Of a stretch of DNA of 39,222 nucleotides, positions 1 through 39,222 are shown piece by piece. The first letter of the stretch is position 1, and each line of letters starts with the position of its first letter. The position numbers and the translations under genes were made by a program. This stretch comes from Thermoleophilia bacterium. GTDB lineage: Bacteria > Actinomycetota > Thermoleophilia > UBA2241. The DNA lies in the NCBI GenBank assembly GCA_017882325.1, contig JADGPQ010000004.1, forward strand, positions 1 to 39,222, given 5' to 3'. Below the pieces are notes generated by a model. The model worked only from the letters and a program-made list of their open reading frames with translations, was not told the origin of the DNA and did not search any database.

Positions 1-1785
1 GGCCTCCGTGACCTCGAGGCCGGGCTTGTCGGGCAGGTCGACGCCCCAAGCCTCCGAGAACCGCTTCTGGGCGGCCGGGTCGCCGACGGCCTGATAGCCG
101 GTGTAGACGTCGGGCAGTGCGCCCATGTCGCAGGCCCCCTGCACGTTGTTCTGGCCGCGCAGGGGGTTCACGCCCGTGCCGCGACGGCCGAGGTTGCCGG
201 TAAGCAGCGCCAGGTTGCTGAGCGCGAGCACGTGTTCGGTGCCGTGCGAGTGCTGGGTGATGCCCATCGAGTAGAAGATGGCGCCCCTTTCGGCCGCGCC
301 GAAGATGCGCGCCGCCTCGCGCAGTTTGTCGGCCGGGACGCCGGAGATCTCCTCCACCAGCTCCGGCGTGTACGCCGCGAGGACTGCGGGAAGGTCCTCG
401 TACCCTTCGGTGCGCCCGGCGATGAACGCCTGATCGGCCAGGCCCTCTTCGAGGATCACGTTCATGATGCCGTTGATCACGGCCACATTGGTGCCAGAAA
501 GCAGCTGCAGGTGGACGTCGGCGCGGCGCGCCATGTCGATGGCGCGCGGATCGATGACGATGAGCTTGGCGCCCCTGCGCAGCGCCTGCTTGATGTGCAG
601 GGCGCCGATCGGATGCGCCTCGCTGGTGTTCGAGCCGATGATGAGGATGGCGTCGGCCTCTTCGAGGTCCTTGAACGAGTTGGTCATCGCGCCGCTGCCG
701 AGCGACTGGCGGAGGCCCGTGACGGTGCTCGCGTGGCAGAGCCGCGCGCAGTGGTCGACGTTCTGCGTGCCGATCACGGCGCGCATGAACTTCTGGAACA
801 GGTAGTTGTCCTCGTTGGTGCAGCGCGCTGACGAGAACCCGGCGAGCGCGTCGGGGCCGTGCTCGGACTTGATCGCCGCGAGGCGCTCCGCGACGATATC
901 GAGCGCCTCGTCCCAGGTGGTCGGCACGAGCTCGCCGTCGCGCCGCACAAGAGGCTGCGTCAGGCGGTCGGGGTGGCCGATGAACTGGAACCCGTAGCGA
1001 CCCTTGACGCACAGGTTACCCTCGCCGGCGCCGACCCCGACCGGCGACGTCACCTGGACGACGCGTCCGTCCTTGACCTGCAGGTCGATGGTGCAGCCAC
1101 AGCCGCAGTACGGACAGATCGTGCGTACCGTCTTCGCGTCCCAGACACGGCACTGCTGACGACTGAGCTTGTCCTGCAGCGCGCCGGTGGGACAGGCGCT
1201 GACGCAGTTGCCGCACATCTCACAATCGGTCTCGACCATGGAGCGGCCGAACGAGGTCGTGATGACCGAGTCGAAGCCGCGCTCGGCGAAGTCGAGCACG
1301 TAGCAGCCCTGAACCTGCTCGCAGATGCCGACGCAGCGGCCGCAAAGGATGCACTTGCCGGGGTCGTAGGCGATGAACGGCGTATCCTCGCGCGCCGCAT
1401 AGTCGCGGACCTCGCCGTCGTACGTGGTGCCGGACACGCCGAAGCGGTAGGCCATCTCCTGAAGGCGACACCCGCCGCCCTGGTCACACACGATGCAGTC
1501 ATTCTTGTGGTCGCTCAGCAGGAGGTCGAGCAGCACGCGGCGCTGTTCGCTCAGCTCGTCGGTCTCGGTGGTCACTGTCATACCGTCCTGGGCGGCGGTA
1601 TCACAGGCGACCAGCGGAGCGCGCGCGCCCTCGATCTCAACGAGGCACAGCCGGCAGGCCGCGAACGGTTCGAGCCGGTCGTCCTGGCACAGGGTCGGGA
1701 TATCGATACCGGCGGCGCGGGCCGCCTGCAGGATCGTGGTGCCGGATTCGGCGGCGACTTGCCGCCCGTCGATCGTGAGATTCAC
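1..1785 (-). CDS. fdhA: formate dehydrogenase alpha subunit (molybdopterin oxidoreductase with N-terminal 2Fe-2S/4Fe-4S domains), 3' end cut by window edge
   Basis: Manual minus-strand translation from GTG at 1785 (SD-like GAGGGAG upstream): VNLTIDGRQVAAESGTTILQAARAAGIDIPTLCQDDRLEPFAACRLCLVEIEG...CILCGRCVGICEQVQGC...CEMCGNCVSACPTGAL...CPYCGCGC...GSNTSEAHPIGALHIKQAL...GQNNVQGACDMGALPDVY. Open to the edge, so absent from the ORF track. Active-site motif DHCARLCHAS uses Cys (TGC), not Sec. Confidence 0.93.
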   Translation of the reverse strand, partial: MNLTIDGRQVAAESGTTILQAARAAGIDIPTLCQDDRLEPFAACRLCLVEIEGARAPLVACDTAAQDGMTVTTETDELSEQRRVLLDLLLSDHKNDCIVCDQGGGCRLQEMAYRFGVSGTTYDGEVRDYAAREDTPFIAYDPGKCILCGRCVGICEQVQGCYVLDFAERGFDSVITTSFGRSMVETDCEMCGNCVSACPTGALQDKLSRQQCRVWDAKTVRTICPYCGCGCTIDLQVKDGRVVQVTSPVGVGAGEGNLCVKGRYGFQFIGHPDRLTQPLVRRDGELVPTTWDEALDIVAERLAAIKSEHGPDALAGFSSARCTNEDNYLFQKFMRAVIGTQNVDHCARLCHASTVTGLRQSLGSGAMTNSFKDLEEADAILIIGSNTSEAHPIGALHIKQALRRGAKLIVIDPRAIDMARRADVHLQLLSGTNVAVINGIMNVILEEGLADQAFIAGRTEGYEDLPAVLAAYTPELVEEISGVPADKLREAARIFGAAERGAIFYSMGITQHSHGTEHVLALSNLALLTGNLGRRGTGVNPLRGQNNVQGACDMGALPDVYTGYQAVGDPAAQKRFSEAWGVDLPDKPGLEVTEA

Positions 1786-1974
1786 GCTCAGCTCCCTCTG
1801 TACAGCCGGGTGCCCGCTTTACACTACGAAGACTCCAGCAGTCATGCGTGACTACCGATGATTGTACTCGAATTGCGCGGCGGCGGCCGGCGGTCGGACA
1901 CCCCAGGTGGATGCCCTGTGGCGCGGCCCTGCCACCCCCAGTGGACGGTACGCTTCGGTACCCTTGTCATTCGG

Positions 1975-2518
1975 GTCCTGGGGTCTTCGCGGGCGCCGGG
2001 GGTCGACGAGATCTCGCCCGGCACGACGCCGGCGAGCCTGCTGGCGCCCTTCATCATCTCCTGCATCGGCATCGGTCACGCCGTCGCCCCGGTCACGTCG
2101 GCCGTCATGGCGACGGCGCGCAAGGAGCGCGTGTGCAACGTCTCCGCGTCCTCTCGACGATGGGTCAGGTTGACAGTCTGATGGGCATCGCCGCCCTCGG
2201 GGCCCTGCTGCAGAAGCGGATCACGGCCAACATCACCGGCGGTATCCAAGCCGTCCAGGGCATCCGCGAGGCCGTCGAGCAGAAGATCGTCGCCGGCAGG
2301 CCGGCCCCGGCACAGGCGATGATGGAGGCCATGTTCAAGAACTGGTTCCCCAACGCCGTGGCCAACACGTTCGTCGGCAGCGCGATCCTCGCCGTGAGCG
2401 GCGGTCTTTGCGCCTTCCCCCTCTCCGCAACGCGAACGCGTCACGCGTCGCCATGGAAACCGAAACGCCGGCCGGAAGCGCCGCAGGCGCGGCCGTCGCC
2501 CAAGCTGGCGACGCCTGA
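1975..2518 (+). pseudogene. C-terminal remnant of an EmrB/QacA-type MFS transporter, frameshifted
   Basis: EISPGTTPASLLAPFIISCIGIGHAVAPVTSAVMATARKERV in one frame continues in a second frame as VLSTMGQVDSLMGIAALGALLQKRITANITGGIQA...FVGSAILAVSGG, and possibly a third frame (LRNANASRVAMETETPAGSAAGAAVAQAGDA*). No N-terminal half is seen. Confidence 0.7.
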
Positions 2519-2614
2519 CCAGGTCCCTCCGAGACCAGCCAAGGAGATCCCGACGGCTGCGGCGAATGACACGGCACCTGAAGTGGTAACGTACGGGTGT
2601 CGAGGAGGTACCGC

Positions 2615-2872
2615 ATGCTCGGGTCGACGCAGAGCCCGCAGCCCAGACTGATCGTGATCCCCCGCCAGCTCGAAGGGTTCTTCTACGAGCGCCTCACGCA
2701 GCAGTTCGCCGGCCGCGACGATGTCCGCGTCGTCGTCGATCGCCGGGCGGGCGAGCGCAGGCACCCCCGCTGGGTCACCGGCCCCGGGCCGTTCAGCGAG
2801 CGGCGCCACGGCGACCGTCGCGACGGAGACGTCGCCTGGTCGCTGCCGGACATGCCGGTCTCCGCGTCCTGA
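2615..2872 (+). CDS. small Arg-rich protein with DRRAGERR...ERRHGDRR motif
   Basis: ATG preceded by strong SD GAGGAGGT; MLGSTQSPQPRLIVIPRQLEGFFYERLTQQFAGRDDVRVVVDRRAGERRHPRWVTGPGPFSERRHGDRRDGDVAWSLPDMPVSAS. Confidence 0.65.
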   Translation: MLGSTQSPQPRLIVIPRQLEGFFYERLTQQFAGRDDVRVVVDRRAGERRHPRWVTGPGPFSERRHGDRRDGDVAWSLPDMPVSAS

Positions 2873-2873
2873 G

Positions 2874-3458
2874 CTAGATCCAGCCGTTCTCGCGGCTCAC
2901 GATGACCGCCTGCGCGCGGTCGACCACGTTGAGCTTGTGGTAGACGTTGTGCAGGTGGTTTCGCACCGTGCTCTGCGAGAGGTCGAGGGCCCTGGCGACC
3001 TGCTTGTACGTCTTGCCGCTGGCCAGGAGCCCGAGCACCTCGAGCTCGCGGTCGGTGAGGGGGTTGGGGATGTCGCCCTTGGGCGGTCCCAGTTCGCCGA
3101 GGTGCACCTTGACGCGGGCCAGCAGCTCCTTGATGTGGAACGGCTTGGTGACGTAGTCGGCGGCGCCCTTCTCGAAGCCCAGGAGCTTGTCGTTGATCTC
3201 TCGCCTCGCCGTAAGGAAGATGATCGGGGACCTGAGGTCCACAGGCCTGGCGCGCAAGCGCTCGTACACGGCGAACCCGTCCATGTCGGGCATCATGATG
3301 TCGAGGAGCACGAGGTCGGGGATGAAGAGGGAGGCCGCGCGAATGGCCGCTTCGCCGTTCGCGGCCGTCTGTACGTCGTAGCCGGTGACCTTCAGGGCCT
3401 CGGCGACGAGCCTCCTTATGTCGGGCTCGTCGTCTACGACCAGGATGCGTTTGGCCAT
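2874..3458 (-). CDS. response regulator, REC + LuxR/NarL-type HTH
   Basis: MAKRILVVDDEPDIRRLVAEALKVTGY...LVLLDIMMPDMDGF...PIIFLTA...DYVTKPF... and LTDRELEVLGLLASGKTYKQVARALDLSQSTVRNHLHNVYHKL. The ORF-track start at 3890 is too far upstream. Confidence 0.95.
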   Translation of the reverse strand: MAKRILVVDDEPDIRRLVAEALKVTGYDVQTAANGEAAIRAASLFIPDLVLLDIMMPDMDGFAVYERLRARPVDLRSPIIFLTARREINDKLLGFEKGAADYVTKPFHIKELLARVKVHLGELGPPKGDIPNPLTDRELEVLGLLASGKTYKQVARALDLSQSTVRNHLHNVYHKLNVVDRAQAVIVSRENGWI

Positions 3459-3694
3459 CAGCTCACTCTCCAACTCCGGCGAAGGCGCCGTGCCCTCGAC
3501 TGCCGTCTCACTGTGCCCAGACGCCCACGACCGTGGACGCCACGACGTGCGGCGTGTCCGCGATTGCCAGATTCGCGCCGCGGACGCGATTTCCCCCGCG
3601 CCGGACGAATGCGAGTATCGGCAGCATCGGGTGCCGACCTTAGGCGAGAGCCGGTTCGGTGAAAGGCGACTGCCCTGGCCAAGCGTCCGCCGGG

Positions 3695-3883
3695 CTACCG
3701 GAGCAGCCGGTCGCCGTAGGCGATGAGCAGAACGACGATCGCGACGGCGACCGCGGCAGCCAGCGCGATGTCGAGGTACTGGCGGCGGCGCAATGCGTCG
3801 ATGGTCAGCGTGACGAAGCCGTAGCCCGCCACGACCAGCCCGACGATCCCGGCGATGAGGATCACGAGGTTCACGCAGTCCAT
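3695..3883 (-). CDS. small two-TM membrane protein
   Basis: 62 aa, two hydrophobic segments: MDCVNLVILIAGIVGLVVAGYGFVTLTIDALRRRQYLDIALAAAVAVAIVVLLIAYGDRLLR. Confidence 0.5.
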   Translation of the reverse strand: MDCVNLVILIAGIVGLVVAGYGFVTLTIDALRRRQYLDIALAAAVAVAIVVLLIAYGDRLLR

Positions 3884-3923
3884 CGTACACGCGTCGCGGC
3901 GGGGACGGTGGAGCAGCCGGCGG

Positions 3924-6791
3924 TCAGCGCTGCAAACGCGCCGCGAGAAACGCCAACGGATGCACGGCAGGGCGGCCGGCGAGGTCGCGGATCTGCGACC
4001 GGCACGACGTGCCGGTCGCCAGCACGGACGTCTCCGGCCCCTCCGCCCGCACCGCCGGAAGCAAGGCGCGCTCCGCCATCGCGACGCTCAGCGCGTAGTG
4101 CTCGGCCTCATAGCCGAACACGCCCGACATGCCGCAGCAGCCGGCGTCGAGCACCCCGACCTCGAGGTCCGGCACGGCTGCGAGAGCGCGTTCGGTGGCA
4201 GCCGCGAAAGCCAGCGCCTTCTCATGGCAGTGGCTGTGGAGCAGGGCGCGGCCGCCGGCACGGAATCGCAGGCGGCCGGCCTCGGCTTGGTCGGCGACGA
4301 GCGCCAACGCCGGCCGCGCGGCCGCGGCCACCTCGGCGAGGCGCAGATCGTCCGGCAGCAGGCGCCGCCAGTCGTCGCGCACCATCGACAGGCAACTCGG
4401 CTCGATGAAGAGCAGGTCACAGCCTCCGGCCGCGTGTTCGTGGAGCGCGGCCAGCGCCGTAGCGGCCGTGGCACGCGCCTTGTCGATCTGCCCGGTCGAG
4501 AGCGCGGTGCGTCCACAACAGCCGGCGTCCACGAGGGCCAGCTCGACGCCCGCGGCACGCAGCAGGTTCGCCAGTGCCTCGCCGACCTGCGGCTCCTGGT
4601 ACTGCACGAAGCAGTCGACGAACAGCGCCGCTGCGGCGCGGGTCGGCGCTCCCGCCAGCCGCCTGGTCAGTGGCCGCCGCGAGAACGCCGGCAGGGGCCG
4701 CTGCCGAGCGACGCCCGCGCGGTCGGTGACCAGGCGGGCAACCCGAGTTCTTGCAAGGGCGTTGACCAGGGGGGCGGCCGGTGAGGCCCAGGAGGCCAGA
4801 CGGCGGAACTCGCCGATGCCGCGCGCCAGGGCCGGCAGGCCGGCCCTGGCGCGAAGCTCTGCCAGCCACTCCGTCTTGAGGGCGGCCATGTCCACGCCGG
4901 CCGGGCACTCCGTCTTGCAGGCCTTGCAGGCGACGCACGTGCCGAGCACCTCGCGAAACTCGTGCGCGCCGATGGCCGCCAGCGGGACGGCCCCGCAGAG
5001 CACGCCCTGCAGCGCGTTGGCCCGGGCGCGCGTCGCGTAGGCCTCACTGCGCAACGCCGCAGCCGGCGGGCACATGGTCCCGGTGAGCTTCTTGCAGAGG
5101 CCTGCGCCGAAGCACTTCTCCACGGCCAGGTCGAAGCCCCCTTCAAGTGCGTACGAGAGCCGAGGCGCCCAGGCGCCGTCGCCGCGATAATCCGCGCCAT
5201 AGCGCAGGGACTCGGCGACCGCGGGACCGTCGACGATGGTGCCCGGCCCCAACAGGCGACGCGGGTCGAAGGCGTCCTTGACGGCGACCATGGCCGCATA
5301 CAGGTCCGGGCCGAGCAGGCCGGGCAGCGACCAGCTTCGCGAGCGCCCGACGCCGTGCTCTCCAGAGATCGCGCCGTGGTACTCGACGACCAGGCGTCCG
5401 ACGGCCGCGGCCAGCGTCTCCATGCGTCGTACGCCGACTGCCGACTTGAGGTCGAGCAGCGGCCGCACGTGCATGCAGCCGGCCGAGGCATGCCCGGTGA
5501 ACGAGGCGCGCGCGCCTTCGGCCGCGACGAGACGCTCGAACTCGTCCACGAAGTCGGCGAGGCGTTCCGGAGCGACCGCGGTGTCTTCGACAAAGGTGGC
5601 AGGCCGCGCGGCGCCCGGCGCGCCCATGAGCAACGGTAGCGCGGCGCGGCGCAGGGCACCGGCCTCGGCGAGCACGGCCGGGTCTTCCAGCCACTCCACT
5701 CGGGTCGCGCCGAGGTCGCCGGCCACGGCGCGCAGGCGGCCGAGCCCGGCGCGCCCCTCGTCCTCGCTGCCCTGATACTCCACGGTGAGCATCGCGCGCG
5801 CGTCGCCGGCGAGCAGCGGCGCCATGCGGGCGAACGTGGCGAGGTTCGGCGCCGCGCGGAGCGGGTCGAGGTCGAGGAGTTCGACGGCCGAGGGATCCGA
5901 CTCGAGGATCACGACGTTGGCCTCCAGGGCGGCGCGCAGTGTCGAAAACGTCAGCGCCGCCCCACTCCGCGCCGCTGGAAGGGGGTCTAGCGCCACCTCG
6001 AGCTCGGTGAACAGCGCCAGCGTGCCCTCGGACCCGGCCAGCAGCTTCCCCAAGTTAGGCTCAGGCTCGAGCAGCTCGCGCAGGTTGTAGCCTGACGTGC
6101 AGCGACGAGTCCGTGGGAAGTCCTCGGCGATCGGCCGGCGGTAACGGTCGCGGACCTCGGCGAGCGCCGCCGCCGGCCCGGCCGCCCCCGGCCCCGCGAG
6201 CCCGCTCGCAAGATCGCCGCCGCGGCACTGCCCGAAGACCAGCGGCGCGCCACCCACAAGGACGGCATGGACGCGCAGCACCTTGTCCTTGGTCTCCCCG
6301 TAGACGATCGAGCGCGACCCCGAGGAGTTGTTGCCGACCATGCCACCGATCGTGGCCTGGTCCACCGTCGACGTGTCCGGCCCGAACTCGAGGTCGAAGG
6401 CCGCGGCGGCGCGGTTCAGCGACCCTTGGATCACGCCCGGTTCGACGCGAGCAGTGCGCGCCTCGGGGTGGATCGCCAAGATGCGGTCGAGCTTGAAGCA
6501 GTCGACGGCGATGCCCGGCCCGACGGCCTGGCCGGCGACGCTGGTGGCGGCGCCACGGGCGACCAGGGGCACGCCGTACTCGGCGGCGACGGTCGCCGCG
6601 GCATGCAGGTCGGCCGTCGACCCCGCCACCAGTACGACGTCGGGGACCACGCGGTAGATCGAGGCGTCGGTGGAGTAGAGCCAGCGGGTGAGCGGCGAAG
6701 TCGAGACCGTGCCGGCGACCGCGCGCCGCAGCGCTTCGGCGGCGGCGTGCCCCTGAGGCGTGACGTCGGGAATGCGGTGGCGGGCGCTCAT
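3924..6791 (-). CDS. FAD-linked oxidase fused to Fe-S/CCG domains (GlcD-GlcF-like, D-lactate/2-hydroxyacid dehydrogenase type)
   Basis: FAD-binding type 4 region (VARGAATSVAGQAVGPGIAVDCFKLDRIL, GGMVGNNSSGSRSIVYGETKDKV, GSEGTLALFTE), 4Fe-4S motifs (CFGAGLCKKLTGTMCPP, CVACKACKTECPAGVD) and two CCG motifs (DAGCCGRTAL, DAGCCGMSGVFG). Confidence 0.92.
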   Translation of the reverse strand: MSARHRIPDVTPQGHAAAEALRRAVAGTVSTSPLTRWLYSTDASIYRVVPDVVLVAGSTADLHAAATVAAEYGVPLVARGAATSVAGQAVGPGIAVDCFKLDRILAIHPEARTARVEPGVIQGSLNRAAAAFDLEFGPDTSTVDQATIGGMVGNNSSGSRSIVYGETKDKVLRVHAVLVGGAPLVFGQCRGGDLASGLAGPGAAGPAAALAEVRDRYRRPIAEDFPRTRRCTSGYNLRELLEPEPNLGKLLAGSEGTLALFTELEVALDPLPAARSGAALTFSTLRAALEANVVILESDPSAVELLDLDPLRAAPNLATFARMAPLLAGDARAMLTVEYQGSEDEGRAGLGRLRAVAGDLGATRVEWLEDPAVLAEAGALRRAALPLLMGAPGAARPATFVEDTAVAPERLADFVDEFERLVAAEGARASFTGHASAGCMHVRPLLDLKSAVGVRRMETLAAAVGRLVVEYHGAISGEHGVGRSRSWSLPGLLGPDLYAAMVAVKDAFDPRRLLGPGTIVDGPAVAESLRYGADYRGDGAWAPRLSYALEGGFDLAVEKCFGAGLCKKLTGTMCPPAAALRSEAYATRARANALQGVLCGAVPLAAIGAHEFREVLGTCVACKACKTECPAGVDMAALKTEWLAELRARAGLPALARGIGEFRRLASWASPAAPLVNALARTRVARLVTDRAGVARQRPLPAFSRRPLTRRLAGAPTRAAAALFVDCFVQYQEPQVGEALANLLRAAGVELALVDAGCCGRTALSTGQIDKARATAATALAALHEHAAGGCDLLFIEPSCLSMVRDDWRRLLPDDLRLAEVAAAARPALALVADQAEAGRLRFRAGGRALLHSHCHEKALAFAAATERALAAVPDLEVGVLDAGCCGMSGVFGYEAEHYALSVAMAERALLPAVRAEGPETSVLATGTSCRSQIRDLAGRPAVHPLAFLAARLQR

Positions 6792-6809
6792 GGCGCCAAG
6801 GATACCGCC

Positions 6810-7529
6810 TCAGAGCCCGCCCGGGCTGAAGGCCGGCAGCCAACGGCCCATCTGCTCGAGCACGCCGAGCATCATGAGCACGCCAAAGACGACCAGCAGC
6901 GCTCCCGCCCCGATCTGAATAGCCCGGTAGTGCCGCTTGACGACTCCAAGGCGCGCATTCATCCAGTCGAAGGCAAGAGCGGCGAGAACGAAGGGCACGC
7001 CAAGGCCGGCCGAGTAGACGAGCAGGAGCAGGGAGCCGGACACGGCGCTCCGGCTCGAGGCCGCCATGCTCAGGATGGCGCCGAGGACGTAGCCGATGCA
7101 CGGCGTCCAGCCGATGGCGAGGGCGGCGCCGGTGAGGAAGGCGCCGCCGGCGCCGGCGCGCCGGGGCGTCATCCTCATCACCGGCTTGGGCAGGTGGACG
7201 ACGCCGGCCACCACGAGGCCGCTGACGGCGATGAACGCGCCGGCGGCGATGGTCAGTTCGTGCCGGTGGCGGATGAGCAGCCGGCCGACGCCGCCGGCGC
7301 CGGCGCCCATGGCCACAAACACCAGGGTGAACCCGGCAACGAACAGCAGCGAGGTCCAGAGCAGGCGCCGGCGCTCGCTGCCCAGACGTTCCACCCCGAC
7401 ACCGGAGATGAACGACAGATACACCGGCAGAAGGGGGAGCACGCAGGGCGACACGAACGAGACCAGGCCGGCCAGAAACGCCAGGCCGACGCCCGACATC
7501 GTGAGCGTCGTGATCTGCGCGGTGATCAC
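6810..7529 (-). CDS. ccdA: cytochrome c biogenesis protein CcdA / DsbD-like membrane domain
   Basis: LAGLVSFVSPCVLPLLPVYLSFISG and GAALAIGWTPCIGYVLGAIL; six hydrophobic segments. Confidence 0.92.
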   Translation of the reverse strand: MITAQITTLTMSGVGLAFLAGLVSFVSPCVLPLLPVYLSFISGVGVERLGSERRRLLWTSLLFVAGFTLVFVAMGAGAGGVGRLLIRHRHELTIAAGAFIAVSGLVVAGVVHLPKPVMRMTPRRAGAGGAFLTGAALAIGWTPCIGYVLGAILSMAASSRSAVSGSLLLLVYSAGLGVPFVLAALAFDWMNARLGVVKRHYRAIQIGAGALLVVFGVLMMLGVLEQMGRWLPAFSPGGL

Positions 7530-7591
7530 AGGTCCGACGTCGTCACCGGCGGCTCAGGCCGGCCCCACGGCGGATGCCGGATCGGCGTGGC

Positions 7592-8074
7592 TCACTGGGT
7601 CTTGGCAAAGCTCGCGGTGAACTGGTCCAGGCTCGCCGCGCCGACGATGCGGTCCACCTCCCGGCCACTCGCGTTGTAGAAGATGGTCGTCGGCACCCCC
7701 GTGATCCCGTCCCTGGCACTGAGACTGCTGTCGTCGAGCACCACCGGGTACGTGAGCCCGTACTTCGACATGAAGTCGATGACGTCGGTCTGCTGGTCGT
7801 TGACCGCGATACCGACGAAGGCCGCCTTGCCGCTCTGCGCCTTCGAGAACTTGGAAAGCTCGGGTGCCTCGGCCTTGCACGGACCGCACCACGAGCCGAA
7901 GTAGTTCACCACCAGCGGTTTGCCGGCGTAGCCGGCCACACTGAAGTCTTTGGGCGACAAGAACTGGACGTCGGCCGAAGAGGTCGACGAACCCGAGCCG
8001 CAGGCGCCGAGCAAGGAAGCCGCCCCGACGACAACGAGAAGCATGACCAAGAACCAGACCCTTTTCGTGTGCAT
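7592..8074 (-). CDS. TlpA/ResA-like thioredoxin-fold lipoprotein
   Basis: Lipobox AASLLGACGSG; GKPLVVNYFGSWCGPCKAEAPELSKF; VVLDDSSLSARDGITGVPTTIFYNASG. Confidence 0.93.
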   Translation of the reverse strand: MHTKRVWFLVMLLVVVGAASLLGACGSGSSTSSADVQFLSPKDFSVAGYAGKPLVVNYFGSWCGPCKAEAPELSKFSKAQSGKAAFVGIAVNDQQTDVIDFMSKYGLTYPVVLDDSSLSARDGITGVPTTIFYNASGREVDRIVGAASLDQFTASFAKTQ

Positions 8075-8156
8075 CAGTTCCTCTTCTGCTCGAGACAACA
8101 GGAGACCAGCAGCTGCGCCGGCGCTTCTCGGCAAAGTCTACCCGCTGGGCAGGCGC

Positions 8157-8184
8157 TTGCGCTCCGGCCCAGCTCCGGTATAAT
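8157..8184 (+). promoter_or_regulatory. sigma70-like promoter upstream of the FmdB-like gene
   Basis: TTGCGC (8157-8162), 16-nt spacer, perfect TATAAT (8179-8184), about 40 nt upstream of the ATG. Confidence 0.55.
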
Positions 8185-8198
8185 ACCCCCTAGGGTAT
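8183..8198. promoter_or_regulatory. candidate CsoR-family operator
   Basis: ATACCCCCTAGGGTAT: ATACCC/GGGTAT inverted repeat with a C/G-rich centre overlapping the -10 element. Confidence 0.4.
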
Positions 8199-8224
8199 CA
8201 ACTCACCATTCGACCTGGAGTGCT

Positions 8225-8422
8225 ATGGCTTCCTACGATCTGGTCTGTGACAAGTGCGGCCACGCCTTCGAAGTGTTCCGTCAGGGCTTCCTGAAGGACG
8301 AGGATCGCGTGTGCCCCGAGTGCGGCTCGGAGGACGTGCGACAGAAATTCTCGAGCTTCCTGCGCAGCCTCGGCGGAGCCGGCTCAGGCTGCGCGCCTTC
8401 GGGCGGCAGCCCCTTCGGCTGA
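8225..8422 (+). CDS. FmdB family zinc-ribbon protein
   Basis: MASYDLVCDKCGHAFEVFRQGFLKDEDRVCPECGSEDVRQKFSSFLRSLGGAGSGCAPSGGSPFG. Confidence 0.88.
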   Translation: MASYDLVCDKCGHAFEVFRQGFLKDEDRVCPECGSEDVRQKFSSFLRSLGGAGSGCAPSGGSPFG

Positions 8423-8467
8423 GGCTGACCATCCGCGGCGCGGTCGCGCCGCCCGGAACGATGACGA

Positions 8468-8502
8468 AAAGGGCCGAGCGCCCTGCGAGTGCCCCGCCCT
8501 TT
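8468..8502 (+). terminator. possible terminator hairpin between FmdB-like gene and galE
   Basis: AAAGGGC...GCCCTTT inverted repeat (21-nt loop) followed by a short pyrimidine-rich tract. Confidence 0.3.
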
Positions 8503-8566
8503 CTCTTGCTGGAGGCTGAGGACCAGTGGCTACCGGACGCCCGCTTCGACCTGCTAGCATCGGCAC

Positions 8567-9538
8567 ATGCACGTCCTGGTCACCGGCGGGGCCGGCTACA
8601 TCGGCAGCGTGATGGCCGCGCGCCTCCTTGCGCGCGGCCATCGGGTGACCGTTTACGACGATCTCTCACGCGGCCACCGCGCGGCCGTCCCGGCCGAAGC
8701 GTCTTTCGTCGAGGGTGACATCCGCGACGCGGCGCGAGTGCGCGTGGCACTGCAGGACGCCCGCTGTGACGCCATCGTCCACATGGCCGCTCTGGCCGAG
8801 GTCGGCGAGTCGGTGGAACAGCCGGAGCGCTACCACGACGTCAACGTGAACGGCACGGCGGCCGTGATCGCGGCGGCCAGAGCCGCCGCCGTCGGCCGCC
8901 TCGTCTTCTCGTCCACTGCCGCCGTCTACGGCGCGCCCGAGCGCATGCCGATCGAGGAGGACGACGAGCTCGCGCCGACCAACCCGTACGGCGCGAGCAA
9001 GCTCGCCGGAGAACGCCTGCTCGAACGAGCGCGGGACGACGGCGACCTCGCCTTCACGGCCCTGCGCTACTTCAACGCCTGCGGCGCCGACGAGGCCCGC
9101 GGCGAGGACCACGACCCCGAGTCGCACCTCGTCCCCCTGGCGCTTTCGGCGGCCAGGGACGGCGCGGCGCTGCGCGTGTTCGGCGACGACTACCCCACCC
9201 CAGACGGCACCTGCGTGCGCGACTACGTGCACGTGGCCGACCTCTCCGACGCCCACGTCCTGGCGCTCGAGGCGCTGCCCACCGTCCAGGGGGCCTTCAA
9301 TCTGGGCACAGGCCAGGGCGACTCGGTGAAGCGCGTGCTCGACGCCGTCTCACGCATCACCGGCCTGGAGTTGCGTCGTGAGGCGGTGGGGCGGCGCGCC
9401 GGGGACCCGGCGGCGCTCGTGGCAAGCGGGCGGCGGGCGGCGGCGAGCCTCTTCTGGCGCCCGTGGCGCAGCCTGGACGACGCCGTCCGCGATGCGTGGA
9501 CGTGGATGCAGGCGCATCCAGGGGGCTACGGCGACTGA
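8567..9538 (+). CDS. galE: UDP-glucose 4-epimerase
   Basis: MHVLVTGGAGYIGSVMAARLLARGHRVTVYDDLSRGH; YGASK; LRYFNACGAD; PTPDGTCVRDYVHVADLSDAH; FNLGTGQG. Confidence 0.95.
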   Translation: MHVLVTGGAGYIGSVMAARLLARGHRVTVYDDLSRGHRAAVPAEASFVEGDIRDAARVRVALQDARCDAIVHMAALAEVGESVEQPERYHDVNVNGTAAVIAAARAAAVGRLVFSSTAAVYGAPERMPIEEDDELAPTNPYGASKLAGERLLERARDDGDLAFTALRYFNACGADEARGEDHDPESHLVPLALSAARDGAALRVFGDDYPTPDGTCVRDYVHVADLSDAHVLALEALPTVQGAFNLGTGQGDSVKRVLDAVSRITGLELRREAVGRRAGDPAALVASGRRAAASLFWRPWRSLDDAVRDAWTWMQAHPGGYGD

Positions 9539-9611
9539 CAGGCGCGCGAGGAGAGAAGACCGGGCTCGGCTGCCCCGGTGGTGGTGCCACCCGCAACGGC
9601 GGGCGCCGACT

Positions 9612-10028
9612 CTAAGGTACGGGCTGCGGCGCCAGCGTACTGAGGGTCACTGAATCGAGCACGTCCATGAGCTGGGCCTGGGCGCGCCGCCAGGCATTGT
9701 GTACCTCGCAACCGCCGCTCCGCGAGCAGTCCTCGGGCGAGAGCACGCACTGGTTGAGCGCGATGGGCCCGTCGACGGCCTCGATGACGTCGCGCATCGT
9801 GATGTCGGCGGCGGGGCGCGCCAAGGCGAAGCCGCCGTGCGCGCCGCGCTGCGAGAGCGCGAGGCCGGAACGCACGAGACTCTGGAGGATCTTGGCCAGA
9901 AAGCTCGCGGGGATGTCCTGCGCCTGCCCGATGTCGTGGAGAGACGCCACATGGCCCTCGGGAAACCGCGCGAGATAGGTCATGGCGCGAACGGCGTACT
10001 CGCCGCCGCGGGTGAGCTGAAGTCCCAT
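9612..10028 (-). CDS. Rrf2 family transcriptional regulator with three-Cys motif
   Basis: MGLQLTRGGEYAVRAMTYLARFPEGHVASLHDIGQAQDIPASFLAKILQSLVRSGLALSQRGAHGGFALARPAADITMRDVIEAVDGPIALNQCVLSPEDCSRSGGCEVHNAW. Confidence 0.93.
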   Translation of the reverse strand: MGLQLTRGGEYAVRAMTYLARFPEGHVASLHDIGQAQDIPASFLAKILQSLVRSGLALSQRGAHGGFALARPAADITMRDVIEAVDGPIALNQCVLSPEDCSRSGGCEVHNAWRRAQAQLMDVLDSVTLSTLAPQPVP

Positions 10029-10048
10029 GCAGACCCTCTTTCGGCAGG

Positions 10049-10068
10049 AGACCGGACAGAAACGGTCT
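10049..10068. promoter_or_regulatory. inverted repeat upstream of the Rrf2 gene, candidate autoregulatory operator
   Basis: AGACCG-GACAGAAA-CGGTCT, perfect 6-bp arms, 21 nt upstream of the start codon. Confidence 0.4.
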
Positions 10069-10284
10069 TTTTGAACTCTATCTCGCCGCCCAAGGAGCGT
10101 CAACTGCCGGGCGCAAGGGGCCGCAGGCGGCGAGCGCCCCCGCGGCCTGCTTGTTAAGCGGCCGTTAAGCTTGGTTAGGCAGCCGCCTCATGCCTCTCGT
10201 TTGCGGGCAAAACGCGGTCGCCAGAGGAGAACCTCGGTGCTATCCTCCCAAGGCTCGCGCCCGATCACGTACGGAAGGACAAGC

Positions 10285-10929
10285 TTGAAAAAGCACTACG
10301 TACTCGCCGGCGTCGGAGTGGCCGTGCTCGTCGCCGCGGTGATCGTCGTCGTCGGCACGAGCTCCGGAGGCGGCGATGCCGCGGGCACCGTGGCGGCGCC
10401 ATCGACGGCCGGTCAGTCGTTGCCGCCGGGCCATCCTTCGGTCGCCGGCAAGAGCGGCGAAAGTACGCCTGCGCCCGTCACGGACGGTGCCGTCCAGCAG
10501 AAGATCGCCCAGCTCGAGAGCACCAGCGCCGACCAGCCGGACAACGTCGCCGTGCTTCTCGAGCTCGGCGACGCCTACTTCCTCGGGCAGCGCTTCCCCA
10601 AGGCGGCGCGCACGTTCCGCAGGGCCCTCCTGATCGATCCGGGCAACCCCACGGCCACCGTGCGTTTGGCAATGGTGTGGCACGCCGACGGCGATTCGGC
10701 GCGCGCCGCGCAAGCCATAAGGGCCGTCCTCGACAAGGCCCCGGACAACCAGGAAGCCCACTACTCGATGGCCATCATCTACTTCTCAGCCAACCGCATC
10801 GACAAGGCCAAGGCAGAATGGGTCACGGCCGCGAAGCTCGATCCGTCGACTGCGATCGGCCGGCGCTCCCAGAGTTTCGTCGACCTTCTCGAGGGCAAGC
10901 AGACGTCGGCGCCGGCCGACGGAGAGTAG
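10285..10929 (+). CDS. membrane-anchored TPR repeat protein
   Basis: TTG start with SD GGAAGGAC; LKKHYVLAGVGVAVLVAAVIVVVGTSSGG then TPR-like AVLLELGDAYFLGQRFPKAARTFRRALLIDPGNPTATVRLAMVWHADGDSARAAQAIRAVLDKAPDNQEAHYSMAIIYF. Confidence 0.85.
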   Translation: MKKHYVLAGVGVAVLVAAVIVVVGTSSGGGDAAGTVAAPSTAGQSLPPGHPSVAGKSGESTPAPVTDGAVQQKIAQLESTSADQPDNVAVLLELGDAYFLGQRFPKAARTFRRALLIDPGNPTATVRLAMVWHADGDSARAAQAIRAVLDKAPDNQEAHYSMAIIYFSANRIDKAKAEWVTAAKLDPSTAIGRRSQSFVDLLEGKQTSAPADGE

Positions 10930-10938
10930 GGCCGGCCG

Positions 10939-12036
10939 CTACTTCACGAGCTCGAGGCGCGGATTAGGGCGATACACCCGGCCGACCTTGGCGCAGGGCG
11001 CGCCCTCAAGGCACACGACGTCGGCGGTGAAGTCGGCGACCCCCCGCAGCAGGCTGCTCCCAACGCCGTAGGCATCGGCGGGCACGCCGGCCGCTTCGAA
11101 GGCGGCGATGCGCTCGGCGGTGAAGCCGCCGCTCACGACGATCCGGACGCGCCGAAACCCTTCCGCATCCAGGGCCCGGCGCGCCTCCCTCACCAGCTCC
11201 GGTGCCACTCCCGTCGGCCGGAAGCTCCCCATGCTCGGCCACAGGGCGCGGTCGACGAGCGTCTCCGCGGTGTCGAGGCGGACCCCCCACAGACGCTCGC
11301 CCAGAGCCCGAGCACAGGCGAGACTCGTGCCGACGCAGTCGTTGTCGAAGTCGACCAGCGCCGTGACGTTGAGGTCCGGATAGTACGTGTCGGCGAAACG
11401 GCGGGCGGCCTCGACGGTGTCCCCGCCGCAGGCCGCGATGAGTCCGTGAGGTACTGTGCCGATGCCCTTGCCGCCCCACCATGAGGCCTGTGCATCGGTG
11501 CTGACACCGATGGCCCCGGCGATGTGCGCGGCGTAACCGTCGCCGGTCTGCACGCGGTAGTGGTCGAAACGCGCCGGGAAGAAGAGGATCGGCTTGCCGG
11601 CAGCGGCATCCACCACGCGGCGCACGTTCGTGCTGATCAGGGTGCGCCGCGTAAGCGCTCCGAGAAACACGGTCTCCAAGTGAGCGAAGAGGCTGTAGTC
11701 GCCTTCGATCGTCATGACCGTCTCCCAGGCGGCCACCTCGTCGCCGTCGTACAGGGCGGAGACGGCGAGCTGGTTCCAGCCCGGCTCCCACGAACGCGCG
11801 GCCGCCTCTCCCTCATACCGCCCGGCGCATAGCTTGAGCACGGCGAGCGCCTCGTCCACCCCTCCGAGCACCGCGCGTTCTTGCTTCTGAAAGATCTGCA
11901 TCGTGACCCGAGGATGCAGGTCCTGAGCCTCGAGCACAGCCTTGGTACAGTTGAAGTAGGCGTCGGAGTAGTAGCCCTCCCGCATTTGGTCGAGCGGCAG
12001 GGCGAAGACCTCGGGAGACAGGCGTGAGCGGGGCAT
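10939..12036 (-). CDS. pncB: nicotinate phosphoribosyltransferase
   Basis: REGYYSDAYFNCTKAVLE; MQIFQKQERAVLGGVDEALAVLK; TRRTLISTNVRRVVDAA; VRIVVSGGFTAERIAAFEAAGVPADAYGVGSSLL. Confidence 0.88.
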   Translation of the reverse strand: MPRSRLSPEVFALPLDQMREGYYSDAYFNCTKAVLEAQDLHPRVTMQIFQKQERAVLGGVDEALAVLKLCAGRYEGEAAARSWEPGWNQLAVSALYDGDEVAAWETVMTIEGDYSLFAHLETVFLGALTRRTLISTNVRRVVDAAAGKPILFFPARFDHYRVQTGDGYAAHIAGAIGVSTDAQASWWGGKGIGTVPHGLIAACGGDTVEAARRFADTYYPDLNVTALVDFDNDCVGTSLACARALGERLWGVRLDTAETLVDRALWPSMGSFRPTGVAPELVREARRALDAEGFRRVRIVVSGGFTAERIAAFEAAGVPADAYGVGSSLLRGVADFTADVVCLEGAPCAKVGRVYRPNPRLELVK

Positions 12037-12057
12037 GGCGTGGTCCTCCGGGAGCCG

Positions 12058-13710
12058 TTAGAGTCCGAGCCGGGCGCCCACCTCCGCGAGCACCTTGCCC
12101 GGCGTGACGTCGAAGCGCAGCGCGTAGGCGCCCGCTATTCGAGCATCGAGCAGGAGAAGCCGGTCGGGCGAGCGGCGAAGCGCGCCGGAGCCCTCCACGA
12201 GCGTCCAGTAGGGTGACCACGTGACCTTGAGCAGATAGGTGCCCGGCTGGTCGACCTCCACGGTGAAGTCGCGGTGCCCCATGCGGGTCACGTGCGCGGT
12301 ACCGCCGTTCAGGCCCACCGCGAGCGGCTCGGCGTGACGCAGCCGGTACACCGTCCAGGCGCCGGCGCGATCCACCACTTCGAACTCGGGGGACGTCTCG
12401 AGGATCCTCACCTCGCGCTGGCTCCACGGGTCGAGGGGAGCATCGGGCAGGAAGATGTACTGCACGCCCATACGGCGTAGCCAGGCCACGTAGGTCGCCG
12501 CATCGTAGGGCGTGTAAAAGAGGCCGTTGTGGATCGCATCCGCCTGGCGATACCAGCCGCGCGTGATGGGGTAGCCGGCCTCCGGGAAGTAGTCCGCCTC
12601 CCAATGGCGGCGCAACGCGACGACGTGGATGCGGTAGTTCGGGTCGTAGTACCGCGCCGCCGCGACCAGGGCCGGGGCGAAGAAGCTCGTCCGCGTCTGC
12701 GGCCACTCGTCGGTGCGCGTGAAATGACTGTAGGGGGCGCTGATCTGCAGGAGCCCGAACAGCACGATAGGTATGACGGCCAGGTCGCCGTACGGGAACG
12801 GCCGCTGCAGCCGCGAGTGCCGGAGCAGGAACAGGAGCGGCAGGCCGAACACGAAGAAGAAGCGCCCGATGTTGTTGCCCAGAGGGCTGCCCGGCGTCAC
12901 GAAGGAGAGCACGCAGACGGCCGCATACGTCAGGAACAGGACGACGAAGGGCCGACGCGCGTGGGCGGCGTTGACGCCGGACAGCGCGAGGCCGGCGAGC
13001 GCGAAGCCCAGATAGAGCAGCAGCTGCGACGTCTCGTTCAGATAGCCGCCCGGCTCGCTGAAGGCGATGCCGAGTACGACACGCAGGGCGATGAAGGGCG
13101 CGACCGCGCCTATGAACCACAGGTAGCGGCGGCGCAGTGCCGGCCGCGCGACGACGTCGGACAGCATGAACGGCAGGCACACGACGAAGGCCATCGGGTT
13201 GGCGAAGATGCCGACGCCCACGAGGAGCGCGGCCCACAGCGGCCGTTTCCGCGCCAGCAGGGCCAACCCACCCACAGTCAGCGCGAGCCCGAAGACGAAG
13301 GGGTCCTGACCATGAGCGAGATAGACGCTCATGGTCCCGGCAAAAGCCCAGGCGGGCCAGATGTCGTCGATGCCCCACATGTCCCGCTGGTAGATGTAGT
13401 AGGTGACTGGGAGCACGCCGGCGCAGGCGATCACGATCAGCTTCGACGGCACGTACAGTGCAAGGATGTAGTACACGAACCCGTAGTTGGCGGCGCCGTA
13501 GGCGCCGCCATACCAGAAGTCGTCCCAGAACACCGACTCGCCGCGGCGCAGGAGGAAGATCTTGTACGCGTGGGCGGCGTCGTCCCAGCCGGGCAGCCCA
13601 CCGCGGTACATGAGAAACGCCACGACCGCGACCGCCGCCGTGCTGCCGAGCCAGAGCGCCAGAAGCCCGCGCCGCGACTTGAGGCGCGCCTCGATACTCG
13701 CCAGCGTCAC
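12058..13710 (-). CDS. polytopic membrane protein with C-terminal soluble domain (copy 2 of tandem pair)
   Basis: GTG start overlapping the stop of the upstream paralogue (GTGA). Many TM segments; shared motifs WDD..H.YK..LLR.G.S..WD..WYGG.YGA..YG.VYY, YFPEAGYPITRGWYRQADAIHN, RRMGVQYIFLPDAPL, TWSPYW. Confidence 0.85.
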   Translation of the reverse strand: MTLASIEARLKSRRGLLALWLGSTAAVAVVAFLMYRGGLPGWDDAAHAYKIFLLRRGESVFWDDFWYGGAYGAANYGFVYYILALYVPSKLIVIACAGVLPVTYYIYQRDMWGIDDIWPAWAFAGTMSVYLAHGQDPFVFGLALTVGGLALLARKRPLWAALLVGVGIFANPMAFVVCLPFMLSDVVARPALRRRYLWFIGAVAPFIALRVVLGIAFSEPGGYLNETSQLLLYLGFALAGLALSGVNAAHARRPFVVLFLTYAAVCVLSFVTPGSPLGNNIGRFFFVFGLPLLFLLRHSRLQRPFPYGDLAVIPIVLFGLLQISAPYSHFTRTDEWPQTRTSFFAPALVAAARYYDPNYRIHVVALRRHWEADYFPEAGYPITRGWYRQADAIHNGLFYTPYDAATYVAWLRRMGVQYIFLPDAPLDPWSQREVRILETSPEFEVVDRAGAWTVYRLRHAEPLAVGLNGGTAHVTRMGHRDFTVEVDQPGTYLLKVTWSPYWTLVEGSGALRRSPDRLLLLDARIAGAYALRFDVTPGKVLAEVGARLGL

Positions 13711-15428
13711 TGCCGCAGCTCCGCCTCGGCCGTCGCGGCCAGGTCGAAGCGGAGCGCATAGACGCCCGCAGCCGGAGCTGCGAAGACCATGAAGCCGTAG
13801 GGGTCCTTGTGCAGGAGCGCGCGTCCGTGCGGAAGTGCCTCGTGCTCCCACGAGGCGTCGCGGCGGCCGTCACGACCCCGCTGCGCGGGGTCGTCGGGCC
13901 GCCGCGCCACCTGCCAGTACGGCGACCAGGTCAACTTGACCAGGTAAGGGCCCGGTCGCGTGACGGTGAACCGGATGCTTGTGTGGTCCATGGTCAGTAC
14001 GGAGGCGGAGGCGCTGGCCAGAGGCACCACGAGCGGCTCACTGCGGCGCAGGCGGTACACCGTCCAGTCGGCGCCGCGGTACACGACCGTGAACTCGCGC
14101 GAGCCGTCGAGGATCGCTGCCTCGCGGCGGGCGTCGGCCACGAGAGGCGCGTGAGGGACGAAGACGTACCGCACGCCCATGCGCCTCAGCCAGGACGAGT
14201 AGGCGCCGGTATCGAGGCTGCGGTCGTACAGCTCCTGGTTGTGCAGGGCGTCGTCCTGCCGGTACCAACCCCGCGTGATGGGAAATCCCGCGGCCGGGAA
14301 GTAGTAGGACTCCCAGTGCATCTCCGGCGTCACGACGTGGAAGCGATAGTCGGGGTCGTAGACACGGCCGGCATAGTCAAGCGCGGTCGCGAAGAACGCC
14401 GAACGCGTCGCCGTGAAGCTCTGTGCGTTGGCCAGCATCCAGACGGGGAACGCGAGCTGGAACGTGAGCACGGCGGCAACGGCCGCTGCCGGCACCAGGC
14501 GGGACAGCCTGCTGGGCCAGGCGACCGCAACGACCAGCGGCGCGCCGAACACATAGAAGAAGCGCCCCGCGTTGCTCCCGATCGGCGAGTCCGGCAGAAG
14601 ATAGGCAGGCAAGACGACGACCAGCAGAGCGACGAACACCCACTGCAGCCCGCGGCGCTCCGGCGAGGAGCAGCGACGGGCCAAGGCGATACCGATGAGG
14701 GCGACGATCGTGAGACCACCGAGCTCGGCCATGTAGTGATACTCCCACGACGGAGCGGCGAAGACGGCCGCCAGGGCGATGCGCACCGCACAGACGGGGA
14801 TCATGGCGAGGGCAAAAACGACGATGCCCCGTCGCTCCCGCGGGCGCGCGACTAGCGCCGCCAGCAGAAAGATACCGCCGGCCACGAGCGCCAGCGGGTT
14901 GGTGAACACGCCCAGCGCGCAGGGCAGCGCCCCCAGCAGCGGGTGCCCGCGCGCCAGCAGCGCCAAGCCTCCCATGGTGAGGCACATGGCGAGCAGGAAG
15001 GGCGCTTGCCCCCACGCCAGGTACACGACCATGACCGCCGCGAGAGTCCAAGCGGGCGCGCGGGCGCGCACTCCCCAGCCGTCGCGCAGGTACAGGTGGA
15101 ACAGAAGCGGGAGCAGGCCGCCGGCAAGGACGGTCAGGAGCACCCCGGGGACGAACTGCGCCAGCCAGTAGTACACGATGCCATACGTCAGCGCACCGTA
15201 GCTGCCGCCGTACCAGTAGTTGTCCCAGATCACCGACTGGCCCTCTCGCAGGAGCGCGAGCTTGTAGAGGTGCGCCGGGTCGTCGCCGCCGGAGACGCCG
15301 AGGACGTGCATGGCCAGCATGGCGACGGCGAGCGCCGCGAGCGGCGCGACGGCCAGCCAGAGCAAGGAGCCTCGGGCGGGCAAGCGCAGAGCTCGCGGAG
15401 CTTCGAACGCGGCGACGGGGGAGTTCAC
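13707..15428 (-). CDS. polytopic membrane protein with C-terminal soluble domain (copy 1 of tandem pair)
   Basis: GTG start overlapping the TGA of the CobB-like gene. GDDPAHLYKLALLREGQSVIWDNYWYGGSYGALTYGIVYY; YFPAAGFPITRGWYRQDDALHN; RRMGVRYVFVPHAPL; LTWSPYW. Confidence 0.83.
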   Translation of the reverse strand: MNSPVAAFEAPRALRLPARGSLLWLAVAPLAALAVAMLAMHVLGVSGGDDPAHLYKLALLREGQSVIWDNYWYGGSYGALTYGIVYYWLAQFVPGVLLTVLAGGLLPLLFHLYLRDGWGVRARAPAWTLAAVMVVYLAWGQAPFLLAMCLTMGGLALLARGHPLLGALPCALGVFTNPLALVAGGIFLLAALVARPRERRGIVVFALAMIPVCAVRIALAAVFAAPSWEYHYMAELGGLTIVALIGIALARRCSSPERRGLQWVFVALLVVVLPAYLLPDSPIGSNAGRFFYVFGAPLVVAVAWPSRLSRLVPAAAVAAVLTFQLAFPVWMLANAQSFTATRSAFFATALDYAGRVYDPDYRFHVVTPEMHWESYYFPAAGFPITRGWYRQDDALHNQELYDRSLDTGAYSSWLRRMGVRYVFVPHAPLVADARREAAILDGSREFTVVYRGADWTVYRLRRSEPLVVPLASASASVLTMDHTSIRFTVTRPGPYLVKLTWSPYWQVARRPDDPAQRGRDGRRDASWEHEALPHGRALLHKDPYGFMVFAAPAAGVYALRFDLAATAEAELRQ

Positions 15429-16798
15429 GCGCGAGGTCCGACGAGACGCATCGCTGCGACGAAGCTGGCGGCCAGCGCGGGGCACCTGGGGAGGGAAGGG
15501 TACATGGTCGTGGCCAGGCAACGGCCGAAGGCGAAGCCTTCGGCTTGGCCCGGCTCGCCGGCGTCGCCCACGTGGTAGGCGAACGACTCCTGCTCGAGCA
15601 AGAGGAACTCGAGATCGAACAGCTCATACAGCAGGTTCTCGCCCTCGTCGAACGGATTGCCGCGCGCCGCCCGGGCGCGTACGTACCGGGGACGCTCGTA
15701 CCACTCCAGGAGCTCGGCCTCGGCGGGCAGCACGCCGGCGAGCTCGTGGCTGCGCCCGCGGCTGTCGGCCAGGCGACGCAGCAGCAGGAGCGCGCCGCCA
15801 CCCATGGCGAGAGTGGGCAAGCCGTCGCCGATGGCCTCGGCGAGCGCCGCCTGCAACTCGGTGTTACCGGCGATGGCGGGGAGCTGCTCCTCGTCGAGCA
15901 GTCCGGCGAGCAGCAGACCGCTGACGTCCGGCGGCAGCTCGCGGTCGCGGGCGACGTTGAGCGGCGCGAGCTCGAGTCCCATGGCCTGCAGCATGTCGAC
16001 GTTCTCCAGGGCGAACGGCTCCAGCGGCGGGCCCCAGGCCACCGCGAGCCTCAGGCCGTGGGCGGCCGGAAGCGGCGTCAGCAGCCGCCGCGTACGGCCG
16101 GGCAGAAAACCCCGCCGCGTCGCCGCCGCCAGAAGGTCGTCGCGGCCCAGATACGTTCCCGCCTCGGCGCACAGGAGCCGCTCGCTGCCCTTGACCGGCC
16201 GTTGGCCGATCTGGCGAAGCGAGCCCGCCGCCGAATAGGTCCGCGCGAATTGCTCGCTCAGCTGCGGCGGGATCCAGCCGAGGATGGCAAGGCCGGCGTC
16301 GCGCCGCAGGGTCTGCCCAAGCTCCGCCGCGGCATCACGCTCGTCGCCGCCGACGACGATCACTCCCGCGATCTCGAGGCGGCCCGCAAGGGCGCGCACG
16401 CCGTAGGCCGCGGCCGCCGCCGTGGCGCCGCGCTCACGCCCGTCGAGGACCAGCACAAGAGGCGCGTCGAGACCCGCGGCGATATCGACGGCCCGCGAGC
16501 CCTTCACGCCTTGCCAGCGGTCGAGGGCGGGTTGCACCGCCACCAAGAGGACGAGATCACAGCCCTCGCTCCAGAAGTCATAGAGCTCCAGCACGGCGTC
16601 GTCGTGAAGCGCCGGGTCGAGCACCCGCGGCGCCCTGCCCTCACCGGCGTACAGGAGCCGCCACAACGGGAGATCCGCACCGATGGTGACGGCACGGACC
16701 ACGTGCTGCCCGGCGAAACACGCCTGCAGGGCGCCTGCGGCAAGGGCGACGGCAGGGCCGGGCTCGAGCCCGCACACCACAAGCCGGGGCACAGACAT
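15425..16798 (-). CDS. CobB/CbiA-like (cobyrinate a,c-diamide synthase family) protein lacking recognisable catalytic residues
   Basis: ATG with GGAGGA SD. Colinear with the CbiA domain (LVLVLDGRERG..., LEIAGVIVVGGDERD..., GLAILGWIPP) and class I GATase domain (RLAVAWGPPLEPFALENVDMLQAMGLELAPLNVARDRELPPDVSGLLLAGLL..., LAGVLPAEAEL), but with VCGLEPGPAVALAAG at the P-loop and LAMGGGALLLL at the nucleophile elbow. Confidence 0.78.
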   Translation of the reverse strand: MSVPRLVVCGLEPGPAVALAAGALQACFAGQHVVRAVTIGADLPLWRLLYAGEGRAPRVLDPALHDDAVLELYDFWSEGCDLVLLVAVQPALDRWQGVKGSRAVDIAAGLDAPLVLVLDGRERGATAAAAAYGVRALAGRLEIAGVIVVGGDERDAAAELGQTLRRDAGLAILGWIPPQLSEQFARTYSAAGSLRQIGQRPVKGSERLLCAEAGTYLGRDDLLAAATRRGFLPGRTRRLLTPLPAAHGLRLAVAWGPPLEPFALENVDMLQAMGLELAPLNVARDRELPPDVSGLLLAGLLDEEQLPAIAGNTELQAALAEAIGDGLPTLAMGGGALLLLRRLADSRGRSHELAGVLPAEAELLEWYERPRYVRARAARGNPFDEGENLLYELFDLEFLLLEQESFAYHVGDAGEPGQAEGFAFGRCLATTMYPSLPRCPALAASFVAAMRLVGPRA

Positions 16799-16918
16799 GA
16801 ACGCGTCCTCCTTTCGGCCGGCCGCGCTGTCCAGACAGCCGGGGGTCCGCGCGCGAAACGGACTTCGGGTCCCAAGGTAGAATACCTTACTCGCCCGAGT
16901 CACAGCGCGGAGGTATGA

Positions 16919-18766
16919 GTGGAGGGGATGGACCTGCGCAAACAGCTGCACGACGTGCTGTGGGCTCGCGTGCTCTTCACGCTGGCCCTGCTGCTCGCCG
17001 TGCTATGGGTCCAGATCGGCGATCACGGCCTCGTCGGCGCGGAGCTGCTGGCCTGCCTTGCGGTGGTCGTCGTCGTCAACGTGCCCTTCTTCGTGCTCGA
17101 GAACCGCGTGCAGACGCGGACGCTGGCCGGGGCCATCGTCGTCCTGGACATCGCCCTCGTGTCCATCGCCATCATCTTCAGCGGCGGCGCCCTCAGCGCC
17201 GTACCAGTCTTCTACGTGTGGCCCATCGTCCTCGCGACGGTCTTCCTGCCGGCTTGGGTGCCGTACGCCGCGGCGGCGGCGGCCGGGGCGGCGTACGCCG
17301 GCATCTGGGAGCTGCAGCACGTCGGGTGGCTCCGCGCGACCGCCATGGTGGCCGAGATCAACGTGCCCCCCAGCTGGATGCCGATGGTGGTGTGTCTGCA
17401 CGTCGCCGCCTTCCTGCTCATCGCTCTCCTGGCCGGCCGGTTCGCCACGGCTCTCGTGCGCACCACCGTCCAGCTCCGCAGCGCCAAGTCCGACACGGAC
17501 GAACAGCTGCGGCGCATGCAGTCCACCAACGAGCAGCTCCGCGTGATGAGCGAGAGCAGCCGCGTCTTTCTTCGCCACCAGGACGTGGACGCGCTCATGC
17601 CCGAGGCGCTCAAGCAGATCATGGGCGCCTCGGGCATCGGCGCGGGCTTCGCCCTCCTGCTCAACCACAACAGCGGCGAGCTCGACGACAAGGCGAACCA
17701 TGGGCCGCTTGACGCAGCCTTTGTCCGCAAGATGAAGGAGCTCGGGATCGCCGACGTGGCCAAGACAGGAGCGCAACTGCACAAGACGGTCACCGATCCG
17801 CAGATCGGCCGGTTGCTCAAGGCAGCTGAGAAAGGGGGCTTTCACGGCTTCGTCACGGCGCCGCTGGAGGCCAAGCACGAGCTGCTCGGCTTGATCTGCC
17901 TGCTCTACCGTCAGGACGAGACCGTGTCGGCGGCGGCGCTGTCCACCGTGCGCGCGCTCAGCGACCAGGTTGCCCTGGTCGTGCGCAACATCCAGTACAA
18001 CGAGGAACTCGCGCGCAAGAATCGCGAGCTCACGCACCTCGACGAGCTCAAGAGCGATTTCATGGCCACCATGAGCCACGAGCTGCGCACTCCTCTCACG
18101 TCGATCATCGGCTACAGCGACATGCTCCTGAGCGGGATGACCGGCGAGCTCAACGAGAAGCAGGGCGTCTTCGTCGAGAGCATCCTCAAAGGCGGAGAAG
18201 CGCTCCTGAACCTCATCAACGACATCCTCGACCTCACCAAGATCGAAGCCGGACGGCTGGAGTTGAACCCTGAATCGGTCGACCTTCGCGCGGCTCTGCT
18301 GGGCGTACTGCCGGTCGTCAAGCCGCGCGCGCAGGACAAGAGGATCCGCATCTCGACGTTTCTGCCCACCGACCTTCCGCTGGTGTCGGCCGACCCGGCG
18401 AAGTTCAACCAGATCCTGCTCAACCTGCTCACCAACGGCATCAAGTACACGCACGACAACGGAAGCGTGAGCGTCGAGGCGCGGACCGCCGGCGACATGG
18501 TCGAGATATGGGTGAACGACACGGGGATCGGCATGGCCCGGGAGGATCAGGACAGGGTCTTCCAGCGTTTCACGCAGATCGACTCCTCCGCCACGCGCAC
18601 GCAGGGTGGCACGGGGCTCGGCCTCGCCATCGTCAAAGAGCTCGTGGAGCTGCACGGCGGCACGATCCGCGTGCAGAGCAAGCTCGGCAAAGGCTCCAGC
18701 TTTATCTTTACCATGCCGATATCAACCAAGCCCGCCGATCCGCTGTCGGCCGGCAAGATCAGCTGA
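16919..18766 (+). CDS. sensor histidine kinase (N-terminal TM region, GAF-like, HisKA, HATPase_c)
   Basis: FMATMSHELRTPLTSIIGYSDML; NQILLNLLTNGIKYTHDNGSV; VNDTGIGMAREDQDRVFQRFTQIDSSATRTQGGTGLGLAIVKELVELHGG. Confidence 0.95.
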   Translation: MEGMDLRKQLHDVLWARVLFTLALLLAVLWVQIGDHGLVGAELLACLAVVVVVNVPFFVLENRVQTRTLAGAIVVLDIALVSIAIIFSGGALSAVPVFYVWPIVLATVFLPAWVPYAAAAAAGAAYAGIWELQHVGWLRATAMVAEINVPPSWMPMVVCLHVAAFLLIALLAGRFATALVRTTVQLRSAKSDTDEQLRRMQSTNEQLRVMSESSRVFLRHQDVDALMPEALKQIMGASGIGAGFALLLNHNSGELDDKANHGPLDAAFVRKMKELGIADVAKTGAQLHKTVTDPQIGRLLKAAEKGGFHGFVTAPLEAKHELLGLICLLYRQDETVSAAALSTVRALSDQVALVVRNIQYNEELARKNRELTHLDELKSDFMATMSHELRTPLTSIIGYSDMLLSGMTGELNEKQGVFVESILKGGEALLNLINDILDLTKIEAGRLELNPESVDLRAALLGVLPVVKPRAQDKRIRISTFLPTDLPLVSADPAKFNQILLNLLTNGIKYTHDNGSVSVEARTAGDMVEIWVNDTGIGMAREDQDRVFQRFTQIDSSATRTQGGTGLGLAIVKELVELHGGTIRVQSKLGKGSSFIFTMPISTKPADPLSAGKIS

Positions 18767-18779
18767 GGAGGTACGCACT

Positions 18780-19148
18780 GTGGCGAAGGCCATCCTGGTA
18801 GCAGACGACGACCCCGACATCCTGAGCATAGTGTCGATGTCGCTCGAAACGCAGGGCTACACGGTCTACAAGGCGGCGAACGGGCGCGAGGCGGTCGACC
18901 TCGCCAGGCAGCATCATCCCGACCTCGTGCTCATGGACATGATGATGCCGATCGTGAGCGGCTACGAGGCCGTGGCCGAGCTCAAGGCCGACGCGGCGAC
19001 ACGCGATATCACCGTCGTCGGCCTCTCCGCCAAAGCCATGGCCACCGACATGGAGCGCGCCACCGACGTCGGCATCGACGGATACATCACGAAGCCCTTC
19101 CGCATCGCCCAGGTGCTCGCGGTCGTCGAGAGTTATCTGCAGGGCTGA
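18780..19148 (+). CDS. single-domain response regulator (CheY-like)
   Basis: GTG start with GAGGAGGT SD; VAKAILVADDDPDILSIVSMSLETQGYTVYKAANGREAVDLARQHHPDLVLMDMMMPIVSGYEAV...GIDGYITKPFRIAQVL. Confidence 0.95.
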   Translation: MAKAILVADDDPDILSIVSMSLETQGYTVYKAANGREAVDLARQHHPDLVLMDMMMPIVSGYEAVAELKADAATRDITVVGLSAKAMATDMERATDVGIDGYITKPFRIAQVLAVVESYLQG

Positions 19149-19218
19149 GCGCCTGTGTGCCCCGCTGCCGCCGGGCGACTGCGGGCAGGAGCCGACGCTC
19201 CTCCGGCGTACAAGTGAG

Positions 19219-19404
19219 ATGATCATGAAGAAGGACCCCCGCATCAACCAGCAGCCGATGCTCTGCGTCGCCGACGTGGACATCCGCCTCGCGTGCGGCA
19301 CGTACTGCGCTGTGTGCGCGTACTACGTACGCGACCGGCGCATCGGCGAACGGCGCTGCAGCCCGCGGCGCACGTACGACCGCCGCATCCTCGGCCGTCT
19401 CTGA
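19219..19404 (+). CDS. small Cys- and Arg-rich protein with DRRIGERR...RRTYDRR motif
   Basis: MIMKKDPRINQQPMLCVADVDIRLACGTYCAVCAYYVRDRRIGERRCSPRRTYDRRILGRL; same motif layout as the 2615-2872 protein, between RR and GGDEF genes on the same strand. Confidence 0.55.
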   Translation: MIMKKDPRINQQPMLCVADVDIRLACGTYCAVCAYYVRDRRIGERRCSPRRTYDRRILGRL

Positions 19405-19631
19405 GCGCCGCGCGCGAAACGGACCAATCGGCGCAGCGCTACTGAGCGGCCCGCCAGCCTGAAGGGCCCTGTCGCGCGCCGGAGGCAACCCCGCCCACAG
19501 ACACCGGTGGCTTCTCATGGAAGGTGCTCATCTGCCGATACCGGGAGTAGTCGCAATCCCACGAGAGGCGCGCTACGTCAGACAAGCCGGGTAAGGAGCG
19601 TCGAGGCGGCAGCCTCGACTACAAACGCGGG

Positions 19632-20999
19632 GTGAGCCTCCAGCTCAAGACGACCGCAGTCGTGGCGGTCGCCCTGGGCGCTTTCTTCTACGCGGCCACC
19701 TACTGGATCGACTTCCAGTCCACCTGGGAGCTGGCCGCCGCGGTGCTGGCCCTCTTCGCCCTCATCGCCCTGACGTTCGACCTCTGGGTCTACCGGCCTC
19801 TCAATGGGCTGATTCGGCGCGCCCGCCATCGGCTGGGCGGCAACTACGAGCGCAAGGACCCCTACTATCGCGACGAGACCCGCGAGCTCGGGCATCTGGT
19901 CGGCACCCTCATCGCCGTCTTCACGGCCGCCGAGGACAAGGAGTGGGTGTCGCAGAGCATCAAAGCCGACCTCGAGCGCGTGCAGGCGCTGAACCGGCAG
20001 CTCATGGACCTCGGCGAGCTCGGCAAGGAGATGAACGCGGCCCTGCCGTATCGCGAGACGGTGGAGCGCGTGCTCTCGCGGAGCAAAGCCTTTCTGCACG
20101 CGGACTTCGCCGCGCTGCTCCTTCTGGACGCCGACGCTCGCGCCTTCTCCCTCGAGGGCGCGCAGGGCGTCCTCTCCCCCACGCTCTCCGCGGAGTGCTG
20201 CGCCTTCACCCCCGACTGCCCCGTGCGCCAGGCGCTCGCCGGCGGCCAGCTGGTGCGCACCACCGACCACACCTGCACGCTCTTCCCGCACACGATGAAG
20301 AACCAGGTCGTGATCCCCGTGCACATCGAGAACCTCGGGGACATGGCAGTGCTGGCGACCTTCACTTCGGGCGATTACGTCGCCCTGCTCTCCGACGACA
20401 TCCTTGTGGCGCTGCAGAACCACGTGCAGAGCGCGCTGACGAACGCCCACAAGTACGACGCCATCCGCCGGCAGATCGTCACCGATCACCTCACGGGCCT
20501 CTACAACCGGCGGTTCTTCATGAACCGCGCCGGCGAGGAGATCGAGAGAAGCCTGCGCTATCAGGCGCCGCTGAGCGTCCTCATGGTCGACATCGACCAC
20601 TTCAAGCAGTTCAACGACACGTACGGCCATGCCACCGGCGACCGCGTGCTGCAGACGGTCGCGCGGGCCATGCAGGACGCCCTGCGCAAGCCCGATATCT
20701 GCGCCCGGCACGGCGGCGAGGAGTTCGCCGTCCTGCTGCCGGGCACGCCGGGCGAGAGCGCGTACTACGTCGCCGAGCGCGTGCGTCGCACGCTGAGCGG
20801 CACGCGCTACACGGGCCTAGGACTGCCGGCGGCAGCCAATATCACGATCAGCGTAGGCGTCGCCACCTGCCCGCGTGACGCAACTGAGCTGGACGCCCTC
20901 ATGGAGCTATCCGACAAGGCGCTGTATCGCGCCAAGGCGGCAGGGCGTGACCAGGTGGTACTCCACGGCGCGGAGCAGCGCGAGCGAGTCAGGAACTGA
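19632..20999 (+). CDS. diguanylate cyclase (TM, GAF-like, GGDEF)
   Basis: DHLTGLYNRRFFMNRAGEEIERSLRYQAPLSVLMVDIDHFKQFNDTYGHATGDRVLQTVA...RKPDICARHGGEEFAVLLPG; RxxD (RKPD) lies five residues before GGEEF. Confidence 0.95.
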   Translation: MSLQLKTTAVVAVALGAFFYAATYWIDFQSTWELAAAVLALFALIALTFDLWVYRPLNGLIRRARHRLGGNYERKDPYYRDETRELGHLVGTLIAVFTAAEDKEWVSQSIKADLERVQALNRQLMDLGELGKEMNAALPYRETVERVLSRSKAFLHADFAALLLLDADARAFSLEGAQGVLSPTLSAECCAFTPDCPVRQALAGGQLVRTTDHTCTLFPHTMKNQVVIPVHIENLGDMAVLATFTSGDYVALLSDDILVALQNHVQSALTNAHKYDAIRRQIVTDHLTGLYNRRFFMNRAGEEIERSLRYQAPLSVLMVDIDHFKQFNDTYGHATGDRVLQTVARAMQDALRKPDICARHGGEEFAVLLPGTPGESAYYVAERVRRTLSGTRYTGLGLPAAANITISVGVATCPRDATELDALMELSDKALYRAKAAGRDQVVLHGAEQRERVRN

Positions 21000-22683
21000 C
21001 GCGCGCCGCCGGCGGCGGCGGCGCAAGACCCATCCCCCAGGCTATGACCGCCGGCGGCAGGCAACCCCAGCGCAGCAGTCCATCGTGGAAGTCCCGCAGA
21101 GAGCCGCACCGCTGCCGCTCGAAGACCGCCGCAAGGCGCTGCACCTCGCGCTTGCCGAGCAGATAGCTCATGGCCTGACCAGGCTCGCCCGCGTACCGCC
21201 GGCACTCGAGCTCGGCCTCGTAGCGGTTCATGTGGGCCTCGGCGGAGAGATAGTCGACGGCCGCCGCCAGATCCATGACCCCCAGATGCAGCTCGATGTC
21301 GATGACCACCCGGCAGGCGCGCCACACCTGGTCGTTGAGGCGCATGAGACGTACGGCGGGATCGGCCAGGAGTCCTTGCCGCTCCATGAGCTCTTCGCAA
21401 TAGAAAGCCCAGCCCTCGACAAGGATGTTGCCGCCGTTCGGGATGTGGGCGACACGGCGCGCGAGAGTCGTCGCGCGGTTGGCACTCACGAGCTGCAGGT
21501 GATGGCCGGGATATGCCTCGTGCACGCCGGTCGTGGCCAGGGAGGCGCGTGGATGACTCCGCAGAGCCGCCTCGAGCTCAGGCCCGCTGATACCCTCCCG
21601 CGGCGGCGTGACGTAATAGAACCCCAACTGGCGCGCATCGTAGGGCCCGGGCGGATCATAGGCGGCAAAGGGCAGCATGCTGCGCAGGAAAGCCGGGGTC
21701 GCCAGGACGGTGAGCTCCTCGCCCGGCGGCATGGTGACAATGCCGCGGTCGACGACGTGCGCCCGCGCGGCTTCCACGGCGCGCCGGTAGGCGGCCACCA
21801 GGTCATCCGGCGCCGGGTGGTCTGACTGCAGCGCCGCAACGGCCGACGCAGCGTCGCCGTGGCCGAGCTCGGCGGCGACCTCCTCCATGGCGTCTTTGGT
21901 CTCGGCCAGCACCTCGCGCCCGTAGCGCGCCAGCTCCTCAGGCGTGTCGTCGAGCACGTGCTCCCAGCGCAGGATGTCCTCGAGCACGGGACGGCCGGCG
22001 CCGCACTCCTCCCCGGCCCCCGGCAGCAGACCGTCGCGCAGATGCTCGCGAAAGGCCTTCAGCGCCGCGCACGCAGTCTGCGAAGCCCGGTCGAGGGCGC
22101 CCTCGTGGCCGGTACCGGCCGCGAAGGCGCGAACCGTGGGCCCGGCCAGTTCGAGGAGCCCGTCGACCTGGTCCAGACCCGCTCTGACCATTGCGGCCGG
22201 CACGCCGGGCTCCAGGTTGTCGCGCGCCTCTTCCAACAGGCCCGGTGTGGCACTCAGCCTTCCGGCGAGCGCCTCGACGCGCTGGACGGGCGACCCGAGC
22301 TCGCGTACGAGCAGCGGGAACATGCCGAAGAGCACGTCGAGGTAGGCAGCCGGATGGCGGTGCTGGACGCGGCGCAGCTCGAGATCGCGCAGCTGCCGGT
22401 GCGCTATCTGCAGGCCCGCGAAGGCGTCGACCGCCGTCGCTACCTCCAGCTCGTCGAGCAGAGGCAGCAGCTTGCGCTGGTGGCGACGGAGCATGCCGAT
22501 GCGCCGCGCAACCGCCTCCGCCGACCACGAGGTCAGACGGTCGGCGCCAGCCGTCAGGCCGAGCCCGGTAGCCAGGACCGGGTTGTCGGCCAAGAGGTCG
22601 TCGAGGAACGCCTGGATCGTCGGCTCCGCGGCGCTTCCCTCGCCGGGTCGCCCTGCGGCCGTTCTCACGTCTGCCCCGGCCAT
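20989..22683 (-). CDS. DUF885 family protein (predicted metallopeptidase-like)
   Basis: TTGVHEAYPGHHLQLVSANRATTLARR and NILVEGWAFYCEELM motifs; full length. Confidence 0.88.
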   Translation of the reverse strand: MAGADVRTAAGRPGEGSAAEPTIQAFLDDLLADNPVLATGLGLTAGADRLTSWSAEAVARRIGMLRRHQRKLLPLLDELEVATAVDAFAGLQIAHRQLRDLELRRVQHRHPAAYLDVLFGMFPLLVRELGSPVQRVEALAGRLSATPGLLEEARDNLEPGVPAAMVRAGLDQVDGLLELAGPTVRAFAAGTGHEGALDRASQTACAALKAFREHLRDGLLPGAGEECGAGRPVLEDILRWEHVLDDTPEELARYGREVLAETKDAMEEVAAELGHGDAASAVAALQSDHPAPDDLVAAYRRAVEAARAHVVDRGIVTMPPGEELTVLATPAFLRSMLPFAAYDPPGPYDARQLGFYYVTPPREGISGPELEAALRSHPRASLATTGVHEAYPGHHLQLVSANRATTLARRVAHIPNGGNILVEGWAFYCEELMERQGLLADPAVRLMRLNDQVWRACRVVIDIELHLGVMDLAAAVDYLSAEAHMNRYEAELECRRYAGEPGQAMSYLLGKREVQRLAAVFERQRCGSLRDFHDGLLRWGCLPPAVIAWGMGLAPPPPAARVSS

Positions 22684-22689
22684 CGCGGT

Positions 22690-23213
22690 CTACTCCTCGA
22701 CGGCGCGGCCGCGGCGGCGACGCACGAGCAGCGCGACGACGACGATGACCGCGAGCGCCGCGACCACGGCGATGACGATCGGCGCGGTGCTTTCATGTTG
22801 ACCGTGTAGCTCGAGAAAGCCGAAAGCTCGTTGTCGATAATGTAGTTGTAAGTGAACGCCACGTCCTTGGCGGTCAGCGGCGTGCCGTCCTGCCACTTGA
22901 TGCCGGGGTGGATCTTGAAGGTCCACACCAGGCCGTCCGGTGAGGCGGTCCAGCTGTCTGCGATCTCCGGCCTCACGTCTCCGTTCGGAGCGTAGCCGAC
23001 GAGCATGTCGTAGTTGAGGTGGTACACCTCGTAGGCCGGCACCGAGTAGCCGACGAACGGGTTGAGGTTGTCGACTTCCTGCATCATGCCGATGCGCAGC
23101 ACGACCTTGTCGCCGCCCGGCGACGCCGACGGACTCGAGGCAGCGCGGACCACGCCCCCGACCAAGCCGAACACTAGTGTCGCCGCAATGATCGCGATCG
23201 CGAACCTGCGCAT
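22690..23213 (-). pseudogene. internally deleted peptide ABC transporter substrate-binding protein (SBP family 5) gene
   Basis: N-terminus MRRFAIAIIAATLVFGLVGGVVRAASSPSASPGGDKVVLRIGMMQEVDNLNPFVGYSVPAYEVYHLNYDMLVGYAPNGDVRPEIADSWTASPDGLVWTFKIHPGIKWQDGTPLTAKDVAFTYNYIIDNELSAFSSYTVNMK joins in another frame to a C-terminal TM anchor TAPIVIAVVAALAVIVVVALLVRRRRGRAVEE*. Confidence 0.75.
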
Positions 23214-23546
23214 TGCCGTACCTTCTCCACGTCCGCCCATGGGTTCTCTCTGGAACGGCGCTGTCGGGTCTGCACACGACACCGCGCGCGCTCCCCCGCC
23301 CCCTTGCGACTCCTACTCTACACGCTGAGAATCGTCCTCACACGCACCATCGAGGGACGTCCGAGGGAGCGATGCGCCAGGCCGTTAGGCCTGCCGGACA
23401 TCCCCCGAGGCTGCGTCTCGGCGGCGCAGCGACACGGCCACCGCAAGCGAGGCGTGCGCCGCGAGAGAGGACGGCTAACGTCATGGTCGCGGCGACCGTC
23501 CGCCTGCGCACGGCGGAGCCTCGCCCCGACGCCGCCCGTGCAAACG

Positions 23547-23909
23547 TCAGTCGGCGGACTGCTGCAGGTAGGCGATCAGAGGCTGGCGCCGGCCCCCCAT
23601 GATCTTGTCGACAAGGGTGTCGAGGATGCCGCGGGCGACCTCCTCGTCGGTGACCATTGGCCGATAGACGTAGGCGGCCTGCGACTTGTCCTGCTCGAGC
23701 AGGCCCTTGACGGTCAGGTTGCGCAGCACGCTCATGACCGTCGTGTAGGCGATGCGCCGGTTCTCGCGCAGGCGCTCGTACACGTCGCGCACCGTGACGT
23801 CGCCGTTGTCCCAGACGACGCGCAGCACGTCGGCCTCGAGCCAGCCAAGGCCGGTGAGATCGCGGCTGTGCTCGCGGCGACGCCATACTGGTGGTTTGCT
23901 GTCAGACAT
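23547..23909 (-). CDS. BlaI/MecI/CopY family transcriptional repressor
   Basis: LGWLEADVLRVVWDNGDVTVRDVYERLRENRRIAYTTVMSVLRNLTVKGLLEQDKSQAAYVYRPMVTDEEVARGILDTLVDKIMGG. Confidence 0.92.
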   Translation of the reverse strand: MSDSKPPVWRRREHSRDLTGLGWLEADVLRVVWDNGDVTVRDVYERLRENRRIAYTTVMSVLRNLTVKGLLEQDKSQAAYVYRPMVTDEEVARGILDTLVDKIMGGRRQPLIAYLQQSAD

Positions 23910-24110
23910 GGTGGACCTCCGTCCGACTTCGGAAGCGGGTCGATACCTTGAGGTTTCCCCGAGCCGAGCGTGAGGCAACGCGCGACGCACCGGCGTCGCT
24001 CGCCACGCCATCGGCAGGCACGATTCAGGGCCGTTCAAACGCTGGACTCTACTTGCGGCTGCTGGCCTGTGCAGGACGGGCGAGGGCGGCCCGCGGATGG
24101 GTATACTGCG

Positions 24111-24124
24111 CTTGACCGTTCAAG
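24111..24124. promoter_or_regulatory. inverted repeat just downstream of a TATACT -10-like box, candidate MarR operator
   Basis: CTTGA-CCGT-TCAAG at 24111-24124; TATACT at 24102-24107; MarR-family gene starts at 24128. Confidence 0.45.
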
Positions 24125-24127
24125 GAA

Positions 24128-24637
24128 GTGAGACCCGTGGCACCGACGCAGGAGACCGCTGTGGACCTCGTGCCAGCCGAGTTGGCGGCGTGGCGGGGCA
24201 TGCTGCGGGCTCAGGCCTCGCTGCTTCACGACATGGACGCAGAGCTCACGGCGACGCACGGCTTGGCGTTACGGTCCTATGAGGTCCTGCTCCACCTCGA
24301 AGAGGCTCCCCGACACCGCCTGCGCATGAGCGACCTCTCCCACTCCGTACTGCTCAGCGCCAGCGGGGTGAGCCGGCTGGTGGACCGCCTGGAGCGACAC
24401 GGCCTCGTGCGCCGCGAGCGTTGCTCCGAAGACGGGCGCGGCTACTGGGCGGTGCTCACCACCAACGGGGAGAGGAGGTTCTGGGAAGCGCGTGCCACCC
24501 ATCTGGCGGGGGTGCGACGCCTGTTTCTCAGGCATTTTGCCGGCGACGATCTGACCCGACTGGCCGACTACTGGGAGCGCGTGGTGCCGGGCGCCACGAA
24601 GCCCGTCGAGCCGGCCGGCGGCGGCGGCTGCGCTTGA
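24128..24637 (+). CDS. MarR family transcriptional regulator
   Basis: ELTATHGLALRSYEVLLHLEEAPRHRLRMSDLSHSVLLSASGVSRLVDRLERHGLVRRERCSEDGRGYWAVLTTNGERRF. Confidence 0.93.
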   Translation: MRPVAPTQETAVDLVPAELAAWRGMLRAQASLLHDMDAELTATHGLALRSYEVLLHLEEAPRHRLRMSDLSHSVLLSASGVSRLVDRLERHGLVRRERCSEDGRGYWAVLTTNGERRFWEARATHLAGVRRLFLRHFAGDDLTRLADYWERVVPGATKPVEPAGGGGCA

Positions 24638-25893
24638 GCGACGTCATCGTCGTCGGCGCCGGCCTGGCCGGGCTGTGCTGCGCGCGCGAGTTGGCGGACC
24701 ATGGTGTGGACGTCCTGGTACTCGAGAGTAGCGACGCAGCCGGTGGTCGCCTGCGTACCGACGAGGTGGACGGCTTCCTGCTCGACCGCGGCTTTCAGGT
24801 TCTGCTGACCGCGTACCCCGAGGCGCGCCACGCGCTCGACTACGAGCGTCTGGGCCTGCGGCCGTTCTACGCCGGCGCTCTGGTCCGTCATCCCGGCGGC
24901 TTCGCACGCGTGGCCGACCCGCTGCGGCACCCGCTCGACGCCGCTCGCAACCTGCGGAGCGGTCCCGGCAGCCTCGTCGACAAGCTGCGCGTCGCGCGCC
25001 TGCACCGGCGCCTGTCACGCGCCTCGTTGAACGAGGTGCTGGAGGCGCCGCAAGTGACCACGCAGGAGGCGCTTCGCCTCGAGGGGTTCTCACGGGAGAT
25101 CGTGAACGGCTTCTTCCGGCCCTACCTCGGCGGCATCTTCCTCGACCCCGAGCTGGAGACCTCGAGCCGGCTCTTCGCGTACGTGTTCAAGTTGTTCGCG
25201 CAAGGCGAGGCGGCGCTGCCGGCCGCCGGGATGCAGGCGATCCCACGCCAGCTGGCCGACAGCCTGCCGGAGGCGTCCGTTCGTCTGGCCGCCACCGTCG
25301 AATCGGTCGACCGCGGCGGCGTCACGCTCGCCGGCGGCGAGCGCCTCGAGGCCGGCGCAGTGGTCGTGGCGGTCGACGGGCCGGAGGCGGCCCGACTCAC
25401 CGGCGCCGTGGAGGCGCCGGCCGCCCGGGCCACGACCTGCATCTACTTCGCGGCGGAGCAGTCGCCGCTCGGCGAGCCGATCCTGATCCTCGACGGCGAG
25501 GGTCGTGGCCCGGTGAACGACCTGTGCGTGCCGAGCGACGTGGCGCCGAGCCATGCGCCGCCCGGGGCGGCGCTGGTCTCGGCCACGATCCTCGGCAGTC
25601 CGCGGCTGGACGACGACGGCGTCGAGGCCGCGGTCCGCGAGCAGCTGCGCTCCTGGTTCGGCGCCCAGGTCGATGGCTGGCGGCGGCTGGCCGTGTACCG
25701 GATCCCGTTCGCGCTGCCGGCGCAGCCGCCCCAAGTCCTGACGAGTCCCCAGCGCCCCGTACGTTTGCGCGACGGGCTCTTCGTGTGCGGCGACCATCGC
25801 GACACGGCCTCGATCCAGGGGGCGATGGTGTCGGGGCGCAGGGCCGCCGCCGCGGTCCGCGGCATCGACAGCGGCCCGTCCTGCGCCCCCTAG
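24634..25893 (+). CDS. FAD-dependent amine oxidase / protoporphyrinogen oxidase-like oxidoreductase
   Basis: TTG start overlapping the MarR stop (TTGA); LSDVIVVGAGLAGLCCARELADHGVDVLVLESSDAAGGRLRTDEVDGFLLDRGFQV; GLFVCGDHRDTASIQGAMVSGRRAAAAV. Confidence 0.9.
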   Translation: MSDVIVVGAGLAGLCCARELADHGVDVLVLESSDAAGGRLRTDEVDGFLLDRGFQVLLTAYPEARHALDYERLGLRPFYAGALVRHPGGFARVADPLRHPLDAARNLRSGPGSLVDKLRVARLHRRLSRASLNEVLEAPQVTTQEALRLEGFSREIVNGFFRPYLGGIFLDPELETSSRLFAYVFKLFAQGEAALPAAGMQAIPRQLADSLPEASVRLAATVESVDRGGVTLAGGERLEAGAVVVAVDGPEAARLTGAVEAPAARATTCIYFAAEQSPLGEPILILDGEGRGPVNDLCVPSDVAPSHAPPGAALVSATILGSPRLDDDGVEAAVREQLRSWFGAQVDGWRRLAVYRIPFALPAQPPQVLTSPQRPVRLRDGLFVCGDHRDTASIQGAMVSGRRAAAAVRGIDSGPSCAP

Positions 25894-25920
25894 AATCGAG
25901 GCGGGAGCCGAGCGCCCAGC

Positions 25921-26298
25921 TCAGGCCTTTCCGAGCAGCACCCCGAGGCACATGACGAAGAGCACGATCGCGGTCACCAGCACGTAGCGCCTGTCGTGCT
26001 CCCTGGCGAAGACCACCAACGACCCCGCAACGCGCACGAACGGCGTGCCGATGAGCACGATCAGACCCAACGAAAGGTAGGCCGCCGGCCGCAGCGCGGC
26101 CAGCGCGGGCGGGAGCTCCGCGAGCGGCACGACGCCGCGAGGAAGGCCGGCCCCCCGGACGACGCCGAGGACCAGACCTGCCGCCATGAGCGCGGCGCTG
26201 ACCGCGATGCCGGACAGCAGGATCCAGCGGATGGCGCGCTCGATCGGCTCCATGACGTGCGCGCCAGCCACCGCTCCCTGCTCCGGACGGGCGCTCAC
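25921..26298 (-). CDS. DUF1634 membrane protein
   Basis: Three hydrophobic segments, LSLGLIVLIGTPFVRVAGSLVVFAREHDRRYVLVTAIVLFVMCLGVLLGKA; overlaps the TauE-like gene by 4 nt. Confidence 0.82.
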   Translation of the reverse strand: MSARPEQGAVAGAHVMEPIERAIRWILLSGIAVSAALMAAGLVLGVVRGAGLPRGVVPLAELPPALAALRPAAYLSLGLIVLIGTPFVRVAGSLVVFAREHDRRYVLVTAIVLFVMCLGVLLGKA

Positions 26299-27080
26299 AG
26301 CCCGAGCCTCAACCCGCTGAGGAGCATCATCACGGCGAAGACCGTGAGGACCACCTGGAAGATGATGCCCAGCGCGCGCGCCGAGAGGCGCACGGCGAGA
26401 CGGGGGCCCAGGCGCGCGCCGGCAAGGATGCCGAGCGCTGCCGGCACCGCATAGTACGGGTCCATGTAGCCGCGCCCGTAGAAGATGGCCGCGCTGGCAG
26501 CCGCCGTGACCCCGATCATCAGGTTGCTGGTGGCGATCGTCGCTTTGAGGGGGACCCCCATCACCAGGTTCATGATCGGCACTTTGAACGCCCCGCCGCC
26601 GACCCCCAGGAGCCCCGAGACGTTGCCGGCCCCGAGACTGAGCACGAACCCGAGACGCGTGCGCCGCACGCCGTACTCGACGTCGCGCCCGGCGGCCACG
26701 TCGTAGTAGGCCGCCTCGAGCACGCCGGTCCGGGCCGGCGTCACGTCGCCGCCGCGGCGGTTCATCTGCCAGGCGACGTAGACGAGGAGGGCCGCGAAAC
26801 AGAACTGCAGCACGCGGCCGTCGATCAGCACCGCCGTGACGCCTCCGGCCACGGCTCCGACCGACGTCGCGACCTCAAGCAGCATCCCCAGGCGGATGTT
26901 GGTCATCCCCCGACTTACGAAGGTGGTCTGTGCCATCGACGATGTCGCGATCACGCAGACGATGCTCGTGGCGATGGCGACCTTGATGGGCACTCCGAAG
27001 GCCAAGCTCAGCATGGGCACCATGATGATGCCGCCACCTACCCCGAGCATGCTGCCGAAGACCCCGGCCACGAAGGCCAC
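26295..27080 (-). CDS. TauE/SafE family sulfite exporter-like permease
   Basis: FVAGVFGSMLGVGGGIIMVPMLSLAFGVPIKVAIATSIVCVIATS and LGAGNVSGLLGVGGGAFKVPIMNLVMGVPLKATIATSNLMIG repeats; start uncertain. Confidence 0.9.
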   Translation of the reverse strand: MAFVAGVFGSMLGVGGGIIMVPMLSLAFGVPIKVAIATSIVCVIATSSMAQTTFVSRGMTNIRLGMLLEVATSVGAVAGGVTAVLIDGRVLQFCFAALLVYVAWQMNRRGGDVTPARTGVLEAAYYDVAAGRDVEYGVRRTRLGFVLSLGAGNVSGLLGVGGGAFKVPIMNLVMGVPLKATIATSNLMIGVTAAASAAIFYGRGYMDPYYAVPAALGILAGARLGPRLAVRLSARALGIIFQVVLTVFAVMMLLSGLRLGL

Positions 27081-27117
27081 GGCGAGGAGTGCGACGAGGA
27101 CGCCCGTGACCGCCGCC

Positions 27118-27477
27118 TCAGTCGTCGCCGGCCGGGGGCCGTCGCAGTCGCTTCACGACGGCACGACCCTTCTTGGCGGCGAGGCGCCGCTCCACCGCCG
27201 CGCGCGAGGGCCTTGTGGCCCGGCGCGGTGGCGGTGGCGGCGCGTTCAGCTTGACGAGCTTGAGCCGCAGGCGACGGAGCGCGTCCATCTTGTTGAGGTA
27301 CTGGCTGCGCTGCGCCCGGCACGTCACCGTGAGCCCCGTGGGCTTGTGGCGCAGCCGCACGGCGCTGTCGGTGACGTTCTGGTGCTGGCCGCCGGGCCCC
27401 CCGGCGCGGAACGTCTCCACCTCGCACTCGGCGAGGAGGGCGGCGTCACTGTCCGGGATGTCGACGGGCGGGCACAT
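27118..27477 (-). CDS. class I release factor-like GGQ-domain protein (ArfB/YaeJ-like)
   Basis: [55 protein letters not shown] with basic C-terminal tail. Confidence 0.88.
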
Positions 27478-27542
27478 GTGTTCGGCGGCGGGCGGTCGCC
27501 GCCGCCGCCAAAGCCTACCACCCGCCGTGATAGCCTCTGGGC

Positions 27543-28466
27543 ATGCTCGCCATCGCACTCGCCCTCGGTGCGTCGATCGGCTGGGGCTCCGGCGACTTTC
27601 TCGGGGGCCTCACCACCCGGCGCGCCAGCCTCTGGGCGGTGATCGTCGGCAGCCAGGCCGTCGGTCTCGTGGGGGCCACGCTCGTCGTCGTCCTCGCCGG
27701 CCACGGATGGCCGGGCCTGCACGCGGTGTGGCCGGTCATGCTGGGAGGACTCGCGAGCGTGGTCGCCATCTCCTGCTTCTACCAGGCCCTCGCCATCGGC
27801 TCCATGAGCGTGGTCGCGCCGATCAGCGCCACCAATGCGATGATCCCGTTCCTCGTCGGGCTGGCGGCGGGCGAGCGCCCGAGCGTCGCTCAGCTCGCCG
27901 GTGTGGCCCTCGCCGCCGCCGGCGTCATTCTGGTGGCCAGCGAACGCGCCCGGGCCGGCGACACCATCGGCGTCGCGGCGCTGCCCAACGAGCCGGCAGT
28001 GGAGCCGGCAGCCATCATGGCGATCGGGTCCACGAGGCGCGTGCCTCGCCGCAATCAGCGCAGGGCGATCGTCCTTGCCCTCACCGCAGCAGTGGCGATG
28101 GGCCTCGTGCTCGTGGGTTACGACGCCACGGCGCGCTACGATGCGCTGTGGGCGATGCTCGGCGGGCGCATCTCCTCGGTGGTCGTGTTCGCCATGGTCT
28201 TCGCGGCGGCGCGGCCGCGCCTCGAGATGCGCCGCTCCGCGCTACCGTTCATCGTCGCCGTCGGCCTGCTCGACACGGGAGCCAACGGCCTCTTCGCGCT
28301 GGCCACGACACAGGGCTATTTGAGCATCGTCTCGGTGCTCGGGTCGGTCTATCCCGTGGTGACCGTCCTGCTCGCGTATGGCCTGCTGCGCGAGCGCATC
28401 GCGCCGCACCAGATGGTGGGCGCCTTCGGGACGCTGGCGGGCATCGCCCTCATCGCCGCCGGATGA
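27543..28466 (+). CDS. EamA/DMT family transporter
   Basis: Ten hydrophobic segments, two repeats; [61 protein letters not shown]. Confidence 0.9.
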
Positions 28467-29479
28467 GGCCCTTCGCCGAGCTCGAGCTGTGTGGTCCCGC
28501 CGGCGAGCCTGTGGATCTACGCCGCACTCTGCGGTCGCACGGCGTCGCCTCGTTGCCGCCCGCGAGCCTCGACGAGGCGACGTGCGAAATGACGGTGACC
28601 CTGCCCGCCGTGGGCGGCCCGAGGACGATCAGGGTCTCGCGCCGGCCTGCGGTCTCCGGCGAGCCGCCGCCGCGCGCCGCCGCGGGCTGCGCAAGCGGCC
28701 GCCCGGCCGTGGCGCTCTTGTCTCTCGCCGACACCGGCCCGCCGCCCGACGCCGCCGAGGCAGCGGCGCTCACGGCGACGGCGCGGCGCATGCTCTGCCT
28801 CGACGACGATCTCAGCGCCTTCTACGCGCAGGCTGCGACCGATCTCGATCTCGCATGGGCGGGCACCGGCGCCGGCCGGATGATGCGCAGCCCCACGGTG
28901 TTCGAGGACGTCGTCAAGACGATCTGCACCACGAACTGCGCCTGGTCGGCGACGGAACGCATGGTCGGCGCCTTGGTCGAGCATCTCGGCGAGCCGGCCC
29001 CCGGCGCGCCGCCCGGAGGGCCGTCGGGCCACGCCTTCCCGACAACGGAGCGCATGGCCAAGGCGGAGGAGGGATTCTACCGCGACGTGGCCAGGGCCGG
29101 CTACCGCGGCCCTCGCCTCCGCGCCCTCGCAGTCGCGGTCGCCGCGGCCGCGCTCGATCTGGAGGCTCTCCTCGTGACCCCGCCCGCGGAGCTGCCCGAC
29201 GACGAGGCGGAGCGCCGCCTCCTCGAGCTGCCCGGGGTGGGGCCGTACGCGGCGGCGCACGTGATGATGCTGGTGGGCCGCCACTCGCGGCTCGTCCTGG
29301 ACTCGTGGACGCGGCCCAAGTATGCGCGGCTGGTCGGCAAGCCGCCGGGGAAGCTCGTCGCTGATCACACGATCGGCCGGCGCTTCCGCGCCTACGGCGC
29401 CCACGCCGGCCTCGCCTTCTGGCTGTTCGTCACCCGAGACTGGGTGGACGAGCCGAGCGGAGAACGGCCGCCCGCCTGA
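28463..29479 (+). CDS. HhH-GPD superfamily DNA glycosylase (AlkA-like)
   Basis: ATGA overlap with the EamA gene; SPTVFEDVVKTICTTNCAW; LLELPGVGPYAAAHVMMLVGRHSRLVLDSWTRPKY. Confidence 0.87.
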   Translation: MRPFAELELCGPAGEPVDLRRTLRSHGVASLPPASLDEATCEMTVTLPAVGGPRTIRVSRRPAVSGEPPPRAAAGCASGRPAVALLSLADTGPPPDAAEAAALTATARRMLCLDDDLSAFYAQAATDLDLAWAGTGAGRMMRSPTVFEDVVKTICTTNCAWSATERMVGALVEHLGEPAPGAPPGGPSGHAFPTTERMAKAEEGFYRDVARAGYRGPRLRALAVAVAAAALDLEALLVTPPAELPDDEAERRLLELPGVGPYAAAHVMMLVGRHSRLVLDSWTRPKYARLVGKPPGKLVADHTIGRRFRAYGAHAGLAFWLFVTRDWVDEPSGERPPA

Positions 29480-29497
29480 CTCTCCCGTTCGGCGGCC

Positions 29498-30796
29498 TCA
29501 CGGCTGTTGCGGCATGCCCCAGTCTTGCTCGATGACCTCGAGCACGGCCCGCGCCATGCGGTCGCCGCCGGCCCGCGACAGGTGGATCCCGTCGGGCGCG
29601 CGCATGAGCACGGGATCGCCGTTCGCGTCCGGGAGGTACTCGGCGTAGGAACCCTTCTCGTTGGCGAACAGAGCCCAGGTGGGGATGTAGAACACACCCG
29701 GCTGTTTCTTGGCTTCGGCCTCGTAGATGTGGTCCATCATCGAGATGCGCTCCCGGTAGTTGGGGTCGCGCATGATCGGGTTACCGACCCAGTACGCCCG
29801 GCGTCCGCCCTTCGTCAGGATGTCCATGGCCTTGCCCACGCGCTTCGCGTAGACCTCCTGCCACGCCTTACTGCCCACCTCCAGCACTTTGCCCTTATGG
29901 AGCACGTTCTGGCCGTCGTTGGCGCCGAAGAGTACGGCGGTGGCGTCGGGGCCGAACTCGACGATCTGGTCGATCATCCGCTGCGGCCAGTCGAAGAAAT
30001 CGGGGCGGCTCAGGCCGCTCGATACCTTGTAGTCGAGCTTGGCCTTGACGAGATGGGTCTCTTCGGCGAGGTTCTCGAGCGACGACCCGAAGACCTGGGC
30101 CATCGAATCGCCGATGATGTAGAGACGCAGCGGGTGCTTGCGGGTGATCTTGCGCGGCCATTTCGGCTTGGCCTTGTTCTTGACCTCGGCGATGGAGTGG
30201 TGAGCCGCGTCGCCGCGCCCAAGCATGGCGTTGAGCGCTTCGGCCGGCCGGTCGAGCTGCAGAGCGCCGCTGAGAACGACCATGGGCTTGAGCAGGGCGA
30301 GCTGAACGCTGCGCGCGGTGCCCAGCGGCTTGCCCTTCACTGCGGTCTCGATGGCCTTCGCGTCGAGCAGCCCGGCGACGAAGAAGCCGATGAGCATGGC
30401 CGCGAGGACGGCGCCCGCGGAGAGCCGGCGGCGGCGCGGCCGGCGGCGCTCGGGCACGTGACCGAGCGCGTCCGGACCGAACGGGCCGCCGGCTCCGTCC
30501 CCGGCAGCAGGCTCGCCCCGCTGCGCGCCCTCGCCGGGGTCGAGCCAATCCTGCCATTCGTCGCCGGCGCCGCGAGCCGGCGCGGCGCGGCGCGGCGGCA
30601 GGGCGCCTTCGTCCCCCGACGGCCGTGACTCATGTGGGGCGCGCGACCTCCGGGACTCCCCGGGGACGCGCCCCGGCTCAGGATCGGCTTGGCGGGGGGG
30701 AGGCCGCAGGCCGTCCCACACGAAGAGGTCGTCGGCGGCGCCGTCGTCGGCGAACGGCAGCCTCCCCGAGCTTTCGTCGTGTCGCTCGTCGGTCAT
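29498..30796 (-). CDS. DUF459/SGNH-hydrolase-fold membrane-anchored protein (copy A)
   Basis: TM segment LSAGAVLAAMLIGFFVAGLLDA; LRLYIIGDSMAQVFG; ATAVLFGANDGQNV; MRAPDGIHLSRAGGDRMA. Confidence 0.88.
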   Translation of the reverse strand: MTDERHDESSGRLPFADDGAADDLFVWDGLRPPPRQADPEPGRVPGESRRSRAPHESRPSGDEGALPPRRAAPARGAGDEWQDWLDPGEGAQRGEPAAGDGAGGPFGPDALGHVPERRRPRRRRLSAGAVLAAMLIGFFVAGLLDAKAIETAVKGKPLGTARSVQLALLKPMVVLSGALQLDRPAEALNAMLGRGDAAHHSIAEVKNKAKPKWPRKITRKHPLRLYIIGDSMAQVFGSSLENLAEETHLVKAKLDYKVSSGLSRPDFFDWPQRMIDQIVEFGPDATAVLFGANDGQNVLHKGKVLEVGSKAWQEVYAKRVGKAMDILTKGGRRAYWVGNPIMRDPNYRERISMMDHIYEAEAKKQPGVFYIPTWALFANEKGSYAEYLPDANGDPVLMRAPDGIHLSRAGGDRMARAVLEVIEQDWGMPQQP

Positions 30797-30824
30797 GCTC
30801 GATCGCCCTGTGTTCCTCGCCGCA

Positions 30825-32264
30825 TCAGAACTTGAAGTAGAGGAACTCGGCCGCCCCCTGCGGGCCGAGCGTGTTGATGAGGAACAGGGCGAGCGCAAGA
30901 ACGGCGCCCTGCCCCACCCAGCCGATGCTCGCCAGTCCGCCTTCGAGGCGCTCGATCAGGCGGCGCGGAACGTACTGGATGCCGATGCCGAGCACGACGA
31001 GGCCCACGATAGGCCAGGTGACCGCCGAGCCGATGCTGCCCAGCCCGGCCACGAGCCGCCAGAGGACCGCGAAGGCGCCGCCGATCGAGTCGGCGCGGAA
31101 GAACACCCAGGCCACGCTTACGAAGGCGAACACGGCGAGACGCTGGAGCACCCGCGCCCCGGCCGTCGCGCCCGGCTCGGGCAGACCCCGGGCTTGGCGC
31201 GCGTCGGCGCGGGCGCGCTCCAGCGCCAACCCGACGCCGTGCATGCCGCCCCAGAACACGAACGTCCAGCCGGCGCCGTGCCACAGGCCGGCGAGGAGGA
31301 ACGTGACGATGAGGTTCACGTAGGTGCGGCCGCGGCCCTTGCGATTGCCGCCCAGCGGGATGTAGAGGTAGTCCCGCAGCCAGCTGGACAGCGTGATGTG
31401 CCAGCGTCGCCAGAAGTCCTGGATGGTGCGCGCGGTGTACGGCGCGTTGAAGTTCTCGGGCAGCTCAAAGCCGAGCAGCAGCGAGATGCCGATGGCGATG
31501 TCGCTATAGGCGCTGAAGTCGCAGTAGATCTGCACCGAGTAGGCGACGATCCCCCACAGGGTCTCCCAGGACGAGAACGACTGCGGCGAGGCGAAGACGC
31601 CGTTGACGATGTGCGTCGACAGGTAGTCGGCGATCAGCATCTTCTTGGCGAGACCGCCGAGGATGAGGACGAAGGCGCGGCCGGCGTCGACATTGCATGG
31701 GTCGCGCGGCGAGCGCAGCTGCGGCAGGAACTCACGGGCACGGGTGATCGGGCCCGCAAGGAGGTACGGGAAGAACGCCACGTAGACACCGAAGTCGAGC
31801 GTCGAGGACGGCGCCAGCTCCCCGCGGTAGATGTCGATCGTGTAGGTGAGCACGCGGAAGACCAAAAACGAGATGCCCACCGGCAGAAGGATGCGCAGGA
31901 GAGGCAGGGGGGCGCCCAAGCCGAAGCTGCTGAGCAGGTGGTCGAGGTTGACGGCGAAGAAGTCGACGTACTTGAAGTAGCCCAGCGCCGCGAGGTTGGC
32001 GATCACTGACAGCGCAAGCCAGCGCTTCGCGGCGCGCTCGCCGCCGCGGCGTCTGCGGGCGCGGGCGATCTGCACGCCGAGCGCCTGGTTCACGAACGTG
32101 GCCGCCACGAGCAACAGGACGAAGCGCCAGTCCCACCAGCCGTAGAAGACGTAGCTGACGCCGATGATCATCCACTTCCAGAGCCGGAGGCGCGGCATGA
32201 GCAGCCAGTTCGCCGCGTACACGAGCAGGAAGAAGACCGCGAACGTGATGGTCGGGAAGAGCAT
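30825..32264 (-). CDS. MBOAT family O-acyltransferase (AlgI/DltB-like), full length (copy A)
   Basis: MLFPTITFAVFFLLVYAANWLL; YCDFSAYSDIAIGISLLLGF; FWRRWHITLSSWLRDYLYIPLGGNRKG; GLWHGAGWTFVFWGGMHGVGL. Confidence 0.95.
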   Translation of the reverse strand: MLFPTITFAVFFLLVYAANWLLMPRLRLWKWMIIGVSYVFYGWWDWRFVLLLVAATFVNQALGVQIARARRRRGGERAAKRWLALSVIANLAALGYFKYVDFFAVNLDHLLSSFGLGAPLPLLRILLPVGISFLVFRVLTYTIDIYRGELAPSSTLDFGVYVAFFPYLLAGPITRAREFLPQLRSPRDPCNVDAGRAFVLILGGLAKKMLIADYLSTHIVNGVFASPQSFSSWETLWGIVAYSVQIYCDFSAYSDIAIGISLLLGFELPENFNAPYTARTIQDFWRRWHITLSSWLRDYLYIPLGGNRKGRGRTYVNLIVTFLLAGLWHGAGWTFVFWGGMHGVGLALERARADARQARGLPEPGATAGARVLQRLAVFAFVSVAWVFFRADSIGGAFAVLWRLVAGLGSIGSAVTWPIVGLVVLGIGIQYVPRRLIERLEGGLASIGWVGQGAVLALALFLINTLGPQGAAEFLYFKF

Positions 32265-32359
32265 GCCCGCGATGCTACTACAGCGGCCGCGGGCAGAGCA
32301 GTCCCCGGAGCGCCTGCCGCAGCCGTTCGGCAGAGGCCGGCCAGGTCAGAACGGCGGCA

Positions 32360-33368
32360 TCAGGGCGCCGGAGTAGCCTTCGCCGACGCCTTCGGCGACG
32401 GCGCTGCGGAGCCGGCGCTCGCCTTCTTCTTGCCGAGCCACTCGGCCTTGGTGGCGGCCATCACGACCTCGGCAAGGCGCGCGCCGCCCGCGTAGGTGAG
32501 GTGCTCGCCGTCGCCGTCGCGGACCTGCTGCGAGTAGCCGCCGCTCCCGCTGAACACCCTGTACGCGTCGACGTACTGCACGCCCGAGTGTTTCTTGGCC
32601 TCGCGGCTGTAGATGTCGTTCACGAGTCGCATCTGCCGGTCACACGTAGAGTCCGGCATGATGGGGCCGACCGACCCAGTAGATGCGCCGGACGCCGCCG
32701 CCGAAGAGGATCGTGATCGCGTCGTCGACGCGCTTGCGATACTCCTTTTCCCAGCCGCTGGAGCCGAACCGGTAGACCTTCCCTGAGGACGCCCGCACGC
32801 CCTGATTGACGTTGGCGCCCAACATGACCACCGCGGCGCCGGGAGCGAAGGCCTTGGCTTACCGCTGGAGTTGCGCCGGCCAGTTGAAGAAGTCCGGCCT
32901 CACTAGCCCGGTGGAGATGTGGTAGTCGAGCAGCGGTTTGATGAGATGCGTGTCGTTGGAAAGGTTCACCAATGCCATGCCGGGGATGCCGGCCATCGAA
33001 TCGCCGGCCATGTAGAGGTGCATCGGGTGGCCGGTGTACGGCTTGGGCAGCGGCTTGTCCGCAGGCTTCGGGCGGGGCTTGCCCGAGGGCGTCGTGGGCG
33101 AAGGCGTGGGCTGGGGCGTGACGACCACGAGGGCCACGGGCGTGGGCCCGGGGTCCGGCTTGCCGAGAGCCGCGGCCGCCGCCGGGTTCACGAGAGCGAG
33201 ACGGAAGCTGCCGTGGCCGCCGAACGGCAGCTCCATGGCGGTCTTCGTCATCGCCGGAGCGTTGAACAGCACCCCGAGGACGAAGGCCACGGGGATGGCG
33301 ACGAGCGCGCTGGCGGCCGTCCGGGGGCGGCGGCCGAAGGGAAGCTTGTCCGGGTCGCGGTCGTTCAT
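32360..33368 (-). pseudogene. DUF459/SGNH gene (copy B) disrupted by an in-frame TAA and a frameshift
   Basis: MNDRDPDKLPFGRR...MHLYMAGDSMAGIPGMAL...RPDFFNWPAQLQR-*-AKAFAPGAAVVMLGANVNQ...RRIYWVGRP-[fs]-IMPDSTCDRQMRLVNDIYSREAKKHSGVQYVDAYRVFSG...DGEHLTYAGGARLAEVV; compare intact copies A and C. Confidence 0.85.
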
Positions 33369-33649
33369 CAGAAACGGAAGTAGAGGAAGGAGGCAGGGCC
33401 GGCTGGGCCGAGGACGTCGAGCAGCATGAAGCCGACGGCGAGCAGCCCCCCCTGAAGGAGCGGGTTGAGCAGCGAGAAGCCTGCCTCAACCCGCTCGTAC
33501 GCGCTGCGCGGCACGTATTGGATGCCCATGCCGACGGCGATCACGAGCAGGACGGCCGGCGTGACGGCGGCGCCGACGCCGCCCCAGCCGCGAAGGAGCT
33601 GGGCGAGCACGCTGAGCGCCGCCGCGAATGTGATGGTGGGAAACAGCAT
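33368..33649 (-). pseudogene. MBOAT gene (copy B) with large in-frame internal deletion, 93-aa ORF
   Basis: MLFPTITFA (identical to the copy A start) is followed directly by a C-terminus matching copy A: IGMGIQYVPRSAYERVEAGFSLLNPLLQGGLLAVGFMLLDVLGPAGPASFLYFRF vs IGIQYVPRRLIERLEGGLASIGWVGQGAVLALALFLINTLGPQGAAEFLYFKF. Confidence 0.8.
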
Positions 33650-33798
33650 GCGTGCGAGTCCGGCCTCAGTCTGGGGAAAGGGACGGCCCGCCGTAGCAGG
33701 GGTTCGCGAGGCACGGCGCCGCGCGTGGACGCGAACGGCGCACGCTGTGCGGGGCGAGCCGACCTGCCGTCTGGCGCCCGGCCGGCTCGCGTGCTGCT

Positions 33799-34161
33799 CT
33801 ACCGCTCGTGAACCACAGCCTCGAGGTTGTTACCGTCGAGGTCGTGGATGTAGGCCGCATAGTAGCCCGGGGCGTACTGTTCACGCGGACCGGGCGGCCC
33901 ATTGTCGGTGGCTCCCGCGCCCAGCGCCTGCTCGTAAAACGACCCGACGGCGGCGCGATCCTTGGCCACCAGAGCGACGTGCACGCCCATCTTCCGCTCG
34001 CCGCGACTGAGCCACAGCCGCGGCCGCCGCGCGCCGAATCCCACGATGCCGTACTCCTCGTTCTCATACAGGACCTTGTAGCCAAGCGGCGCCAGCGCCG
34101 TTGCGTAGAGCTCGCGGCTCGCCGCAAGGTCGGTCACCGGGATGCCCACGTGGTCGATCAT
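33799..34161 (-). CDS. VOC family (glyoxalase/bleomycin resistance-like) protein
   Basis: MIDHVGIPVTDLAASRELYATALAPLGYKVLYENEEYGIVGFG...YAPGYYAAYIHDLDGNNLEAVVHER. Confidence 0.93.
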   Translation of the reverse strand: MIDHVGIPVTDLAASRELYATALAPLGYKVLYENEEYGIVGFGARRPRLWLSRGERKMGVHVALVAKDRAAVGSFYEQALGAGATDNGPPGPREQYAPGYYAAYIHDLDGNNLEAVVHER

Positions 34162-34261
34162 GCTGCCCTCCTCGTCGTACCTGACATCTGCGTCACCGTG
34201 TACGTCACCGGACGGGCCCGGCGGCAAACCGCAGCCGGCCGTCATCCCATATCATGGGCCG

Positions 34262-35431
34262 GTGACCACCGTTCCGTCAGATACGCAGAACGCCCTTCGC
34301 GATGGGATCATCGAGCTCACCTTCGGGGAGCCCGACCCGGCGCTGCTGGCGGTCGGGCTCGTGCGCCAGGCGGCGGCCGACGTACTCGACGACGCTGGTC
34401 CGGCGGCTCTCGCGTACGGGTCGCCGGCAGGCCCCGCCGCCCTGCGCCAAGAGATCGCGCGCCGCATCGCGGCGCGCGAAGAGCGCGCCTGCACGGCGGC
34501 CGACGTGCTCGTCAGCGGCGGCAACTCACAAGCCCTCGGGCAGGCGCTCACGGTGCTCACCGCGCCGGGCGACGCGGTGCTGGTCGAGTCGCCCACCTAC
34601 AACTTGGCGCTCGGCATCATGCGCGACCACGCGGTCGAGATCGTGGGCGTACCGCTCGACGAGGAAGGCCTCCAGCTCGGCGCGCTGCAAGCGGCGCTCG
34701 CGGAGCTGCGCACCGCCGGCAAGCGCGCCCGTCTTCTGTACACGATTCCCACGTTCCACAACCCGGCCGGTGTGTCGCTCTCCGCGAAGCGGCGGCAGGA
34801 GCTCCTCGAGATCGCCGCCGAGCACGGCCTTGTGATCGTCGAGGACGACGTCTATCGCGAGCTCGTCTACGAAGGACAGGCGCCCCCCGCCATCTGGGCC
34901 CTCGAAGGGGAAGCTCCGGTCGTCCGCCTGGGTTCGTTCTCCAAGACGCTGGCTCCGGGGCTGCGGGTAGGTTGGATCAACGCGTCCGGCAGCCTTCTCG
35001 AACGCCTGGCCGCGTCGGGTGTGCTGGAGAGCGGAGGCTGCGTCAGCCAGTTCGCCGCGAGTGTCGTCGGCCGGCTGCTCGCCTCGGGCGGCTACGACGA
35101 GCACGTCGCGGTGCTGCGCCGCGTCTACGCGGCGCGTCGCGACGCGCTGGCCGCGGCGCTGCGCGAACACCTGCCGGCCGGCTGTACCTTCGCGCTTCCG
35201 GCCGGCGGCTTCTTCATCTGGCTCGGGCTCCCGCCCGGCCTCCTCGCGACCGGGTTGCTCCCCGTGGCCGAAGCGCGCGGCGTCGCCTTCGCGCCGGGAG
35301 CGCGCTTCTGCAGCGACGCCGACGATCGCAGCCTGCGCCTTGCCTTCAGCCTCTACGACGAGCAGACATTGCAGGAGGGCGCGCGGCGCCTGGGGGCGGC
35401 CGTGACCGCCGCCCAGGCCGGACGCGCCTGA
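34262..35431 (+). CDS. PLP-dependent aminotransferase class I/II
   Basis: ELTFGEPDPALL; YGSPAGPAALRQEIARRIAAREE; SGGNSQALGQAL; YTIPTFHNPAGVSLSAKRRQELLEIA; VRLGSFSKTLAPGLRVGWI. Confidence 0.93.
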   Translation: MTTVPSDTQNALRDGIIELTFGEPDPALLAVGLVRQAAADVLDDAGPAALAYGSPAGPAALRQEIARRIAAREERACTAADVLVSGGNSQALGQALTVLTAPGDAVLVESPTYNLALGIMRDHAVEIVGVPLDEEGLQLGALQAALAELRTAGKRARLLYTIPTFHNPAGVSLSAKRRQELLEIAAEHGLVIVEDDVYRELVYEGQAPPAIWALEGEAPVVRLGSFSKTLAPGLRVGWINASGSLLERLAASGVLESGGCVSQFAASVVGRLLASGGYDEHVAVLRRVYAARRDALAAALREHLPAGCTFALPAGGFFIWLGLPPGLLATGLLPVAEARGVAFAPGARFCSDADDRSLRLAFSLYDEQTLQEGARRLGAAVTAAQAGRA

Positions 35432-35485
35432 GCCGCGGGGACGCACCCTCCGCTACCGCGGCGCACTTCCCGCCGCAGACCGACC

Positions 35486-36319
35486 TCAGCTCCGTGAGCT
35501 GGGGGAGCCGCGGCCGGCGTCGCTGCCGCGGTCGTCGTGATGACCGTGGCGGCGCGGGAGGCGCAGGTGCGGCTTGCCGCCGATGACGTCCCACAGATAG
35601 TGCTTGCGCTGCCGCCAGCGACGGTTGAAGCCCTCGTCGCGACGGCAGGCCCTCTCGAGCTTGCCGGGATTGTTGGTGTACCGGCTGTGCGCCCACGGCG
35701 AACCGGGCTTGGCGAGGCGCAGCGCGCCGATGACGGCGACAGGGGGGACGAAGATGCCCACCGTCCCCATGAACAGCTTGCCCTTGAGGTAGCTCACGAT
35801 GACGAAGGCGGCGCCGCTGAAGATGAGGGCGGAGCCGATCCAGCGCGACATCTCGGTCAGGTCTCCGACCTGGCTGATGCTGCGCGGCGTCAGGCCGGTG
35901 AGCAGCAGCGTGATGAAGGTGACGCCGAGGATCACGGCGTCGATCGAGGCGCGCCCCTCGCCGGTCCAGTAGACGTCATCGAGGTGAAGGATGAGCGCGA
36001 ACTCGTCGAGGGTGAGGGCGGCGCCCGAGCCGAAGCAGAGGGCAAAGAACTCGATCCACGGGCTCCCCGGCTGCAGGGCGAACTCGAGGATGCCGGCGAC
36101 GGTCATGCCGATGATGCCGAACACCGAGTGGTGGATGTGCAGCCCGCCGCGCGTGACGACGCTGCCCGCGCCGAGCCGGGAGCCACCCCTGGCGCGCGTG
36201 ACGCGGGTGTTGAGGCGCGCCAGGACGAAGGTGAGGAGGAAGCCGGCGAGCAGGAAGAGCAGCGGCCGCTTGGCATCGTCGAACACGTGCCCTGAGACTG
36301 TGGCGAGGACGTAGAGCAT
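35486..36319 (-). CDS. integral membrane protein with GGLHIHHSVFG and DEFALILHLDDVYW motifs
   Basis: ATG at 36319; several hydrophobic segments and conserved-looking His/Asp motifs; charged His/Arg-rich C-terminus. Confidence 0.75.
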   Translation of the reverse strand: MLYVLATVSGHVFDDAKRPLLFLLAGFLLTFVLARLNTRVTRARGGSRLGAGSVVTRGGLHIHHSVFGIIGMTVAGILEFALQPGSPWIEFFALCFGSGAALTLDEFALILHLDDVYWTGEGRASIDAVILGVTFITLLLTGLTPRSISQVGDLTEMSRWIGSALIFSGAAFVIVSYLKGKLFMGTVGIFVPPVAVIGALRLAKPGSPWAHSRYTNNPGKLERACRRDEGFNRRWRQRKHYLWDVIGGKPHLRLPRRHGHHDDRGSDAGRGSPSSRS

Positions 36320-36418
36320 CACGCCTCTATTATCGGCGCAGAAGGCGGTCCGCAACCACCCGGGCGTCGGGGCGGCGGCAGACCGCCCGCGCCGCGCCGC
36401 GCCGGGCGCCGGTCCGAG

Positions 36419-37339
36419 TCAGACGGACGGGCTGGCGGACGCCGAGGAGCCGGCCGCGGGCGTCGGGCCCGGCGACGGCAGACCGTCGGGCAGCCAGTCC
36501 TTCGCGACATCCTCGAGCACGGCCCTGGCAAGACGCTGCTGACCTTCGACGGTGAAGTGTACGCCGTCCGCCAGCCGCAAGCCGGCCACATAGGCGCCGT
36601 CGGCGTCCACGAAGAGTCCCCAGGCGTCGACATACTGAGCCCCCGGGTGCTGCGCGGCGGCGTCCTGGATGATCGTGTTGATGAGCTTCATGCGCGAGTT
36701 GCGCCACGACTCCTTCATGATCGGCATGCCCACCCAGTACACGCGCCGGGCGCCGCCCTTGAGCATCGTCTCCATCATGTCGGAAACGCGCTTCTCGTAG
36801 GCGGTCTTCCATTTGGAGGTGCCGTAGGAGATCCACGTGCCGCGGTCCCACACCGACTGGGTATCGTTGGTGCCCATCATCATGACCATCGCGTTGGGCT
36901 TGGCCGTGCGCATGACGGTCTCCATCTTCTTGCCCCAGTCGAAGAAGTCCCAGCGGCAGATGCCCGAGGATTCCTTGTAGTAGACGGTGGGCTTGAAGGC
37001 CTTCGTCTTCTCGAGCATGGGCCCGAGGGCCCAGCCGAGCTCGCCGCCCATGGAGTCGCCGCCGACCCAGACGCGCACCGGGTCGGAAGTGCTCGCCGCC
37101 CACACCCTGGGCGGCGGCGTCGTGGGCTTCGGGCTCGCCGAGGCCGCGGCCGGATTCGGACCCGTGCCGCCCGTCTCGTCCTCGCCCTTCCCGCAGCTGA
37201 TCACGACCGCGGCGATGATCGCGGCCACGACCAGCACGAGAAGGACGAGCATGAGAAGCCGCCGCCGGGCCAGCTGGCGCCGCCGGCGGCGCGGATCGCG
37301 AGGTGGTGTGGGTGCGTAGGTGCTGTGATCCATAGGCAA
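36419..37339 (-). CDS. DUF459/SGNH-hydrolase-fold membrane-anchored protein (copy C)
   Basis: TM/lipobox-like N-terminus LLVLVVAAIIAAVVISCGKG; VRVWVGGDSMGGELGWAL; MVMMMGTNDTQSV; RRVYWVGMPIM; LADGVHFTVEGQQRLA. Confidence 0.85.
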   Translation of the reverse strand: MPMDHSTYAPTPPRDPRRRRRQLARRRLLMLVLLVLVVAAIIAAVVISCGKGEDETGGTGPNPAAASASPKPTTPPPRVWAASTSDPVRVWVGGDSMGGELGWALGPMLEKTKAFKPTVYYKESSGICRWDFFDWGKKMETVMRTAKPNAMVMMMGTNDTQSVWDRGTWISYGTSKWKTAYEKRVSDMMETMLKGGARRVYWVGMPIMKESWRNSRMKLINTIIQDAAAQHPGAQYVDAWGLFVDADGAYVAGLRLADGVHFTVEGQQRLARAVLEDVAKDWLPDGLPSPGPTPAAGSSASASPSV

Positions 37340-37462
37340 AGGAGAACTTCAGCGAGTGTACGGCACGGAGTTCGGCGCTGTGTCCGGCTTCCCCTGCGCA
37401 TGATCACGTGCGCTATCCCGGTCTTGCGCCTCCCAGCCGGTGGGATACAGTGACGGCGCACC

Positions 37463-38260
37463 ATGCCCGAGCCAGACGACATCCAGGCCACGGCGCCCTC
37501 TGAGGCGTCCTCGCCGAACACGCCGCCCACGCGAATGGAGCCGGACGAGGTTCCGGCGAGCCACGCCGTGTTGCAGGAGCCTCCGGGCGAGAAGCCACCG
37601 CGCTTCGCCGACAGCTACGGCCTCGTACTCGTGCTGCTCATCGCCAGCTATTTCGTCATGGCCATCGCCGGCGACTATCACTATGGCCGCCTGCTCAGCC
37701 TCGTCATGCTCGCCACCACCACGTGGCTGGCGCTGCGCGCGTCTCAGGTCGAGCGCCGCCTGCTACGCTACGCCGTCGCCATCATCCCGGTGGCCACCGT
37801 CGTGGCCATCGCCCTCAGCGTGTTCGGCAGCGAGAACCTGGCGAAGGCAGTCACGGCGACGCTCGCCGCCCTCCTGGTGATCGTGGCCCCCGTGGCTATC
37901 GTGAAACGGCTGGCGACGCACCTGGTCATCAACATCAACACGTTCTACGGAGCCATCTGCGTCTACCTGCTCATCGCCATGTTCTTCGCCAGCATGTTCG
38001 CCCTCACCGGCGTGCTCAGCGGCGACTCCTTCTTTGCGCAGATCAGGCCGCCGGACAGGGCGTCGACGGTCGACTTCCTCTACTTCAGCTTCGTGACCAT
38101 CACGACCGTCGGCTACGGCGATCTCACGGCTATGGGGAATGTGGGGCGCATGCTGGCCGTTCTCGAAGCCATTCTCGGCCAGCTCTACCTCATCACCGTA
38201 GTGTCGCTGGTGGTCCAGAACCTCGGCCAGGCGCGGCGCAAGAAGCTGCCGCTCGACTGA
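37463..38260 (+). CDS. two-pore-domain-type potassium/ion channel protein
   Basis: STVDFLYFSFVTITTVGYGDLTAMGNVGRMLAVLEAILGQLYLITVVSLVVQNLG with TVGYGD selectivity filter. Confidence 0.9.
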   Translation: MPEPDDIQATAPSEASSPNTPPTRMEPDEVPASHAVLQEPPGEKPPRFADSYGLVLVLLIASYFVMAIAGDYHYGRLLSLVMLATTTWLALRASQVERRLLRYAVAIIPVATVVAIALSVFGSENLAKAVTATLAALLVIVAPVAIVKRLATHLVININTFYGAICVYLLIAMFFASMFALTGVLSGDSFFAQIRPPDRASTVDFLYFSFVTITTVGYGDLTAMGNVGRMLAVLEAILGQLYLITVVSLVVQNLGQARRKKLPLD

Positions 38261-38294
38261 TCGGCGCAGCACGACTTGGCCGGCCGCCCGTCCG

Positions 38295-38870
38295 TCAGGC
38301 GTCGCCGGCGGCGTCATCCACGTAGTCGCCGGCGGCCTGGCCCGGATGTCCTGCCTCACGGTCCAGCTGGCGCTCGCGCGCGGCCTGCCACAGGAACATG
38401 GCAAGCGCGGCGATGACGGCGGCCGACGCCAAGCCCGGCGCCAGCAGGTCGCTCACGCCGTTCCAGGTGAGCGCCTGCCCCAGGAAGATCACGGCGATCG
38501 CGACCACGACCACGCCGGCGAGCAATTCCTTGAGCTGCCCGAGGTCGCTGATGCGCAACCAGCCGGGCATCGGCACGCGGTCGTCGACGAAGAGACTGTA
38601 CAGACCCAGCGCGAGCACGTAGAGCACGGTCGCGAGCAGCGCGTAGTCGGCCTGTTTGATCAGCTTGCCGATAAGCTCGTTCTGCGTCATGTCCTGGTTC
38701 AAGGCGTGGATGATCGTGATCACGGTCACGACTATCGTGGACACCATGACGGCCATGAACGCGAGGAACAGGCTGATGGTAGCCAGGAGCACGAAGAACC
38801 GGCTCGAGGCGACCATCCGCCCGATGAGCTCCGAGGGCCGGCGGCGCTCCTCTGGTGGGTCGGCCTTCAC
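38295..38870 (-). CDS. YqhA/UPF0114-like membrane protein
   Basis: SSRFFVLLATISLFLAFMAVMVSTIVVTVITIIHAL...DYALLATVLYVLALGLYSLFVDD...LKELLAGVVVVAIAVIFLGQAL. Confidence 0.7.
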   Translation of the reverse strand: MKADPPEERRRPSELIGRMVASSRFFVLLATISLFLAFMAVMVSTIVVTVITIIHALNQDMTQNELIGKLIKQADYALLATVLYVLALGLYSLFVDDRVPMPGWLRISDLGQLKELLAGVVVVAIAVIFLGQALTWNGVSDLLAPGLASAAVIAALAMFLWQAARERQLDREAGHPGQAAGDYVDDAAGDA

Positions 38871-38876
38871 GGGCCC

Positions 38877-39222
38877 CTACACCTTGCGGAGCGCCAGGCC
38901 CTGAGCGACCAGCGACGCACCGAACAGGATCGCGTCGATGCCGACGAAGATCATCAGGATGGCGATCGTCGGCCCGGGCCAGGCGACCACGATGATGCCG
39001 ACCAGCGCCAGAAGAACGCCGAAGCCCGCGGCGATGCCCCAGCCCTCGCCGCGGTCGACGAAGGCCGCGATCGCCATCACGGCGCCCCAGAAGAGGAAGG
39101 CGAGGCCCACGAGGACGGCCACCGTCTTGACCGACGTGTCGGGCCAGAACACGAGGACCAGGCCGAGGATGAGGACCACCAGCCCGCCGATGATCTTGCC
39201 GGTCTTGCGTTCGGCGCCGGCG
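38877..39222 (-). CDS. HdeD/DUF308-like membrane protein, 5' end beyond window edge
   Basis: KTGKIIGGLVVLILGLVLVFWPDTSVKTVAVLVGLAFLFWGAVMAIAAF...ALVGIIVVAWPGPTIAILMIFVGIDAILFGASLVAQGLALRKV; frame stays open to the edge. Confidence 0.8.
   Translation of the reverse strand, partial: AGAERKTGKIIGGLVVLILGLVLVFWPDTSVKTVAVLVGLAFLFWGAVMAIAAFVDRGEGWGIAAGFGVLLALVGIIVVAWPGPTIAILMIFVGIDAILFGASLVAQGLALRKV

Follow-up and report, generated by a model that had tools for sequence, protein, structure and literature searches.

A putative CobB/CbiA-family pseudoenzyme kept under purifying selection in two Thermoleophilia families, usually beside a sensor-kinase pair

Cobyrinate a,c-diamide synthases of the CobB/CbiA family combine a synthetase domain with a GATase_3 domain. 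Some members of enzyme families are non-catalytic, and to our knowledge bacterial pseudoenzymes have been little studied. PDX1.2 is a plant vitamin B6 pseudoenzyme that regulates its own pathway (PMC6829848). In the lipid II amidotransferase MurT/GatD, mutagenesis established that Cys94 and His189 of GatD are essential (PMC5871853). Here we describe a gene whose product shares the two-domain CobB/CbiA architecture, as profile matches, AlphaFold2 and Foldseek agree, and in which the counterparts of both GatD residues are replaced. It lies in the window, i.e. the whole 39,222-nucleotide stretch of contig JADGPQ010000004.1 that was analysed, and has the following parts:

15425-16798, minus strand: CobB-derived pseudoenzyme gene, 457 aa (profile matches, alignment, predicted structure)
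Residues ~1-235 of its product: N-terminal dethiobiotin-synthetase-like domain
Residues ~250-457 of its product: C-terminal GATase_3 domain
16745-16753, minus strand: codons of residues 16-18, AVA where 26/26 genuine CobB proteins have GKT (alignment)
15788-15802, minus strand: codons of residues 333-337, the dead nucleophile elbow, with Gly333 for Cys (alignment)
15500-15502, minus strand: codon of Tyr433, at the catalytic His position (alignment)

The reading frame starts with an ATG at 16798, from which the codon coordinates of residues 16-18, 333-337 and 433 were counted, and ends with a last sense codon at 15428 and a stop at 15425-15427; AAAGGAGGA sits 5′ of the ATG. The frame contains no internal stops and has the 457 codons that a preliminary description had given it, on the minus strand. 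The NCBIfam CobB model PRK01077 (NF002204) matched residues 22-387 (E=3.1e-27) and TIGR00379 matched residues 52-448 (E=4.3e-21), with all CobB models remaining under their cut-offs (95.6 bits for PRK01077 vs a curated cut-off of 254). Pfam returned GATase_3 (E=2.3e-8) and, sub-threshold, AAA_26 (E=8e-4). The structure prediction that the preliminary description had proposed, run with AlphaFold2 on a single chain and a 56-sequence alignment, yielded a confident fold (mean pLDDT 91, pTM 0.90). Foldseek matched the N-terminal domain to dethiobiotin synthetases and the C-terminal domain to GatD (6gs2; TM 0.66 by target, E=1.5e-10); a search of a viral structure library gave nothing informative. 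Hence the earlier reading of the protein as CobB/CbiA-like over both domains is borne out: it is a full-length two-domain homologue. Orthologues across genomes and their dN/dS ruled out an annotation artefact as the source of the gene.

To compare active sites, 30 orthologues from the Thermoleophilia families f1 (12) and f4 (18), hereafter the clade, were aligned with 26 genuine CobB proteins of the same class. GKT (16-18), EG (86-87), Cys333 and His433 were present in 26/26 CobB proteins and in 0/30 clade members; K38, D45, N59 and H392, likewise found in every CobB, were lost in the clade, and H395 occurred in 25/26 CobB proteins. The window protein reads GLEPGPAVALA where the family has GxxSGxGKTTxA, LAMGGG where it has YAECGG, and TTMYPSL at SYxHLHF, exactly the changes that the preliminary description had seen at the P-loop (no Lys), the elbow (no Cys) and the SYVHLHF motif. 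It was also right that the histidines of the family HEFH are absent, but their replacement is YELFDLEF (E392, D395) and not LLLEQESFAYHV, which stands ∼12 residues later. An independent profile alignment to PDB GatD placed Gly333 at Cys94 and Tyr433 at His189 of the Staphylococcus aureus protein. The f4 members have a partial P-loop remnant (APTHRTGLA vs GTHSGVGKT) and a His two residues past the catalytic position, both of which are gone in f1. G299, A331, G334 and G335 are invariant in 56/56 sequences (clade and CobB), and no other stretch of 12 residues is as well conserved in the clade as the dead elbow (326-337).

The alignment gives good support to the loss of both active sites: none of the 30 orthologues has a Walker A Lys or a catalytic Cys where these residues align, in line with the earlier proposal of a candidate pseudoenzyme. 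With the ATP P-loop, the nucleophile Cys and the catalytic His all gone, the protein, to judge from its sequence, is incapable of CobB catalysis through the known mechanism. The fold is kept and the catalytic residues are lost (AlphaFold2, Foldseek, alignment); since defining features of CobB failed when tested, we file the protein as CobB-derived and not as CobB.

The gene is also decoupled from corrin synthesis. Among the 33 genomes of f1 and f4 searched, genuine CobB above the cut-off was found in exactly the eight that carry the corrin ring marker CbiC (Fisher p=7e-8), most genomes being without CbiC. The pseudoenzyme, present in 30/33, does not share this co-occurrence and is independent of CbiC (p=0.56). 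In the window's own genome (92% complete), a search for CbiC and genuine CobB found neither, and two other GATase_3 matches were both weak.

By family, the pseudoenzyme was found in 13/15 f1 genomes (57-91% identity), one of which (G004) has it divided between two contigs, and in 17/18 sampled f4 genomes (∼30-36% identity). As to the three genomes without it, absence from G037 is attributable to a contig that ends within ∼300 bases of the adjoining chorismate-mutase gene, and completeness is 84% for G001 and 80% for G014. The f1 genomes are Thermoleophilia/Actinomycetota metagenome bins, several of them from lakes or wetlands by bin name. One f4 genome, G086, has two divergent copies (G086:C78:32564-33874 and G086:C111:4729-6030), and a separate chorismate-mutase-like gene and BFN gene follow each of them. 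A profile of the clade, applied to a wider sample of 397 Actinomycetota genomes, gave the four clade members in that sample 570-654 bits and everything else ≤ 232 bits; no further clade member was found in this sample, and the best 16 outside matches all had GKT and ECGG. A separate observation concerns family f6 (L022-L027, L030), in which a pair of CobB-like genes per genome is frequent; in one type the P-loop context is odd, APHRSSGKTT, with Cys and His intact, and this type may act on another tetrapyrrole.

In the tree, the f1 and f4 copies formed one clade with support 100/100, separate from all 33 genuine CobB proteins, a grouping to be taken with caution as both pseudoenzyme groups sit on long branches. 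AU tests against trees in which a family joins its own CobB gave p=0.039 (f4) and p=0.055 (f1), which are marginal alone. Shared synteny with the kinase described below independently favours a single origin; together with the AU tests it disfavours the idea that each family recently duplicated its own CobB locally.

The surroundings of the gene in the window are as follows:

10939-12036, minus strand: nicotinate phosphoribosyltransferase-like gene, downstream in most f1 loci (profile match)
12058-13701, minus strand: memb2, second GT-C-like membrane protein, paralogue of memb1, start approximate (sequence comparison)
13707-15428, minus strand: memb1, GT-C-like membrane protein, GTG start overlapping the pseudoenzyme stop (sequence, fold match)
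16799-16918, no strand: divergent intergenic region of 120 bases between pseudoenzyme and histidine kinase (sequence)
16919-18766, plus strand: membrane histidine kinase with predicted membrane part, GAF, HisKA and HATPase_c (domain matches)
18771-19148, plus strand: single-domain response regulator, receiver only, start codon approximate (domain match)
19632-20999, plus strand: GGDEF diguanylate cyclase-like protein, in most f1 loci (neighbourhood comparison)

The histidine kinase divergently adjoins the pseudoenzyme at all f1 loci retrieved, and at all but one it is followed by the single-domain response regulator. An orthologous pair occupies the same divergent place in eight f4 genomes, where the surroundings otherwise differ (gyrB-gyrA-Zn-peptidase upstream, a chorismate-mutase-like gene and BFN downstream). 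Genetic linkage to this pair thus spans both lineages, and the pair, on which the preliminary description was silent, is the only companion common to f1 and f4. The kinase motifs are invariant in the 16 kinases compared; the receiver matches Response_reg and by eye has the usual Asp, Ser and Lys. The sensor module of the kinase was detected in 21 of 56 genomes, adjoining the pseudoenzyme in 21/21. It was not detected in the 26 of these 56 genomes that gave no pseudoenzyme either, or in nine f4 genomes where the pseudoenzyme stands alone (Fisher p=1.6e-8 for the association, a value that ignores phylogeny and so overstates independence). As the kinase was not found without the pseudoenzyme in these genomes and the pseudoenzyme sometimes occurs without the kinase, the dependence looks one-way.

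The preliminary description had instead looked for a role beside the coupled membrane proteins. Coupling is real in the window's genome, where the memb1 start and the pseudoenzyme stop overlap as GTGA, but G007, G010, G012 and all f4 loci lack memb1 at this position; being unconserved even across f1, the coupling was set aside as a key to function. The fold of memb1 matches AftD/OST/ArnT (pLDDT 73), and the tandem memb1-memb2 (12058-15428, minus strand; ∼45% identity) has no Pfam family. Elsewhere in the window, in a cluster at 29501-37339 (minus strand), DUF459/SGNH is matched three times and an MBOAT acyltransferase is present; the cluster resembles an envelope O-acylation locus.

Within the divergent region lies a perfect inverted repeat, AAGGTA-GAA-TACCTT (16874-16888), and most f1 and f4 loci have a TATTC core in the equivalent position; the repeat is a possible promoter element or regulator site. 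Neither the window nor the divergent region gave an RNA element in an Rfam search, and a sigma-70 and terminator scan found nothing. In all f4 loci, a small chorismate-mutase-like (CM_2) protein is encoded directly downstream of the pseudoenzyme (L049:10470-10844, plus strand); in f1 the gene is elsewhere in the genome (G000:C12:1382-1669 in the window's genome). The AroQ family usually has RE at a position where most CM_2 copies read QED, and the CM_2 protein beside the f4 pseudoenzyme may also be catalytically altered.

Selection on the pseudoenzyme was estimated from pairwise dN/dS within the genus, which was 0.147-0.269 in 9/10 pairs and 0.416 in the remaining one (G005-G006). The window copy gave 0.147 and 0.150 against the two closest genomes, so the earlier view of a gene selected rather than decayed stands. 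These values fall within the range of orthologous neighbour genes (0.14-0.31; one neighbour value, 0.547, compares paralogous membrane genes). With orthologues across species, in which the search reported no internal stop, the data indicate purifying selection.

We favour, at a probability of roughly 0.55, a vertically inherited CobB/CbiA-family pseudoenzyme that works as a binding or regulatory protein, the kinase and receiver being its likely partners where present. The two-domain CobB fold is kept and the CobB catalytic residues are lost; the protein would bind or regulate instead of catalysing, and the emptied glutaminase pocket would most likely bind a small ligand or a partner surface. 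Conservation within the clade is highest at the glycines of the pocket's elbow and oxyanion hole, which may reflect folding constraints. That the pocket, with Cys changed to Gly and the elbow and oxyanion hole kept, is a metabolite sensor, e.g. of glutamine or another amide, reporting to the kinase, is a more speculative proposal that we consider rather improbable. A receiver-only response regulator has no output domain and would have to act through protein contacts; since it needs a protein target, the pseudoenzyme is a candidate partner. Against such a partnership, the genes are divergent and form no operon, and the constant downstream neighbour in f4 is the chorismate-mutase-like gene; above all, nine f4 genomes have the pseudoenzyme but lack the kinase, which therefore cannot account for the whole of the pseudoenzyme's role. 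These same nine genomes, in which the gene lies between the Zn-peptidase and the chorismate-mutase-like gene, are what speaks for a non-catalytic subunit or scaffold of another process, its kinase adjacency being inherited synteny without functional meaning. We hold this possible but doubtful, because the kinase pair is the sole neighbour kept in f1 and f4 despite rearrangement of all else, and because the sensor half was not found without the pseudoenzyme in the 56 genomes.

The other explanations fare worse than the binding or regulatory reading. A new catalytic activity could use other residues, e.g. the clade-specific R121, D345, R349 and E362, which are invariant or nearly so across the clade but seldom or never stand at those positions in CobB; yet no nucleotide-binding or nucleophile motif is recognisable and the fold neighbours need the lost residues, making this unlikely. 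Amidation with free ammonia, as in some amidotransferases that lack the glutaminase Cys, would be compatible with loss of that Cys alone, but the loss extends to the ATP site and to K38 and D45, candidate substrate residues, and CbiC is absent from most genomes, and we regard it as very improbable. A decaying pseudogene would likewise show active-site loss; we give it hardly any credence, given a dN/dS of 0.15-0.27 in 9/10 genus pairs, 30 genomes that carry the gene with no internal stop reported in any copy, and a confidently predicted fold. Strong selection in nearly all f1 and f4 members, usually beside a sensor-kinase pair, leads us to conclude that the CobB-derived protein probably has its own regulatory or binding function.

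In the open-licence literature searched, we found neither an earlier description of this pseudoenzyme nor a CobB/CbiA member that has lost both the ATP and glutaminase centres and is fixed in two families. If the kinase link is true, vitamin B12 synthesis would have supplied signalling with an accessory protein of a new type. In practical terms, loose homology searches would call the clade genes CobB in genomes without a corrin pathway, and such miscalls could give false B12-synthesis assignments for uncultured actinobacteria.

Of known systems, CobB/CbiA cobyrinate a,c-diamide synthase (NF002204, TIGR00379; CfbB is a relative) has the same length, domain order and fold and shares the elbow and oxyanion-hole glycines, D61, D93 and D119, whereas the pseudoenzyme lacks the P-loop, EG, Cys, His and other CobB-invariant residues and is unlinked to corrin genes. 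Its C-terminal domain has the GatD fold of MurT/GatD (PDB 6gs2, 5n9m), with Gly333/Tyr433 for the Cys94/His189 dyad, and unlike in MurT/GatD its N-terminal domain is dethiobiotin-synthetase-like and not a Mur ligase. That domain has the fold of dethiobiotin synthetase (PDB 1dbs, 3fgn) without the P-loop GKT. PDX1.2 (PMC6829848) differs in fold and kingdom and regulates its own pathway, whereas here the parent pathway is mostly absent; both are non-catalytic members of vitamin-pathway families kept by selection.
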